A stretch of 64,000 nt of DNA, taken from the NCBI RefSeq assembly GCF_900143005.1, contig NZ_FRCS01000001.1:1116001-1180000 (forward strand), given 5' to 3'. The position numbers were made by a program, and so were the translations under genes. The DNA comes from Cryptosporangium aurantiacum (GTDB lineage: Bacteria; Actinomycetota; Actinomycetes; Mycobacteriales; Cryptosporangiaceae). Shown in pieces: positions 1 to 64,000 of this stretch (the first letter of the stretch is position 1; every line of letters begins with the position of its first letter). Under the pieces are notes generated by a model. That model did no database searches and was not told the DNA's origin. It was given only the letters and a program-made list of their open reading frames with translations.

Positions 1-1
1 C

Positions 2-1765
2 GGATGGCTCGGGCGCCTGGAGACCGAGCCGGACGAACTCGGTGACGTGATCGGCCGGAACGGCGGGCCCGAGTCGGGGGCGACGCCGATCGAGAAGGAC
101 GACCGGCTCGTCGTCGACTTGCTGGGGCGCTCGCCGACCGACGGCCAGTGGGCGGCGCTCGCCGAGGAGGCCTACCAGAAGAGCGCGTTCGTGGTGGTCG
201 TCGCGCCGCCGACGCCGACGTCCGGGGATGCCTATCCGCGTGAGTTCTGCCGTCCGCACGGGCGGCCGGACCCGGCCGCGGTCCTCCGGCGCAACCTGGC
301 GTACCAGCTGACGAAGCACCGCAGCGCGTGCGACCGCGAGGACTGCACCGACGAGCGGCTCGGCGCGATCGTTGACGCCCGGTGCGCGGTTCCGGAGGTC
401 GATCGTTACCTCCGGATCGCCCGCTCGCTGGACGAGGTGGCCGGGCTGGCCGCGGTGCTGGCCGATCACGTGCACACCGCGGACGCCGAGGTACCGGGGC
501 TGCTCGGCAGCTGGAAGGACCGCCTGCGCACCCGCGCCGAGGAACTCCTCGCGGCCTCCAGCGGCCCCTCCGAGAAGGAGGAGCGGCTGCTGCTGCGCAG
601 GCAGGTGTTCCGCATCGCGTACGCGGTGTTCCACGGTCACCCATTCAGCGACGTGTTCTCGGCGGGGGACTGGCTGATGGCGGCCGTCACCCAGCAGGCA
701 CCCAACCGGGTGCGGCTGGCCGAAGTGCCCAGGCTCATCGTCGACGGCAAGGTCCGCGAGCTGCTCGGCACCGGCATGTCCGCGGTCGACGAGGCCGCAG
801 TGAACGGCACCGACGGGCCTCGGCGCGCGCAGCTCGTCGACGGCGACCTCGTCGTCTCCATTCTGGACGTCGCGTGGCACGACTACCACACGCTGCGCGG
901 CCCGCTGCTGGACTGGCTCCAGATCCTCGCGCTCCACCCCCAGGTGCGGGTGCGGGTGCGTGCGGCGCAGACCGCCGGCCTGCTCGCGCGGTTCGACTTC
1001 GACGAGGTGTACGGCCAGCTCCTCAGGGGTTGGGCCGAGGGGCCGGCATTCACCCGGGCCGCCGCCGCGGACGCGCTGGACATCGCCCACCGCAGCGGGT
1101 TCCTGGCTGCGCGCGTCCGTCGGCAGGTCAGAGACTGGGCGCTGAGCCCGAAGGCTCAGCTGCAGGACAGCGCGGCCCGCGCGTACGGCAGCGTCACCGG
1201 CGTCGCCGACCCGGCCGAGGCCATCCGCGCGCTGGCGGACCTCGGGACCCGTCGGGCGCTGGCGGACTGGAGCTCGATCGCGCTGGCGATGGTGCAGCTG
1301 TCGGACGCGGGCGCGCCGACGCAGGTGCTGGACGCGCTGACCGAGTGGATCCGGTCGGGCGAACCGACGCTCCGCGACCACGCGGTCCGGGCGATGCTCC
1401 AGCTCACCCGGTTGGCGGCGGGGGAGAACAGCCGATCGCCGCTGGTGCGCGGGCTCTCGGACCGCCGCGACACGGTGATCCGGCTCTGGCGTCGGGCGCT
1501 GGCCGACGAACGGACGTCGCGGCGCGCGTGGGACCAGTTCCGGCAGTGGCTCCGGTCGGCCGAACGGCGGCCGGAGGACGCCGCCGGGATCGAAGCGCTG
1601 GCCGTCGACATCCTCGACCACCCGTTGGACGCGCGGGCGCGCTTCTGGCTGACGCTGTGGGCCGAGCGGCACCCGGAAGCGTCGATCTACGACCGCATCA
1701 GATCAGCGCTCCGGCGGCCAGGAGCCGGCGGCGCCTCGTTCGGAGAGGACCTGCTCGATGGCTAG
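2..1765 (+). CDS. Large HEAT-repeat-like protein, 5' end cut by window edge
   Basis: The reading frame is open from base 2, so the annotated GTG at 47 is probably internal and the true start lies outside the window; about 587 residues are visible. The visible part has a mixed alpha/beta start with a hydrophobic strand (VVVVAPP, near residue 65), then a mostly helical body in which Leu/Ala-rich helix pairs recur every 35-45 residues, as in HEAT/armadillo repeats. No catalytic motif is visible. The helical tail following a strand-rich region would fit the C-terminal half of a STAND-type NTPase, but the P-loop would be upstream and unseen, so this is inference. Its stop overlaps the next start by 8 nt, making it the first visible gene of a four-gene cassette. 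I do not recognise the family. Confidence 0.7.
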   Translation, partial: GWLGRLETEPDELGDVIGRNGGPESGATPIEKDDRLVVDLLGRSPTDGQWAALAEEAYQKSAFVVVVAPPTPTSGDAYPREFCRPHGRPDPAAVLRRNLAYQLTKHRSACDREDCTDERLGAIVDARCAVPEVDRYLRIARSLDEVAGLAAVLADHVHTADAEVPGLLGSWKDRLRTRAEELLAASSGPSEKEERLLLRRQVFRIAYAVFHGHPFSDVFSAGDWLMAAVTQQAPNRVRLAEVPRLIVDGKVRELLGTGMSAVDEAAVNGTDGPRRAQLVDGDLVVSILDVAWHDYHTLRGPLLDWLQILALHPQVRVRVRAAQTAGLLARFDFDEVYGQLLRGWAEGPAFTRAAAADALDIAHRSGFLAARVRRQVRDWALSPKAQLQDSAARAYGSVTGVADPAEAIRALADLGTRRALADWSSIALAMVQLSDAGAPTQVLDALTEWIRSGEPTLRDHAVRAMLQLTRLAAGENSRSPLVRGLSDRRDTVIRLWRRALADERTSRRAWDQFRQWLRSAERRPEDAAGIEALAVDILDHPLDARARFWLTLWAERHPEASIYDRIRSALRRPGAGGASFGEDLLDG

Positions 1766-2648
1766 TCGGAGCGGATTTCTGCAGTGGTGGCGCCAGTGGT
1801 TCCCGAAGCGGGAGGCGGCGCAGACCACGCCGGATACGGTCTGCGATTCGCCGATGACGACGTTGCCGATGCTGGTCCCGGCGCGCGGCGAGGTGTTCGA
1901 CTTCCACCTCTACGTCCGTCTGCACTGGTCGAGCCCGACGCACTCGCTCCACCAGCTGGAGAACCTGAGCCACGCGCGCAGCCACACGGCCCTGGCCACG
2001 ATCCGGATGGCGGCGTGGGAGATCGCGCGCATGTACGAGCCCGGCGACACCGGACCGGCCGAGCACGCGGTCAACAACAGGTTCGCGCAGGGGCTCTGCT
2101 ACGACGACGCGTACGGTCGCACGATCCGCTGCGATCCCACCGTGCGGGTGCTGATGGATCCCCGCCTGCGCGAACACCTCGTGCAGTACCGGCTGGAGCA
2201 GGCCCAACAGCGTGAGGAACACCGCCTCGGGCTGGATCGGGCGCGCATGGTCGAAGAGCGCACGCAGTCCTGGCTGAACGCGCTGCGGACGTTCGAGGGT
2301 GCTCCGGAATCGGTCGACGGCCGGATGTCGGCGCCGAACCGGGACGGCAGCCGGACCCCGGAGGTGGACGAGGCCGAGGTTCGGCAGCGCCAGTTCCTGC
2401 TGCCGTTCGCTGCCAGCCTCAGCGATCAGCAGTTCGCCGAGGTCACGACCGACCTCTCCGAGACCCGGCGCGAGCGCGCCATCGAACTCGTCCAGGTACT
2501 GCGGGCCGCCCGGGGTGACCACCAGCAGGTCGGCCTGTTCGAGTTCGCCCGAGCCTACGACAAGGCCTACGAGATGTTCTGTCAGCAGATGGGGCTGCGT
2601 CCCTACTCGTTCATGCTCGCCGACTTCAACCAGGGAACGGACGAATGA
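1758..2648 (+). CDS. Uncharacterised soluble protein with central coiled coil
   Basis: A 296-residue protein with no signal peptide or membrane segment. The N-terminus is Trp/Arg-rich (FLQWWRQWFPKR). Residues about 130-190 are rich in Glu, Gln, Arg and Leu with a heptad-like pattern, suggesting a coiled coil. The C-terminal third is helical. No known motif is seen. The ATG overlaps the stop of the upstream HEAT-like gene by 8 nt and its own stop overlaps the lipoprotein start as ATGA, so the three genes are very likely translationally coupled and act together. Function unknown. Confidence 0.7.
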   Translation: MASRSGFLQWWRQWFPKREAAQTTPDTVCDSPMTTLPMLVPARGEVFDFHLYVRLHWSSPTHSLHQLENLSHARSHTALATIRMAAWEIARMYEPGDTGPAEHAVNNRFAQGLCYDDAYGRTIRCDPTVRVLMDPRLREHLVQYRLEQAQQREEHRLGLDRARMVEERTQSWLNALRTFEGAPESVDGRMSAPNRDGSRTPEVDEAEVRQRQFLLPFAASLSDQQFAEVTTDLSETRRERAIELVQVLRAARGDHQQVGLFEFARAYDKAYEMFCQQMGLRPYSFMLADFNQGTDE

Positions 2649-3877
2649 GGCGGTGGCGGGCCGCCGGTCTCGGCGTGGCGCTCGTGCTCGGCGTCGCCGG
2701 GTGCGGTCTCGGCGACCTGCAGAAGCGGCCGGACTCCGATCGGTGCGGCTGGATGCAGCAGGAATCCGAGGCACCCGGCGCGACCGTGATCCTGGTGGAC
2801 GTGTCGAACTCGACCCGGGGCGCGATCACGCGGGCGGGGTCGACCGGCGGTTCGGCTCCGCACTACGGAGCGGCGCTGGAGAAGGCGATCGAGGACGCCG
2901 TCGGCCGCCGCGACACGGTGTCGGTCGCGAGCTTCAGCGGGACGGCGGCGAACCTCGGTTGGGTCGTGACGGACCGGTCGACCGACTGGAAGAAGGACGT
3001 CAACAACGACCCGAATCAGCAGAGCCGCCGCGCCGAGGGTGTCCGGTGCCTGCTCGCGGACGCCGACCCGGTGCTCGGCGCGCGGCCGCTGGGCGCAGGC
3101 TCCGACATCCTGCAGGCGGTCGGCATCGGAGCCGGCCGCCTCCGCGAGGGCGGGGGCGACAAGCATCTGGTGGTGCTCAGCGACGGGCTGCCGACCACCG
3201 GCTGCGCGGATCTGACGAAGCTCGATCAGTGGACCGATGCCCAGGTCACCGGCATCGTCGACCGGTGCGTGCGGAAGAAGACGCTCCGGCCGGGCGATCT
3301 GGCCGGAGTGGACGTTTCGCTGATCGGTGTCGGGCACTCCGGGACCGGTTACCCGATCGCCGACAGCCAGCGCCGGGACTGGCTGAAGCGGCTCTGGACG
3401 GCGCTCTGCGAGCGGGCGGGCACCGCACGCCGGTGCGGTGTGGACACCCAGCCGATCGCCGCCGAGGACGACGACCCGCCGCCGTCGCCGGATGCCGCGG
3501 TCGACGACGTGGTGGTCCCGCTCGCCGGCAAGGTCACGGTCCGTCCGCTGCTCGGCGCGGCGCTGTTCGACGGCGACTCCGCGGTGCTCAGGTCGGCAGG
3601 CGAGCGGGCCCTGCGGGAGCTGGCCGAGTCGATCCGGACGGCGGACTGGGTGGAGGTCATCGGGTACGCCGCCCCGTACGGCAGCGCGCCGGACCTGCTC
3701 CGATTATCCCGGGCCCGCGCGGAGCGGGTCGGATCGTTCCTGGCCGAGCTCGGGGTGCCGGTCGTCGCGGTCCGGGGCGCCGGGGCGACCCGCTCCTGCC
3801 CGGATCCCGTGTTGGAAAGCCAGGTCGGCGCGGACGAGTGCTTCCGGCGGGTCGACGTCGTCGTGGGGAATTCCTGA
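2645..3877 (+). CDS. Lipoprotein with VWA domain and OmpA-like C-terminal domain
   Basis: A 410-residue protein. The N-terminus has a signal peptide with a lipobox ending GVAGC (Cys20), so the mature protein should be anchored to the outer face of the membrane. Residues about 47-235 form a von Willebrand A-type domain: the MIDAS motif DVSNS is at 52-56 and the second metal-site Asp is in VVLSDG (Asp180). Residues about 295-385 resemble an OmpA/MotB-like domain (FDGDSAVLRSAGERAL, then the LSRARAERV helix), a fold that usually binds peptidoglycan. The combination suggests a metal-dependent adhesion module tethered between membrane and cell wall. It lies in a cassette with a helical-repeat protein and a four-helix membrane protein, suggesting an envelope-spanning assembly; the role is unknown. 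Confidence 0.75.
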   Translation: MRRWRAAGLGVALVLGVAGCGLGDLQKRPDSDRCGWMQQESEAPGATVILVDVSNSTRGAITRAGSTGGSAPHYGAALEKAIEDAVGRRDTVSVASFSGTAANLGWVVTDRSTDWKKDVNNDPNQQSRRAEGVRCLLADADPVLGARPLGAGSDILQAVGIGAGRLREGGGDKHLVVLSDGLPTTGCADLTKLDQWTDAQVTGIVDRCVRKKTLRPGDLAGVDVSLIGVGHSGTGYPIADSQRRDWLKRLWTALCERAGTARRCGVDTQPIAAEDDDPPPSPDAAVDDVVVPLAGKVTVRPLLGAALFDGDSAVLRSAGERALRELAESIRTADWVEVIGYAAPYGSAPDLLRLSRARAERVGSFLAELGVPVVAVRGAGATRSCPDPVLESQVGADECFRRVDVVVGNS

Positions 3878-3888
3878 GAGGTAGATCG

Positions 3889-5223
3889 ATGAATGACCTG
3901 GCAGCAGCGAACGGCCGGGGCGGACCGGGCGCCGGACTGTCGTGGGCCGCGCCGATGCCGTGCGGCAACACACCGCCGGGCCCGGCCGTCCTGCCGCCGG
4001 AACCGACGACCGAGCAGATCGACGACGTCGAGGCCGCCGCGCTGCTGCGCGCGTTCGCGGAGGCCAACGCGTCGCTGGGGCGCGCGCACCAGACGCTGCA
4101 GGACCGGTCGAAGCGCATGCTCGAGACGTGGCACGCCGCGCGGCACACGATCGAGGGGGTCACCCGGTTCACCAACGCGGACGCGGTCGGGCAAGCGCGG
4201 TCCGAGGCGGAGCGGGTGGCGCAGCGGCACGCCGACGACGGCCCGGAGAACCGGCTCCGGCGGCGGGTGCGTCCGACCTGGTTGGTCTGGCCGGCGCTGG
4301 CCGCGAGCGCGGTCTTCGACGCGGCGTTCGTCGGCGTCGTCGTCCAGCAGATGCTCGACTTCGAGACCGGAAGCATCGCGTACTACCTGGCCTACCTCCC
4401 CGGTGCCGGGATGGCGATCGCGCTGTACGTGGCCGGCACGATGCTGGCCGAGAACCTGTTCCGGCACCGCGACCGGTCGAGCAGGCGGCCCACCCGCGAC
4501 CCGCTCACCCCGTGGACGCTCGCCAAGCGGGTGCTGTGGCAGTGGCGTCCGGAGCCCGAGGAGCGGAAGCCGAGCGATCTGCCGTGGCCGCGGCTGACCG
4601 TGCCGGTCGTGTTCGCCGCGCTCGTGCTCGGGTTGCTCGGCGTGTTCGGCTACATCCGTGCGGCGTTGGCCGTGCGGGACTTCCCCGAGCTGGCGCGCGT
4701 GCTCCCGGTGTTCGTCATCCTGCTGCTGTTGCTGAGCCTGTCGACGGTCGCGTTGAAGGTGCTCGTGCACAACCCCTACGCCGACCGTGCCGCGGAGGTC
4801 GGGAAGGCGGTGCGCGACGTCGAGAAGCGGGCCGCCGACCTGCAGCGGACGGCGCACGACGCGGTCGCGGCGCACACCGACGAGTGGAACACCTACCGCG
4901 CGCTCGTCGCGGGGTCGGAGGCCGAGGCCCACCGTGTCCTCCAGGAAGGGTGCGCCCGGATCCTCGACGAGCGCGGGCGGCGCGCGCGGCGCGGGACGCT
5001 CCGGTTGCCGCTCGACGGACCGCGCTGGCCGGCCGAGCTCTGGCGCGGCGAACCGGGCGGCGGCCCACGGATCGACTGGGCGCTGCTGGGTTACGCCAGG
5101 GACCTGGTCGGCAGGAACGACCCCGAGCTGCTCGAGCGGGACCTCGCGGCGGTCGTCGCCGCGCAGAACGCCCAGTTCCGCCGGGCGGAGCCCGCCGAGG
5201 GGTTCAGCCCCGGTCCGCGGTGA
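3889..5223 (+). CDS. Four-helix membrane protein with N-terminal coiled coil
   Basis: The start is the ATG at 3889 with GAGAGG just upstream, 11 nt after the lipoprotein stop; the frame stays open far upstream but that part has no protein-like composition. The 444-residue product has a soluble N-terminal coiled-coil region (residues about 40-120), two hydrophobic segments near 130-185, a basic loop, two more near 240-295, and a cytoplasmic helical tail of about 150 residues. It is the last gene of the cassette and probably its membrane component. Four helices next to an OmpA-domain protein recall MotA/MotB-type pairs, but I see no MotA sequence motif. Its 3' end overlaps the convergent receptor gene by 20 bp. 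Family not recognised. Confidence 0.7.
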
Positions 5224-6490
5224 CCAGACGGTCGAGGCCGGCCAGGATCTCCTGGGACGCCTGCGCCGCGGTATCCAGCTGGCGGGTGACCTCGGCCAGC
5301 ACCCTCGCCTGCTCGTCGACCGCGTCCGCGATGTCGTCCTGCAGCGCCTTGACCGACTCGACGACCTCGGCGGTGGACGTGAAGCTCTGCGCGACCGCCT
5401 CGGTCTCGCCGACGATCGCGGCGATCACCCGGCTCACCTCGCCCGCCGAAGACGCCGTCTCGTTGGCGAGCTGCTTGACCTCGCTCGCGACGACCGCGAA
5501 GCCCTTGCCGAGGTCGCCCGCGCGGGCCGCCTCGATCGTGGCGTTCAGCGACAGCAGGTTCGTCTGGCCGGCGAGCTGCGCGATCAGCGCGTTGACCTCG
5601 GCGATCTCGCCCACTGACCGCTCCAGGTTCTGCACGCGTTCGGTGGCGCTGGCCGCGGTCGCCTGACCGGCCGCGGCGGTCTCGGACGCGTGCGCGGAGC
5701 GCCGGGCGACGTCCTGCACGGCGCTGGACAACCGCCCCAGTTCGGAACCGACGACGTCGAGCGCGTCGAGCGCCACCCGGGCACCGGCGCCGATGTCGGC
5801 GGCGTCCCCGGCGAGCCGCTCGGAGTGCGCGACCGCCTCCTGGCCCCGCTGCCGTTCGGCCTCCGCCTGGCGTACGGCGGTCTCCTGGGCGGCCAGGTCG
5901 CGGTCGCGACGCTCCTGGTCGGCGATCGCGGCCATCGTCTCGACCTCGTGCTCGGCCTGCTCGGCGAAGTGCCAGAAGACGATGATGCCGACGATCTCCA
6001 GCGTGGCGAGCCCCGCGTGGACGCCGACCATCACGATCGCCTCGGCGGTGTGGGTGTGGTCGCCGAAGACCCGTTCCGGAGCCAGCAGGCCGAGGACGCC
6101 GTGGTGGATCAGCACCACCAGCACGGCCCAGAGCAGCGGCGTCCACTGCTGGTAGAGCGCGACGAAGATGAGGATCGCGTAGAGGTGGATGTGGGCGGCC
6201 ATCTGGCCGCCGGTCAGCTCGATCGCGACGAACGTGCACGCGATGAGCCCGATGCTGGTGAGCGCCGCCCGCGACTTCGGCGCCGGCGCGATCCCGCCCC
6301 CGACCGCGAGCGCCGCGATGGCCGCGGGGAGGACCACGGCCTCCCAGACCGGCATCGGGCCGAGCAGGCCGATCAGCACCAACACCGGGACGTGACACCA
6401 CAGCAGCCGGAGCATGATCCGGTGGCGCGCGGCCCACGACTCGTCGGAAAGGCGTCCACCGCGAGGTAGCCGTTCTAGCGCCGAAGTCAT
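5204..6490 (-). CDS. Methyl-accepting chemotaxis-type receptor
   Basis: A 428-residue receptor. I chose the ATG at 6490; a TTG 24 codons upstream would add a polar leader of little value. Residues about 28-175 hold five or six hydrophobic helices with short loops, so the sensor is membrane-embedded rather than a large extracytoplasmic domain, and no clear HAMP domain follows. The C-terminal half is the classic four-helix signalling bundle with the hairpin tip [20 protein letters not shown] followed by [15 protein letters not shown], which contacts CheA/CheW in known receptors. No che genes are in the window, so partners lie elsewhere. A motile or twitching lifestyle is plausible but not shown. 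Confidence 0.9.
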
Positions 6491-6609
6491 ATCCGAGTGA
6501 TCGGCATCACGTCGGCGGGGTTGAGCGCGGCACGGCGTGTCAAACTGCGCGTAATAGGGCAAATCGGGTTCGATTGGCTCGTCCGCACATTCGGGTGGGA
6601 GATAACTCG

Positions 6610-7560
6610 ATGGCCGCGCCGCCCCGATCGTCCGACGGGCCTTCCTACACCCGCCCGGGGACGCTCTACGGGCGGTCCGCGACCGTCTACGGCCGCACGG
6701 TCACCGACCGCGATACACCCGGCCACGACGCACCCGGCCACGACGCCCCGGATCACGACGCCCCCGACCGGAACGACGACCCGGCCGAGGACACCGGATT
6801 CCTCGGCTTCACCGCGGCGGCGTCGTCCGGACGTCACTCCGCGTCCGGTGCGGACCTCGATCCGCTGCCGGGAACGCTGACCGACGCCGGGCTCCCGGTG
6901 GTCGCGCTCGGGCTCGCGCTCGTCGCGCTCCTGATCGCCGGCGTCGCGACGATCACCGGCATCATGGCGGTCGGACGCGCGACGTCCGCGCAGGTCGCGG
7001 CCGAGCGGGCGGCGAGCGCGGCCGCCAGCGCGGCGGACGGCGTCCGGATCACGCCGGAGCAGCCGGCCTCACCGCAGGCGGTCGTCCCGGCGCCGGTGCT
7101 CCCGTCGCCGACGCCGTCCGCACCCGCGCCGGACCCGGACCGGCTCGATCCGAAGGCCGACTACACCACTGCGTACTCCGCGCAGCTCGTCCGCGTGCAG
7201 CCGAGCACGTGCGAGGGCACCGGCGTCGACCTGGACGAGCCGCGTGTCCTGCCGCCGACCGGCGCCGACGCCGCCTACCGCAACTGCGACGACGGGTACC
7301 ACCTGGACTTCGACGAGGCGGCCCGGTACGCGGTGGTGTCCGGACCGCGCACGACGGCCGGCGAGTGCGTGGACGCGATCCGGGCCAACCCGGGCGTCGG
7401 CTGGGTGTCGCCGACGCCGGGCACCACGGTCTGCGTCCTCACCTCACGGCTGGCCGCCGAGCCGCAGAACCTCACGACGAAGCTGGCGCTGCTGCACGTG
7501 GAGAACGTGGAGCCGGACGGGACGCTGGTCGCCGCGCTCACCGGCTGGGTGGTGCCCTGA
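6610..7560 (+). CDS. Single-pass membrane protein, unknown function
   Basis: Start ATG at 6610 with GGGAG about 8 nt upstream, preferred over a TTG at 6574. The 316-residue protein has a cytoplasmic N-terminal region with a short tandem repeat of [13 protein letters not shown] type near residues 38-55, one transmembrane helix at about 96-125, an Ala-rich stalk, a Pro-rich linker and an extracytoplasmic domain of about 140 residues with four cysteines that could form disulfides. It is divergent from the chemotaxis-type receptor, with about 120 bp between the starts. I do not recognise the C-terminal domain; an extracytoplasmic binding role is only a guess. Confidence 0.75.
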
Positions 7561-7574
7561 GCCGGGCACGGCCG

Positions 7575-9122
7575 TCAGGACGACACGGGCTCCGGGACGC
7601 TGACCATCCGGCCGAGCATCGCGTTGGCCTTCTCGCACGCCTCCAGCAGTTCCGGTAGCAGGTTGTGGCAGGCCAGTAGATCCCCGGTCTCGGCCGCGAC
7701 GCCGATCCGGGTGCACGCTCTGGCGACCCGTACCGCCCCGACCGTGATGCTCGCCGACCGCAGCGAGTCGGCGGCCGCGACCGTCTGCCGGGTGTTCGAG
7801 CGCCGAATCGCGCCCTGCAACCGCAGCCGCCGGCCGGGCAGCTCGGTCAGGTATGCCCGGAGCAGCCCCATCGCCGCGCTCCGGTCACCGTCCAGCTCCT
7901 CGGTCAGCCGGGTGACGACCGCGACGTCGACCTCCACCTGCGTCGGCAGCGGCGTGGCCGGAGCCGTGATCTCGGTCGGCGGCGCCGGAGCGTCCGCGCC
8001 GGGGGTGACCGTGGCGAGCGCGGCCCGCAACCGTTCCAGGTCGACCGGCTTGGACAGGAAGCCGTCCATGCCCGCGGCCAGACACTCCTCCTGGGTGCCG
8101 GACGACACGTCCGCGGTCACCGCGATGACCCGCACCCGGCGGGGAACCGCGAGCTGCTCCTCGGCCGCGCGGATCCGGCGGGTCGTCTCGATGCCGTCGA
8201 TGTCCGGCAGGTGCCGGTCCATCAGCACGACGTCGTAGTCACCCTGGATCGCGGCGGCGATCCCGGCCGCGCCGGTCGTCACCGTGTCCAACGCGTGTCC
8301 GAGCCGGGCGAACTGCCGCTGGGCCAGGATCCGGTTGACGGTGTTGTCCTCGACCAGCAGCACCCGGAGACCCATCCGGCTGGCCACCGCGCGCACGGCC
8401 GCACCCGGCACCGCGCTGTCGGCAGGCCGCAGCGGTGCCGAGAGCGTGACCGCGGTGCCACCGGCCGAGCCGCGGGTCGCGGTGAGCCTGCCGCCGAGCC
8501 GGTCGGCGAGCAACCGGGCCAGATAGAGCCCGAAGTGACGGCCGTCTTCCGGCGGCGTCGGCCGGGCCGAGTGCAATCCCGCCCAGACGTGCGCGGGGAG
8601 GCCCGGCCCGGCGTCGGTGACCGAGAACCGCACCGGCAGCCCTTCCGGGCCGGAGTGCCCCGCCCGCTCCACCGCGATCGCGAACGGCGGGCGGCCGTGC
8701 GCCACCGCGTTCGTCACGAGCTCGGACAGCGCGTCGACCAGCGCGTCCCGGTCGCCGACCAGCGAGGTCGGGATCCGCGGGTCGATCTGGACCCCCACCG
8801 ACGTGGTCGTGCTGACCACGGCGGTGACCTCACCCAGCAGTTCGGGCAGGTCGAAGGACCGCGCGGCCGGCTCGGCCGCGGTGGACCCGGAGGCCCTGGT
8901 GGCGAGCACCCCGAGCAGCGCGCCGATGCGGTTGCACGCGGACAGCACCTCTTCGGCGCCGCTGATCACCTGCTCGGCCAGCTGGCGCTGGCTCTCGTCG
9001 AGGCCCGCCATGACCAGCAGCTCACCGAAGCCGAGCAGCGAGTGCAGCGGCGTCCGGATACCGAACGTGAGGCTGTTGGACAGTAGTCGGACGATCGATT
9101 CAGCGGACTGGTCGGGGTTCAT
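7575..9122 (-). CDS. Hybrid sensor kinase-like protein lacking both phospho-histidines
   Basis: 515 residues without membrane segments. Order: a degenerate dimerisation/H-box helix (residues 10-70), a HATPase domain (about 120-232; N-box ELVTNAVAHG, G1 DAGPG, G2 GRHFGLYLAR), a receiver (about 252-372; VEDN, phospho-acceptor Asp302, Lys358), and an HPt-like helical domain (about 398-510). The H-box reads TFGIRTPLHSLLG, so Phe20 stands where HisKA kinases have the phospho-His. In the HPt-like domain, AAADSLRSAS puts Asp452 where AAHTLKGSS has His. Both canonical phospho-histidines are therefore missing while the ATP site and the receiver look intact. It lies 35 bp downstream of the AOS-GNAT fusion on the same strand (start ATG with GAGGA), so the two probably form an operon. 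It may bind ATP as a pseudokinase or receive phosphate on the receiver from another kinase; the intact hybrid kinase at 11794 is the obvious candidate. Confidence 0.85.
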   Translation of the reverse strand: MNPDQSAESIVRLLSNSLTFGIRTPLHSLLGFGELLVMAGLDESQRQLAEQVISGAEEVLSACNRIGALLGVLATRASGSTAAEPAARSFDLPELLGEVTAVVSTTTSVGVQIDPRIPTSLVGDRDALVDALSELVTNAVAHGRPPFAIAVERAGHSGPEGLPVRFSVTDAGPGLPAHVWAGLHSARPTPPEDGRHFGLYLARLLADRLGGRLTATRGSAGGTAVTLSAPLRPADSAVPGAAVRAVASRMGLRVLLVEDNTVNRILAQRQFARLGHALDTVTTGAAGIAAAIQGDYDVVLMDRHLPDIDGIETTRRIRAAEEQLAVPRRVRVIAVTADVSSGTQEECLAAGMDGFLSKPVDLERLRAALATVTPGADAPAPPTEITAPATPLPTQVEVDVAVVTRLTEELDGDRSAAMGLLRAYLTELPGRRLRLQGAIRRSNTRQTVAAADSLRSASITVGAVRVARACTRIGVAAETGDLLACHNLLPELLEACEKANAMLGRMVSVPEPVSS

Positions 9123-9157
9123 GGGTCCTCGTCAAGGGGGGTCGGGCCGCTGCGGTA

Positions 9158-11671
9158 TCAGGCGGCCTGGGCGGCGATCGCCTCGGTGAGCTGGTTCAGG
9201 ACGTCGGCCTGGTACTGCTCGGTCGGCTGCAGGTAGACGACGCGGCGGCGGGGCCGCGCGCCGAACCGCGACTTCTGCAGGTCGGCGCTCATCCCCAGCA
9301 GCAGGCGCTTGGCGCCCCGGCGCTGCCCGGTGCGGAACGTCTGCCAGAGCGTCTGCTGGTAGCTGCGGTGCGATGCCACGTAGGTGTAGTCGAGGCCGAC
9401 GAACACCGGCGCGACGTGCTCCGGACCGTGGTAGAGCAGCGCGAACGCGATCGGCTCGTCCGGCCCGTCGGTCAGCCGGAGCAGGGCCAGCTCCCAGCAC
9501 GACTCGGCCAGCACCTCGTCGAACAGCCGCCGCGGCAGCGGGAACACGTTCAGCTCCAGGTTGCGGGCGTGCACGTTCCGGTAGAGGCGGTAGAGGTGGT
9601 CGCGCTCGGCCGTGGTCAGCGCCGCCGCGGCCGAGCTGCCACCGACGATGTTCTCCACCTGGTAGCGGTCCTCCCAGCTCAGCACCGCGGTGCGCTGGTG
9701 GTACCTGGCCTTCTTCGCCAGCCCGGCGAGGAACTGGGTGTCGTCGGCGAAATCGAGCTCACGCTCCCAGGTCGGCATCGTCGGCAGTCGGAGGAAGCCT
9801 TCCCCGACCAGGAAGTCGTGCAACTCCTGCGCCTCCGGCGAGCCGTCGTCCTCCAGGTCGCGCAGCGCGAGCGCGGAGGCGCCGACCTTCTCCTCCTCGG
9901 TCCGGGCGGCGGTCAGGAGCAGCCGGAGCGCCGCCCGCCAGTCCGCACTGCGGTCGAGCCAGAGGTGGTCGCCCTCGGTGATCAGCGAACCCATGCCGAC
10001 GACGGTCGACGTCAGGTACATCGGCAGCTCGGCGCGCCGCCGCTCGACCTCGGCCGAGACCTCGACCGTCGAGAGCATGTCGTCCTTCCAGCACGCGGTC
10101 GTGAAGAACGTCGCGGCGACCGGCGCGTCCGACGCGTCCCGCACGATCCAGTACGTGAACCGCCAGCCCTGCGGGTCGGACGCCGGGTCACCGTCGAACG
10201 CGCGCTCGAACGTGCGCAGCGCCGCCCAGCCGAACGCACCGCGTCCGGCGAGCATCCGGTCCCACTCGTCTCGGTCGACGGTCCCGATCGTGTCGTGCCG
10301 CTCCAGCCGCAGCTCACCGTCAGCCGAGGGTGCGGACTCCACCGAGTCCATCGCCCGGAGCGGGATCGCCGGCGCGACCGGCACCGGCCGGAGCCGCACC
10401 GGACGCCCGGCCAGCTGCCGGGAGAACACGCTGACCAGCTCCTCGGCGGAGCTGCCCTCGTCGGCGAGCGCGGCAGGAAGCGCCGCCGCGATCGCGTCGA
10501 CGAGCGCGACGATGTCGGCGTCGGTGTGGTGGTAGGTCAGCGTCACCCGGGCGCCGGAACGCTTCGCGGCCACCGCGGGGTACGACGCGGTGTCGACGAA
10601 GAAACCGGCGTCCAGCAGCCGCCCGGTGAGATTATAGGCGACCGGCGGCCCACCGGCCGCGATGTACCGGATCGGCGACTCGTCCACCGAGACCAGCGGC
10701 AGCCCCTGCTCCTCGGCCAGCCGGTTGAACAGGCGGATCGACGCCTGGAGCCGCTCCTGCCGCTCGGTGACCGCCGGCGAGAGGTGCCAGCGCGCGGACG
10801 CGATGACCGCGCCGAGCATCGGGGGCTGCACCGGGCCGGAGAAGATCATCGGGCCGCCGACCGTCCGGACCTGGCGGAGCAGCTCCTCGGTCGGGAACGT
10901 GAGCGCACCACCGGCGGCCGCGAACGACTTGTTCAGCGACGCGGCGACGAGCGTGCGCTCGGCGGCTGCCGGGGTGAGCCGGTCGAGCACGTGGCCGCGT
11001 CCGTTCTTCCCGGTCCACGACGCGCCGTGGGCGTCGTCGAGGTAGAGCCAGAGCTTCGGGAACTCCTCCACCATCCGGCACAGCGCGTCGACCGGCGCGA
11101 AGTCGGCGTACATGCTGTAGAGCCCGTCGCCCGCGTACCAGATCCGGTCGTGGGTGCGGGACAGCTCGGCGACCCGGGCGGCCAGCTTCTCCAGGTCGCT
11201 GTGCGGCACCAGCTCGACCAGCGTGCCCTGCGCCTGCGCCAGCTTGGCCGCGGTCTGGACGCTGGCGTGCACCTGGTGGTCGAGCAGCAGCGCGTCGTTC
11301 ACGCCGATCAGCGTCGGCATCGCCGCCATGTGCCCGAGCGTGGTGCTCGGCGTGATCAGCGTCGGCCGCCCGAACACCTCGCTGAGCAGCGACTCGGCCT
11401 CGGTGTACGCGGGGGAGGAGAGGTAGGCGCGGGACGAGGAGAACTGCGTTCCGTACCGGGTCACCGCGTCGGTCACGGCCTCGGCGAGCGCGGGGTGCGT
11501 CTCGAGCCCGAGGTAGCTGCACGAGCCGAAGTTGACCAGTCGGCGTCCACGGACGGTGACGATCCGGCCGTCGAGGCGGTCGTCCTCGGCGACGTTGTGC
11601 AACATCCCCCGGCGCACACCGTCGGAGATGATGTCGTCAACGGCGCGCAACACGTCAGCAGCGGTCGGCAT
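9158..11671 (-). CDS. Alpha-oxoamine synthase / GNAT (BioF2-like) acyltransferase fusion
   Basis: 837 residues from the ATG at 11671 (GGGAG about 10 nt upstream). Residues about 35-430 are a fold-type I PLP enzyme of the alpha-oxoamine synthase family (BioF, KBL, serine palmitoyltransferase, CqsA): NFGSCSYLGL at 47-56, LDDAHGA with Asp213 and His215, and the Schiff-base Lys248 in ASLNKSF. These enzymes condense an amino acid with an acyl-CoA and release CO2. After a linker, residues about 490-835 resemble a GNAT/FemAB-like acyltransferase (KKARYHQR; LLLGMSADLQKSRFGA near the end). The logical product is an aminoketone or sphingoid-like base N-acylated by the second domain, i.e. a ceramide-like lipid; a small signalling molecule of the CqsA/LqsA kind is the alternative, favoured by the two neighbouring sensor proteins. 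Substrates cannot be read from sequence. Confidence 0.85.
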   Translation of the reverse strand: MPTAADVLRAVDDIISDGVRRGMLHNVAEDDRLDGRIVTVRGRRLVNFGSCSYLGLETHPALAEAVTDAVTRYGTQFSSSRAYLSSPAYTEAESLLSEVFGRPTLITPSTTLGHMAAMPTLIGVNDALLLDHQVHASVQTAAKLAQAQGTLVELVPHSDLEKLAARVAELSRTHDRIWYAGDGLYSMYADFAPVDALCRMVEEFPKLWLYLDDAHGASWTGKNGRGHVLDRLTPAAAERTLVAASLNKSFAAAGGALTFPTEELLRQVRTVGGPMIFSGPVQPPMLGAVIASARWHLSPAVTERQERLQASIRLFNRLAEEQGLPLVSVDESPIRYIAAGGPPVAYNLTGRLLDAGFFVDTASYPAVAAKRSGARVTLTYHHTDADIVALVDAIAAALPAALADEGSSAEELVSVFSRQLAGRPVRLRPVPVAPAIPLRAMDSVESAPSADGELRLERHDTIGTVDRDEWDRMLAGRGAFGWAALRTFERAFDGDPASDPQGWRFTYWIVRDASDAPVAATFFTTACWKDDMLSTVEVSAEVERRRAELPMYLTSTVVGMGSLITEGDHLWLDRSADWRAALRLLLTAARTEEEKVGASALALRDLEDDGSPEAQELHDFLVGEGFLRLPTMPTWERELDFADDTQFLAGLAKKARYHQRTAVLSWEDRYQVENIVGGSSAAAALTTAERDHLYRLYRNVHARNLELNVFPLPRRLFDEVLAESCWELALLRLTDGPDEPIAFALLYHGPEHVAPVFVGLDYTYVASHRSYQQTLWQTFRTGQRRGAKRLLLGMSADLQKSRFGARPRRRVVYLQPTEQYQADVLNQLTEAIAAQAA

Positions 11672-11793
11672 GGCGGAGGGGCTCCCTTGTTGTCCGTTGA
11701 TTGCTCCGGCGCTGATCGGCGGCGTCCGTCCGGGATTGAGGGCTATAACCGGCCTGCAACCCGCCTCAGCATCCGCACACGCTTGCCGATCGG

Positions 11794-14055
11794 GTGGATG
11801 TGACGAACCGGACAACGGAACCGGCTACCTCCGGCGCGGCGTACAGCGTCGACGACCGGTCGGGCGTCGAGTTGCTCGTCGAGGTCGGAACGCTGCTCTC
11901 CGCGTCGACGGTGACGGCGCTGGACAGCGGCCTCGAACTGTCAGTGGTCGCGGTGGCCGCCTACGTCGGCGGCCGGCGCGGTGAACTCGTCGTCCGCCCG
12001 GCGTCCAACCCCGGCCCGACCGACCCGTTCCCGCTCGCCGGCGCCGAGGCCGCGGCGGGGCCCACCAGCCTGGCGGACGCACCGGGCCTCACGCCCGGCC
12101 TCCCGCCGATGCCCGAGCCCGGCGTCCACGCCGCATCGGTTCCGCCGCCGCTCACCCCGGCGGCCGGACCGGCTCCACTCCCCGACCTTCCGGCCGGGAC
12201 GCCCGGCATCGGCGCCGCGCCGGGCCTGAGCGACATCCAGTGGCAACGCCTGGACGAGGGGCGGCCGATCGTCGACGCGACCAGCCTCGGCGGCCCGGCC
12301 GTCCTGCTCCCGGTGTCGCACGAGGGGCAGGTCCTCGCCGCGCTGCGGATCGGCGGCCTGGTCAACGAGGCCGCGGTCGTCGAGAACCTGAAGTCCGGCG
12401 AGCGGGGCGAGGTCGCGGTCGGCGCGGGTGCGCTGATCGGTGCCGCTATCGCGCGCCGCCGCACGCTGGCCGCGGACGAGAGTGAAGAGCGCCAGGCCCG
12501 CGCGATCCTCGACCAGATCGGCTCGGTGATCGTCCAGGTCGACATGCTGGGCCGGATCTCCTACGTCAACCAGGCGTGGACCAGGCTGACCGGCATCCCG
12601 ACCGAGGACATGATCGGCCGGAACGCGATGGACCGCGTCCACCCGGACGACCACCACGTCGCGGCTGAGCACCTCGTCGAAGGCATGCGCGACCAGGCCC
12701 AGCGCACGATCAAGGACGTCCGGTTCCTCGACCGGGACGGCCGCCCGCGGTGGATGGAGGTCCAGGGCAAGGCGATCCTCAACGCCGCGGGCGAGGTCAT
12801 TGGGTTCGGCGGCACGCTGCACGACGTCACCGAGCGCCGCCAGGAGACGTTGAACGCGAACGCCGCCCGCGACCGCGCCGAGCAGGCCCGCGACCGTGCG
12901 GAGCGCTCGAACCGGGCGAAGAGCGAGTTCCTGTCCCGGATGAGCCACGAGCTGCGTACGCCGCTCAACGCGATCCTCGGGTTCGCCCAGCTCCTGGAGC
13001 TCGCCGAGCTGGACCACGAAGACGCCGACAACCTCAACCAGATCGTCAGGGCGGGCAGGCACCTGCTCGCGGTGATCAACGACGCGCTCGACGTCGCCCG
13101 GATCGAAACCGGGCGGCTCTCGCTCTCGGTCGAGGACGTCCGGGTCGAGCCGGTCGTCGACGAGTGCCTGGACTTGATGCGTCCGGCGGCGGAGGAGAAC
13201 GGCATCGCGCTGGGCCGGCCGACCGCGTCCGACGTCGGCATGATCGCCCGCGCCGACCGGCAGCGGCTCCGCCAGGTGCTGATCAACCTGCTGTCGAACG
13301 CGGTGAAGTACAACCGGCGCGGCGGTCAGGTCACGGTCGAGTACCACCCGGCCGACGACGCCGGGAACCGGGTCGCGCCCGAACTGGCCGACTGGCTGCG
13401 GATCACCGTGGCCGACAGCGGCATCGGCATCCCCGCCGACCGGCTGAACGAGGTCTTCGTGCCGTTCGAGCGGCTGGGTGCCGAGCGGACCGGGGTCGAG
13501 GGCACCGGCCTGGGCCTGTCGCTGGCCAAGAGCCTGATGGACGCGATGGGCGCCCGGATCAGCCTCAGCAGCATCGAGGGCATCGGGACCACGTTCCACC
13601 TCGACCTGCCCGCGATGGCAGCGATGCCGGACAGCGACCATCCCCCGGTCCTGGACCTCGGCCCGAACGGTCCGACGCTGGCCACGACGACCGTGCTCTA
13701 CGTCGAGGACAATCCGGCGAACGTCACGCTGGTGCAGCGGGTGCTGAGCAAGCGCGAGAAGCTCCACCTGGTCGTCGCGCCGGACGGTGCGTCCGGGGTA
13801 CGGCTGGTCGAGGAGCTCCGGCCCGCGCTGGTGCTGCTCGACGTGCACCTACCGGAGATGAGCGGCGACGAGGTTCTCGCGGCCGTGCGCAACCACGCCG
13901 ATCCGGTGCTGCGCCGGACGCCGGTCATCATCGTCACCGCCGACGTCTCCGGTGGCGCCGAGCGGCGGCTGCGGACGGCGGGCGCCGACGCGTTCATCGC
14001 GAAGCCGATCGACGTCCACCGGCTGCTGACCGAGGTCGATCTGCACCTCACGTGA
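11794..14055 (+). CDS. GAF/PAS hybrid histidine kinase with receiver domain
   Basis: 753 residues; start GTG at 11794, with a second GTG two codons later equally possible. Residues about 20-225 look like a GAF domain interrupted by a Pro/Ala-rich insert (about 78-145). A PAS domain with PAC motif spans about 232-348 (ending TLHDVTERR), then a short coiled coil, HisKA with intact SHELRTPLNAILGF (His385), HATPase (N-box NLLSNAVKYN; G boxes DSGIGIP and GTGLGLSLAK), and a C-terminal receiver (about 632-750) with VEDN, LLDVHLPEMSG and the conserved Lys in AKPIDV. No membrane segments, so it senses a cytoplasmic cue. It is divergent from the AOS-GNAT gene with 122 bp between starts, and could be the active kinase for the receiver of the defective partner. 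Confidence 0.9.
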   Translation: MDVTNRTTEPATSGAAYSVDDRSGVELLVEVGTLLSASTVTALDSGLELSVVAVAAYVGGRRGELVVRPASNPGPTDPFPLAGAEAAAGPTSLADAPGLTPGLPPMPEPGVHAASVPPPLTPAAGPAPLPDLPAGTPGIGAAPGLSDIQWQRLDEGRPIVDATSLGGPAVLLPVSHEGQVLAALRIGGLVNEAAVVENLKSGERGEVAVGAGALIGAAIARRRTLAADESEERQARAILDQIGSVIVQVDMLGRISYVNQAWTRLTGIPTEDMIGRNAMDRVHPDDHHVAAEHLVEGMRDQAQRTIKDVRFLDRDGRPRWMEVQGKAILNAAGEVIGFGGTLHDVTERRQETLNANAARDRAEQARDRAERSNRAKSEFLSRMSHELRTPLNAILGFAQLLELAELDHEDADNLNQIVRAGRHLLAVINDALDVARIETGRLSLSVEDVRVEPVVDECLDLMRPAAEENGIALGRPTASDVGMIARADRQRLRQVLINLLSNAVKYNRRGGQVTVEYHPADDAGNRVAPELADWLRITVADSGIGIPADRLNEVFVPFERLGAERTGVEGTGLGLSLAKSLMDAMGARISLSSIEGIGTTFHLDLPAMAAMPDSDHPPVLDLGPNGPTLATTTVLYVEDNPANVTLVQRVLSKREKLHLVVAPDGASGVRLVEELRPALVLLDVHLPEMSGDEVLAAVRNHADPVLRRTPVIIVTADVSGGAERRLRTAGADAFIAKPIDVHRLLTEVDLHLT

Positions 14056-14494
14056 GGGTGGGAGGCGCGGTGCCCGTTGGGTCGGCGGCGTGGGCGTCGT
14101 ACCAGGCGAGGAGGCCGGGGACGTCGACCCCGTGCGGTGGTGACTCGGCGTACGGACGCAAGCGGGCCACACCCCGGGCGAACAGGCGCGCCGATCCTGC
14201 CCGGTTGCCGCGCTGCGCGTGGGTGATCCCGACGCAGAACTGGGCGAGGCCCTGCCAGAGCTCACGCTCCGGCTCCGGCGCGGCCTTCCAGGCCGCCTCC
14301 AGCACCTCGTGCGCGGAGAACGCACGCCCACTGTCCAGCAGACGCTGAGCCTCGGCGAGCGTCTGCGGCGGCGGCAACGGCTCCTCCGAGACCGGGGGGA
14401 CGCCACGGGGGTCGCCGTACGGCAGCGGACGTCCCAGCGCATCCCGCGGACGCGCCTGTCGCGGCCGCCCACGGTCGTCCCGGTCCCGGTTCAC
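14048..14494 (-). CDS. DUF309 family protein
   Basis: 148 residues from a GTG at 14494 with a GGGGGAGA ribosome site 8 nt upstream; the longer frame runs into the hairpin upstream and has no family similarity. The core from about residue 36 (SEEPLPPPQTLAEAQRLLDS) and the motif AFSAHEVLEAAWKAAPEPER followed by WQGLAQ are typical of the DUF309 helical family, whose function is unknown. The ribosome site is inside the 3' arm of a strong hairpin (14503-14529), so translation may be conditional. The 3' end overlaps the convergent kinase gene by 8 bp. The yciI-like gene upstream is on the same strand. Confidence 0.8.
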   Translation of the reverse strand: MNRDRDDRGRPRQARPRDALGRPLPYGDPRGVPPVSEEPLPPPQTLAEAQRLLDSGRAFSAHEVLEAAWKAAPEPERELWQGLAQFCVGITHAQRGNRAGSARLFARGVARLRPYAESPPHGVDVPGLLAWYDAHAADPTGTAPPTLT

Positions 14495-14502
14495 GGTTCC
14501 AT

Positions 14503-14529
14503 TCTCCCCCGCCCGGACAGCGGGGGAGA
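14503..14529 (-). promoter_or_regulatory. Hairpin covering the DUF309 ribosome binding site
   Basis: On the minus strand TCTCCCCCGC pairs perfectly with GCGGGGGAGA across a 7-nt loop, a 10-bp GC-rich stem. The 3' arm contains the GGGGGAGA that serves as ribosome site for the GTG at 14494. No U-run follows, so it is a poor intrinsic terminator for the yciI-like gene upstream but a good candidate for ribosome-site sequestration. Confidence 0.5.
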
Positions 14530-14541
14530 CCGTGGCGAGGG

Positions 14542-14895
14542 TTACGCGTCCGGCTGGGACGCCGAGCGAGGCGGAACGCCGGCCACGCCGGACGCGCCGG
14601 TCGCGGTGTCGGAGCGCAGCTTCTCGTAACCGGGCGCGACGCGGGTGGGGTCGAACTCCACCACGGTGTAGTCGGCCAGGCACTTCTCGGCGTAGGGGTC
14701 GAGCGAAAGGCGCCGGTTCAGCTCCTCGCGGTCGAGGCCGTCCGCGAGGATCACGCCGCCGTGGCGCGGCACCCGGCGGCCGGAGGCGACAAAAACGCCA
14801 TCGGCGAACTGGCTGTCGAGCCAGGCCAGGTGGGCCTCTTCCTCGGCGTCCACTTCGGAAATATCAGCGACGTAAGTGAGTGTCACAACGAACAT
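14542..14895 (-). CDS. YciI-like protein
   Basis: 117 residues. The N-terminal 90 residues match the YCII-related ferredoxin-like fold: MFVVTLTYVADISEVDAEE, then AHLAWLDSQFADGVFVASGR, with the conserved His in EEAHLAWLD, and the later SLDPYAEKCLADYTVVEF segment with the conserved Asp-Pro. The tail of about 25 residues is low-complexity. Family members include muconolactone-isomerase-like enzymes and many of unknown role. It is 47 bp upstream of the DUF309 gene on the same strand. Confidence 0.85.
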   Translation of the reverse strand: MFVVTLTYVADISEVDAEEEAHLAWLDSQFADGVFVASGRRVPRHGGVILADGLDREELNRRLSLDPYAEKCLADYTVVEFDPTRVAPGYEKLRSDTATGASGVAGVPPRSASQPDA

Positions 14896-15081
14896 TCGCG
14901 CACCCTATCGGCTGCGCGCCACCGCCTTGGTGGCCTTTGGGCGAACCGGTCTTAACGCGCACGTGGCCTGGGGAAACGGAGTGACGTAGCCCTCCCAGGG
15001 GAATACTCCATCGGCCAGGTAGGGTTAATCGGTCCGGAAAGTCACGCACCGTGTCCGAACCGTCGAAGTGAGCTCCGCCCG

Positions 15082-15792
15082 ATGTCCGCACCAACCTCCG
15101 CCTCCGTCTCCAGCGCCGCCGCCGAGTGGACAGCCTGGCGCACGTCGCGGCTCGCCTCCGTCACCGCGCCGACCGGCAACCTCGCGCTGGTGGAAACCCG
15201 CTGGTCAGCGCCGGATGAGCCGGAGCCGGTCGTGGAGTTGGCGGACGGGGTGACGGTCACCCGGCTGCAGCGGCGCAACCTCACGACCGGAGCGGTCGAG
15301 CACGGCATCCGCCACTGGGACGCGAACTCCCCGGCGATCCAGCATTTCGAGACGATCGACGTATTTCCGTATAACCCGGACCTGGTCCTCAAGGCAACGC
15401 TGCGTAGCGACGGTGAGCCGAAGCGCGTGCCGTTCGAGCATCTCCGCGACAACGGGCGGACGCGCGACCTCGCGGTGCCCGGCGACATTCTGCTCACCCG
15501 GGCGGGCGTCGACTACACGCTGAACGCGTTCGACGACGACGGCACGCTGCTGCTGGTGTTCGGCGACGAGACCAACGGCGTCGACACGTACGCCGCCGGG
15601 CGGTTCCTGTTCGTCGAGCGGCAGCCGGGCGCCGATCGGGTCGTGCTCGACTTCAACCGCGCGTTCGTCCCGCCCTGCGGCTTCTCGGCCGAATACAACT
15701 GTCCGATGCCGCCGCGGCAGAACCGCCTCGCCGGCCGGATCGAAGCCGGCGAGAAGCTGCCGGTCTTCCGCGGCGGCTTCGCGCCTTCCTGA
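15082..15792 (+). CDS. DUF1684 family protein
   Basis: 236 residues. The C-terminal part has the family signature: FGDETNGVDTYAAGRFLFVE, VLDFNRAFVPPCGFSAEYNC, PMPPRQNRL and a final IEAGEK. These cytoplasmic all-beta proteins are common in actinobacteria and have no settled function. It stands alone on the plus strand, about 185 bp from the divergent yciI-like gene and 128 bp before the ABC transporter operon; the downstream gap is C-rich with only a short GC hairpin and no clear terminator. Confidence 0.85.
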   Translation: MSAPTSASVSSAAAEWTAWRTSRLASVTAPTGNLALVETRWSAPDEPEPVVELADGVTVTRLQRRNLTTGAVEHGIRHWDANSPAIQHFETIDVFPYNPDLVLKATLRSDGEPKRVPFEHLRDNGRTRDLAVPGDILLTRAGVDYTLNAFDDDGTLLLVFGDETNGVDTYAAGRFLFVERQPGADRVVLDFNRAFVPPCGFSAEYNCPMPPRQNRLAGRIEAGEKLPVFRGGFAPS

Positions 15793-15920
15793 GCACGGCC
15801 GGGCGGCGGCGCCCCGCCGGAGAGCAACCGACCGCGTGCCGCACCGGCCCGCAGTCGCAAACCCCACCCCAACCCCCCAGCCAGCGGTGGTTCGCCGCGT
15901 GGCGTAGAGATCGGATTTGT

Positions 15921-17417
15921 GTGAAACGGAAAGCAGTGATCGGCGGGATCCTCACCGCGGTGCTGGCGCTCGCCGCCTGCGGCGGCGGAAACGACGACGG
16001 CGGGTCGGGGACGGCGGACGCGAACGCGATCATCCAGGTCGGCTCGCTCTACGAGCCGCAGAACCTGGACAACACGAACGGCGGCGGGCAGGGCGTCACC
16101 GAGGCGTTCAACGGCAACGTCTACGAGGGGCTGTTCAAGCTCACCGACGAGGGCAAGGTCGAGCCGCTGCTCGCGGCTGATCACCAGGTCAGCCCGGACG
16201 GCCTGACCTACACGTTCACGCTGCGCGACGGCGTGAAGTTCCACTCCGGCAAGGCGCTGACCTCGGCGGACGTCAAGTACAGCATCGAGAAGGTCACCGC
16301 GGAGAACTCGCAGTCCGCGCGCAAGAGCAGCTTCGAGGTGATCAAGAGCATCGCGACGCCGGACGCCAAGACGGTCGTCGTGACGCTGTCGAGCAAGTCG
16401 ATCTCGTTCGTCTACAACCTCAGCTACGTCTGGGTGATCAACGACGAGGCGAAGAACCTCAGCACGACCGAGGACGGCACCGGGCCCTACAAGCTCAGCG
16501 CCTGGAAGCGCGGCTCGACGCTGACGCTGACGAAGTTCGACGGCTACTGGGGCACAGCTCCGAAGAACAGCGGCGTGGTCTTCCACTACTTCACCGAGGC
16601 GACCGCGCTGAACAACGCGCTGCTCACCAACCAGGTGGACGTGGTGACCTCGGAGCAGTCGCCGGACGCGCTCGAGCAGTTCGACAACGACGACTACACG
16701 ATCAACGACGGCAAGTCGACGACGAAGCTGCTGCTCGCGTTCAACGACAAGGTCGCGCCGTTCAACAAGGTGGGCGTCCGCAAGGCCGTGTCCTCGGCGA
16801 TCGACGACGCGAAGCTCCTGCAGTCGATCTGGGGCGAGTACGGCACGCTGATCGGCTCGATGGTGCCGCCGACCGACCCCTGGTACGTCGACCTGACGAA
16901 GGTCAACCCGTACGACGTCGCGCTCGCGAAGAAGGAGCTGGCCGCGGCCGGCTACCCGAACGGTTTCACGTTCACGCTCGACACCCCGAACTACGACCCG
17001 CACCCGACCGTCGCGACGTTCGTCAAGTCCGAGCTGGCGAAGGTCGGCATCACGGTGAACATCAACGTGATCACCGCGGACGAGTGGTACACGAAGGTCT
17101 ACAAGAACCACGACTTCGCCGCGACGCTGCAGGAGCACGTCAACGACCGGGACGTGGTCTGGTACGGCGACCCGACGTTCTACTGGGGTTACGACAACCC
17201 GCAGGTCACCGCGTGGGTCAAGCAGGCCGAGCAGTCGGACACCGAGGAGCAGCAGACCGCGCTGCTCAAGAAGGTGAACGAGCAGATCGCGCAGGACGCG
17301 GCTTCGGACTGGCTGTACCTGTATCCGCAGATCGTGGTCGCGTCGTCGAAGCTGTCGGGGTACCCGGTCAACGGCCTGAACTCGCAGTTCTACGCGTACG
17401 GCATCACGAAGAGTTGA
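15921..17417 (+). CDS. ABC transporter substrate-binding lipoprotein, peptide/nickel family
   Basis: 498 residues from a GTG. The signal peptide ends in the lipobox LALAAC, followed by a Gly/Asp-rich tether. The body is a cluster C (SBP_bac_5) binding protein: SLYEPQNLDNTNGGGQGVTE near the start, then the typical YTFTLRDGVKFHSGKALTSA segment. It captures oligopeptides, nickel chelates or other small solutes outside the membrane and delivers them to the two permeases encoded next. Its stop overlaps the TTG start of the first permease, so all five genes form a coupled operon. Ligand identity cannot be deduced. Confidence 0.92.
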   Translation: MKRKAVIGGILTAVLALAACGGGNDDGGSGTADANAIIQVGSLYEPQNLDNTNGGGQGVTEAFNGNVYEGLFKLTDEGKVEPLLAADHQVSPDGLTYTFTLRDGVKFHSGKALTSADVKYSIEKVTAENSQSARKSSFEVIKSIATPDAKTVVVTLSSKSISFVYNLSYVWVINDEAKNLSTTEDGTGPYKLSAWKRGSTLTLTKFDGYWGTAPKNSGVVFHYFTEATALNNALLTNQVDVVTSEQSPDALEQFDNDDYTINDGKSTTKLLLAFNDKVAPFNKVGVRKAVSSAIDDAKLLQSIWGEYGTLIGSMVPPTDPWYVDLTKVNPYDVALAKKELAAAGYPNGFTFTLDTPNYDPHPTVATFVKSELAKVGITVNINVITADEWYTKVYKNHDFAATLQEHVNDRDVVWYGDPTFYWGYDNPQVTAWVKQAEQSDTEEQQTALLKKVNEQIAQDAASDWLYLYPQIVVASSKLSGYPVNGLNSQFYAYGITKS

Positions 17418-18403
17418 AACCGGTAAAGGTTCGGGAGCGCGGGTCGCTGGGGAGGTACCTACTCCGGCGGCTCGCGTTCCTGCTCGTGTCGTTGCTGCTG
17501 GCCAGCGTCGTGCTGTTCGTGCTGCTCCGGATGCTGCCGGGTGACCCGGCGAACGCGCTGCTCTCGGTCGGTGCGACGCCGGACCAGATCGAGGCGGCGC
17601 GGCACCAGATCGGCACCGACAAGCCGCTCGTCGAGCAGTTCCTGCCGTGGCTGGGCGACCTGGCGACGTTCTCGTTCGGGACGTCGTTCGTCAGCTCGCT
17701 GCCGGTGGGGCCGGAGATCGCGTCCCGGCTCGTCGTGACCGTGCCGCTGACGCTGCTCTCGTTCCTGCTGGCGCTGCTGATCGCGGTGCCGGTCGGGTTC
17801 GTCGCGGCGTGGCGCTCGCACACCTGGTACGGGGCTTTGCTGAACGGCGTGTCGCAGCTGGGCATCGCGGTGCCCGCGTTCTGGATCGGGATCCTGCTCG
17901 TGACGGTGTTCGCGCTGGAGTGGCGGGTGCTGCCGGCCGGTGGGTTCCCGTCCGACGACTGGGCCAGCTTTCCGGACGCGCTGCGCTCGCTCGTGTTGCC
18001 GATCCTGACGATCGCGCTGGTGATGTCGGCGTCGCTGATCCGGTACGTGCGGTCGGCGACGCTGGACGTGCTGGGCTCGGACTACCTGCGGACCGCGCGG
18101 GCGCTGGGCTCCTCGTTCGTCGGCGCGATGTGGCGGCACGGCGTGCGGAACGGGGCCGTGCCGGTGGTGTCGATCCTCGGCATCGAGCTGGCCACGACGT
18201 TCCTCGGCGCGGTGGTGGTGGAGAGTGTGTTCGCGCTGCCGGGGCTGGGGTCGCTGCTGATCCAGGCGATCGACCAGCACGACTACCCGGTGATCCAGGG
18301 TGTGCTGTTCGTCAGCACGCTCGCGGTGCTCGTCATCGGCTTCCTCGCGGACCTCGCGCAGCGGCTGATCGACCCGCGGCTCCGGTCGGGATCGGTCGTA
18401 TGA
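17414..18403 (+). CDS. ABC transporter permease, DppB/OppB type
   Basis: 329 residues. I start it at the TTG that overlaps the upstream stop as TTGA, because no ATG or GTG lies before the first membrane helix and GAAGAG precedes it. The N-terminal helix (RLAFLLVSLLLASVVLFVLL) followed by RMLPGDPANALL is diagnostic of the DppB/OppB family. Five further helices follow, with the EAA-type loop near DYLRTARALGSSFVGAMWRH that contacts the ATPases. It pairs with the downstream DppC-type permease. Confidence 0.9.
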   Translation: MKPVKVRERGSLGRYLLRRLAFLLVSLLLASVVLFVLLRMLPGDPANALLSVGATPDQIEAARHQIGTDKPLVEQFLPWLGDLATFSFGTSFVSSLPVGPEIASRLVVTVPLTLLSFLLALLIAVPVGFVAAWRSHTWYGALLNGVSQLGIAVPAFWIGILLVTVFALEWRVLPAGGFPSDDWASFPDALRSLVLPILTIALVMSASLIRYVRSATLDVLGSDYLRTARALGSSFVGAMWRHGVRNGAVPVVSILGIELATTFLGAVVVESVFALPGLGSLLIQAIDQHDYPVIQGVLFVSTLAVLVIGFLADLAQRLIDPRLRSGSVV

Positions 18404-19221
18404 GCCGCCGGCGATCGGTGGCGCTCGTCGTGGGCGGCGTGCTGGTCGGGCTCGTCGTGCTGATCGCGCTGGTGTCGCTGGTCTGGACGCCGTACGCGCC
18501 GGACGACACGACCGGCGGACGGCTGACCGGAGCCACGGCGGAGCACTGGCTGGGCACCGACAAGCTCGGCCGCGACCTGGTGACCCGGCTGATGATCGGC
18601 GCCCGGATCGCGCTGGCGACCGGGGCCGGCGCGGTGCTGCTCGGCGGCGTCGTGGGGGTGACGTTCGGGCTGGCGGCCGGGTTCGCCCAGCGGTGGTTCG
18701 ACGACACGCTCGCCGCGCTGCTGGACATCCTGATCGCGTTCCCGACGCTGCTGCTGGCGATGCTCGTGGTGGCCGCCCGGGGGGCGTCGCTGACGTCGGC
18801 GGTGCTCGCGATCGGACTGGCGATGGCGGCGATCGTGGCGCGGCTGACCCGGATCCTGGTGAAGCGGGTGCTGGCCCAGGACTACATCACCGCGTCCCGG
18901 ACGTCCGGCACGTCGTGGCCCCGCGTCGTCGTGGAACACGTGTTGCCCAACATCTGGCCGACGCTGAGCGTCAACCTCGCGTTGCAGTTCGGGCTGGCGG
19001 TGCTGGCCGAGGCGTCGCTGTCGTACCTGGGGCTGGGGCCGCCCCCACCGAACGCGTCCTGGGGGCAGCTGCTGCAGGAGGCCCAGGCCACCGTGCTCAC
19101 CGCGCCGATCGGTGCGCTCGCGCCGGGCATCGCGCTGGTGCTGCTGGTGGTGGGCGTGAACCTGGTGGCCGACGGGCTGCGGGACGTGGCGGATCCGACT
19201 CGTCGGAGGTCTTCGTCGTGA
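18400..19221 (+). CDS. ABC transporter permease, DppC/OppC type
   Basis: 273 residues; the ATG overlaps the previous stop as ATGA. It has the DppC/OppC signature HWLGTDKLGRDLVTRLMIGA after the first helix, the coupling loop QDYITASRTSGTSWPRVVVE, and the conserved segment EASLSYLGLGPPPPNASWGQ near the last helices. Forms the transmembrane channel with the DppB-type subunit. Its stop overlaps the GTG of the next ATPase gene. Confidence 0.92.
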   Translation: MSRRRSVALVVGGVLVGLVVLIALVSLVWTPYAPDDTTGGRLTGATAEHWLGTDKLGRDLVTRLMIGARIALATGAGAVLLGGVVGVTFGLAAGFAQRWFDDTLAALLDILIAFPTLLLAMLVVAARGASLTSAVLAIGLAMAAIVARLTRILVKRVLAQDYITASRTSGTSWPRVVVEHVLPNIWPTLSVNLALQFGLAVLAEASLSYLGLGPPPPNASWGQLLQEAQATVLTAPIGALAPGIALVLLVVGVNLVADGLRDVADPTRRRSSS

Positions 19222-20003
19222 GCGTGCTTGCTGTCTCCGGCCTGAACGTGCGTGGTGATCGTGCGCTGGTGTCCGATCTGTCGTTCACGGTCGACGCGGG
19301 GGAGCGGCTCGGGCTGATCGGCGAGTCGGGTTCGGGGAAGTCGCTGACGGCGTTGGCGTCGGTCGGCCTACTCCCCGCGGGCCTGACCGCGTCCGGAAGC
19401 GTCCGGCTGGGTGCTGCCGAGGTCGTGGGAGCGTCCGATCGTGTCCTGAACACCGTCCGGGGCCGCGCGGCCGCGATCGTGTTCCAGGAGCCGCTGACCG
19501 CGCTCGATCCGCTGATGCGGGTGGGTCGCCAGGTCGCGGCGCCGCTGCGGCGGTTCGGTGCGGTGCGCGGCCGTGCGTTGCGGGCGGCCGTGCTGGACGC
19601 GCTGGCCGAGGTGCGGCTGGACGACCCGGCGCGGATCGCCCGGGCCTATCCGCACCAGATCTCCGGGGGCCAGCGCCAGCGGGTGGCGATCGCGATGGCG
19701 CTGGCGTGCCGCCCGGCGTTGCTCATCGCGGACGAGCCGACCACCGCGCTGGACGTCACCGTGCAGGCCGAGGTGCTGTCGCTGCTGGACGGGTTGGTGC
19801 GTGACCGGGGCATGGGGCTGCTGTTCATCAGCCACGACCTGGCCGTCGTCTCGAAGGTCACCGACCGGGTGATCGTCCTCGAGCACGGTGTGGCGGTCGA
19901 GCGTGGTGTCCTGACCGACCTGCTGCGCGCACCGCAACACCCGTACACGCAGGCGCTGGTGACCGCCGCCCGCCAACTGGACACCGCACTGGAGTGGTCA
20001 TGA
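19218..20003 (+). CDS. ABC transporter ATPase, DppD/OppD type
   Basis: 261 residues from a GTG overlapping the previous stop. Walker A GESGSGKS, Q-loop in VFQEPLTALDPLMRVG, signature SGGQRQRVAIAMAL, Walker B LLIADEPTTALDVT and the switch His in FISHDLAVV are all intact. The C-terminus has HPYTQALVTA, typical of OppD/DppD proteins, but the protein stops soon after and lacks the longer cysteine-containing tail of many OppD members. It works as a heterodimer with the next gene product. Confidence 0.92.
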   Translation: MSVLAVSGLNVRGDRALVSDLSFTVDAGERLGLIGESGSGKSLTALASVGLLPAGLTASGSVRLGAAEVVGASDRVLNTVRGRAAAIVFQEPLTALDPLMRVGRQVAAPLRRFGAVRGRALRAAVLDALAEVRLDDPARIARAYPHQISGGQRQRVAIAMALACRPALLIADEPTTALDVTVQAEVLSLLDGLVRDRGMGLLFISHDLAVVSKVTDRVIVLEHGVAVERGVLTDLLRAPQHPYTQALVTAARQLDTALEWS

Positions 20004-20749
20004 GCCTGCTGGAGGCCCGCGACGTCGGGTTCGCCTACCGGGGCGCGTCGGCGCCGGTGCTCAGCGACGTCTCGGTGGCGATCACCGAGGGGCGCAGCAC
20101 GGCCCTGGTCGGTGAGTCCGGCGCCGGCAAGACGACGCTGCTGCGCCTGCTGCTCGGCCTGGCCCGCCCGACCAGCGGCGCGGTGCTGTTCGACGGCGTG
20201 GACGTGCGGTCCGCCGGGCGGGCGTTCCGGCGCAGCGTCCAGACCGTCTTCCAGGACCCGTACTCGTCGCTCGACCCCCGGCAGCGGGTCGGCCGGATCG
20301 TCTCCGAGCCGCTCCGCTCGCTCGGTCTGCCCGGCGACCGGGGCGCTGCGGTGGCCGCCGCGCTGGACGCCGTCGGGCTACCGGCCGACGTCGTCGACCG
20401 GTACCCGCACGAGTTCTCCGGCGGCCAGCGCCAGCGCATCGCGATCGCGCGGGCCATCGTCTGCGAGCCCCGGGTGCTGCTCGCCGACGAGCCGGTCAGC
20501 GCGCTCGACGTCTCGACCCGGGTGCGGATCGTCGATCTGCTCGCGGAGCTGCGGGAGACCCGCGGGCTGACGCTCGTGATGGTCTCCCACGACCTCGCGG
20601 TGGTGGCCACGCTCTGCGCGCACACCGCGGTGCTGGAGCGCGGGCGCATCGTGGAGCAGGGCGAGACCGCGTCGGTGCTGGGAGCCCCGTCGCACCCCTA
20701 TACCCGCCGCCTGGTGAGCGCCGTCCCCCGGCTGCCTACGCTCGGATGA
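20000..20749 (+). CDS. ABC transporter ATPase, DppF/OppF type
   Basis: 249 residues from an ATG overlapping the previous stop as ATGA; a GTG two codons upstream is less likely. Walker A GESGAGKT, the DppF/OppF segment VFQDPYSSLDPRQRVG, signature SGGQRQRIAIARAI, Walker B VLLADEPVSALDVS and the His switch VSHDLAVV are intact, with HPYTRRLVSAVP at the end. Last gene of the operon; the 3' end overlaps the convergent aminotransferase gene by 14 bp. Confidence 0.92.
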   Translation: MSLLEARDVGFAYRGASAPVLSDVSVAITEGRSTALVGESGAGKTTLLRLLLGLARPTSGAVLFDGVDVRSAGRAFRRSVQTVFQDPYSSLDPRQRVGRIVSEPLRSLGLPGDRGAAVAAALDAVGLPADVVDRYPHEFSGGQRQRIAIARAIVCEPRVLLADEPVSALDVSTRVRIVDLLAELRETRGLTLVMVSHDLAVVATLCAHTAVLERGRIVEQGETASVLGAPSHPYTRRLVSAVPRLPTLG

Positions 20750-21998
20750 GCTCGGCGACGCCGAGGAGCAGCCGGTCGACGTGCTCCTCGGTGCTGCCGA
20801 GGCCGACGCTGGCCCGCACCGCGGACGTGCCGAGATCGGCACCCACCCGGGCGGACGCGTCGGCCAGCAGCCGCTGCGAGAGTGGGTGCGCGCAGAACAG
20901 CCCGTCCCGGACGCCGATGCCGTGCCGGGTCGCCAGGTGCGCCGAGACCTCGGGCGCCGGAACCCCGGCGACCGCGAAGCTCACGATCCCGACCCGGTCG
21001 TGCCCGACGGGGAACGTCCGGAGCTCGCCCACGCCGGGCAGCGCGTCCAGCCCCTCGCGGAGCCGCTCGACCAGCGCGGCCTCGTGCGCGGTCAGCGCGT
21101 CCCGATCGGACTCGGCCAGGGCCTCGCACACCGCGGCCAGCGCGACCGCGCCGACCAGGTTCGGGGTGCCGGCCTCGTGCCGCGCGGGGCCTTCGTTCCA
21201 CTCGACCCGGTAGCCCCCGTCCTCCGCGGCGACGTACGCGGTCGCGCCGCCACCGGCCAGGTACGGGGCGGCGGAATCGAGCCAGTCCGCGCGCCCGGCC
21301 AGGACGCCCGCGCCGAACGGGGCGTACAGCTTGTGACCGGAGAGCGCTAGGTAGTCGACGCCCGAGTCGGCCAGCGACACCGGGCGGTGGGGCGCGAGTT
21401 GGGCGGCGTCCACCGCGATCCGGGCGCCGTGGCGGTGCGCCACCTCGGTCAGCTCGGCGATCGGCCAGACCTCGCCGGTGACGTTCGAGGCGCCGGTCAC
21501 CGTGACCAGGACCGGCCCGGTGAGCCCGGCGAGCGTGAGATCGAGGGTGTCGATCGCCTCGCCGGACGTCCGGGGCACCGGCAGCGAGACCGTCGTGCCC
21601 CACGGCAGCAGGTTCGCGTGGTGCTCGCCCGCCCACCCGACGACCGTCGTCCCGGACGGGAGCGCCCTGGCCAGCAGGTTCAGCGCGTCGGTGGTGTTGC
21701 GGGTGAAGATCACGTGGTCGTCCACGCGGGCGCCGACGAAGTCGCCGATCGTCTGCCGGGCCCGTTCGTAGGCGAGCGTGCTGCGCTGCGACGCCGCGCC
21801 CGCACCACGGTGGACGCTCGCGTACCAGGGGAGGATCTGGGTCACCGCGTCCGCGGCGGCGGCCAGGCACGGGGCAGTGGCCGCGTAGTCGAGGTTGACG
21901 TGGTTGGTGATGCGACCGTCGGCGAGGGTCACCGGCAGGTCTGCACCCAGGACGGGAAGCGCCCGAAGGGGGCGGGCAAGAGTCACCGTGGCGAGCAT
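20736..21998 (-). CDS. Class V aminotransferase / cysteine desulfurase-like protein
   Basis: 420 residues from the ATG at 21998 (GGGAG about 9 nt upstream); the 48-codon extension reads through promoter sequence. PLP-binding features are clear: LDYAATAP, the stacking His in GEHHANLLPW, DAAQLAPH, and Lys223 in SGHKLYAPFG. A Cys (Cys369) in DGLFCAHPLSQ aligns with the catalytic Cys of SufS/CsdA-type desulfurases, which release sulfur from cysteine as a persulfide. No Fe-S assembly genes are nearby, so a dedicated sulfur-donor or C-S lyase role is possible. It is divergent from the P450 gene. Confidence 0.85.
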   Translation of the reverse strand: MLATVTLARPLRALPVLGADLPVTLADGRITNHVNLDYAATAPCLAAAADAVTQILPWYASVHRGAGAASQRSTLAYERARQTIGDFVGARVDDHVIFTRNTTDALNLLARALPSGTTVVGWAGEHHANLLPWGTTVSLPVPRTSGEAIDTLDLTLAGLTGPVLVTVTGASNVTGEVWPIAELTEVAHRHGARIAVDAAQLAPHRPVSLADSGVDYLALSGHKLYAPFGAGVLAGRADWLDSAAPYLAGGGATAYVAAEDGGYRVEWNEGPARHEAGTPNLVGAVALAAVCEALAESDRDALTAHEAALVERLREGLDALPGVGELRTFPVGHDRVGIVSFAVAGVPAPEVSAHLATRHGIGVRDGLFCAHPLSQRLLADASARVGADLGTSAVRASVGLGSTEEHVDRLLLGVAELIRA

Positions 21999-22057
21999 AG
22001 GCGTCACTCCCTGTAGAAGGGGACCCCGAAAAGGTCCGCGCTTGCCCCACGGTTTCC

Positions 22058-22110
22058 TTGACAAGCGCGAGCCGCCGTACGTACAACGTACGTAACACGT
22101 ACGGAGTACG
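22058..22110 (+). promoter_or_regulatory. P450 promoter with three phased CGTACG operators
   Basis: TTGACA at 22058-22063 and TACAAC at 22082-22087 (18-bp spacer) make a good sigma-70-type promoter reading toward the P450. Three perfect CGTACG palindromes start at 22076, 22087 and 22098, exactly 11 bp apart, so they lie on the same helix face and cover the -10 region; a partial copy follows at 22105. An upstream inverted repeat (22037-22044 with 22062-22069) overlaps the -35. The likely binder is the TetR protein encoded at 23479. Confidence 0.55.
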
Positions 22111-22125
22111 TATCGAGGAGGCGCC

Positions 22126-23469
22126 ATGACGCTGACCAGCAACCAGCCGGTGGTGCGGGCCGTGCGACCCCCCGGCCGCTTACGGGCCGAGCTGTTGACG
22201 GCGGGCTCCTGGTCGGCCCGGCACGGCGTGGCCCGGGTGGCGATGAAGCGCGCGCGGAAGCAGGGCGACCTGCAGGCGACGCTCTTCTCCGACCCGGCGG
22301 TCCGCGCGAACCCGTTCCCGCTCTACGCGCAGATCCGCGAGCGGGGGCCGGTGCTCAAGGGTTCGTTCCTGGCCGCCACCGCCAGCCACGCGGTCGCCGG
22401 AGCCACGCTGCGCAGCGACGCGTTCGGCGTGGTGGCCGATCCGAGCACGTTGCCCGCACTGCCCCGCTGGCTGATGACGCGTCCCGATCGGACGATCGGC
22501 CCGGTGACGCCGCCCTCGATGCTGGCGGTGAACCCGCCCGACCACACCCGGTACCGGCGGCTCGTCTCGAAGGTGTTCACGCCGCGGGCGATGGCCGCGA
22601 TGCGCGGCCGGGTCGGTGAGCTCGCCGACGACCTGCTCGACCGCGCCGAACGGGAGAGCCGCGGCGAACCGGTCGACCTGGTGAGCCGGTACGCGAGCCT
22701 GCTGCCGGTGACGATCATCGCCGAGATCCTCGGCGTGCCGACCGAGATGCGGTCACAGTTCATCGCCTGGGGCAGCACCGCGGCACCGGTGCTCGACATC
22801 GGACTGACCTATCGCGAGTTCCGCCGGGTGGACCGGGCGATCCGCGAGCTCAACGAGTGGATGTCCGGCCACTTCGCCCGGCTGCGGCGGGAGCCCGGCG
22901 ACGACCTGCTCAGCCAGCTCGTCCGGGTCGAGAACGAGCTGACCGAGACCGAGCTGCAGGCGATCGCCGGGCTGCTGCTGGCGGCGGGCTTCGAGACCAC
23001 GGTCAACCTGATCGGTAACGGGGCCGAGCTGCTGATGCAGAACGAGGACCAGCTGGCCGACCTGCGCGCCGACGCGAACGGGTGGGGCAACGCGGTCGAG
23101 GAGATCCTGCGGTACGAGTCCCCGGTGCAGAACACCGCCCGGCTGGCGCTGCACGACACCGAGGTCGCCGGCGTGCCGGTGCGGGCGGGCACGTTCCTCT
23201 CGGTCCTGATCGGTGGCGCGAACCGCGACCCGGAGGTGTTCGACGACCCCGAGCGGTTCGACATCCACCGGACGAACGCCCGCGAGCACCTGGCGTTCTC
23301 CAGCGGCGTCCACTACTGCCTGGGTGCGGCGCTGGCGCGGATCGAGGGGGAGGAGGCGCTGCGCCGGCTGTTCGAGCGCTACCCGAACCTCGCGGTGGCC
23401 GGGCGTCCGCTGCGTCGCCCGACCCGGACGCTGCGCGGTTACGTCGAGCTGCCGGTGCGCCTCGGATAG
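22126..23469 (+). CDS. Cytochrome P450
   Basis: 447 residues; ATG preceded by a strong GAGGAGG. Standard bacterial class I P450: I-helix oxygen motif AGFETTVN, ExxR in EILRYESP, and the haem-ligand loop FSSGVHYCLGAALAR. Compared with typical CYPs there is a basic N-terminal extension of about 45 residues. It needs ferredoxin and reductase partners not encoded next to it. It is not a CYP125 (a separate gene at 47130) and has no KstR site, so it probably acts on another substrate under control of the adjacent TetR protein. Confidence 0.93.
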   Translation: MTLTSNQPVVRAVRPPGRLRAELLTAGSWSARHGVARVAMKRARKQGDLQATLFSDPAVRANPFPLYAQIRERGPVLKGSFLAATASHAVAGATLRSDAFGVVADPSTLPALPRWLMTRPDRTIGPVTPPSMLAVNPPDHTRYRRLVSKVFTPRAMAAMRGRVGELADDLLDRAERESRGEPVDLVSRYASLLPVTIIAEILGVPTEMRSQFIAWGSTAAPVLDIGLTYREFRRVDRAIRELNEWMSGHFARLRREPGDDLLSQLVRVENELTETELQAIAGLLLAAGFETTVNLIGNGAELLMQNEDQLADLRADANGWGNAVEEILRYESPVQNTARLALHDTEVAGVPVRAGTFLSVLIGGANRDPEVFDDPERFDIHRTNAREHLAFSSGVHYCLGAALARIEGEEALRRLFERYPNLAVAGRPLRRPTRTLRGYVELPVRLG

Positions 23470-23478
23470 CGTGAGCCG

Positions 23479-24138
23479 GTGAGGAAGTCTCCGGAGCCGG
23501 TGGTGCGGCTGGTCCTGACCCGGGAGCGGATCGTCCACGCCGCGGTGGAGCTGCTCGAGCGGCACGGCGCCGAGGCGCTGTCGATGCGTGCGGTGGCGGC
23601 CGAGCTCGGCGTCGCGGTGATGTCGCTCTACAACCACGTCCCGAACAAGGCCGCGCTGATGGAGGGTGTGGCCGAGTACGTCGTGGCCGGCCTGGACGTC
23701 GTGCCGTCGGGGACAGGGGACTGGCGCGAAGAGGGCCGTGCGCTGGTGCGCGCTTTCCGGGCGGCGGCCCACGAGTACCCGCAGGCGATGCGGGTGGTGC
23801 TCACGCACTCGATCGACAGCACGGCGGCGTCCCGGCTGGCCGAGCGCGCGCTCGCGCTGGCGGCCGAGGCGGGGTTCGAGGGCGCGACCGCGGTGCGCAT
23901 CGTGCACGCGCTGATGGCGTACGCGGTCGGCTCCCAGTTGCAGGCGCTCTGGCTCGGCCAGCTGATCGATCGGGTCTCCGAGGGGTCGGCGCCCGCGCTG
24001 GCGCGCGTGGACCCGGCGCAGTTCCCGCACGTCGTCGCGTCGGCACCGGCGTTGCTGGCGCACGATCCCGAGGCCGACTTCGAGTTCGGCCTGGATCTGC
24101 TGGTCGCCGCGATCGACGCGCTGCCCCGCAGAGCGTGA
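23479..24138 (+). CDS. TetR family transcriptional regulator
   Basis: 219 residues from a GTG 9 bp after the P450 stop, so probably co-transcribed with it. The N-terminal helix-turn-helix is clear (TRERIVHAAVELLERHG, then MRAVAAELGVAVMSLYNHV), followed by a helical ligand domain of the TetR C-terminal type. It is the likely repressor of its own operon through the phased CGTACG sites before the P450. Confidence 0.9.
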   Translation: MRKSPEPVVRLVLTRERIVHAAVELLERHGAEALSMRAVAAELGVAVMSLYNHVPNKAALMEGVAEYVVAGLDVVPSGTGDWREEGRALVRAFRAAAHEYPQAMRVVLTHSIDSTAASRLAERALALAAEAGFEGATAVRIVHALMAYAVGSQLQALWLGQLIDRVSEGSAPALARVDPAQFPHVVASAPALLAHDPEADFEFGLDLLVAAIDALPRRA

Positions 24139-24147
24139 TCCGCCATA

Positions 24148-24180
24148 CTGGTTGAACCAGTGGACCAGTGTCCGTACGCT
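24148..24180 (+). promoter_or_regulatory. Promoter with FadR-type palindrome over the -35
   Basis: A perfect palindrome CTGGTTGAACCAG (24148-24160) contains TGGTnnnACCA, the pattern bound by many FadR-subfamily GntR proteins. TTGAAC (24152-24157) and TACGCT (24175-24180) are separated by 17 bp and would start transcription at or next to the ATG at 24188, giving a nearly leaderless mRNA. The operator overlaps the -35, which suits repression by the GntR protein encoded as second gene of this operon. Confidence 0.5.
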
Positions 24181-24187
24181 AGCGCGC

Positions 24188-25030
24188 ATGACGGAGTACG
24201 TGCTCGTCTTCGCCGTGCCGGTGTTCGTGCTGTTCCTCGTGCTGGAGATCGCGTCGTACCGCTTTCTCAGCGACGAGAGCGAGCTGGGCTACACGCCGTG
24301 GGACACCGTGACCAGCCTGTCGATGGGGCTGGGTTTCCTGGTCGTGGAGGCAGGCTGGAAGCTGGTCACGCTCGGCGCGCTGGCCGGCGTCTACGCGCTC
24401 ACCCCGCTGCGCCTGGACCCGACGTCGATCTGGACCTGGGTGTTGCTGTTCTTCGCCGACGACCTCGCGTACTACTGGTACCACCGGTCGCACCACGAGG
24501 TCCGCATCCTCTGGGCCTCGCACGTCGTGCACCACTCCAGCCAGCGGTACAACTTCTCGACCGCGTTGCGCCAGCCCTGGACGCCGTTCACCGCGCTGCC
24601 GTTCTGGCTGCCGCTGGCCGCGATCGGGATCCCGCCCTGGATGATCTTCTTCCAGCTGTCGGTCAACCTGATCTACCAGTTCTTCCTGCACACCGAGCGG
24701 ATCGGCACGATGCCGCGCTGGTACGAGGCGGTGTTCAACACCCCGTCGCACCACCGGGTCCACCATGGCGTCCAGCAGATGTACCTGGACCGCAACTACG
24801 GCGGCATCCTGATCGTCTGGGACCGGCTGTTCGGCACGTTCGAACCGGAGGGCGAGCGGGTTGTCTACGGGCTGACCAAGAACATCGGCACGTACAACCC
24901 GGTCAAGGTCGCGTTCAGCGAGTACGTGGCGATCGGACGGGCGCTGCGCACGGCGTCGTCCTGGCGTGACCGGGCCGGGTACCTGCTCCGCGGGCCGGGA
25001 TGGGCGCCCGCCGTAAAGTCGGTGCGGTGA
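24188..25030 (+). CDS. Sterol desaturase / fatty acid hydroxylase family protein
   Basis: 280 residues; ATG at 24188 chosen because the longer frame begins inside the promoter. A membrane di-iron oxygenase with the eight-His pattern: HRSHH, HVVHH and HHRVHH boxes, lying among several hydrophobic segments. Family members hydroxylate or desaturate sterols, carotenoids or fatty acyl chains using O2. Its stop overlaps the GTG of the GntR regulator (GTGA), so the pair is co-regulated. The true substrate is unknown; the nearby steroid cluster makes a sterol or lipid substrate plausible, but no KstR site precedes it. Confidence 0.9.
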   Translation: MTEYVLVFAVPVFVLFLVLEIASYRFLSDESELGYTPWDTVTSLSMGLGFLVVEAGWKLVTLGALAGVYALTPLRLDPTSIWTWVLLFFADDLAYYWYHRSHHEVRILWASHVVHHSSQRYNFSTALRQPWTPFTALPFWLPLAAIGIPPWMIFFQLSVNLIYQFFLHTERIGTMPRWYEAVFNTPSHHRVHHGVQQMYLDRNYGGILIVWDRLFGTFEPEGERVVYGLTKNIGTYNPVKVAFSEYVAIGRALRTASSWRDRAGYLLRGPGWAPAVKSVR

Positions 25031-25728
25031 CCTTCAGCCCGATCGCGCGCAGTGGTGTCTCCGATGGCGTCTACCGGCAGTTGCGGGACGCGATCCTGAC
25101 CGGGACGCTCGCCGCGGGCACCGCGCTGCCGGGGGAGCGGGCGCTGGCCGAGCAGTTCGGCGTGGCGCGGCACGGGTTGCGCGAGGCGATGCGCCGGTTG
25201 CAGCAGGCGCGGCTGGTCGAGGTCAGCCACGGTGGTGCGACCCGGGTCCTGGACTGGCGGACGCACGCCGGGCTCGAGGTCCTCGGTGACCTGGCCGCCT
25301 CGGAGCTGGCCAGCGGGGAGATCCTGCGGTCGGCGCTGGAGATGCGGCTGGCGATCGGCGTCGACGCCGCGCGGCTGGCGGCGGTGCGCGCCTCGGCGGT
25401 GGCCGCCGCCGAGATCGAGGACTTCGTTACCGGCTCTACCGGGGTGTCCGACCCGATCGTGCTGGCCGAACGCTACGAGCAGTTCTGGCGGCTGATCGTC
25501 CTCGCAGGCGAGAACGTCGCCTACCAGCTCGCGTACAACAGCCTCGTCACCGCGATGAACCAGAACGTCGCGGTGACGCGGCCGTTGAGCGCACCGGAGG
25601 CCGCCGACCTGGCGACCCAGCGGGTGCTCGCGTCCGCGATCGCCGCGTCCGACGCCGACGGCGCCGCGACGGCGGCGCGCCGCCTGACGTCGGTCATGCT
25701 TCGGTCGCTCGGCTCACCCGTCGGCTGA
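25027..25728 (+). CDS. GntR family regulator, FadR subfamily
   Basis: 233 residues from the GTG that overlaps the hydroxylase stop; an in-frame ATG nine codons upstream is possible but has no ribosome site. N-terminal winged helix with GVYRQLRDAILTGTLAAGTA and LPGERALAEQFGVARHGLRE, followed by the helical FCD ligand domain of FadR-type regulators. Probably senses an acyl or organic acid ligand and controls its own operon through the palindrome at 24148. The 3' end overlaps the convergent NTF2-like gene by 15 bp. Confidence 0.9.
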   Translation: MTFSPIARSGVSDGVYRQLRDAILTGTLAAGTALPGERALAEQFGVARHGLREAMRRLQQARLVEVSHGGATRVLDWRTHAGLEVLGDLAASELASGEILRSALEMRLAIGVDAARLAAVRASAVAAAEIEDFVTGSTGVSDPIVLAERYEQFWRLIVLAGENVAYQLAYNSLVTAMNQNVAVTRPLSAPEAADLATQRVLASAIAASDADGAATAARRLTSVMLRSLGSPVG

Positions 25729-26238
25729 GCCGCGTCCGCGGTTCGGATCGGCGAGCGGGACCAGGCGGCGCTCACCGACGCGGGTGAACAGCGCCAGCGG
25801 CGCGCTCGCGACCCGGATCAGCCTGGCCAGCCCTGGCCGTCCCTGCCGCCGCACCAGCAGCGGACCGATGCTGCCCATCACCTGCGTCAGCGCGGGTAAC
25901 GGCCGCCCGAACAGCGTCAGCTCGACGATCCGGCCGTCGGCGTCGAACCGCAGCAGCTGCGCCTCCTCGAACTGCTCGCGGCCGGCCCGTCCGGTCAGGA
26001 ACAGCGCGCGCGTGCGCTCGTCGCCGACCTCGGTGTGGTAGCGCAGGTCCTCGAAGACCTCCATCGCGGCGATCAGCATCTCGCGCACCTGGTCCCGGCC
26101 GGAGAAGCGGAACGCGGCGGTGAGCGGGGAGATCGCCTCGACGGTGTCGGCGAGACACGCGGCGGCGGCCTCCGCGTCGCCGCTCTCGCCTGCCGCCCGC
26201 CAGGCTGCGGTCGTGCTGTCCACGGACATGACGGCCAT
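25714..26238 (-). CDS. NTF2/SnoaL-like protein
   Basis: 174 residues from the ATG at 26238, which has GGGGAGG 5 nt upstream. The first 110 residues fit the NTF2-like cone fold: TTAAWRAAGESGDAEAAAAC, CLADTVEAISPLTAAFRFSG, then RDQVREMLIAAMEVFEDLRY and a beta-rich segment. Such proteins are isomerases, cyclases or limonene-epoxide hydrolase relatives, but most are unassigned. The C-terminal extension is Arg-rich. Function unknown. Confidence 0.75.
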   Translation of the reverse strand: MAVMSVDSTTAAWRAAGESGDAEAAAACLADTVEAISPLTAAFRFSGRDQVREMLIAAMEVFEDLRYHTEVGDERTRALFLTGRAGREQFEEAQLLRFDADGRIVELTLFGRPLPALTQVMGSIGPLLVRRQGRPGLARLIRVASAPLALFTRVGERRLVPLADPNRGRGSADG

Positions 26239-26336
26239 GACTGCCTCCCCGAACGTCGGAATGTCCACACCGTACGCCGCGGCACGCGGGAACGTCTACG
26301 GCATGTAGTCAATTAGCTCGGGTAAGTTCGGCGATC

Positions 26337-27563
26337 GTGCCGCTTCTGGCCGACGTGCGCCCGCTCCGCGCGTCCCCCGAGTTCCGTCGGGCCTGGATCG
26401 GTCACGCGTTCTCCGCGATCGGCACCGGCATGACCGGTGTGGCGCTCGCGGTCCAGGTGTACGACCTCACCGGCTCGTCGTTCGCGGTCGGAGCCATCGG
26501 GCTGGCCACGCTGGTCCCGACGCTCGCCCTCGGGCTGTTCGGCGGCTCGATCGCCGACGCGGTCGACCGCAGGCGGCTCGTGCTGGTCACCAGCTCGGCC
26601 CTCGCGCTGGTGGCGACGCTGCTCGCCGTGCAGGCGGCGCTCGACCTGCGGCAACTCTGGCTCCTGTACGCGCTGGCGGCGGCCCAGTCGGGCCTCTCGG
26701 CGGTGGACGCCCCGGCGCGCCGCACGTTCCCGCCCCGCCTGCTGCCTGCCGGGCTGGTCCCGGCGGCGGCCGCGCTCACCCACCTCGCCTGGCAGATCAG
26801 CTTCCTCGCCGGTCCGCTGCTGGCCGGCGTGCTCATGGCGTCGATCGGCGCCGTCGCGGTCTACCTGCTGGACGCGGCCACCTACGCGTTCGCGGTCTGG
26901 ACGATCGCGGGGATCCGGCCGATGCCACCCGCGGGCGGCGGCACGGCCGCCGGCGTGCGCTCGGTCGCGGAGGGGCTGCGGTACGCGAGGCGGCACCCGC
27001 TGGTCGCGGGTTCCCTTCTTGCCGATCTGGACGCCATGGTGCTCGCGCTGCCGCACGCGCTGTTCCCGGCGCTGGCCGACACCCGGTTCGGCGGCGGGGA
27101 GCTGGCGACCAGCCTGCTCTACGCCGCGCTGGGGCTCGGCGGGCTGTTGGCCGCGGCGCTGTCCGGGCCGCTGGGTGCGGTACGGCGTCCGGGCGTGGCG
27201 ATGCTGGTGGCGGTGGGGTGCTGGGGCCTGGCGATCCTGGGACTCGGGCTGAGCCCGACGCTCTGGCTCGCCCTCGGGTTCCTGGTGGTCGCCGGGGCGG
27301 CCGACGTGGTGACGGTCGTCTGCCGCGCCACGATCCTGCAGCTGACGACGCCCGACGAGCTGCGCGGCCGGATCAGCGGCGTGGACTTCGTGGTCGGGGC
27401 CGGTGGTCCGCAACTCGGCAACGTCCGGGCCGGTGCGGTGGCGGCGTTCGCCGGTCCGGCGGCCAGCGCGGCGCTGGGTGGGCTGGCGTGCGGGCTGGGT
27501 GCGCTGGCGCTCGCGGTGGCGCTACCGGCCCTGCGGCGCTACCGCACGGACACGAGCCGTTGA
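26337..27563 (+). CDS. MFS transporter, EntS-like (MFS_3)
   Basis: 408 residues from a GTG, with twelve predicted hydrophobic helices. The loop 2-3 motif GGSIADAVDRRRLVLV and the RTFPPRLLP segment place it with the EntS/MFS_3 group of exporters. No neighbouring gene suggests the substrate. It is divergent from the NTF2-like gene and is followed after 82 bp by the metallophosphoesterase. Confidence 0.88.
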   Translation: MPLLADVRPLRASPEFRRAWIGHAFSAIGTGMTGVALAVQVYDLTGSSFAVGAIGLATLVPTLALGLFGGSIADAVDRRRLVLVTSSALALVATLLAVQAALDLRQLWLLYALAAAQSGLSAVDAPARRTFPPRLLPAGLVPAAAALTHLAWQISFLAGPLLAGVLMASIGAVAVYLLDAATYAFAVWTIAGIRPMPPAGGGTAAGVRSVAEGLRYARRHPLVAGSLLADLDAMVLALPHALFPALADTRFGGGELATSLLYAALGLGGLLAAALSGPLGAVRRPGVAMLVAVGCWGLAILGLGLSPTLWLALGFLVVAGAADVVTVVCRATILQLTTPDELRGRISGVDFVVGAGGPQLGNVRAGAVAAFAGPAASAALGGLACGLGALALAVALPALRRYRTDTSR

Positions 27564-27645
27564 CCGGGACGCGGAATCAGGACGAGTAGCGTGCCGTTGG
27601 TCTAACGAGCGCCCCGTCCACCCGAACCACCGAACAGGAGCACCC

Positions 27646-28851
27646 GTGGCCGAGCTCGATTCGCTGCCCGAGGACGTCGCCGAGGCCACGCCCGCTCCGA
27701 ACCCGGAGCGCAGCCGCCGGGCCGGCGCGTTCCTCGGCATCGTCCTGGTCATCTCGCTGCTGCTGTTCGGCGTGCCGTGGTTCACGTTCGTCGGCCCCTC
27801 CAACGACTGGCCGCTGCCGGTCGTCGTGGTCGGCACGCTGGTGTTCCTCGCCGGGCTGGTCGGGCTGCCGCTGGCGATGACCCGCGGCCACGGTCGCCAC
27901 GACGACCGCGCGGCACGTATCGGCGACACGCTGCTCGGCGTCGTCTGGGTGCTGTTCGTCTGGTCGTTGATCGGCGACGTGCTCCGGCTGGCGCTGGCGC
28001 TGGGCGGGGTGGAAAACCCGGCGCGGTCGCGGGTCGTCGCGGCGTTCACGCTGGTGGTCAGCGTCGGCCTGCTGCTCTGGGGCCACTACGAGGCGATGCG
28101 GGTGTCCCGCGTCCGCGAGGTCGACGTGACGCTGCCGCGGCTCGGCGCCGGCCTGGACGGCACCCGGGTCGTGCTGATCGCCGACACCCACTACGGGCCG
28201 ATCGACCGGGCCGAGTGGTCACGCAAGGTCACGGACGTGATCAACACGCTCGACGCCGACGTCGTCGCGCACGCCGGTGACATCGCCGACGGCACGCCGG
28301 CGCAGCGGCGGGATCAGTCCGCGCCGCTGGGCACCGTGAACGCCCGGCTGGCCAAGGTCTACGTCACCGGCAACCACGAGTACTTCAGCGAGGCCCAGGG
28401 CTGGCTCGACCGGATGGCGGAGCTGGGCTGGGAGCCGCTGCACAACCGGCACGTCGTCGTGGAGCGCGGCGGCGACCGGCTCGTGCTGGCCGGCGTCGAC
28501 GACGTGACGGCCGGAGCGTCCGGGCTGCCCGGCCACCGCACCGACCTGGCGGCCGCACTGGAGGGGGCCGACCCCGACCTCCCGGTGCTGCTGCTCGCAC
28601 ACCAGCCGAAGTTCATCCGGCACGCCGCTGCAGCCGGCATCGACCTGCAGGTGTCCGGCCACACTCACGGCGGCCAGATGTGGCCGTTCAACTTCCTGGT
28701 GCGGCTCGACCAGCCGGTCGTCCGGGGCCTGTCGCGGCACGGCAACCGTACGCAGCTCTACACCAGCGGGGGGACCGGCTTCTGGGGGCCGCCGTTCCGG
28801 ATCTTCGCGCCGAGCGAGATCACCCTGCTGACGCTGCGGGCGCCTCGCTGA
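27646..28851 (+). CDS. Membrane-anchored metallophosphoesterase
   Basis: 401 residues from a GTG with CAGGAG 5 nt upstream. Four hydrophobic helices lie at about 30-48, 57-78, 95-117 and 131-147, followed by a calcineurin-like phosphoesterase domain with all metal motifs: IADTHYG (Asp180, His182), AHAGDIAD, TGNHEYF, LLAHQP and SGHTHGGQ. This layout matches YkuE/YaeI-like membrane phosphoesterases. Natural substrate unknown. The 3' end overlaps kstR by 32 bp on the opposite strand. Confidence 0.9.
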   Translation: MAELDSLPEDVAEATPAPNPERSRRAGAFLGIVLVISLLLFGVPWFTFVGPSNDWPLPVVVVGTLVFLAGLVGLPLAMTRGHGRHDDRAARIGDTLLGVVWVLFVWSLIGDVLRLALALGGVENPARSRVVAAFTLVVSVGLLLWGHYEAMRVSRVREVDVTLPRLGAGLDGTRVVLIADTHYGPIDRAEWSRKVTDVINTLDADVVAHAGDIADGTPAQRRDQSAPLGTVNARLAKVYVTGNHEYFSEAQGWLDRMAELGWEPLHNRHVVVERGGDRLVLAGVDDVTAGASGLPGHRTDLAAALEGADPDLPVLLLAHQPKFIRHAAAAGIDLQVSGHTHGGQMWPFNFLVRLDQPVVRGLSRHGNRTQLYTSGGTGFWGPPFRIFAPSEITLLTLRAPR

Positions 28852-29485
28852 CGTTGTCCAGCAGCAGGTGAACGGTCAGTTCGAGGCGGGCGGCGACGTC
28901 GCTCACCGACGCGCGGCGCGTCACCCAGGCCACCAGGTTCGACAGCCAGACGTCGCCGATCACCCGGGCGATCGCCCGGTCGTCGGCGCTCGGCTCGGCG
29001 TGCATCGCCCGGCCGAACATCTGCTCCATCAGCCGGGCGACGGTGTCGACCTCGGCCGAGACGCTGGCGTCGGCGAACATGAACGCGCGGGTCATCGCCT
29101 CGGTGAGCTGCGGGTACCGCTGCAGCTTGCGGGTGACGCGCCCGAGCACGAACAGCACGCGCTCGCTCTGCGTCTCGCCGGGGATCTCGATCCGGTCGAG
29201 CTTCTCCATCGCCTGCTCGAACTCGCGGGCGAGGCCGGTGACCAGCAGGTGGTTCTTCGAGGGGAAGTACCGGTAGAGCGTGCCGAGCGCGACGTCGGCG
29301 TTCTCGGCGACCGCGCGCATCTGCACGGCCTCGTAGCCGCCCTTGGTCGCGAGTGCGATCGTGGCGTCCAGCATCCGCTTGCGGCGGTCGCGCTGGGCGG
29401 CCGAACCGAGGTCGTCCTCGGTCAGCGAGTTCAGCGTGGTGAGGACGCCCTGGCCGCCGCCGCGCGCACGAGCCGGTACCGCCAT
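28820..29485 (-). CDS. kstR: TetR-family repressor of steroid degradation, KstR
   Basis: 221 residues from the ATG at 29485, which has GGGGGT upstream; an ATG six codons earlier is possible. The HTH region reads AQRDRRKRMLDATIALATKG and EAVQMRAVAENADVALGTLY, nearly the same as mycobacterial KstR, and the later segments LTEAMTRAFMFADASVSAEV and VWLSNLVAWVTRRAS are also highly conserved. KstR represses upper steroid catabolism genes and is released by 3-oxo-4-cholestenoyl-CoA-type ligands (known of the family). Eleven matching or near-matching operators in this window support the call. One degenerate site lies before its own gene, consistent with weak autoregulation. Confidence 0.95.
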   Translation of the reverse strand: MAVPARARGGGQGVLTTLNSLTEDDLGSAAQRDRRKRMLDATIALATKGGYEAVQMRAVAENADVALGTLYRYFPSKNHLLVTGLAREFEQAMEKLDRIEIPGETQSERVLFVLGRVTRKLQRYPQLTEAMTRAFMFADASVSAEVDTVARLMEQMFGRAMHAEPSADDRAIARVIGDVWLSNLVAWVTRRASVSDVAARLELTVHLLLDNVSEAPAASAG

Positions 29486-29563
29486 CGGGTCTACCCCCTG
29501 CATCCGTGAGACCCGGACGGCGGGGCGCCGTCCGCGCACGTTCTCAGAGTACCCCGGCCGAAG

Positions 29564-29577
29564 AGTCACACGTTCTA
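29564..29577 (-). promoter_or_regulatory. Degenerate KstR operator before kstR
   Basis: AGTCACACGTTCTA matches TnnAACnnGTTnnA in one half only (two fixed positions differ in the other). It lies 79 bp upstream of the kstR start, so binding would be weaker than at the structural genes. Confidence 0.4.
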
Positions 29578-29673
29578 GTGGCATCGGCGCTTCACGTTCC
29601 TGTAACGCACGATCGTCCCTCCCTGACGGGTCAGAAAACGTCATCTCTGCCGTCGAAGCGCAGACGTCTGCGA

Positions 29674-29687
29674 TAGAACCTGTTCTA
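29674..29687 (+). promoter_or_regulatory. KstR operator before chsE1
   Basis: TAGAACCTGTTCTA fits TnnAACnnGTTnnA at every fixed position. It ends 11 bp before the GTG start of chsE1 and overlaps a possible -10 (TAGTAT, 29686-29691), implying a short or absent leader and direct occlusion of RNA polymerase. Confidence 0.9.
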
Positions 29688-29698
29688 GTATCCGGGAC

Positions 29699-30760
29699 GT
29701 GGACTTTACTCTCGACGCGACCCTGCGCGACGCCGCGGAGCTGACCGCGCTGGTGGTCGAGCGGTCCGGCGACGACGCTCGCTGGGCGGCGCTGACCGAC
29801 GCCGGCCTGGTCGAGCTGGCGTTGCCCGTCGAGGTCGGCGGCGACGGGCTGGGCCTCGCCGGTGCCGCCGTCGTGCTGACCGAGCTGGGACGCCGTGCGG
29901 CGTGCACGCCGTTCTACGCGACGGTGGCGCTGGGTGGGCTGACGCTGGCCCGGTGCGGGGCCGCGGCACCGCTGCTCGGCCGGGTCGTCGAGGACGGTGT
30001 GATCCTCACCGCAGCCCTGCACGAACCGTCGGCGCCGTTCCCCGCGGCCCCCCGGACGGTGGCCACTGCGAAGGACGGCGGGTACTCGGTCAGCGGAGTG
30101 AAACTGGGGGCTCCGGACGCGGGCACCGCCGAACGGATCCTGGTGCCGGTGACCCGCGATCCGGGCGGCCCGGCGCTGCTGCTGGTCGATCCGTCCGCGC
30201 CGGGCGTGCGCGTCGCCCCGGTGCCGGGAGCCGGGCCGAACGCCCCCTTCCGGCTCTCGCTGGACGCCGTCCAGGTGCCCGCGGACGCGCTGGTCGGCGG
30301 CGCCGACGCGATCGCCGAGCTGTACCGGCTGGCGATGGGGGGCGCGGTCAGCTACGGCGACGGGCTGCTCGCCGGCGCGCTGGCGCTCACCACCGCCCAC
30401 GTCGCGTCCCGGCAGCAGTTCGGCCGGTCGCTGGCGACGTTCCAGGCGGTCGCGCAGCAGGTCGCGGACGTCTATCTGGCGTCCCGGACGCTGCACCTGC
30501 TCGCCACGTCCACGGTCTGGCGGCTGCAGACCGGCCTTGACCCGGGAACCGACCCGGAGGTGGCCGCGTACTGGGTGGCGACCGAGCTGCCCGCGGCGAT
30601 CGGGATCTGCCACCACCTGCACGGCGGCCTCGGGCTCGACCGGGACTACCCACTGCACCGGTTCTCCGCGGCGGCCAGCGACCTGGCCCGGCTGGTCGGC
30701 GGCGCGGACAGCACGCTGGACCGGGTCGGCGCGCGGTACCTGGAGGGCAAGTGTTCATAG
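29699..30760 (+). CDS. chsE1: Acyl-CoA dehydrogenase subunit ChsE1 (FadE28-like)
   Basis: 353 residues from a GTG close behind the KstR box. Acyl-CoA dehydrogenase fold with SRQQFGRSLATFQAVAQQVA and a final HLHGGLGLDRDYPLHRFSA. It lacks the NHERV-type catalytic Glu segment present in the next gene, as expected for the partner subunit of the alpha2-beta2 steroid enzyme, in which only one subunit type supplies the base. With ChsE2 it desaturates the three-carbon side chain of 3-oxo-4-pregnene-20-carboxyl-CoA. Gene order chsE1-chsE2-chsH2-chsH1-ltp2 is the same as in Mycobacterium tuberculosis. Its end overlaps chsE2 by 10 bp. Confidence 0.9.
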   Translation: MDFTLDATLRDAAELTALVVERSGDDARWAALTDAGLVELALPVEVGGDGLGLAGAAVVLTELGRRAACTPFYATVALGGLTLARCGAAAPLLGRVVEDGVILTAALHEPSAPFPAAPRTVATAKDGGYSVSGVKLGAPDAGTAERILVPVTRDPGGPALLLVDPSAPGVRVAPVPGAGPNAPFRLSLDAVQVPADALVGGADAIAELYRLAMGGAVSYGDGLLAGALALTTAHVASRQQFGRSLATFQAVAQQVADVYLASRTLHLLATSTVWRLQTGLDPGTDPEVAAYWVATELPAAIGICHHLHGGLGLDRDYPLHRFSAAASDLARLVGGADSTLDRVGARYLEGKCS

Positions 30761-31929
30761 ACCTCACACCGTCTCAGCGGGCGCTCCGCGACGAGTTACG
30801 CGCGTACTTCGGCGGCGTGCTGTCGACGGCCGAGCGCGAGGCGATGGTCGTCGACCGGCACGGAACCGTCTACCGGGAGCTGATCCGCCGGCTGGGCCGG
30901 GACGGCTGGCTGGGCCTGGGCTGGCCGACCGAGTACGGCGGGCGCGGGCTCGGCCCGGTCGAACAGCAGCTGTTCGTCAACGAGGCCGCGCGGGCCGTCG
31001 TCCCGCTGCCGTCGGTGACGCTCCAGACGGTCGGGCCGACGCTGCAGCGCTACGGCACCGACGAGCAGAAAGCCCGGTTCCTGCCGCCGATCCTGCGCGG
31101 CGAGGTCCACTTCGCGATCGGATATACCGAGCCGGAGGCCGGCACCGACCTGGCGTCGCTGCGCACCCGCGCGGTTCGGGACGGTGACGAGTACGTCGTC
31201 GACGGCCAGAAGATCTTCACCACCGGCGGCCACGACGCGGACTTCATCTGGCTGGCCTGCCGCACCGACCCGGACGCGCCCAAGCACCGCGGGATCTCGA
31301 TCCTGATCGTCGACACCACCGACCCCGGCTACTCGTGGACGCCGATCATCACGTCCGACGGCGCGCACCACGTCAACGCGACCTACTACCGCGACGTGCG
31401 GGTGCCGGTGGCGATGCGGGTCGGCGCCGAGAACCAGGGCTGGCGGCTGATCACGACCCAGCTCAACCACGAGCGCGTGATGCTCGGCCCGGCCGGGCGG
31501 CTGGCCGGACTGCTCGACCGGGTCCGGGAGTGGGCGTCGACCCGGTCCGACCCCGACGGGACGCCGCTGCTCGACCGGCCCGACGTGCGACGCGCGCTGG
31601 CCAGGGTGCACGCCGGCCAGCGGGTCAACGAGCTGCTGAACTGGCAGGTCGCCGCGGCGGCCGGGCGCGACCTCGGTGCGGCCGAGGTCGCCGACGCGTC
31701 CGCGACCAAGGTGTTCGCGTCCCAGGCCGCTCAGTGGGTGGGTCCGCTGCTGGAGGACGTCGTGTCCCGGCACGGTGACCCCGCCGACCCGGAGACCGCG
31801 GCGCTGCTGCGCTGGCTGGACGTCCAGCGCAAACGCAACACCGTACTGACGTTCGGCGGCGGCGTCGACGAGATCCAGCGGGAACTGATCGCGACCGCGG
31901 GCCTCGGCCTGGAGAGGGTGCCCCGATGA
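30751..31929 (+). CDS. chsE2: Acyl-CoA dehydrogenase subunit ChsE2 (FadE29-like)
   Basis: 392 residues from a GTG inside the end of chsE1. N-terminal LTPSQRALRDELRAYFGGVL, then GWPTEYGGRGLGPVEQ, the FAD segment FAIGYTEPEAGTDLASLRTR, and the putative catalytic Glu241 in QLNHERVML, equivalent to the base in ChsE4. The C-terminal TFGGGVDEIQRELIA is the usual FAD/CoA end motif. It forms the heteromeric dehydrogenase with ChsE1 for the last beta-oxidation round of the sterol side chain. Confidence 0.93.
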   Translation: MFIDLTPSQRALRDELRAYFGGVLSTAEREAMVVDRHGTVYRELIRRLGRDGWLGLGWPTEYGGRGLGPVEQQLFVNEAARAVVPLPSVTLQTVGPTLQRYGTDEQKARFLPPILRGEVHFAIGYTEPEAGTDLASLRTRAVRDGDEYVVDGQKIFTTGGHDADFIWLACRTDPDAPKHRGISILIVDTTDPGYSWTPIITSDGAHHVNATYYRDVRVPVAMRVGAENQGWRLITTQLNHERVMLGPAGRLAGLLDRVREWASTRSDPDGTPLLDRPDVRRALARVHAGQRVNELLNWQVAAAAGRDLGAAEVADASATKVFASQAAQWVGPLLEDVVSRHGDPADPETAALLRWLDVQRKRNTVLTFGGGVDEIQRELIATAGLGLERVPR

Positions 31930-32843
31930 CGTCCGAAGACATCCTGAGCGCCGCGGAGAAGATCCGCGCCCGCGGCGAGAGCGCCCCGTTCACCGCGCGC
32001 GACCCGGTGAACCCCGCCACCACGCACGCCTGGCTCGACGCCCTCGGCGACCAGAACCCGATCTACACCGACGACGACGCCGCGCGCGCCGCCGGTCACC
32101 CGGGCGTCGTCGCACCACCGGCGATGATCCAGGTCTGGACGATGCCGGGGCTGGGCCGGGCCCGCGACGCCGACGACCCGCTGTGGTCGATGATCACGGT
32201 GCTCACCGAGGCCGGATACCCGTCGATCGTCGCCACCGACTGCGACCAGACGTATCACCGCTATCTCCACCCCGGCGAACTGGTGACCGTGCGCTCCCGG
32301 CTGGGCGACGTGATCGGCCCCAAGCAGACCGCGCTCGGCGAGGGCTGGTTCGTGACGACGCACAACACCTGGTACGTCGGTGACGAGCCGGTGGCCGAGA
32401 TGGCGTGGCGCGTGCTGAAGTTCCGGCCCCGCCCACCGAAGCCGGAGCGCACCGCCGTACTCCGCCCCGTGGTCAGCCGGGACACCGAGTTCTTCTGGGG
32501 CGGCACGGCGGCGAACGAGCTGCGGATCCAGCGCTGCGAGAAGTGCGGGACGCTGCGGCACCCGCCGGGCCCGCTCTGCACCGCGTGCGGCGCCGATGCC
32601 TCGGGTTACGTCGTCGCGAGCGGCCTGGGGACGGTATTCAGCTACGTCGTCCACCACCACCCGCCGGTGCCCGGACGGCAGACGCCGTACGTGGTCGCGC
32701 TGGTAGAGCTGGACGAGGGCGTGCGGATGCTCGGCGAGGTCGTCGGCGTCGACCCGGACGTCGTCCGGATCGGCACGCCGGTCGAGGTGGTCTGGGACCG
32801 GATCGACGACGAGCTCACGTTGCCTGCCTGGAGGGTTCGATGA
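31926..32843 (+). CDS. chsH2: ChsH2: MaoC-like hydratase subunit with DUF35 domain
   Basis: 305 residues; ATGA overlap with chsE2. The N-terminal half is a MaoC-like hot-dog domain (THAWLDALGDQNPIYTDDDA). The C-terminal half is a DUF35 OB-fold with a zinc ribbon: CEKCGTLRHPPGPLCTACGA gives the four Cys ligands. In the known system the MaoC part pairs with ChsH1 to hydrate the 17(20)-ene CoA ester, and the DUF35 part binds Ltp2 to form the aldolase that removes propionyl-CoA. All features for both roles are present. Confidence 0.93.
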   Translation: MTSEDILSAAEKIRARGESAPFTARDPVNPATTHAWLDALGDQNPIYTDDDAARAAGHPGVVAPPAMIQVWTMPGLGRARDADDPLWSMITVLTEAGYPSIVATDCDQTYHRYLHPGELVTVRSRLGDVIGPKQTALGEGWFVTTHNTWYVGDEPVAEMAWRVLKFRPRPPKPERTAVLRPVVSRDTEFFWGGTAANELRIQRCEKCGTLRHPPGPLCTACGADASGYVVASGLGTVFSYVVHHHPPVPGRQTPYVVALVELDEGVRMLGEVVGVDPDVVRIGTPVEVVWDRIDDELTLPAWRVR

Positions 32844-33223
32844 CGATCGGCGAGGTCCTGCCGGAGCTGAGCCTCGACGCCACGCCGACGTTCATCGTCA
32901 GCACGGCGCTGGCCACCCGCGACTTCCAAGAGGTGCACCACGACCGGGATCTCGCGGTGGCGCGCGGCTCGCAGGACATCTTCCTCAACATCCTGACGAC
33001 GACCGGGCTCGTGCAGCGGTACGTCACCGACTGGGCAGGTCCGTCGGCGCGGGTCGGGCGGGTGGCCATCCGGCTCGGCGTCCCGTGTTACGCCTACGAC
33101 CGGCTGACGTTCTCCGGCGAGGTGACCGCGGCCGACGGCACGGTGCTCACCGTGTCGGTGGTCGGCCGGGTGAGCCGCGGGAACCACGTCACCGGGACCG
33201 TGTCGCTGGAGGTCGCGCCGTGA
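32840..33223 (+). CDS. chsH1: ChsH1: catalytic MaoC-like enoyl-CoA hydratase subunit
   Basis: 127 residues; ATG overlaps the chsH2 stop as ATGA. Single hot-dog domain with RDFQEVHHDRDLAVARGSQD; Asp28 and His33 correspond to the Asp/His pair reported as catalytic in M. tuberculosis ChsH1. Length and position match that protein. It hydrates 3-oxo-4,17-pregnadiene-20-carboxyl-CoA together with ChsH2. Confidence 0.92.
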   Translation: MTIGEVLPELSLDATPTFIVSTALATRDFQEVHHDRDLAVARGSQDIFLNILTTTGLVQRYVTDWAGPSARVGRVAIRLGVPCYAYDRLTFSGEVTAADGTVLTVSVVGRVSRGNHVTGTVSLEVAP

Positions 33224-34389
33224 GCCTCTCGAAGACCGCCGCGATCGCCGGCATCGGCGCGACCGACTTCTCCAAGGACTCCGGACGGAGCGAGCTGAAA
33301 CTCGCCGCCCAGGCCGTGCGGGCCGCGCTGGACGACGCTGGGCTGACGCCCGCCGACGTCGACGGGCTGGTCAGCTTCACCCAGGACAACAACACCGAGA
33401 TCGCGGTGGCCAGGGAGCTGGGCATCCCCGAGCTGTCGTTCTTCAGCCGGATCCACTACGGCGGCGGCGCGGCGTGCGCCACCGTCCAGCAGGCGGCGAT
33501 GGCGGTGGCGACCGGTGTGGCGTCGGTCGTCGTCTGTTACCGGGCGTTCAACGAACGCTCCGGGCACCGGTTCGGGCAGGTGCAGCCCGGCCTGGCGGTC
33601 GCCCCGACGTCGTCCGGGGTGGACGCCGGCTGGTCGTACCCGTTCGGGCTGGGCACCCCGGCGAGCTGGGTCGCGATGTTCGCCCAGCGGTACCTGCACA
33701 CGTACGGGGCGTCCTCGCGGGATCTGGGCCGGGTCGCGGTGACGATGCGGGCGCACGCGGCGACCAACCCCGCGGCGTGGTTCTACCAGCGTCCGATCAC
33801 GCTGGAGGACCACCAGGCGTCCCGCTGGATCTGCGAGCCGCTGCGCCTGTTCGACTGCTGCCAGGAGAGCGACGGCGGGGTCGCGGTCGTGGTGACGTCG
33901 GCTTCGCGGGCCCGAGACCTGCGGCGGCCGCCGGTGGTGATCGCCGGGGCCGCGCAAGGCAGCGGCTCCGACCAGTACGTGATGACCAGCTACTACCGCG
34001 ACGACCTCACCGGGCTACCGGAGATGGGCGTCGTCGCCCGCCAGCTATGGGGGCAGGCCGGGATCGGCCCCTCCGACGTGGACGTCGCGGTGCTGTACGA
34101 CCACTTCACGCCGTTCGTCCTGGTGCAGCTGGAGGAGCTGGGCTTCTGCGGGCGCGGTGAGGCGGCGGGCTTCGTCGCGTCGGGCGCGCTCGGGCTGGAC
34201 GGCGCACTGCCGACGAACCCGCACGGCGGGCAGCTCGGCGAGGCGTACATCCACGGCATGAACGGCATCGCGGAGGCGGTGCGGCAGGTCCGCGGCACGG
34301 CCGTCAACCAGGTGCCTGGGGCGGAGACCGTGCTGGTCACCGCAGGCACCGGCGTGCCCACCAGCGGCCTGCTGCTCGGCGCGGCCTGA
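33220..34389 (+). CDS. ltp2: Ltp2: steroid side-chain retro-aldolase (thiolase-like fold)
   Basis: 389 residues from a GTG overlapping the chsH1 stop. A thiolase-superfamily lipid-transfer-type protein (AIAGIGATDFSKDSGRSELK) in which Tyr293 (VLYDHFTPF) and Tyr343 (GEAYIHGMNG) align with the two tyrosines implicated in Ltp2 aldol cleavage, instead of a thiolase Cys dyad. With the DUF35 domain of ChsH2 it releases propionyl-CoA and leaves androst-4-ene-3,17-dione. Last gene of the five-gene operon. Confidence 0.93.
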   Translation: MSLSKTAAIAGIGATDFSKDSGRSELKLAAQAVRAALDDAGLTPADVDGLVSFTQDNNTEIAVARELGIPELSFFSRIHYGGGAACATVQQAAMAVATGVASVVVCYRAFNERSGHRFGQVQPGLAVAPTSSGVDAGWSYPFGLGTPASWVAMFAQRYLHTYGASSRDLGRVAVTMRAHAATNPAAWFYQRPITLEDHQASRWICEPLRLFDCCQESDGGVAVVVTSASRARDLRRPPVVIAGAAQGSGSDQYVMTSYYRDDLTGLPEMGVVARQLWGQAGIGPSDVDVAVLYDHFTPFVLVQLEELGFCGRGEAAGFVASGALGLDGALPTNPHGGQLGEAYIHGMNGIAEAVRQVRGTAVNQVPGAETVLVTAGTGVPTSGLLLGAA

Positions 34390-34400
34390 CCACCGCGCCG
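34377..34400. terminator. Possible bidirectional terminator between ltp2 and kstD
   Basis: CGGCGCGG pairs with CCGCGCCG across an 8-nt loop that contains the ltp2 stop codon. There is no T-run, so it is a weak candidate typical of GC-rich actinomycetes. It lies in the 30-bp gap between convergent ltp2 and kstD. Confidence 0.35.
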
Positions 34401-34419
34401 TAGCAGGAGGTCTCCGCGT

Positions 34420-36090
34420 CTACAGTGCTCCGGCGGCGTCCAGCGCGGCGAGGTACCCCGAGGTCATCGCCGGGCCGAGCGTCGCGCCGGGGCCGGCGTA
34501 CGTGCGGCCCATCACCTGCGCACTGGTGTTGCCCGCCGCGTAGAGCCCCGGAATCACGCTGCCGTCCTCCCGCAGCACCCGCGACCGCTCGTCGGTGACC
34601 AGCCCGCCCTTCGTCCCGAGGTCGCCGGGCACGATCTTGACCGCGTGGAACGGCGGTTTCACCAGCTCGGCGAGGCACGGGTTCGGCTTCACCCGCGGAT
34701 CGCCGTAGTACCGGTCGTACGCGGACTCGCCCCGCCCGAAGTCGAGGTCCTTGCCGGTGGAGGCGAACCCGTTGAACCGCGCCACGGTCTGCTCCAGCGC
34801 CTCGGCCGGCACCCCGATCTTCTCCGCCAGCCCGGCCAGCGTGGACGATTTGGCCGCCACGCCCGCCCGGTACCAGGAGCCGGGCAGCGGCTGGCGCGGC
34901 CCGCGGGCGGTGAACAGGTACCGGTCGCGGTACCGCTGGTCGAACACCAGCCAGGCGGGGATGCGCGGTTCGCCCGCCTCGTACATCGCGTGTACGGCGT
35001 CCACGTAGGGCGCGGCTTCGTTGACGAACCGCGAGCCGTCCACGTCGACCAGGACGCACCCCGGCAGCGACCGCTCGGCGAGCAGGAAGTACGGCCCGCG
35101 CGGCAGCGGCACGGACGGCCCCCACCAGGCGTCGTCCATCAGACGCACCGCCGCGCCGAGGTCCTGCGCGGCCCGGATCCCGTCCCCGGTGTTCGCCTCG
35201 GCGCCGACCGTCCACTCGGTGCCGATCGGCTCCTTCTGGTACCGCTTGCGCAGCGTGTCGTCCCGCTCGAACCCGCCCGCGGTGAGCACGACGCCGCGCT
35301 CGGCCAGCAGTTGCTCCGGCTCGCCGCCGCGCACCGCGACCTCGACGCCGATCACCCGGCCGTCCTTCACGACCAGTTCGAGCAGGGGCGTCGACAGCCA
35401 CACCGGGACGTCTCGGCGAGCCAGCCCGGCCCGCAACCCGGCCGCGAGCGCCTGCCCCATCGTCAGCAGCTCGCGCCGCCGTGCCCGGCTGATCCACGCG
35501 CGGGCGCCGACCTTGGCCGCGGTGGCCACCCCGCGCGGGTGCCTGGCGACCAGGTTGAGCCAGCGGAACTCGGCCTGCGTGATCGCCAGGCCGGACTTCG
35601 ACGCCAGATACGGCGGTTCGAGCGTGGACCGCAGCCCGCCGAGCACCGACGAGGGGAGCGGCTTGGGTTCCACCGAACGCCCGGTCGGCCGGCCACCGGG
35701 CGCCTCCGGGTAGTAGTCGGAGTAGTCCCGCACCCACCCGAACCGCAGCGGCGTCTCCTTCTCGACGAACGCCAGCATGTCCGGGCCGTGCCGGAGGAAC
35801 GCCGCCTGCAGCGCGCTGACGTCCGTGTCGCCGGAGCGGGACGCGGTCGCGACGATGTGCGCGAGGTAGGTACGGGCCGCTTCGGCGTCGTCGACGACGC
35901 CGTCCCGCTCGAGGGCCTGGTTGTTCGGAATCCAGACGCCGCCGCCGGACCGGGCGGTCGAACCGCCGTAACGCGGCGCCTTCTCGACCACGATCGCGCG
36001 CAAGCCGGACGCGGCGGCGGTGAGCGCCGCGGCCATGCCGGCGCCCCCGGCACCCACGACGACCAGGTCGAACTTCTGGGCAGCGGACAT
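34420..36090 (-). CDS. kstD: 3-ketosteroid delta1-dehydrogenase KstD
   Basis: 556 residues; ATG at 36090 with GGAGGAG upstream. FAD-binding N-terminus VVVGAGGAGMAAALTAAASG and EKAPRYGGSTARSGGGVWIP, and the C-terminal motif GRTYAGPGATLGPAMTSGYL, whose Tyr and Gly match active-site residues of known KstD enzymes. It introduces the 1,2 double bond in ring A of 4-ene-3-oxosteroids such as androstenedione; combined with 9-hydroxylation by KshAB this opens ring B. Divergent from hsaE, sharing an intergenic region with two KstR sites. Confidence 0.93.
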   Translation of the reverse strand: MSAAQKFDLVVVGAGGAGMAAALTAAASGLRAIVVEKAPRYGGSTARSGGGVWIPNNQALERDGVVDDAEAARTYLAHIVATASRSGDTDVSALQAAFLRHGPDMLAFVEKETPLRFGWVRDYSDYYPEAPGGRPTGRSVEPKPLPSSVLGGLRSTLEPPYLASKSGLAITQAEFRWLNLVARHPRGVATAAKVGARAWISRARRRELLTMGQALAAGLRAGLARRDVPVWLSTPLLELVVKDGRVIGVEVAVRGGEPEQLLAERGVVLTAGGFERDDTLRKRYQKEPIGTEWTVGAEANTGDGIRAAQDLGAAVRLMDDAWWGPSVPLPRGPYFLLAERSLPGCVLVDVDGSRFVNEAAPYVDAVHAMYEAGEPRIPAWLVFDQRYRDRYLFTARGPRQPLPGSWYRAGVAAKSSTLAGLAEKIGVPAEALEQTVARFNGFASTGKDLDFGRGESAYDRYYGDPRVKPNPCLAELVKPPFHAVKIVPGDLGTKGGLVTDERSRVLREDGSVIPGLYAAGNTSAQVMGRTYAGPGATLGPAMTSGYLAALDAAGAL

Positions 36091-36117
36091 CGACGCTCCT
36101 CCGGTGACGGCCAGATC

Positions 36118-36131
36118 TGTAACACGTTATA
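36118..36131 (-). promoter_or_regulatory. KstR operator before kstD
   Basis: TGTAACACGTTATA fits TnnAACnnGTTnnA fully and lies 28 bp upstream of the kstD start. It is 41 bp from the second site at 36173, so the divergent pair probably has one operator per promoter. Confidence 0.88.
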
Positions 36132-36172
36132 GAAACAACCGGTCGCACCGCTATGGTGTGAGGGGGCTCGAA

Positions 36173-36186
36173 AAGAACGCGTTCTA
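36173..36186 (+). promoter_or_regulatory. KstR operator before hsaE
   Basis: AAGAACGCGTTCTA has a perfect AGAACGCGTTCT core, with A instead of T at the first fixed position (one mismatch). It ends just before the AAGGAGG ribosome site of hsaE. Confidence 0.82.
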
Positions 36187-36199
36187 GAAGGAGGCGGCG

Positions 36200-37024
36200 G
36201 TGCTGGACCCTTCCGACCTCGCGTCAGCGGCCGACGTGTTGCGTGCCGCCGAGCGCGATCGCGTGCCGATCCCGCCGCTGATCACCACCTATCCCGGTAT
36301 CGACGCCGCCGATGCCTACCGGATCCAGCTGCTGAACATCGAGCGGCGGACCGCGGCGGGCACGCCGATCGTCGGCCACAAGGTGGGGCTCTCGTCGAAG
36401 GCCATGCAGCAGATGATGGGCGTCGACGAGCCGGACTACGGCCACCTGCTCGCCGACATGGCCTGCCGCGAGGACGAGCCGGTCGACACCGGCCGCTACC
36501 TGCTCCCGAGGGTCGAACCGGAGGTCGGGTTCATCCTCGGCGACGATCTGCCCGAGGACTGCACCGAGGAGCAGGCGCTCGCGGCGACTGCGGCGATCGC
36601 GCCCGCACTCGAACTCATCGACAGCCGCATCGTCGACTGGAAGATCGCGCTCCCCGACACGATCGCCGACAACGCGTCCTCGGCCGGGTTCGTGCTCGGC
36701 GCGACTCGGCTCGACCCCCGCACGGTCGACCTCACCGCGCTCCCGGTCCGCCTGCTGCGCAACGACGAGGAAGTGGGCGTCGGCGCGTCCTCAGCCGTGC
36801 TGGGCAACCCGCTGGTCGCGGTCGCCTGGCTGGCCCGCACCGTCGCGCGGTTCGGGGTCCGCCTGCGCGCCGGGCACGTGGTGCTGCCCGGGTCCTGCAC
36901 CCGGGCGGTCGACGCCCGTCCCGGCGACGTGTTCCGCGCCGAGTTCGGGGAGCTCGGCGCGGTGCATCTCACGTTCGAACGTGCCCTTCAGCGAACCAGC
37001 CCTACCCAGCGAGGTGGCGTGTGA
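36200..37024 (+). CDS. hsaE: HsaE: 2-hydroxypenta-2,4-dienoate hydratase family
   Basis: 274 residues from a GTG with GAAGGAGG upstream. Typical hydratase/decarboxylase (MhpD-like) segments: [20 protein letters not shown], the metal-binding [13 protein letters not shown], and [11 protein letters not shown]. It hydrates 2-hydroxyhexa-2,4-dienoate, the ring A fragment released by HsaD. First of three overlapping genes that complete ring A metabolism; the next start overlaps its stop as GTGA. Confidence 0.93.
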
Positions 37025-37911
37025 GTACCGCACGAGCGGCGATCGTCGGTTCCGGGAACATCGGCACCGACCTGATGTACAAGCTGTTGCGCTCGGAGCA
37101 CATCGAGCCGCGGTGGATGATCGGCATCGACCCGGACAGCGAAGGGCTGCGGCTCGCGTCCGAGGCGGGGCTCGAGACCAGCGCGGACGGCGTCGATTGG
37201 CTATTGGCTCAGGACGAGCGTCCGGATCTGGTTTTTGAGGCGACGTCGGCCTACGTGCACCGGGCCAACGCTCCGCGGTACGCGGAGGCGGGCATCGTGG
37301 CGGTCGACCTCACACCGGCCGCGGTCGGGCCGGCCGTGATTCCCTCGGTGAACCTCGGCCACGAGCTGGGCGCGACGAACGTCAACCTGATCACCTGCGG
37401 TGGTCAGGCGACGATTCCGATGGTCGCCGCCGTGTCCCGGGTGACGCCGGTGCACTACGCCGAGATCGTCGCCACCGTCGCGTCGAAGTCGGCCGGGCCG
37501 GGAACCCGGGCCAACATCGACGAGTTCACGCGGGTGACCAGCCGTGGCATCGAGCTGATCGGCGGAGCGCAGCGGGGGAAGGCGATCATCGTCCTCAACC
37601 CCGCCGACCCGCCGATGATCATGCGCGACACGATCTTCTGCGCGGTTTCCTCCGGGGCCGACGCCGACGCGATCGCCGCTTCGGTGGTGCGGATGGTTGC
37701 GGACGTCGCGACCTACGTCCCCGGGTACCGGCTGCTCAACGACGTCCAGTTCGACGAGGCCGACGGTCAGGCACGGGTGAGCATCTTCATCGAGGTGGAG
37801 GGCGCCGGTGACTTCCTCCCGCCGTACGCGGGCAACCTCGACATCATGACCGCGGCCGCCGCCCGGGTCGGCGCGGAACTCGCCACGGCTATGCAGGGGG
37901 TGTCCTCATGA
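37021..37911 (+). CDS. hsaG: HsaG: acylating propanal/acetaldehyde dehydrogenase
   Basis: 296 residues. NAD-binding N-terminus [20 protein letters not shown], catalytic Cys in [13 protein letters not shown], and the interface segment [20 protein letters not shown] are characteristic of BphJ/DmpF-type enzymes. It oxidises propanal, channelled from the HsaF aldolase, to propionyl-CoA. It overlaps the genes on both sides. Confidence 0.95.
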
Positions 37912-38945
37912 TCCGGATCACCGATACGTCCCTCCGGGACGGCTCGCACGCGAAACGCCACCAGTTCACGGCCGACGAGGTGCGCGCGGTCGTCGGCGCG
38001 CTGGACGCCGCAGGCGTCCCCGTGATCGAGGTGACGCACGGCGACGGGCTGGGCGGATCCTCGTTCACGTACGGGTTCAGCCACACGCCCGAGCAGGAGC
38101 TGATCTCGGCCGCCGTGGCGACGGCGCAGCGCGCGAAGATCGCGTTCTTGATGCTGCCGGGCGTCGGCGTCAAGGACGACATCCGCGCCGCGGCCGACAA
38201 CGGGGCGAAGATCTGCCGGGTGGCCACGCACTGCACCGAGGCCGACGTCTCGATCCAGCACTTCGGACTCGCCCGCGACCTCGGCCTGGAGACCGTCGGG
38301 TTCCTGATGATGGCCCACTCGCAGCCGCCCGAGGCGCTGGCGAAGCAGGCCCGGATCATGGCCGACGCGGGGTGTCAGTGCGTCTACGTCGTCGACTCGG
38401 CGGGCGCGTTGGTTCTCGATCAGGTGGGGGATCGAGTCTCGGCATTGGTTTCGGAGCTCGGGGACGACGCGCAAGTGGGCTTCCACGGGCACGAGAACCT
38501 GGGGCTGGGTGTCGCCAACTCGGTGCTGGCCGTCCGCGCCGGAGCCCGGCAGATCGACGGCTCGACCCGCCGGTTCGGCGCCGGAGCGGGCAACACGCCG
38601 GTCGAGGCGTTCGTCGGGGTGTGCGACAAGCTCGGCATCGAGACCGGGATCGACTTCTTCGCGATCGTCGACGCCGCCGAGGACGTGGTGCTGCCGACGA
38701 TGCCCGAGGAGTGCAAGCTCGACCGGATGGCGCTGATCATGGGGTACGCCGGGGTGTACTCCAGCTTCCTCAAGCACGCGTTCCGGCAGGCCGAGCGGTA
38801 CAACGTCTCGGGCGCGGAGATCCTGGTGCGCGCCGGGGCGCGGAAGCTGGTCGGCGGCCAGGAGGACCAGCTGATCGACATCGCGCTGGAGCTTCAGCGG
38901 GAGGCGGCCGCGGCCACGAACCAGTCGCCGGCCAGCGTCGGCTGA
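37908..38945 (+). CDS. hsaF: HsaF: 4-hydroxy-2-oxovalerate aldolase family
   Basis: 345 residues; ATGA overlap with hsaG. DmpG/BphI-type aldolase: the first strand [15 protein letters not shown] holds the metal-binding Asp and the active-site Arg and His, and [15 protein letters not shown] holds two His metal ligands. Cleaves 4-hydroxy-2-oxohexanoate to pyruvate and propanal. Complexes with HsaG for channelling in characterised systems. Last gene of the operon. Confidence 0.95.
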
Positions 38946-38949
38946 CCGC

Positions 38950-39207
38950 CGATCTCGTCCGCGAGTTCTGCCCCCCGGGGTTGAGCGCGGAGTCCACGAC
39001 GACGAGGTGTGCAGCGACCCGGCGAGCCTCCGCCAGGAACGTGGCGCGCTCGCCGGGCGGCAGGTGCCCGTAGAAGTGGCCGGCGAACACCCGGTCGAAG
39101 CTGTCGTCGGCGAACGGCAGGTCTAGGGCGTCACCCCGCACCGCGACGCCGTTGGGCAACCGGCGCTGGGCCAGCGCCACCATCGACGGGCTCTGACACT
39201 GGCCCAT
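38950..39207 (-). pseudogene. Remnant of a SAM-dependent methyltransferase
   Basis: In the 317 bp between hsaF and the nitroreductase gene, the minus strand encodes a stretch that looks like the middle of a class I methyltransferase: MVALAQRRLPNGVAVRGDAL, DLPFADDSFDRVFAGHFYGH, then ERATFLAEARRVAAHLVVVD. The N-terminal SAM-binding glycine loop is missing, and the C-terminal part after NPGGQ does not continue the fold, although the frame stays open into hsaF. Both ends are therefore gone. I read it as a decayed fragment; the rest of the gap holds only the terminator hairpin. Confidence 0.55.
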
Positions 39208-39246
39208 TGTGGACCGTTCGGCAGGCGGAGTTGAGCACTCAGGCCG

Positions 39247-39280
39247 GTCCTGTCTCCCCGCTTCAGCGGGGGGACAGGAC
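39247..39280. terminator. Strong hairpin, bidirectional terminator
   Basis: A 15-bp stem (GTCCTGTCTCCCCGC with its complement, one wobble pair) and a TTCA loop. The stop codon of the minus-strand nitroreductase gene sits in the loop. It would terminate that operon and could also stop read-through from hsaF. Confidence 0.65.
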
Positions 39281-39742
39281 GATGAGCGGGATCTCGCGGG
39301 ACGCCCAGCTCTGGTACGTGTCGAAATCGGCGTACACCTCGACCACGACCGGCCACAGAGCCGCCCGTTCCTCCGCGTCGGCGACCCGGGCCCGCACCGC
39401 CCGGCGCTCGCCCCGGATCTGCACCGACGTCTCCGGCGCCGCGCACAGGTTCCGGTACCACTGCGGATGCGCTTCCAACCCACCCTGCGACGCGACGACC
39501 AGCAGATCGTCACCGTGCACGGCGTACAGGACCGGCGTCGTGAGCAGCCGCCCGGACTTCCGGCCCCGATGGTCGAGCAGCAGCACCGGGACCGGCTTGC
39601 GGAACCCGGCGCCCACGCGCCACTTCCCGCCGATCCGGCCACGCGTGCGCCGGTAGACCCACACGTGGGCCCGGGACATGACGCGGAAGATCTTCGGCAG
39701 CAGCGGGGAATCGAGCTGCCGCGGCCGTGGGGGCGTGCCCAT
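39263..39742 (-). CDS. Deazaflavin (F420)-dependent nitroreductase family protein
   Basis: 159 residues; the ATG at 39742 shares one base with the kshB stop (TGATG). Split-barrel Ddn-like protein: VPVLLLDHRGRKSGRLLTTP, PVLYAVHGDDLLVVASQGG, HPQWYRNLCAAPETSVQIRG and RAALWPVVVEVYADFDTYQ match the family motifs for F420 binding. Such enzymes reduce quinones, enones or nitro groups with F420H2. Its place at the end of the KstR-controlled ksh operon suggests a steroid-linked or quinone-protective reduction; the substrate is unknown. Confidence 0.88.
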   Translation of the reverse strand: MGTPPRPRQLDSPLLPKIFRVMSRAHVWVYRRTRGRIGGKWRVGAGFRKPVPVLLLDHRGRKSGRLLTTPVLYAVHGDDLLVVASQGGLEAHPQWYRNLCAAPETSVQIRGERRAVRARVADAEERAALWPVVVEVYADFDTYQSWASREIPLIVLSPR

Positions 39743-40749
39743 CAGTCGTAGGTGACCCGGAACGGGCCGGTCTTGGGCATCGACTGGCACGCCAGCACGT
39801 AACCGTCCGCGAGATCGGTGGCGTCCAGCACCTCGTTGTTCACCATCTCGACCTCGCCCTCCACCAGCCGGCAGGTACACGCACCGCAGCGCCCCTCCCG
39901 GCACGAGGACGGCGCGGCCAGACCGTGCTCGACCAGCACGTCGAGCATCCGTCGTCCGTCCGGCCACGCCAGCGTGTGGTTCGCCCCGTCGATCTCCACC
40001 TCGAGCGGCTCGCCCTCGGCGACGGAACTCTCCACGGCTTCCACGGCGACGAACGGATCCTCGGCCAGCGACTGGAACCGTTCCACGTGCACCCGCTCGA
40101 CACCGATCCCGCGGAGCGCGACGTCCACCGCGGCCATGAACGCCGAAGGTCCGCAGAGGAACACCTCCGCGGATGCCCACGGCCGGAGCAGCGGTTCCAG
40201 CGCCGACGGCGTCGGCAGCCCGCTCACGCTCTCCAGCCAGTGGACGACCGTCAACCGGTCCGGGTACTTCGCGACCAGCCTGCGCAGCTCACCGGCGAAG
40301 ATCACCGAGTTCTCGTCGCGGTTGGCGTAGAACAGCGTGATCCGACCGCTGCCCGACGCCAGCACCGTGCGCAGGATCCCGAGCACCGGCGTGATGCCGC
40401 TGCCGCCGGCCACCAGCAGGAACGATCCGTCCAGCGACCGCGGGGTGAAGCGCCCGGCGGGCGGCAGCACCTCCAGCTCGTCGCCGGCCGCGACGTTCCC
40501 GTGCAGCCACACCGAGCCGAAACCGTCGGCGGTGCGCTTCACGGTGATCGTCAGCGGGTCGCCCGGCGCGTTGCAGAGCGAGTAACACCGTCCGACCGCC
40601 GCCGGCGACACCGGCACCCGCACCGTGAGGAACTGGCCCGGCTTGTGCGCGAACGTCTGAGCGAGTTCCGGCGGCACGTCGAGGACGAACGACCGCGCGT
40701 CGTCCGTCTCGGCGACCACCTCGGCCACCCGCAGCCGGTACGACGTCAC
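39742..40749 (-). CDS. kshB: KshB: reductase of 3-ketosteroid 9-alpha-hydroxylase
   Basis: 335 residues from the GTG at 40749, which overlaps the upstream small ORF stop and has GGAGAG upstream; the 57-codon extension is antisense noise. Domains in order: FAD-binding (GRCYSLCNAPGDP), NAD-binding (LLVAGGSGITPVLGILR), and a C-terminal plant-type [2Fe-2S] ferredoxin with CREGRCGACTC plus a distal Cys. It passes electrons from NADH to the Rieske centre of KshA. In M. tuberculosis the two subunits are encoded far apart; here they are in one operon. Confidence 0.92.
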   Translation of the reverse strand: MTSYRLRVAEVVAETDDARSFVLDVPPELAQTFAHKPGQFLTVRVPVSPAAVGRCYSLCNAPGDPLTITVKRTADGFGSVWLHGNVAAGDELEVLPPAGRFTPRSLDGSFLLVAGGSGITPVLGILRTVLASGSGRITLFYANRDENSVIFAGELRRLVAKYPDRLTVVHWLESVSGLPTPSALEPLLRPWASAEVFLCGPSAFMAAVDVALRGIGVERVHVERFQSLAEDPFVAVEAVESSVAEGEPLEVEIDGANHTLAWPDGRRMLDVLVEHGLAAPSSCREGRCGACTCRLVEGEVEMVNNEVLDATDLADGYVLACQSMPKTGPFRVTYD

Positions 40750-41015
40750 GAACTCTCCGCGGCGCGAATCGCCGCCGTCAGCCGCCCGCAGCCCAGCACC
40801 GGCGCCCCGGACGGCGGCCGGTCGATGAGTTCGGGGCAGGCGGCGCCGGCCGGCCACTGGATCGACGTCTGCTGCGTGCTCGCGTGCCGCACCAGCACCG
40901 TCGTCCGGCAGGCACCGCACGTCACCGGGTGGAAGCCGCCGTGCAGCTGCTCCTCCCGGTGCGCGTCTCGCGGTGGCGACTTCCGCTGCGCGTCCCTCGG
41001 CAGGGCCCTGGTCAT
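40746..41015 (-). CDS. Small Cys-containing protein inside the ksh operon
   Basis: 89 residues between kshA and kshB, overlapping both (ATGA with kshA, GTGA with kshB), so it must be translated with them. The N-terminus is basic (MTRALPRDAQRKSPPRDAHR). The core has VTCGACRTTVLVRHASTQQT, then a Pro-flanked Cys (AGAACPELI) and another Cys (VLGCGRLTAAI): CxxC plus two single cysteines, which could form a zinc ribbon or hold a cofactor. I do not recognise the family. The tight coupling suggests an accessory factor for the hydroxylase. Confidence 0.75.
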   Translation of the reverse strand: MTRALPRDAQRKSPPRDAHREEQLHGGFHPVTCGACRTTVLVRHASTQQTSIQWPAGAACPELIDRPPSGAPVLGCGRLTAAIRAAESS

Positions 41016-42145
41016 GATTCCTGGGCCCGGGCGAGGTTGTCGGCGACTTCCTTCTCCCACGTCTCGACGGCCCGGGTGGTGTCGACCTCGAACTCGAACC
41101 GGGCCACCATGTCGTCGGTGACGTCCGCGGCGTCCACGTAGAACTGCTCGTACCAGCGACGCAGCTGGTAGACGGGCCCGTCCTCCTCGCAGAGTAGCGG
41201 GTTGTCGATCGGTGTCTTGTTCCGCCAGATCTCGACGTCCTGCAGGAAGCCGACGCCGTAGCTCTTCGAGAGCTTCCGTGCGATCTTGTCCGACGTGACG
41301 TCGTCGACCCCGGGGATCTTCTTGACCATCACGCCCCACTGCAGCACGAACGACGTCGGCGACACCGGGTAGTGGCAGTTGATGAGCACGGTCTCGAGCG
41401 TGAAACCGTTGGCCATCTCGTTCCACAGGTAGTCGATCATGTACGACGGCCCGTAGTACGACGCCTCCGACCGCAGGAGGTCGCCGGGGTCGCTGTCGGC
41501 GCCGAGCCCGGTGTCGGGCCGCGCCCGCGAGTTCAGGTACTGGCTGGCGACGTGGCCCTCGAACACGTTCTTGAAGTACACCGGGAACGCGTGGTGGATG
41601 TAGAAGAAGTGGGCCATATCGACCATGTTGTCGATGATCTCCCGGCAGTGGGAGCTCTCGACCAGGACGCTGTCCCACGTCCACGAGCTGTACCGGTCGC
41701 GGTTCGCGATCTCCGGGATGTCGACGCCGGGCGGCGGGGCATTGCCCTCCGGGTCGTTGTAGACGAACAGCTGGTTGTTGCGCTCCAGCGTCAGCCACGA
41801 GCGCGTCCGGGCCCGCGGCGGCACGCGGCGGGCGTACGGAATCGCCGCGCAGCGTCCGTTGCCCGACCACCGCCAGTCGTGGAACGGGCAGGCCACGTTG
41901 TCGCCCTTGATGGTGCCCTGGGTGAGGTCGCCGCCCATGTGGCGGCAGTACCCGTCCAGGACGTGCAGGCTGCCCGCGCTGTCGGCGAACACCACGAGCT
42001 TCGTGCCGAACGCCTCCACGGCGTGCGGGACGCCGTCGCGGAACCGCTCGGCGAGCCCCAGGCAGTGCCAGCCGCGCGCGTACCTGGCCTGCGGTGTGCC
42101 GGCGTCGATCGTCCGGACGTCACCGTCCGGGCTCGTCAGCGTCAT
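41012..42145 (-). CDS. kshA: KshA: Rieske oxygenase of 3-ketosteroid 9-alpha-hydroxylase
   Basis: 377 residues from the ATG at 42145 with GGGAGG upstream. Rieske domain ligands are in CRHMGGDLTQ and CPFHDWRWSG; the mononuclear iron site is in IIDNMVDMAHFFYIHHAFPV (His ligands and the bridging Asp). It hydroxylates C9 of 4-ene- and 1,4-diene-3-oxosteroids; with the 1,2 double bond present the product opens to 3-HSA. Divergent from hsaA with two KstR sites between. Confidence 0.95.
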   Translation of the reverse strand: MTLTSPDGDVRTIDAGTPQARYARGWHCLGLAERFRDGVPHAVEAFGTKLVVFADSAGSLHVLDGYCRHMGGDLTQGTIKGDNVACPFHDWRWSGNGRCAAIPYARRVPPRARTRSWLTLERNNQLFVYNDPEGNAPPPGVDIPEIANRDRYSSWTWDSVLVESSHCREIIDNMVDMAHFFYIHHAFPVYFKNVFEGHVASQYLNSRARPDTGLGADSDPGDLLRSEASYYGPSYMIDYLWNEMANGFTLETVLINCHYPVSPTSFVLQWGVMVKKIPGVDDVTSDKIARKLSKSYGVGFLQDVEIWRNKTPIDNPLLCEEDGPVYQLRRWYEQFYVDAADVTDDMVARFEFEVDTTRAVETWEKEVADNLARAQES

Positions 42146-42176
42146 GCTGAACCTCCCGATCTGTCGGGCCCCAACG

Positions 42177-42190
42177 TAGAACAGGTTATA
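42177..42190 (-). promoter_or_regulatory. KstR operator before kshA
   Basis: TAGAACAGGTTATA fits the KstR consensus at all fixed positions and ends 31 bp upstream of the kshA start. It shares the intergenic region with the hsaA site at 42246. Confidence 0.88.
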
Positions 42191-42245
42191 GTTTGACACA
42201 GGAGGAGCGCCACCCGGCCCTGACGTGCGCCTCCTCGACAGAAAA

Positions 42246-42259
42246 AAGAACGTGTTCTA
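42246..42259 (+). promoter_or_regulatory. KstR operator before hsaA
   Basis: AAGAACGTGTTCTA: the AGAAC and GTTCT half-sites are intact, with one mismatch at the outer T. It lies 35 bp upstream of the hsaA ATG and is preceded by an A-run. Confidence 0.85.
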
Positions 42260-42294
42260 GCGTACGCGGCAACCGAGGGACGGAGAGCGCAGCG

Positions 42295-45776
<3,482 letters not shown>

Positions 45777-45777
45777 A

Positions 45778-45826
45778 CCCGCGCCCGGCTCACCACCCAC
45801 CCCTGAGCCGATGAGCCGGGCGCGGG
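45778..45826. terminator. Bidirectional terminator between hsaB and fadA5
   Basis: CCCGCGCCCGGCTCA (45778-45792) is perfectly repeated in inverted form at 45812-45826, giving a 15-bp stem with a 19-nt loop. It fills the gap between two convergent KstR-regulated operons. Confidence 0.7.
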
Positions 45827-45830
45827 GGCT

Positions 45831-46979
<1,149 letters not shown>

Positions 46980-47004
46980 TCACCGGTCAACCTGAACCCG
47001 ATAC

Positions 47005-47018
47005 TAGAACAGGTTCCA
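47005..47018 (-). promoter_or_regulatory. KstR operator before fadA5
   Basis: TAGAACAGGTTCCA fits TnnAACnnGTTnnA at every fixed position, 44 bp upstream of fadA5. Confidence 0.85.
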
Positions 47019-47070
47019 TTTGAAAGGGTGATGATCCTTTCGAGCGGCACCACCCTGTGCTTCAATCCGT

Positions 47071-47084
47071 TGAAACGTGTTTCA
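47071..47084 (+). promoter_or_regulatory. KstR operator before cyp125
   Basis: TGAAACGTGTTTCA fits the consensus; with one more base on each side the arms TTGAAAC and GTTTCAA are perfectly inverted. It lies 46 bp upstream of the cyp125 ATG. Confidence 0.88.
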
Positions 47085-47129
47085 AGCGGATCCGCCGCGC
47101 CGGGCCACCCCACCTCGGAGGTCACCGCA

Positions 47130-48365
47130 ATGACCGTCTCTCCCGACATCCCCGCCGGAATCGACTTCACCGACCCCGACCTGTACATGCAGGAAGGGAT
47201 CCCGCTGGAGAAGTTCGCCGAGCTACGGCGGACGGCGCCGGTTTGGTGGAACTCGCAGCCGCACAACATCGCGGGCTTCGACGACGACGGGTACTGGGTG
47301 GTGACCCGGCACGCCGACATCATGGAGATTTCGCGGAACCCGGCGGTGTTCTCCAGCACCACGAACACCGCGATCGTCCGGTTCGGTCCGGACATGACGC
47401 GTGACCGCATCGACATGCAGTCGCTGATCCTGCTGAACATGGATCCGCCGAAGCACACCTCGCAGCGGGCGATCGTCTCCCGGATGTTCACGCCGCGGGC
47501 GGTGAACAGCCTCCGCGACGAGCTGACCGCGCGCGCCCGGAAGATCGTCGACGAGGCAGCTGCGAAGGGCGAGGGCGATTTCGTCAACGACGTCGCGGTC
47601 GAGCTGCCGCTCCAGGCGATCGCCGGGCTGATGGGCGTTCCGCAGGAAGACCGTCACAAGGTCTTCGAGTGGTCGAACCAGATGATCGGTTCCGACGACG
47701 ACGAGCTCGCGACCGAGACGTCCGACCTCGCGTCCGCGAACATGCTCGGGTACGCGATGGGCATGGCCGAGGAGCGGCGGAAGTGCCCGGCCGACGACCT
47801 CGTCACGACGCTGCTCCACGCCCAGGAGGGCGAGAGCGCGCTGAGCGACGACGAGTTCGGGTTCTTCGTCCTGATCCTCGCGGTTGCCGGGAACGAGACG
47901 ACCCGCAACGCGATCACCCACGGGATGAACGCGTTCCTCGATCACCCCGACCAGTGGGAGCTGTTCAAGAAGGAGCGGCCGAAGACCGCGGCGGACGAGA
48001 TCGTCCGGTGGGCGACGCCGATCATCGCGTTCCAGCGCACGGCGACGCAGGACACGCAGCTGAGCGGCGTGGACATCAAGAAGGGCCAGCGGGTCGTGAT
48101 GTTCTACAGCTCGGCGAACTGGGACACCGAGGTGTTCGACCACCCGGAGCGGTTCGACATCCTGCGCAGCCCGAATCCGCACCTCGGGTTCGGTGGCACC
48201 GGCACGCACTACTGCATCGGTGCGAACCTGGCCCGGCTGGAGATCGACCTGATCTTCAACGCGATCGCCGACGTCATGCCGGACATCCAGAAGCTCGGAG
48301 AGCCGAGCCGGCTACGGTCCGGCTGGATCAACGGCATCAAGCACCTCCCGGTCAAGTACGCCTGA
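47130..48365 (+). CDS. cyp125: CYP125-type steroid C26 monooxygenase
   Basis: 411 residues from the ATG at 47130 with CGGAGG upstream. CYP125-like sequence throughout: VWWNSQPHNIAGFDDDGYWV, LILLNMDPPKHTSQRAIVSR, I-helix AVAGNETTRNAITHGM and haem loop FGGTGTHYCIGANLAR. It oxidises the terminal methyl of cholest-4-en-3-one to the C26 acid, the first side-chain step. It is somewhat shorter at the N-terminus than the M. tuberculosis protein. The downstream LLM oxidoreductase overlaps by one base. Confidence 0.93.
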   Translation: MTVSPDIPAGIDFTDPDLYMQEGIPLEKFAELRRTAPVWWNSQPHNIAGFDDDGYWVVTRHADIMEISRNPAVFSSTTNTAIVRFGPDMTRDRIDMQSLILLNMDPPKHTSQRAIVSRMFTPRAVNSLRDELTARARKIVDEAAAKGEGDFVNDVAVELPLQAIAGLMGVPQEDRHKVFEWSNQMIGSDDDELATETSDLASANMLGYAMGMAEERRKCPADDLVTTLLHAQEGESALSDDEFGFFVLILAVAGNETTRNAITHGMNAFLDHPDQWELFKKERPKTAADEIVRWATPIIAFQRTATQDTQLSGVDIKKGQRVVMFYSSANWDTEVFDHPERFDILRSPNPHLGFGGTGTHYCIGANLARLEIDLIFNAIADVMPDIQKLGEPSRLRSGWINGIKHLPVKYA

Positions 48366-49391
48366 TGCGGCTCGGACTGCAGTTGGGGTATTGGGGCGCG
48401 GCGCCGCCTGCGGACGCGCCGGCGCTGATCGCCGCGGCGGAGGAGGCCGGCTTCGCCGCGGTGTACACCGCCGAAGCCTGGGGGTCGGACGCGTTCACGC
48501 CGCTGGCCTGGTGGGGCGCGGCCACCTCGCGTGTGCGGCTGGGCACCGCGGTCGTCCAGATCTCGGCGCGGACACCGGCGGCCTGCGCGATGCACGCGCT
48601 GACGCTCGACCACCTCTCCGGTGGCCGGTTCGCACTCGGGCTCGGCGTCTCCGGGCCGCAGGTCGTCGAGGGCTGGTACGGCGAGCCGTTCGCCAAGCCG
48701 CTGGCCCGCACCCGCGAGTACGTCCGCATCGTGCGCGACGTGCTCGCCCGGCAGGCTCCGGTCACCAACGACGGCCCGCACTACCCGCTGCCCTACGACG
48801 GCCCTGGCGCGCTCGGGCTCGGCAAACCGCTGCGCCCGATCACCCACCCGCTCCGCGCCGACCTGCCGATCCTGCTGGGCTCGGAGGGGCCGAAGAACGT
48901 GGCCCTGACCGGCGAGATCGCCGACGGATGGATCTCGGTCTTCTACTCGCCGCGGCTCGGCGGCATGTACGAGGAGTGGCTCGGTGAGGGCCTGGCCCGG
49001 CCGGGCGCGCGCCGCACGCGTGACGAGTTCGAGGTCGTCGCGAACTGCCAGATCGTCCTCACCGACGACCGGCGGCCCGCGCTCGACGCGCAGAAGCCCG
49101 CGCTCGCGCACTACATCGGCGGGATGGGCGCGCCCGGCATGAACTTCCACGCGGACCTGTTCGCGCGGGCAGGTTTCGCCGACGCGGTCGCCGAGATCAC
49201 CACGCTGTTCCAGAGCGGGCGCCGCGCCGAGGCGGTCGCCGCGGTACCCGACGAGATGGTCGACGAGGTCTCGATCGTCGGCGACGCCGACCACGTGCGG
49301 GCGGAGATCGCCCGCCGCGAGGCGGCGGGCGTCTCGATGCTCCTGACCGGCTGTCGCTCAGTGGCCGACGTCCGTGCGCTCGGCACGGTCC

Positions 49392-49417
<26 letters not shown>
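48365..49417 (+). CDS. LLM-class F420-dependent oxidoreductase
   Basis: 350 residues; ATG shares a base with the cyp125 stop (TGATG). Luciferase-like TIM barrel: MRLGLQLGYWGAAPPADAPA, AVYTAEAWGSDAFTPLAWWG, and LSGGRFALGLGVSGPQVVEG with the F420 phosphate-loop glycine motif. A related LLM enzyme (Rv3520c) belongs to the mycobacterial cholesterol regulon, so a steroid-linked role is likely, but the reaction is not known to me. The 3' end overlaps the convergent ligase gene by 26 bp. Confidence 0.88.
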
Positions 49418-50912
<1,495 letters not shown>

Positions 50913-51019
50913 CGGGGGCCACCTCGCTGTCGCCGCGTACGGGACGTCTCACGGTACCGGAATCGCGGTTAACTTCCGAGGTGGTGGACGGCGGAAGTCC
51001 TGGAGCCGTTGTGGCGAAC

Positions 51020-51033
51020 GATAACATGTTCTA
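51020..51033. promoter_or_regulatory. KstR operator between the ligase gene and fadD19
   Basis: GATAACATGTTCTA has one mismatch (outer T replaced by G). It ends 10 bp before the fadD19 ATG and is the only KstR-like site in this divergent region, so it may serve both directions, mainly fadD19. Confidence 0.75.
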
Positions 51034-51043
51034 ATTTGGCTCC

Positions 51044-52672
51044 ATGGTCCTCAACGTGGCAGACCTCGTGGAACATGCCGTCGATACCGTGCCCGACCGC
51101 GACGCCCTGGTCTTCGGGGGCAGCCGCGCGACCTACGCCCAATTCGAGGCACGGGCCAACCAACTAGCCCACCACCTGGCCCGACACGGTGTCGGCCCGG
51201 GCGATCACGTGGCCCTCTACTCGCCGAACGCGATGGAGGCCGCCGAGACGATGTTCGCGGTGTGCAAGCTCCGCGCTGCGACCATCAACGTCAACTTCCG
51301 GAGCACCGAGAACGAGTTACGATATGTCCTCCGTGATTCGGACGCCGTCGCGCTCATCCACCCCGGCAGCCTGACCGCGAACGTGGCGGCGGTCACTGCG
51401 GATTGCCCCCAGCTGCGCCACGTCGTCACGTTCGAGGGCGAGGGTCCGGAGGGCGCCGCGCACTACGAGGAGGCGCTGGCCGCGGAGTCGGCGGAGCGCG
51501 ACTTCCCGGAGCGCAGCCCGGACGACCTGTTCCTGATCTACACCGGTGGCACGACCGGCAGGCCGAAGGGCGTCATGTGGCGCCAGGAGGACATCTGGCG
51601 GGTGCTCGGCGGCGGCGTCGACTTCATGACCGGCGAGCCGATCCAGGACGAGTGGCACCAGGCCCGCTCCGGTGTGGACAGCCCGCTGGTCCGGCTGGTC
51701 GCGGCGCCGCTCATCCACGGCCAGGCGCAGTGGGTGATGTTCGGCGGGTTCTTCATGGGCAGCACGATCGTGCTGATGCCGAAGTTCGACGCGCACGACA
51801 TCTGGCGCGCGATCACCACGGAGCGCGTGCAGGTCCTCGCGATCGTCGGGGACGCGATGGCGCGGCCGCTGATCGAGGCCTACCGGGAGGGCCCCCCGGA
51901 CGGTGGTAAGTACGACGCCTCTTCGTTGGTGGCGATCTCGAGCACCGCGGCGCTGATGTCACCGGCGGTGAAGCGCGAGTACCTCGACGAGTTCCCGAAC
52001 GCGCTGCTCACCGAGGCGGTCGGGTCGTCGGAGACGGGCTTCAGCGGAATCGGCATCATCAGCAAGGACGCGATCGAGCCGCGCGGCCCCCGGGTGAACT
52101 CCGCCCGCGAGGCGATCGTCATCGACGAGTACAACCAGCGGATCGAGCCCGGCTCCGGCCAGGTCGGCCGGCTGGCGCGTGGTGGCTATCTCCCGCGGGG
52201 CTACTACAAGGACCCGGAGAAGACCGCACAGCTGTTCGTCGAGGTCGAGGGCAAGCGGTACACGGTTCCCGGCGACTTCGCGATCCCCGAGGCCGACGGC
52301 ACGTTCCTGCTGCTCGGCCGCGGCAACACCTGCATCAACACCGGCGGGGAGAAGGTCTACCCGGAAGAGGTCGAGGGTGTGCTCAAGGCGTACCCCGGCG
52401 TTTTCGACGCGCTGGTGGTGGGTGTTCCGGACGAGCGGCTCGGGTCCCGCGTCGGGGCGATCGTGCAGTGGCGAGAGGGCCACGAGCCGGACGCCGCGGG
52501 CCTGGACGTCCACGGCCGCACCGAGCTGGCCGGCTACAAGATGCCGCGCTCGTACTGGTGGGTCGACCAGATGCCGCGGCTGGCGACCGGCAAGGCCGAC
52601 TACACCGGAGCCCGCCGCCACACCGAGGAACACTCGCCGTCGGAGCAGCTGCCCGTCGCCGCCGGCCGCTGA
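51044..52672 (+). CDS. fadD19: FadD19-like steroid-24-oyl-CoA synthetase
   Basis: 542 residues. ANL enzyme with IYTGGTTGRPKGVMWRQEDI, the steroid-ligase segment RLVAAPLIHGQAQWVMFGGF, SSETGFSGIGII and RGNTCINTGGEKVYPEEVEG, closely following FadD19. FadD19 in actinobacteria activates C24-branched and cholestenoate-type sterol acids to CoA esters. The ATG follows a KstR site by 10 bp. The next gene starts 16 bp downstream. Confidence 0.88.
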   Translation: MVLNVADLVEHAVDTVPDRDALVFGGSRATYAQFEARANQLAHHLARHGVGPGDHVALYSPNAMEAAETMFAVCKLRAATINVNFRSTENELRYVLRDSDAVALIHPGSLTANVAAVTADCPQLRHVVTFEGEGPEGAAHYEEALAAESAERDFPERSPDDLFLIYTGGTTGRPKGVMWRQEDIWRVLGGGVDFMTGEPIQDEWHQARSGVDSPLVRLVAAPLIHGQAQWVMFGGFFMGSTIVLMPKFDAHDIWRAITTERVQVLAIVGDAMARPLIEAYREGPPDGGKYDASSLVAISSTAALMSPAVKREYLDEFPNALLTEAVGSSETGFSGIGIISKDAIEPRGPRVNSAREAIVIDEYNQRIEPGSGQVGRLARGGYLPRGYYKDPEKTAQLFVEVEGKRYTVPGDFAIPEADGTFLLLGRGNTCINTGGEKVYPEEVEGVLKAYPGVFDALVVGVPDERLGSRVGAIVQWREGHEPDAAGLDVHGRTELAGYKMPRSYWWVDQMPRLATGKADYTGARRHTEEHSPSEQLPVAAGR

Positions 52673-52688
52673 TCAAAGGAGATTCCGC

Positions 52689-53789
52689 TTGCGTACCGAC
52701 CTCTGCGACCGGCTCGGCATCGAGCACCCGATCGTCGGCTTCACGCCGTCCGAGCACGTGGCGGCAGCGATCAGCCGAGCCGGTGGCCTGGGGGTCCTCG
52801 GCGCCGTCCGCTACAACGACCCGGACGAGCTGGCGGCGGCGCTGGACTGGCTGGACAAGAACACCGACGGCCGGCCGTACGGCGTCGACGTCGTGATGCC
52901 GATGAAGGCGCCCACCGAGGGGTCGATCGGCGACCTGTCGAAGCTGGTGCCGCCGGCGCACCGTGACTTCGTCGAGAAGACGCTGCACGAGCTCGGCGTC
53001 CCGCCGCTCCCGGCGTCGGACAACCCGGACGGCGACGGCGTGCTCGGGTGGCTGCACTCGGTGGCCAGGGCGCACGTCGAGATCGCGCTGGAGCACCGGC
53101 CCGCGCTGATCGCGAACGCGCTCGGATCCCCGCCCGCCGACGTGATCGCCCAGGCCCACGACCGCGGCATCCTGGTCGCCGCGCTGGCCGGCCGGGTCGA
53201 CCACGCGCTGCGCCAGGTCGCCGACGGCGTCGACATCGTGGTCGCGCAGGGCTCGGAGGCCGGTGGGCACACCGGGGAGATCGGCAGCATGGTGCTGCTG
53301 CCGGAGATCGTGGACGCGGTCGGCGGGTCGGTGCCGGTCCTCGGCGCGGGCGGGATCGGGTCGGGCAGGCAGCTGGTCGCGGCGCTCGCGCTCGGGGCGT
53401 CCGGGGTTTGGATGGGCTCGACCTGGCTGCTCACCGAGGAGTACGCGAACGGCCTCGGGCAGACCGCGGTCAGCCAGGCGCTGCTCAAGGCGTCCTCGGC
53501 GGACACCGTGCGGGCGCGGATCTACTCCGGCAAGATGGCGCGGCTGGTGAAGAGCCGGTGGACCGAGGCCTGGGCCGCCCCGGACGCTCCCGACCCGCTG
53601 CCGATGCCGCTGCAGAACCTGCTGGTCGGTGAGGCCCACCGGCGGATCGCCGCGGCGGACGACCCGGACGTCGTGGCGATGCCGGCCGGCCAGATCATCG
53701 GCCGGTTCGACCACCTGCAGCCGGTCGCCACGATCATCGAGGACATCGTGCGGGAGGCCGAGGCCACCAGGGCACGGCTGGCCCCATAG
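52689..53789 (+). CDS. Nitronate monooxygenase-family flavoprotein, IpdC-like candidate
   Basis: 366 residues from a TTG with AAGGAG about 8 nt upstream; no ATG or GTG fits better. TIM-barrel FMN enzyme of the 2-nitropropane dioxygenase family: LGIEHPIVGFTPSEHVAAAI, AQGSEAGGHTGEIGSMVLLP, and VLGAGGIGSGRQLVAALALG forming the FMN phosphate site. In M. tuberculosis a family member (IpdC, Rv3553) acts on CD-ring CoA intermediates of cholesterol. This gene follows fadD19 and may be the counterpart, but ipdAB are not in the window. Its stop lies in the first copy of an 18-bp tandem repeat. Confidence 0.8.
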   Translation: MRTDLCDRLGIEHPIVGFTPSEHVAAAISRAGGLGVLGAVRYNDPDELAAALDWLDKNTDGRPYGVDVVMPMKAPTEGSIGDLSKLVPPAHRDFVEKTLHELGVPPLPASDNPDGDGVLGWLHSVARAHVEIALEHRPALIANALGSPPADVIAQAHDRGILVAALAGRVDHALRQVADGVDIVVAQGSEAGGHTGEIGSMVLLPEIVDAVGGSVPVLGAGGIGSGRQLVAALALGASGVWMGSTWLLTEEYANGLGQTAVSQALLKASSADTVRARIYSGKMARLVKSRWTEAWAAPDAPDPLPMPLQNLLVGEAHRRIAAADDPDVVAMPAGQIIGRFDHLQPVATIIEDIVREAEATRARLAP

Positions 53790-53836
53790 CGCCGCTAGCC
53801 CCCATAGCGCCGCTAGCCCCCATAGCGCCGCTAGCC
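53785..53836. repeat. Three tandem copies of an 18-bp unit
   Basis: Unit CATAGCGCCGCTAGCCCC starts at 53785, 53803 and 53821; the third copy is complete except for its last two bases. Each unit contains the interrupted palindrome TAGCG-C-CGCTA. The TAG of the first copy is the stop codon of the plus-strand flavoprotein, and the CTA of the third is the stop codon of the minus-strand LLM gene. It could act as a weak stacked-hairpin terminator or be a slippage-prone stop-codon spacer. Confidence 0.8.
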
Positions 53837-54691
53837 CAAGAGCGCCGCGGGGGTGTCGCGGACGAAACGGAGCAGCGCCTCGCGGTCGCGGCGTACCCGG
53901 CCGGGTGGGGACACGATCAGGCGGTCCACCCCGGCGTCGGCGTAGGCCGCGACCAGCGTCGTGTCCAGCGGGTCCCGGCCGGCGGGCGTCACCGAGATCT
54001 CCAGCCGGCCGAGCTCGGCGGGCCGATCCAGGTTGTCGGCCAGCTCGGCCAGCTGGGTGACGACCGCGGCGGTCTGCTCCGGCGTCACCGCCCACCCGTA
54101 CCAGCCGTGCGCCCGGCTCACCGTGCGGCGGAGCGCGGCCGGGGAAGCCCCGCCGACGTGCAACGGCGGCCCGCCCGGCCGGATCGGGCGCGGCTCGGCC
54201 GTGACCCCGCTGATCGACACCCGCGGCCCGATGACGTGCACCGAGGACGTCGTCCAGAGCGCGTGCAGCGCCTCCAGGTACTCGTCGGTGCGGACGCCCC
54301 GGTCGGAGAGCGGAACGCCGAGCGCGCGGAACTCCGGCTCCAGGTAGCCGACCCCGATGCCGAACAGGAAGCGGCCGCCGCTGATCCGGTCGACGGTGAC
54401 CACCTGCTTGGCCAGGAGGACCGGCGGGTGCACCGGTACGACGGTCACGCCGGTGCCGAGCAGCAGCGTCCTGGTCACCCCGGCGAGGTGCCCCAGCGCG
54501 ACGAACGGGTCGAGGAACGGCGTGTCGGGTCTGGTCGGCGAGGCCGGCACCGCGGGGTCCGGCAGGACGTAGTGTTCACCGGTCCAGACGCTCTCCCAGC
54601 CGGCGTCCTCGGCGGCGACCGCGACGTCGGCCGCCACCCGCGGATCCAGCGCGCAGAGGTCGGTGTTGATACCGAAGAGCCCCAGTCGCAT
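53831..54691 (-). CDS. LLM-class F420-dependent oxidoreductase
   Basis: 286 residues. Luciferase-like monooxygenase fold: MRLGLFGINTDLCALDPRVA, SVWTGEHYVLPDPAVPASPT, LGTGVTVVPVHPPVLLAKQV and SGGRFLFGIGVGYLEPEFRA, all standard F420-binding family segments. Downstream of chsE5 on the same strand (27 bp), so likely part of the chsE4-chsE5 operon and under KstR control. Reaction unknown. Confidence 0.88.
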   Translation of the reverse strand: MRLGLFGINTDLCALDPRVAADVAVAAEDAGWESVWTGEHYVLPDPAVPASPTRPDTPFLDPFVALGHLAGVTRTLLLGTGVTVVPVHPPVLLAKQVVTVDRISGGRFLFGIGVGYLEPEFRALGVPLSDRGVRTDEYLEALHALWTTSSVHVIGPRVSISGVTAEPRPIRPGGPPLHVGGASPAALRRTVSRAHGWYGWAVTPEQTAAVVTQLAELADNLDRPAELGRLEISVTPAGRDPLDTTLVAAYADAGVDRLIVSPPGRVRRDREALLRFVRDTPAALLG

Positions 54692-54718
54692 GAGGAGGCA
54701 CGGTACCCCGTGCGGTGT

Positions 54719-55768
54719 TCAGTCTGCGGACAGAACCGCACCGAGATCCAGAAGGGACGCCGTGGCGCCACCACCGTCGAACTCGATGCGCTTGGCAGCC
54801 AGGAAGTAGCGGTGCGCCGGGTGCTCGACGTCGATGCCGGTGCCGCCGTGGACGTGCACGAGCGTGTGCGCGACCCGGTGCCCCGCCTCCGCCGCCCAGA
54901 AACTCGCGGTCGCCACGGCTGCCGCTGCGTCGTCGTCCTCGGTCAGCGCACACGCCGCTGCCCACAGCGTCAGCTCGAGCGCCTGGACGTCGACGTACGC
55001 GTTCGCCAGCCGCTGGCTGACGGCCTGGAACGCTCCGATCGGCCGGCCGAACTGGACCCGCGTGCGGGCGTGTTCGGCGGTCAGCTCCAGCGCCGCCTCC
55101 AGCACGCCGAGCTGATAGGCCGCCCGGCCCACCGAGGCCCGCGCGCGTAACCAGCCCGCGACGTCGTCGCCGTCCAGCCTGCGGTCGTCCGAGACCGGCA
55201 CGTCGTCGAGGTGCAGCAGGCCCGCGTCGTCGAAGTCGGTCGTCGATTGCGCCTCCACGGTGACCCCGGGATCGTCGGGACGAACCAGGAACACCCCGCC
55301 GACGGTTTCCACCAGCAGCGTGTCCGCGACCGGCCCGGCCGGAACGGCGCTCACCTGCCCGGACAGCTGCCAGCCGCCGCCGGACCGACCGGCGGCGGCC
55401 GGCGGCCGGACGTCCGGATGAGCAAGTGCGGCCGTGAGCACGGTCTGTCCGGCGAGCGCGGGCGCCAGCCACCGCAGACGGGCCTCGGCGGAGCCGAACC
55501 GGGCCAGGGCCGGACCCGCCACCACGACGGTCGGCAGATAGGGGACCGGGGCCAGCGCGCGCCCCAGCTCGACGAGCACCGAACACTGCTCCAGCAGGTC
55601 GTCCACGCCGAGGATGCCGGTCTCGGCCAGGACGGCCCAGAGGTCCCGGTCGAACCGCGCGCCGGACTGCTCGGCGGCGCGCAGGCTCTCCGGCGTCACC
55701 CGGTCGCCGACGATCCGCTTGGTCAGCGCGCCGAGCTCGATCTGGGCCTCGGTGAGGGTGAAGTCCAT
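54719..55768 (-). CDS. chsE5: Acyl-CoA dehydrogenase subunit ChsE5 (FadE27-like)
   Basis: 349 residues starting 3 bp after chsE4. Acyl-CoA dehydrogenase fold with the TRVQFGRPIGAFQAVSQRLA and VHVHGGTGIDVEHPAHRYFL signatures. The region where ChsE4 has its catalytic Glu reads ARASVGRAAYQLG here, so this is the non-catalytic partner. With ChsE4 it forms the alpha2-beta2 enzyme acting on the longer (C8/C5) sterol side-chain CoA esters. Confidence 0.88.
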   Translation of the reverse strand: MDFTLTEAQIELGALTKRIVGDRVTPESLRAAEQSGARFDRDLWAVLAETGILGVDDLLEQCSVLVELGRALAPVPYLPTVVVAGPALARFGSAEARLRWLAPALAGQTVLTAALAHPDVRPPAAAGRSGGGWQLSGQVSAVPAGPVADTLLVETVGGVFLVRPDDPGVTVEAQSTTDFDDAGLLHLDDVPVSDDRRLDGDDVAGWLRARASVGRAAYQLGVLEAALELTAEHARTRVQFGRPIGAFQAVSQRLANAYVDVQALELTLWAAACALTEDDDAAAAVATASFWAAEAGHRVAHTLVHVHGGTGIDVEHPAHRYFLAAKRIEFDGGGATASLLDLGAVLSAD

Positions 55769-55771
55769 CGT

Positions 55772-56947
55772 CTACCGCCGTCCGACCGGCAGCCGGAGAC
55801 CGCCGGCCGCGATGATGTCCCGCTGGATCTCGTTCGTGCCGCCGCCGAACGTGAGGATGAGCGCCGCGCGGTGCGCGCGTTCGACCCGGCCGTGCAATGC
55901 CGCGCCCGGTGAGCCGGTGCGCAGCGTCGCCGCCGGGCCCAGCACCTCCATCAGCAGCCGGTAGGCCTCGGTGGCCAGCTCGGTGCCGTAGACCTTGGTC
56001 GCCGACGCCGCGGCCGGCGTCAGGTCGCGTTCCCAGGCCGTGCGCAGGTTCATCAGGCGCAGCACCTCGGCGTGGGCGTGGACGCGGGCCAGATGCACCT
56101 GCACCCACTCGGAGTCCAGCAGCCGGCCACCGGAGCGCCCCGGCGTCGTGGCGGCCCACTCGCGGACGTCGGCGAGCGCCTTGCGCAGCGGCGCGGCCGA
56201 GGTCAGCGCGACCCGCTCGTGGTTGAGCTGGTTCGTGATCAGCGCCCAGCCCTCGTTCTCCGCGCCGATCCGGGCGTCGGCCGGGACCCGTACGTTCTCG
56301 TAGTACGTCGCGCTGGTGGTGACGCCCGCCATCGTCCGGACCGGCGTCCAGGAGAAGCCGGGGGTGTCGGTCGGCACGACCAGCACCGACAGCCCGCGGT
56401 GCCGGACGGCGTCGGGGTCGGTGCGGCAGGCCAGCCAGACGTAGTCGGCGTAACCGACCAGGCTCGTCCACATCTTCTGCCCGTTGACCACGTACTCGTC
56501 GCCGTCGCGGACCGCCTTCGTGCGCAGCGACGCCAGGTCGGTGCCCGCACCGGGCTCGGAGTACCCGATCGCGAAGTGGAGCTCGCCACCGGCGATCCGC
56601 GGCAGGTACTCGCGCTTCTGCTGCTCGGTGCCGTGCCGCATGATCGTCGGCCCGACCGTGTTGAGGGTCAGGAACGGGATCGGGACGCCGGCGATCGCCG
56701 CCTCGTCGAGGAAGATCAGCTGGTCGAGCTGGGAGCGGCCCTGGCCGCCGTACTCGGTCGGCCAGCCGAGCACCAGCCAGCCGTCCTTGCCCAGCTGCCG
56801 GACGACCTCCCGGTAGGCGTTGCCCTCGCCGTAGTCGTCCTCACCGGCCTCCAGGGCCTCGCGGCGCTCCGGTGTCATCAGCGCCGCGAAGTAGGCGCGT
56901 AGCTCGGCGGCCAAGGCTCGTTGCTCTCGCGTGTAGCGCAGCCGCAT
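55772..56947 (-). CDS. chsE4: Acyl-CoA dehydrogenase subunit ChsE4 (FadE26-like)
   Basis: 391 residues; ATG at 56947 with GGGAGG upstream. Standard segments GWPTEYGGQGRSQLDQLIFL, FAIGYSEPGAGTDLASLRTK and TFGGGTNEIQRDIIA; Glu244 in QLNHERVAL corresponds to the catalytic Glu reported near position 247 in M. tuberculosis ChsE4. Starts early side-chain beta-oxidation of cholestenoyl-CoA. Divergent from the hsd4A-like gene across two KstR sites. Confidence 0.9.
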   Translation of the reverse strand: MRLRYTREQRALAAELRAYFAALMTPERREALEAGEDDYGEGNAYREVVRQLGKDGWLVLGWPTEYGGQGRSQLDQLIFLDEAAIAGVPIPFLTLNTVGPTIMRHGTEQQKREYLPRIAGGELHFAIGYSEPGAGTDLASLRTKAVRDGDEYVVNGQKMWTSLVGYADYVWLACRTDPDAVRHRGLSVLVVPTDTPGFSWTPVRTMAGVTTSATYYENVRVPADARIGAENEGWALITNQLNHERVALTSAAPLRKALADVREWAATTPGRSGGRLLDSEWVQVHLARVHAHAEVLRLMNLRTAWERDLTPAAASATKVYGTELATEAYRLLMEVLGPAATLRTGSPGAALHGRVERAHRAALILTFGGGTNEIQRDIIAAGGLRLPVGRR

Positions 56948-57011
56948 GCGCCCCTCCCGGGTCGTCGGAATTTCCGCGAACGTAACGCGTTGCCGTCCGT
57001 GTCCGCTAGCG

Positions 57012-57025
57012 TAGAACGCGTTCTA
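57012..57025 (-). promoter_or_regulatory. KstR operator before chsE4
   Basis: TAGAACGCGTTCTA is a perfect 14-bp palindrome and a full consensus match, 64 bp upstream of chsE4. With the site at 57068 it gives each divergent operon its own operator. Confidence 0.92.
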
Positions 57026-57067
57026 TATTTGGTGCGAGTAATCGGCTTGAATGGCTGATGCTGCCCA

Positions 57068-57081
57068 GAGAACCAGTTCTA
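57068..57081 (+). promoter_or_regulatory. KstR operator before the hsd4A-like gene
   Basis: GAGAACCAGTTCTA has one mismatch (outer T). It touches the AGGAGG ribosome site of the gene starting at 57094, so repressor would also block the translation start region of the DNA. Confidence 0.82.
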
Positions 57082-57093
57082 GGAGGGCTGCCG

Positions 57094-57981
57094 GTGTCGA
57101 TCGACCTCTCCGGCCTGGTCGCGGTGGTGACCGGCGCGGGCTCGGGCCTCGGCCGCGCCGAGGCGCTCGCGCTGGCGGCGGCCGGTGCCTCCGTGGTCGT
57201 GAACGATGTCGCGGCGACCGACATCCTGGACGAGCTGCCCGCCGGGCGGGCGGCGCTGGTCCGCGGCGACGTCAGCGATGCGGCCGTGGCTCGCGAGCTG
57301 GTCGACACCGCGGAGCAGCGTTTCGGTGGGCTCGACGTCGTCGTCAACAACGCGGGCGTGGTGCGCGACCGGATGTTGTTCTCGATGTCCGACGAGGAGT
57401 GGGACGCGGTCGTCCGGGTCCACCTGCGCGGCCACTTCCTGCTCTGCCGGAACGCCGGGGCGTACTGGCGCGACAAGTCCAAGGCCACGGGCGGGCCGGT
57501 CTACGGGCGGCTGATCAACACGACGTCCGAGGCCTGGTTCCTCGGCGCGGTCGCGCAGCCGAACTACGCCGCGGCCAAGGCCGGCATCGTCGCGCTCACC
57601 GTGGCCGCCGCCCGGGGCCTGAGCCGCTACGGCGTCCGGGCGAACGCGATTTGCCCGCGGGCGCGCACCGCGATGACCGAACCGGTCTACGGTCCGCCGC
57701 CCACCGACGGCCCCGACCCGCTCGGCGTCGAGCACGTGGCCCCGCTGGTGGCCTACCTCGCGTCGCCGGCGGCCGACCGCATCAACGGCCAGGTGCTCTT
57801 CGTCCACGGGGGCATGGTGGCGGTGCTCTCGCCGCCGACGGTAGCGGCCCGATTCGACGCGGACGGTCCGGTCTGGACCGCCGACGACCTGGCGAAGACG
57901 CTCGGCGACCACTTCGCCGACGCCACGCCGGACGACGTGTTCACCGGGCGCGAGATCTCGCTGCTCGAACGAAAGGGCTGA
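57094..57981 (+). CDS. hsd4A: Short-chain dehydrogenase, Hsd4A-like steroid dehydrogenase
   Basis: 295 residues from the GTG at 57094 (AGGAGG upstream); the frame before it runs through the operator. NAD-binding TGAGSGLGRAEALALAAAGA, VVNDVAATD, NNAGVVRDRM, and the catalytic Tyr/Lys in QPNYAAAKAG. The C-terminal extension after the SDR core and its divergence from chsE4-chsE5 match the mycobacterial Hsd4A locus, which oxidises 22-hydroxy steroid-CoA esters in side-chain beta-oxidation. Other SDR roles cannot be excluded. Confidence 0.78.
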   Translation: MSIDLSGLVAVVTGAGSGLGRAEALALAAAGASVVVNDVAATDILDELPAGRAALVRGDVSDAAVARELVDTAEQRFGGLDVVVNNAGVVRDRMLFSMSDEEWDAVVRVHLRGHFLLCRNAGAYWRDKSKATGGPVYGRLINTTSEAWFLGAVAQPNYAAAKAGIVALTVAAARGLSRYGVRANAICPRARTAMTEPVYGPPPTDGPDPLGVEHVAPLVAYLASPAADRINGQVLFVHGGMVAVLSPPTVAARFDADGPVWTADDLAKTLGDHFADATPDDVFTGREISLLERKG

Positions 57982-57982
57982 C

Positions 57983-58750
57983 ATGCGGCTGGACGGCAAG
58001 ATCGCGCTGATCACCGGCGCGGCGCGCGGGCAGGGCGCGGCGGCAGCGCGGCGCTTCGTCGCGGAGGGTGCGCAGGTCCTGCTCACCGACGTGCTCGACG
58101 AGGACGGCGCGAAGCTCGCGGCCGAGCTGGGGGAGTCCGCGGCCTACACGTCGTTGGACGTCGCCGAAGAGGACGCCTGGGCGGCCGCCGCCGACCTCGT
58201 GAAAGAGCGGTACGGGCGGCTCGACGTGCTGGTCAACAACGCCGGCCTGCTGCACTTCTCGGCGCTGGCCGACACGTCGCTCGCCGAGTACGAGCGGGTG
58301 ATCCGGATCAATCAGTTCGGCACGTTCCTCGGCATGCGCACGGCGATTCCGCTGATGCGCCCCGGCGGTGGTTCGATCGTGAACGTGTCGTCGGTGGAGG
58401 GCCTCGGAGGCATGCCGCTGCTCGTCGCGTACTCGGCCAGCAAGTTCGCGATCCGCGGTATGACGAAGGTCGCCGCGATGGAGCTCGGCCGGGAGGGCAT
58501 CCGCGTCAACTCGGTGCACCCCGGCGCGGTCGACACCCCGATGGTCTCCAACGCGCTCGGCGGGGTGCCGATCGAGATGGCGCCGATCGGGAAGAAGGTC
58601 GCGCTCGGCCGGGTCGGGAACCCGGACGAGATCGCGAACATGGTGCTGTTCCTGGCCAGCGACGAGAGCTCGTACTGCACCGGTGGGGAGTTCGTCGTCG
58701 ACGGCGGGGCGACCTCCACGCACGCGCTGGCGACGATCCTGCGGACGTAG
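57983..58750 (+). CDS. Short-chain dehydrogenase, FabG3/20-beta-HSD-like
   Basis: 255 residues; ATG one base after the hsd4A stop. SDR core: LITGAARGQGAAAARRFVAE with acidic LTDVLDEDG favouring NAD(H), NNAGLLHFSALADTS, catalytic Ser in NVSSVEGLGG, Tyr/Lys in AYSASKFAIRG, and the C-terminal ASDESSYCTGGEFVVDGGAT. This pattern is close to the 3-alpha,20-beta-hydroxysteroid dehydrogenase group (such as FabG3/Rv2002). In the KstR operon, a hydroxysteroid substrate is likely. Confidence 0.85.
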   Translation: MRLDGKIALITGAARGQGAAAARRFVAEGAQVLLTDVLDEDGAKLAAELGESAAYTSLDVAEEDAWAAAADLVKERYGRLDVLVNNAGLLHFSALADTSLAEYERVIRINQFGTFLGMRTAIPLMRPGGGSIVNVSSVEGLGGMPLLVAYSASKFAIRGMTKVAAMELGREGIRVNSVHPGAVDTPMVSNALGGVPIEMAPIGKKVALGRVGNPDEIANMVLFLASDESSYCTGGEFVVDGGATSTHALATILRT

Positions 58751-58774
58751 GTCCGATGCGGCGCTAGTGTCGCC

Positions 58775-60700
58775 GTGGTGGACGTCGATCGGGCCCGGAT
58801 CGCCGCGGCGCTACCGCACTACGACATCGGCGAGATGCTCGGGCAGGGCGCGCACGGCGCGGTGTTCGCCGCGCGCCACCGTCGCCTGAACGTCGACCGC
58901 GCGGTGAAGGTACTGCTCGCGGACGATGTGAACGCGACCGATCGGTTCCTGACCGAGGCACGGGTGATGACCGTGCTGGACCATCCCCACATCGTGCGGG
59001 TCCACGAGTACGCCGAGCGCGACGGGGCATGGCTGCTCGTCATGGAGTACCTGCCGGGCGGGACGCTGACCGGCCGCGGACGGTGTCCGCCGGAGCAGGT
59101 GGCCGCCTGGGGGCTGGCGGTGGCCGACGCGCTGTCGGCCGCCCACGCGAACGGCATCGTGCACCGCGACATCAAACCGTCCAATCTCCTGTTCACCGCC
59201 GACGGGACGCTGAAGGTCGGCGACTTCGGCATCGCGAAGCTGTACGCCGGAGCGGACGCCTCGGCCAGCGCCGACCTCGTCGGGACTCCCCGCTACATCG
59301 CGCCGGAGCAGATCCTGGGCGGCCGGGTCGGCCCGGCCACCGACCTGTACGCGCTCGGCGTGACGCTGTACGAACTGCTGGCGGGCCGGCCGCCGTATCC
59401 GCGCGGGCTGGAGCTTCCGGCGCTGATCCACCACCACCTGTCGGTCCCACCGATGCCGCTCGACGAGCCGCCGGCCAGGATCGCCGCGGTGATCCTGCAC
59501 ATGCTCGCCAAGGACCCGGACGACCGGCCACCCTCGGCCCGCGCCTGCGCGGTCGAGCTGGCCAGGGCGGCGTCGCAGGACATCGGACCGAACTGGCTCG
59601 AGCGGGCAGGCGTGCCGCTACGGGTCGACGGATCAGTGCTGCGCGAGGCCTCCGAGCCGGCCACGGTGGTGCTCCGCCGGCCCTCGCCGGGACGCCGGCG
59701 TGCGCGCTGGCTGCTCGGCGCGGCCGGGCTGCTGGCGCTGCTGCTCGTTCTCGTGGGTGGCCTCGTGCTCCGGCCGGACGACGATCGCGGGGCCCGGACG
59801 TCGGACACGGCGACGACCGCGACCGAGCTGGACACCTACCGTGGCCCGCCGGGGTTCGTCACCCAGTTCGCGTTCGCGAACCACTCCAGCCGGGTCGCGC
59901 TGCTCGACGATGACGGCTTCGTCGTGCTCTGGACACCGGGCAGTCAGGACACCCTGGGGCCGATCCGGATCGAGGGAATCATCTGGGACCTGACGTTCGA
60001 CCCGTCCGACACCACGCTGGCCACCGCGGGGAGCGACGCCGCGGTGCGGTTCTGGAACGCGTCGAGCGGTAAACAGAACCTGGCGCCGATCACCGGCCTG
60101 GAGAGTGAGGTCGGGTCGGTGGCCTTCAGCCGGGACGGCAGCGTGGTGGCGGCCGCCGACGTCAGCGGCATCCGGCTGACGAACCCCGGCGAGACACGTC
60201 CGTTCGAGTCCATGCCGGTTGCCGCGGTGACGAACCACGGACTGGTCTACAGCCCGGACGGGCGTCGCCTGGCCTCGTCCAGTGAGGCCGGGGTCGAGCT
60301 GTGGGAGGTGAACACCGGCGCGCTGCTCCGTCGGCTGCCCGGCACCACCCCCAGCAGCGGAGTCGTGTTCAGCCCGGACGGCTCCCTCCTCGCGGCCGCG
60401 GTCGGCGAGGGCCGCATCCAGGTCTGGAGCGTGGCCGAGGGAATACCGGTGGGGCCGGTGATCGTCGTTCCCAACCTGTCGCCCGGCGGCGCCGTCGCGT
60501 TCGACGAGAACTCCACGCACCTGGTCACCTGCGAGCGGACCACCGTGCGGTGGTGGGACCCGACGACCGCGCGGCAGGTCCGCGAGCCGCTGATCCTGCA
60601 CACCACCGCCCCGCCCGGCGCGTCCGCGTTCAACCGCGACGCGACGCGACTCGCGATCAGCGCGGGCGACGGCACCGTGCGCCTGTGGTCGATGGACTGA
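58775..60700 (+). CDS. Membrane Ser/Thr protein kinase with WD40-like propeller
   Basis: 641 residues from adjacent GTG codons (58775 or 58778). The kinase domain (about 15-275) is intact: GQGAHGAVF, Lys45 in AVKVLL, HRDIKPSN (Asp132), DFG at 150-152 and YIAPEQ. A transmembrane helix follows at 312-333. The C-terminal 290 residues are extracytoplasmic and form WD40-like repeats (VAFSRDGSVVAAA, VFSPDGSLLAAAV, RVRLWS-like ends). Typical actinobacterial STPK with a beta-propeller sensor; ligand and targets unknown. Not part of the KstR block. Confidence 0.92.
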   Translation: MVDVDRARIAAALPHYDIGEMLGQGAHGAVFAARHRRLNVDRAVKVLLADDVNATDRFLTEARVMTVLDHPHIVRVHEYAERDGAWLLVMEYLPGGTLTGRGRCPPEQVAAWGLAVADALSAAHANGIVHRDIKPSNLLFTADGTLKVGDFGIAKLYAGADASASADLVGTPRYIAPEQILGGRVGPATDLYALGVTLYELLAGRPPYPRGLELPALIHHHLSVPPMPLDEPPARIAAVILHMLAKDPDDRPPSARACAVELARAASQDIGPNWLERAGVPLRVDGSVLREASEPATVVLRRPSPGRRRARWLLGAAGLLALLLVLVGGLVLRPDDDRGARTSDTATTATELDTYRGPPGFVTQFAFANHSSRVALLDDDGFVVLWTPGSQDTLGPIRIEGIIWDLTFDPSDTTLATAGSDAAVRFWNASSGKQNLAPITGLESEVGSVAFSRDGSVVAAADVSGIRLTNPGETRPFESMPVAAVTNHGLVYSPDGRRLASSSEAGVELWEVNTGALLRRLPGTTPSSGVVFSPDGSLLAAAVGEGRIQVWSVAEGIPVGPVIVVPNLSPGGAVAFDENSTHLVTCERTTVRWWDPTTARQVREPLILHTTAPPGASAFNRDATRLAISAGDGTVRLWSMD

Positions 60701-60716
60701 CGCGCCGACGTCGTTA

Positions 60717-60724
60717 GGTCGACC
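60717..60724. promoter_or_regulatory. GGTCGACC palindrome before the marR-like gene
   Basis: An 8-bp palindrome in the 43-bp gap upstream of the MarR gene, within an otherwise AT-richer stretch. Possible autoregulatory operator, but short and unsupported beyond position. Confidence 0.25.
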
Positions 60725-60743
60725 AATGAATTAGGGTGGGTGC

Positions 60744-61196
60744 ATGGAGGCACCCGCCGAACGTCCGGCGTTCTCGCGCCTGCCGTCGCTGCCGAGCTGG
60801 TTGCTCGCGCAGACCGCGCTGCACGCGGGGCGGCTGGTCGCGGACGGGTTCGCCGCGGAGGGGGCGCGCGGTTACCACTACCGGTTGCTCGCGACGCTGG
60901 CCGAGGCAGGCCCGTCGAGCCAGGCCGAGCTCGGCCGACGCAGCGGGATCCACCTGAGCGACGTGGTGGCGGCGCTGAACGAGCTGTCCGCCGACGGTTA
61001 CGTCCAGCGAACGCCCGACCCGTCCGACAAGCGGCGGAACGTCGTCGTACTCACCGACGCCGGCCGTGCGCGGCTGGAGGTCCTGGAGGCACGCGTCACG
61101 GCCGTGCAGGAGGACATCCTGGCCCCGCTCGACGCCGCAGAGCGCGGGCAGCTGGTGGCCTTGCTGACTCGCCTACTCGGCCACCACGCGGGCTGA
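60744..61196 (+). CDS. MarR family regulator
   Basis: 150 residues. Winged helix: YHYRLLATLAEAGPSSQAEL, GRRSGIHLSDVVAALNELSA, and the wing DPSDKRRNVVVLTDAGRARL, followed by dimerisation helices. MarR proteins usually repress their own gene and a nearby efflux or detoxification gene until an aromatic ligand binds. The neighbour downstream is a convergent YrdC-family gene; no obvious target is adjacent. Confidence 0.9.
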   Translation: MEAPAERPAFSRLPSLPSWLLAQTALHAGRLVADGFAAEGARGYHYRLLATLAEAGPSSQAELGRRSGIHLSDVVAALNELSADGYVQRTPDPSDKRRNVVVLTDAGRARLEVLEARVTAVQEDILAPLDAAERGQLVALLTRLLGHHAG

Positions 61197-61197
61197 C

Positions 61198-61818
61198 CTA
61201 CTCGAACCGCGACGTGTCGCCGGCGCCGCGGCGGAGGATCTCGGGCTCGTCGCCGGACAGGTCGACGACCGTGGTCGGCTCGGTGCCGCACTCCCCGGCG
61301 TCCACCACCGCGTCGATCTGGTGGTCGAGCCGGTCCTGGATCTCCCACGCCAGCGTCAGCGGGTCGTCCTCGCCGGGCAGCGTGAGCGTCGTCGACAGCA
61401 GCGGCTCGCCCAGCTCGGCGAGGATCGCCTGGGTGACCGCGTGATCCGGGATCCGGACGCCGACCGTCTTCTTCTTCGCGTGGAGAAGCCGCCGGGGCAC
61501 CTCGCGAGTGGCCGGCAGGATGAACGTGTACGGACCCGGTGTCGTGGCCTTGACCAGCCGGAACACCGCGTTGCTGATCTGTACGAACTGGCCGAGCTGG
61601 GCGAAGTCGCTGCAGACGAGCGTGAAGTGGTGCCGGTCGTCGAGCTTGCGGATCGTCTTGATCCGCTCCAACCCGTCGTGGTTGCCGACCTGGCAGCCGA
61701 GCGCGTAGCAGGAGTCGGTCGGATAGGCGATCAGGCCGCCGTCGCGTACGAGCGCGACGATCTGGTTGATCGCACGCGGTTGCGGATTGACCGGATGGAC
61801 GTCGATGAACCGGGCCAT
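61198..61818 (-). CDS. YrdC/Sua5 family protein (YciO-like)
   Basis: 206 residues from the ATG at 61818. YrdC domain: RDGGLIAYPTDSCYALGCQV, IKTIRKLDDRHHFTLVCSDF, TPGPYTFILPATREVPRRLL, and KKKTVGVRIPDHAVTQAILA. These proteins bind ATP and double-stranded RNA; Sua5/TsaC members make threonylcarbamoyl-AMP for tRNA t6A, while YciO-type members have a less clear role. The single-domain length and HARD motif variants fit YciO. Likely cytoplasmic housekeeping. Confidence 0.88.
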   Translation of the reverse strand: MARFIDVHPVNPQPRAINQIVALVRDGGLIAYPTDSCYALGCQVGNHDGLERIKTIRKLDDRHHFTLVCSDFAQLGQFVQISNAVFRLVKATTPGPYTFILPATREVPRRLLHAKKKTVGVRIPDHAVTQAILAELGEPLLSTTLTLPGEDDPLTLAWEIQDRLDHQIDAVVDAGECGTEPTTVVDLSGDEPEILRRGAGDTSRFE

Positions 61819-61829
61819 GGGACGGAACC

Positions 61830-62390
61830 TTAACGCTCCCAGGCCGCGATCAGCGTCTCGACGTGCGTGCGCACTTGTGCGGTGGTGAGTGGGGCCGCGG
61901 TGGTGAGCACCGCGGCGACGACCGGGCCGGTCAGCTGCGCCGCGGCGAGTACCGGCTCCGGCATCCCGGGGTGGGACGGACGCAGACCGTCGAGGACGGT
62001 GGCCGTCGGCGCGGCGAGCGGATCGGTGGCGCGCAGGAGCTCCCGCACCGCTGGGTCGTGCTGCGCCTCGCCGACCAGCGCGCGGTACGCCAGGCCGGCC
62101 GGTGACTCGACGAGGAACCGGTTGAGCGACTCCAGGTACGGCTCCGCACCGGTAGTGACCAGCTCCTCGACAGCGTCCTCCGCGCAGGCCTCGAACAGGA
62201 TCTCGGCCTTCGTCGACCACCACCGGTACACGGTCTGCCGCCCCACGCCTGCCCGCTCGGCGATGCCCTTCATCGTCATGGCCGCGTACCCGACGTCCAC
62301 CAGCAGGTCGTCGACCGCGTGCAGCACCGCACGCCGGGCGCGTTCGCTCCGGGGGCGGCCTACGGGTGCGGTGACCATACTCACGAGCAT
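61830..62390 (-). CDS. TetR family regulator
   Basis: 186 residues from the ATG at 62390; an ATG four codons later (62378) is equally possible and neither has a clear ribosome site. HTH: RRAVLHAVDDLLVDVGYAAM, KGIAERAGVGRQTVYRWWST. The C-terminal domain is the AcrR/TetR_C type with ESPAGLAYRALVGEAQHDPA. Divergent from an MFS transporter with only 40 bp between, holding a palindrome that probably controls both. Confidence 0.9.
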   Translation of the reverse strand: MLVSMVTAPVGRPRSERARRAVLHAVDDLLVDVGYAAMTMKGIAERAGVGRQTVYRWWSTKAEILFEACAEDAVEELVTTGAEPYLESLNRFLVESPAGLAYRALVGEAQHDPAVRELLRATDPLAAPTATVLDGLRPSHPGMPEPVLAAAQLTGPVVAAVLTTAAPLTTAQVRTHVETLIAAWER

Positions 62391-62393
62391 ATC

Positions 62394-62408
62394 GAGGCAC
62401 AGTGTCTC
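62394..62408. promoter_or_regulatory. Probable TetR operator between regulator and MFS gene
   Basis: GAGGCACAGTGTCTC is a 15-bp palindrome around a central A with a single mismatched pair. It lies 4 bp before the tetR start and 22 bp before the transporter ATG. Confidence 0.5.
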
Positions 62409-62430
62409 GGAAGGTCGTTAACGTGCACTC

Positions 62431-63726
62431 ATGAGTTCCGTGACGAAGGCCCCGCTACGGTTCGCCGCGCTGCGGAACCGCGACTGCCGCCCGTATCTGA
62501 TCGGTGCGGCGCTGGCGATGATGGCCGACAACATCGAACACGTCATCACGTACTGGGTTCTCTGGGAGAAGTTCCACTCCCCGGCGCTCGCCGGCTTCCA
62601 GGTGATCAGCCACTGGCTGCCGTTCCTCTTCTTCTCGGTGTACTTCGGCGGACTGGCCGATCGCTTCGACTGCCGCCGCGTCATCCAGGCTGCCCAGGCG
62701 CTGTTCATGCTGGTCTCGGTGGCGTGGGGCGTCCTGTTCGTCACCGACACGCTGGAGATCTGGAGCGCGTGCGTGCTGCTCATGCTGCACGGGATCGCCG
62801 GTGCGCTGTGGGGACCCGGCGAGCAGCTGATGCTGCACGACTTCGTCGGGGACGACGAGCTGCCGAGCGCGGTCCGGCTGAACGCGACATTCCGCAGCCT
62901 CGGCATCCTGTTCGGACCGGTCGTCGGGTCGGCGCTGCTGCTCGGGCTCGGTCCGACCGCGGGCATCTTCGCCAACGTCCTGTTCTACCTGCCGCTGACG
63001 CTGTTCCTGTTCCGGACGAAGTACACCGGCCACACCCGGGACGGTGGCCTGGTGAAGCGGGCGCGGGTGGGGCTGGTCGACTCGGTGCGCGTCCTCCGGG
63101 AGATCCGCGGCAACCACACGCTGGTCAGCATGATCGTGCTGGGCGGGCTGGGCTCGTTCTTCATCGGGGCGTCGCTCCAGTCGGCGATGCCGATCTTCGC
63201 CCAGGATCTCGGCGCGGGGAGCGAGGGCACCGCGTACGGCGTGCTGCTGTTCGCGAACGGCGTCGGCGGGGTGGTCGGCGGCATCGTGCTGGAGGCGACC
63301 GGGTGGGTGCGGCCGAGCGTCCGGGCCGCGGTGGTCAGCACGCTGGTCTACGGCGCGACGACCGCCGTGTTCGCGCTGACCGGCAACTACGTGCTCGCGC
63401 TGCTGATGCTCGTCGTCGGTGGCGTCGCGAACCTCGCCGCGATGTCGATCGGGCAGACGATCGTCCAGTTGCTGGCACCGCCCGCCGACCGCGGGCGTGT
63501 CATCGGCGTCTACGGGACGGCCGCGAACGGCCTGCGGTTCGGCAGCGGCATCACGGTCGGACTGCTCGGCGCGGTGCTCGGCGTCCACTGGTCGCTGGGG
63601 CTGAGCTCGGCATTGCTGTGCGTCGGCACGCTCGCGGCGGGCGTCTACGCCTGGCGCGGCACCGCCGCGGCGTCCGCTGGCGACGCCCCGGCCGGGTCCT
63701 CGGTGAGCGAGCCCAGGAACTCGTAG
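62431..63726 (+). CDS. MFS transporter
   Basis: 431 residues. Twelve hydrophobic segments; the loop 2-3 motif GGLADRFDCRRVIQAAQALF and the WGPGEQLMLHDFVGDDELPS segment fit drug/siderophore exporters of the MFS_3 type. Most likely an efflux pump repressed by the divergent TetR protein. The last 82 bp overlap the convergent LLM gene. Confidence 0.9.
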   Translation: MSSVTKAPLRFAALRNRDCRPYLIGAALAMMADNIEHVITYWVLWEKFHSPALAGFQVISHWLPFLFFSVYFGGLADRFDCRRVIQAAQALFMLVSVAWGVLFVTDTLEIWSACVLLMLHGIAGALWGPGEQLMLHDFVGDDELPSAVRLNATFRSLGILFGPVVGSALLLGLGPTAGIFANVLFYLPLTLFLFRTKYTGHTRDGGLVKRARVGLVDSVRVLREIRGNHTLVSMIVLGGLGSFFIGASLQSAMPIFAQDLGAGSEGTAYGVLLFANGVGGVVGGIVLEATGWVRPSVRAAVVSTLVYGATTAVFALTGNYVLALLMLVVGGVANLAAMSIGQTIVQLLAPPADRGRVIGVYGTAANGLRFGSGITVGLLGAVLGVHWSLGLSSALLCVGTLAAGVYAWRGTAAASAGDAPAGSSVSEPRNS

Positions 63727-64000
63727 GTCCGCTGCTGGTCGGCCGGGCCGCCGAAGTGCGTCTGGGTGACGACGACCTCGGTGGCGCCCGCGTCCCGGTA
63801 GCGCCGGATCGCGTCCTCGAGCGTCTTCTCGTCGCCGAGAACCGCGAGTTCGGCCGCCGAGCCGAGCCCTTCGCGTGCGACGACCCGCTGGTAGGACGGC
63901 ACCTGGTCGTAGAACGCCAGCTGTTGTGCGGCGGCCTCGCGGGCGGCGTCCAGGTCGGATACCAGCGCACCGGGGAGCAGCGCGACGATCTGCGGCGCCG
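63645..64000 (-). CDS. LLM-class oxidoreductase, C-terminal part (cut by window edge)
   Basis: The frame is open to the window end, so about 118 C-terminal residues are visible and the start lies beyond 64000. IVALLPGALVSDLDAAREAA, FYDQVPSYQRVVAREG, then AVLGDEKTLEDAIRRYRDAG and TEVVVTQTHFGGPADQQRT match the end of F420-dependent luciferase-like oxidoreductases. The final ~27 codons are antisense to the MFS gene. Confidence 0.75.
   Translation of the reverse strand, partial: APQIVALLPGALVSDLDAAREAAAQQLAFYDQVPSYQRVVAREGLGSAAELAVLGDEKTLEDAIRRYRDAGATEVVVTQTHFGGPADQQRTYEFLGSLTEDPAGASPADAAAVPRQA

What the first reader, a model, noticed from the sequence alone, without database searches (positions are those of the whole stretch)
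9158..14055. AOS-GNAT fusion enzyme next to two cytosolic hybrid sensor proteins
A PLP alpha-oxoamine synthase fused to an N-acyltransferase-like domain is followed 35 bp later by a hybrid sensor protein and is divergent from an intact GAF/PAS hybrid kinase. Alpha-oxoamine synthases make the autoinducers of the CqsA/CqsS and LqsA/LqsS systems and the sphingoid bases of ceramides; the fused acyltransferase would fit a serine-palmitoyltransferase plus bacterial ceramide synthase in one chain. Either way, an actinobacterial lipid or signal synthase with its own kinase pair looks like an undescribed module. The fold assignments are seen; the signalling link is inference from position.
Basis: partly seen in the sequence, partly recalled or inferred. 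Interest (0 to 1): 0.75.

Follow-up and report, generated by a model that had tools for sequence, protein, structure and literature searches.

The report
Fused lipid-type synthase with dedicated kinases
A two-part enzyme that probably makes an acylated aminoketone, perhaps a lipid-like signal, often travels with sensor kinases or other signalling genes in several bacterial phyla, which makes it a good candidate for an undescribed signalling circuit whose product is still unknown.

Summary
Window 9158-11671(-) encodes an 837-aa fusion of an alpha-oxoamine synthase (AOS; PRK07505/Alb29-like, catalytic residues intact) and a C-terminal GNAT region of the Acetyltransf_6/FemAB_like type. A hybrid-kinase-like protein (HK2) follows after 35 bp; an intact hybrid kinase (HK1) is divergent.

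The kinase link is more than position. Of 80 fusion loci (window included), 56 have a two-component gene within three genes and 67 some signalling gene; of 40 non-fused AOS genes in 15 fusion-bearing genomes, 5 do. An HK2 orthologue was found only in the five of 12 genomes with the full module; two congeners lack just fusion+HK2 beside a conserved HK1. HK2 looks like a pseudokinase: H-box and Hpt histidines replaced in 5 of 5, receiver Asp kept.

Blastococcus keeps the fusion without either kinase.

Best reading: an N-acyl-alpha-aminoketone synthase with a dedicated, mostly cytosolic regulatory circuit. Product and direction of signalling are untested. Nine literature searches gave no description.

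The parts
9158..11671 (-). AOS-GNAT fusion enzyme, 837 aa (ATG 11671; longer TTG ORF to 11815 unlikely)
   Evidence: single copy in genome
10490..11539 (-). alpha-oxoamine synthase domain (Pfam Aminotran_1_2); K248, D212, H215, R375 conserved in 80 of 80 sequences, H135 in 79 of 79 with a residue
9158..10336 (-). C-terminal acyltransferase region (392 aa): Acetyltransf_6 at 9287-9622; in some relatives the region aligns colinearly with FemAB_like PF04339
9123..9157 (.). 35-bp spacer between fusion and HK2, same strand (probable operon)
7575..9122 (-). HK2: hybrid-kinase-like pseudokinase (HisKA remnant with F20 in place of the H-box His, HATPase_c, REC with Asp, Hpt remnant with Asp in place of His)
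11672..11793 (.). 122-bp divergent intergenic region shared by fusion and HK1; alignment with the congener G003 (191 bases, gene ends included) has mean column identity 92%; no inverted repeat of 10 bp or more found
11794..14055 (+). HK1: intact hybrid histidine kinase (PAS, HisKA with H385, HATPase_c, REC), no TM helix predicted

Best explanation
The fusion condenses an amino acid with an acyl thioester (AOS half) and then N-acylates the resulting alpha-aminoketone in cis (FemAB_like/GNAT half), giving an N-acyl-alpha-aminoketone, chemically like an oxidised ceramide but not necessarily a ceramide. The neighbouring soluble kinases are the dedicated regulatory circuit of that product: HK1 is the working sensor kinase; HK2, which has lost both phospho-histidines but keeps its receiver aspartate, is an accessory receiver/scaffold that acts only together with the enzyme. 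In other lineages the same enzyme is coupled to other signalling proteins (soluble PAS kinase + LuxR regulator + DUF7793 in many Bacteroidota; GGDEF-EAL in Solirubrobacter; multi-TM kinases in a cyanobacterial and a myxobacterial bin). Shown by sequence: the domains, intact AOS residues, HK2's lost histidines, conserved linkage. Inferred: the chemistry, that the kinases sense the product rather than only controlling the gene, and the physiological role.
For: AOS catalytic residues invariant in 80 of 80 sequences; best PDB relative is Alb29 at 4.6e-46, which uses L-glutamate and acyl-CoAs (PMC11906848, passages). C-terminal region: Acetyltransf_6 in 49 of 68 and FemAB_like in 18 of 68 members scanned. 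Two-component gene within three genes in 56 of 80 loci and any signalling gene in 67 of 80, against 25 two-component genes among 622 genes five or more places away and 5 of 40 non-fused AOS genes. HK2 orthologue only in the 5 of 12 genomes with the full module. Fusion+HK2 absent beside a conserved HK1 in two congeners. Gene order varies while the partners stay together. No TM helix in HK1/HK2 of the window; of 62 HATPase genes within three genes of the fusion 51 have none.
Against: Blastococcus (three genomes) keeps the fusion with no HK1 or HK2 match at the thresholds used, and 13 of 80 loci have no signalling gene within three genes: the product has a use apart from these kinases. HK1 survives without the fusion in two congeners. 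Outside Bacteroidota only 9 of 20 loci have a two-component gene within three genes and 12 of 20 any signalling gene. Sensor architectures differ between lineages, so a common ligand is not evident. No DNA-binding regulator was recognised in the actinobacterial module. Loci are related by descent, so the counts are not independent. No structure could be predicted and no substrate is known.
Confidence: 0.5

Rival explanations
1. Envelope-lipid enzyme: a true serine palmitoyltransferase plus bacterial ceramide synthase in one chain; the kinases are ordinary regulators that turn the lipid on under stress.
For: AOS + FemAB_like-related domain in one chain; in Caulobacter a model has acylation before reduction, with Spt and bCerS both cytoplasmic (PMC11087976, passages), which would suit a fusion; Ser at S80, aligned to the Val of the KBL 7bxp, the position where AONS and SPT are said to have Ser (PMC11906848, passages). 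Explains Blastococcus keeping the enzyme without the kinases.
Against: Scores far below all three SPT cut-offs; five of 18 fusion-bearing genomes have a separate SPT above cut-off; no ceramide-reductase-like gene among the ten neighbours scanned. A PF04339 search of the own genome found nothing, but it also missed the fusion itself, so it says little. The Ser position is ambiguous by one residue in the Alb29 alignment.
Confidence: 0.17
2. Specialised-metabolite enzyme like Alb29: it makes a small acylated aminoketone natural product and the kinases are cluster-situated regulators.
For: Closest solved relative is Alb29 of albogrisin biosynthesis; L032 has two tandem fusions separated by a gene that looks like a SAM methyltransferase and followed by one that looks like a TonB-dependent receptor; patchy distribution.
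Against: No recognisable biosynthetic gene among the ten window neighbours scanned, three of which had no Pfam match (14048-14494 was not scanned); in the neighbour clustering the two families shared by far the most loci are two-component genes (58 of 80) and DUF7793 (50 of 80), the next reaching 9.
Confidence: 0.18
3. Secreted autoinducer system of the CqsA/CqsS or LqsA/LqsS type (alpha-hydroxyketone).
For: AOS next to histidine kinases; multi-TM kinases near the fusion in L033 and L089 and next to two of three AOS-only relatives of the phylum, L019 and L021.
Against: 61 bits against a cut-off of 428 for the autoinducer-synthase family; window kinases have no TM helix; the fused acyltransferase has no counterpart in CqsA/LqsA (recalled).
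Confidence: 0.08
4. Chance neighbours: the kinases have nothing to do with the enzyme.
For: Kinase genes are numerous in large actinobacterial genomes; Blastococcus lacks the link; the loci are not independent.
Against:: enrichment, HK2 tied to the module, joint absence of fusion+HK2 beside a conserved HK1.
Confidence: 0.03

Closest known systems
Alb29 (Streptomyces albogriseolus AOS, PDB 8XHA)
   Same: Best solved sequence relative of the AOS half (4.6e-46); AOS chemistry with acyl-CoA (PMC11906848, passages).
   Different: Only about 400 aa, no acyltransferase half; albogrisin pathway enzyme, no kinase link known to me.
Serine palmitoyltransferase + bacterial ceramide synthase (Spt/bCerS)
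   Same: AOS chemistry; C-terminal half related to FemAB_like, the family I recall for bCerS.
   Different: Separate genes in Caulobacter (PMC11087976, passages); SPT cut-offs not met; no kinase pair known to me.
CqsA/CqsS and LqsA/LqsS
   Same: AOS gene beside histidine kinase genes (recalled for Cqs/Lqs).
   Different: Different AOS family, fused acyltransferase, no TM sensor in the window, pseudokinase partner.
NCBIfam PRK07505 (hypothetical AOS subfamily)
   Same: Best NCBIfam model for the window protein and for the seven relatives scanned; the eighth protein is the genome's own BioF-like gene.
   Different: Below its cut-off (262.5 v 342 bits); the model (405 positions) covers the AOS half only.
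PfSgaAB of Pseudomonas fluorescens (AOS with SPT activity)
   Same: Shows that an AOS outside the canonical pathway can make sphingolipids (PMC12134224, passages).
   Different: Partner is a PKS, not an acyltransferase fusion or kinases.

Membership tests
alpha-oxoamine synthase superfamily (fold-type I PLP) | PLP-binding Lys with conserved Asp, His pair and substrate Arg | tested here: met
   K248, D212, H215, R375 in 80 of 80; H135 in 79 of 79 with a residue; roles assigned from recalled AONS biochemistry
CqsA/LqsA autoinducer synthase (NF005526) | score above curated cut-off 428 bits | tested here: not met
   61.1 bits
CqsS/LqsS-type system | multi-TM sensor kinase next to the synthase (recalled) | tested here: not met
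   no TM helix in HK1 or HK2 of the window by a crude hydropathy scan; met in some distant loci such as L033 and L089
Serine palmitoyltransferase (NF047599/47600/47603) | score above cut-off (500/640/670 bits) | tested here: not met
   128.4/131.6/88.4 bits
Serine palmitoyltransferase + bCerS pathway | L-serine + long-chain acyl thioester as substrates; N-acyl-3-ketosphinganine product | not testable with these tools
   needs enzyme assay or lipidomics
bacterial ceramide synthase / FemAB_like PF04339 | PF04339 match of the C-terminal region | tested here: inconclusive
   18 of 68 members match at E<=0.01, best 1.9e-07, colinear over up to positions 2-313 of 369 (L066); the window member itself matches only PF13480; that bCerS is PF04339 is recalled (Caulobacter does carry a PF04339 match)
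BioF / KBL housekeeping enzymes | score above cut-off (426.45 / 460 bits) | tested here: not met
   165.1 / 133.9 bits; the genome has a separate BioF-like gene, 377 bits, itself below 426.45
functional hybrid histidine kinase (HK2) | H-box phospho-His and Hpt phospho-His | tested here: not met
   H-box His replaced in 5 of 5 (F, F, Q, Q, Y), Hpt His replaced in 5 of 5 (D, D, E, E, G); positions judged from the motif, not from a structure
functional hybrid histidine kinase (HK1) | SHELRTPL H-box and HATPase_c domain | tested here: met
   H-box in 5 of 5 aligned orthologues; HATPase_c above cut-off in the window copy, L018, L022 and L024; the L018 orthologue has no receiver domain

The most novel reading that the evidence does not exclude
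A phylum-spanning, undescribed class of intracellular lipid-signal systems: a single-chain N-acyl-aminoketone synthase whose product is read in the cytosol by dedicated soluble kinases, with a phospho-histidine-free pseudokinase (Actinomycetota) or a STAS/SpoIIAA-like DUF7793 protein (Bacteroidota) as the product-binding or relay partner.
Probability: 0.3. Interest if true: 0.88.

Novelty: new variant of a known kind. Interest (0 to 1): 0.62.

Why it matters
Few bacterial signal synthases based on alpha-oxoamine synthases are known, and those I know of (CqsA, LqsA) serve membrane receptors. A fused synthase-acyltransferase tied to soluble kinases in Actinomycetota and Bacteroidota, and to other signalling genes elsewhere, would add a chemically different signal or lipid class and give a first functional lead for DUF7793 (PF25056), its constant neighbour in Bacteroidota. 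It also warns that AOS genes fused to or beside FemAB_like domains should not be annotated as ceramide synthesis without assay. It is directly testable: two congeners that lack just the fusion+HK2 pair are natural controls.

Tried and rejected
CqsA/LqsA, SPT, BioF and KBL membership: rejected on curated cut-offs. Housekeeping role: unlikely, the genome has another BioF-like gene and two of four genomes of the genus lack the fusion. A TTG start at 11815: rejected. PDB profile search of the C-terminal region: nothing useful, best E 0.55. Inverted repeats in the intergenic region: none in the window, G003 and G010 copies, two weak pairs in L024. An attempt to fetch an authentic bCerS by way of an alphaproteobacterial SPT neighbourhood failed: 0 of 119 genomes; the class reached was probably Bacteroidia, because the fusion of L097, titled Beijerinckiaceae, groups inside Bacteroidota and its genome carries a Bacteroidota-type SPT above cut-off. 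Literature: nine searches (listings and abstract beginnings seen) gave no paper on an AOS-GNAT fusion with kinases or on DUF7793; passages of five papers were seen. Most subscription papers are not in that library, and the 2022 paper on bacterial ceramide genes, which another paper cites for Actinobacteria, is not held, so it may already mention such genes.

Limits of the counts: 80 loci were analysed, window included: 77 of the 80 kept (of 197 stretches encoding a relative), plus the window, L017 and L018. L023 was dropped as a duplicate of L018; L095 and L098 are AOS-only. Alignment A2 holds 68 of 80 C-terminal regions: four partial or odd ones dropped, eight more, mostly near-duplicates, left out. 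Alignment A6 holds 40 of the 50 DUF7793 proteins listed, out of 59 in the cluster. Genes were called by my own script, without a trained gene finder. Fisher tests ignore relatedness. The control set is 40 non-fused AOS places that I picked, mostly the best-scoring, from 15 of the 18 genomes. In some searches only part of the first-look candidates was scored in the large genomes (for instance 126 of 201-283 and 90 of 231-324 in G001, G002, G454 and G455); all were scored in the three Blastococcus genomes.

Corrected while checking this report: the HK2 H-box letters (F, F, Q, Q, Y), the identity range (34-90%), the GAF statement for L022 and the extent of conserved flanks in the congeners.

Full report
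What is there. The window's minus strand carries a two-gene unit: the fusion (9158-11671, 837 aa) and, 35 bp downstream, HK2 (7575-9122). HK1 (11794-14055, +) is divergent across 122 bp. The fusion's first half is an alpha-oxoamine synthase, closest among curated models to PRK07505 (262.5 bits, below its cut-off) and among solved structures to Alb29. Catalytic Lys, Asp, His and Arg are invariant in 80 of 80 sequences. The second half (392 aa) matches Acetyltransf_6 in the window copy; of 68 members scanned 49 match Acetyltransf_6 and 18 FemAB_like, the latter colinearly over up to positions 2-313 of 369. W503, D531 and R604 of this half are invariant in 80 of 80. The two halves therefore fit an enzyme that makes an aminoketone and acylates it; this is inferred from family chemistry, not shown.

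Distribution. The fusion is patchy: 2 of 4 genomes of the genus, the window's own included. Of 396 genomes drawn across the phylum only the window's own has it full length; in that search only two candidates per genome were scored. One scan of 84,980 species found 197 stretches encoding a relative, of which the best 80 were kept: mainly Bacteroidota, also Actinomycetota (Solirubrobacter among them), cyanobacterial bins, Xenococcus, a myxobacterial bin and Pseudomonadales. On a quick AOS tree the window groups with G003, G010, Actinoplanes, Dactylosporangium, Geodermatophilus, Blastococcus and a Frankiales bin (12 rows, SH-aLRT 100).

Link to signalling. In 80 fusion loci a HATPase or receiver gene lies within three genes in 56, and some signalling gene (also GGDEF/EAL or DUF7793) in 67; among genes five or more places away 25 of 622 carry a two-component domain. 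Split by group: Bacteroidota (L097 included) 47 and 55 of 60, others 9 and 12 of 20; of 62 HATPase genes within three genes of the fusion 51 have no TM helix by a crude scan. Forty non-fused AOS genes from 15 fusion-bearing genomes: 5 with a two-component gene within three genes and none with DUF7793 or GGDEF/EAL; Fisher p about 1.6e-9 for 56/80 v 5/40, ignoring relatedness. The partners differ by lineage: in many Bacteroidota the divergent order is DUF7793, soluble PAS/HisKA_3 kinase, LuxR-type regulator, or downstream DUF7793 then a hybrid kinase; in three Solirubrobacter loci a divergent GGDEF-EAL protein; multi-TM kinases in L033 and L089. DUF7793 was found only in Bacteroidota loci (50 of 60). 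It resembles SpoIIAA-like proteins (22 of 40 members at a loose E<=0.5, best 2.9e-07) and the solved protein 3bl4 (1.8e-14).

The actinobacterial module. Fusion, HK1 and HK2 occur together in the window genome, G003, G010, Actinoplanes and Geodermatophilus, in three different arrangements. A search of 12 genomes for HK2 gave orthologue-level matches only in those five, in G010 as two pieces on two contigs; other matches were weaker and partial. HK1 also occurs without the fusion in congeners G001 and G002. In G002 the ORF homologous to window gene 6610-7560 ends 28 bp from the HK1 ORF, and the fusion and HK2 are missing; G001 shows the same layout. Beyond HK1 at least two window genes are conserved; on the other side only the one gene was matched. 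So fusion+HK2 behave as one cassette beside HK1; whether it was lost in these congeners or gained in the others was not tested. Blastococcus (three genomes searched) keeps the fusion and has no HK1 or HK2 match at the thresholds used. Dactylosporangium (two genomes) keeps only the AOS half, has no HK2 orthologue and at most weak HK1-like (2.8e-77, 43%) and HK2-like (4.8e-28) matches in G455. HK2 has lost the H-box His (F, F, Q, Q, Y) and the Hpt His (D, D, E, E, G) in 5 of 5, while the receiver Asp remains in 5 of 5: a conserved pseudokinase, whereas HK1 keeps its H-box in 5 of 5.

Against the reading. Thirteen of 80 loci show no signalling gene nearby, and Blastococcus shows that the enzyme can be kept without HK1 and HK2. 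The dependence is one-sided (HK2 goes with the fusion, not the reverse), which fits kinases that serve the enzyme or its product, but does not tell whether they sense the product or control the gene. Sensor architectures differ between lineages. The actinobacterial module has no recognised DNA-binding regulator.

Chemistry. Five of 18 fusion-bearing genomes have a separate SPT above cut-off, so at least there the fusion is not the organism's only candidate for that role. The residue aligned with the Val of KBL 7bxp is Ser (S80, Ser in 78 of 78 with a residue), as reported for AONS and SPT (PMC11906848, passages); the alignment to Alb29 is ambiguous by one position there, so this is a hint only. 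A cytoplasmic Spt followed by a cytoplasmic acylation is one model in Caulobacter (PMC11087976, passages), while others proposed reduction before acylation (PMC11324152, passages).

Verdict. A real, conserved association of a fused AOS-acyltransferase with signalling genes, for which I found no description. It looks like a lipid or metabolite synthase with a dedicated regulatory circuit; it is not a member of the Cqs/Lqs or SPT families by the tests run.

Noticed in passing
window 5204-6415 (-): A methyl-accepting chemotaxis protein (MCPsignal 1.3e-31) lies two genes beyond HK2 on the same strand; an OmpA-domain gene sits at 2645-3877.
   Followed up: no
window 15936-19221 (+): Oligopeptide-type ABC transporter genes (SBP_bac_5 and two BPD_transp_1) that were not matched in the congener stretches compared.
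   Followed up: partly
L032 5863-12418: Two tandem AOS-GNAT fusions in a Pseudomonadales bin, separated by a gene that looks like a SAM methyltransferase and followed by one that looks like a TonB-dependent receptor: may be a biosynthetic cluster.
   Followed up: partly
L019 10469-13518; L021 2090-6635: Stand-alone AOS relatives (37-40% identical) next to histidine kinases that look to have many TM helices: an AOS-kinase pairing without the acyltransferase half; the third such relative, L020, has none adjacent.
   Followed up: partly
L097: Record titled Beijerinckiaceae, but its fusion groups inside Bacteroidota and its genome has a Bacteroidota-type SPT above cut-off: the title is probably wrong or the bin mixed.
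   Followed up: partly
L025-L028, L030: In Blastococcus and a Frankiales bin the fusion sits beside genes that look like menaquinone synthesis (MenA, MenC, MenD, MenE; names from reading the sequences) instead of kinases.
   Followed up: no
L037 9456-9845 (-) and other loci: DUF7793 (PF25056), a SpoIIAA-like small protein, is the most constant neighbour of the fusion in Bacteroidota: within three genes in 50 of 60 such loci and in none of the other 20.
   Followed up: yes
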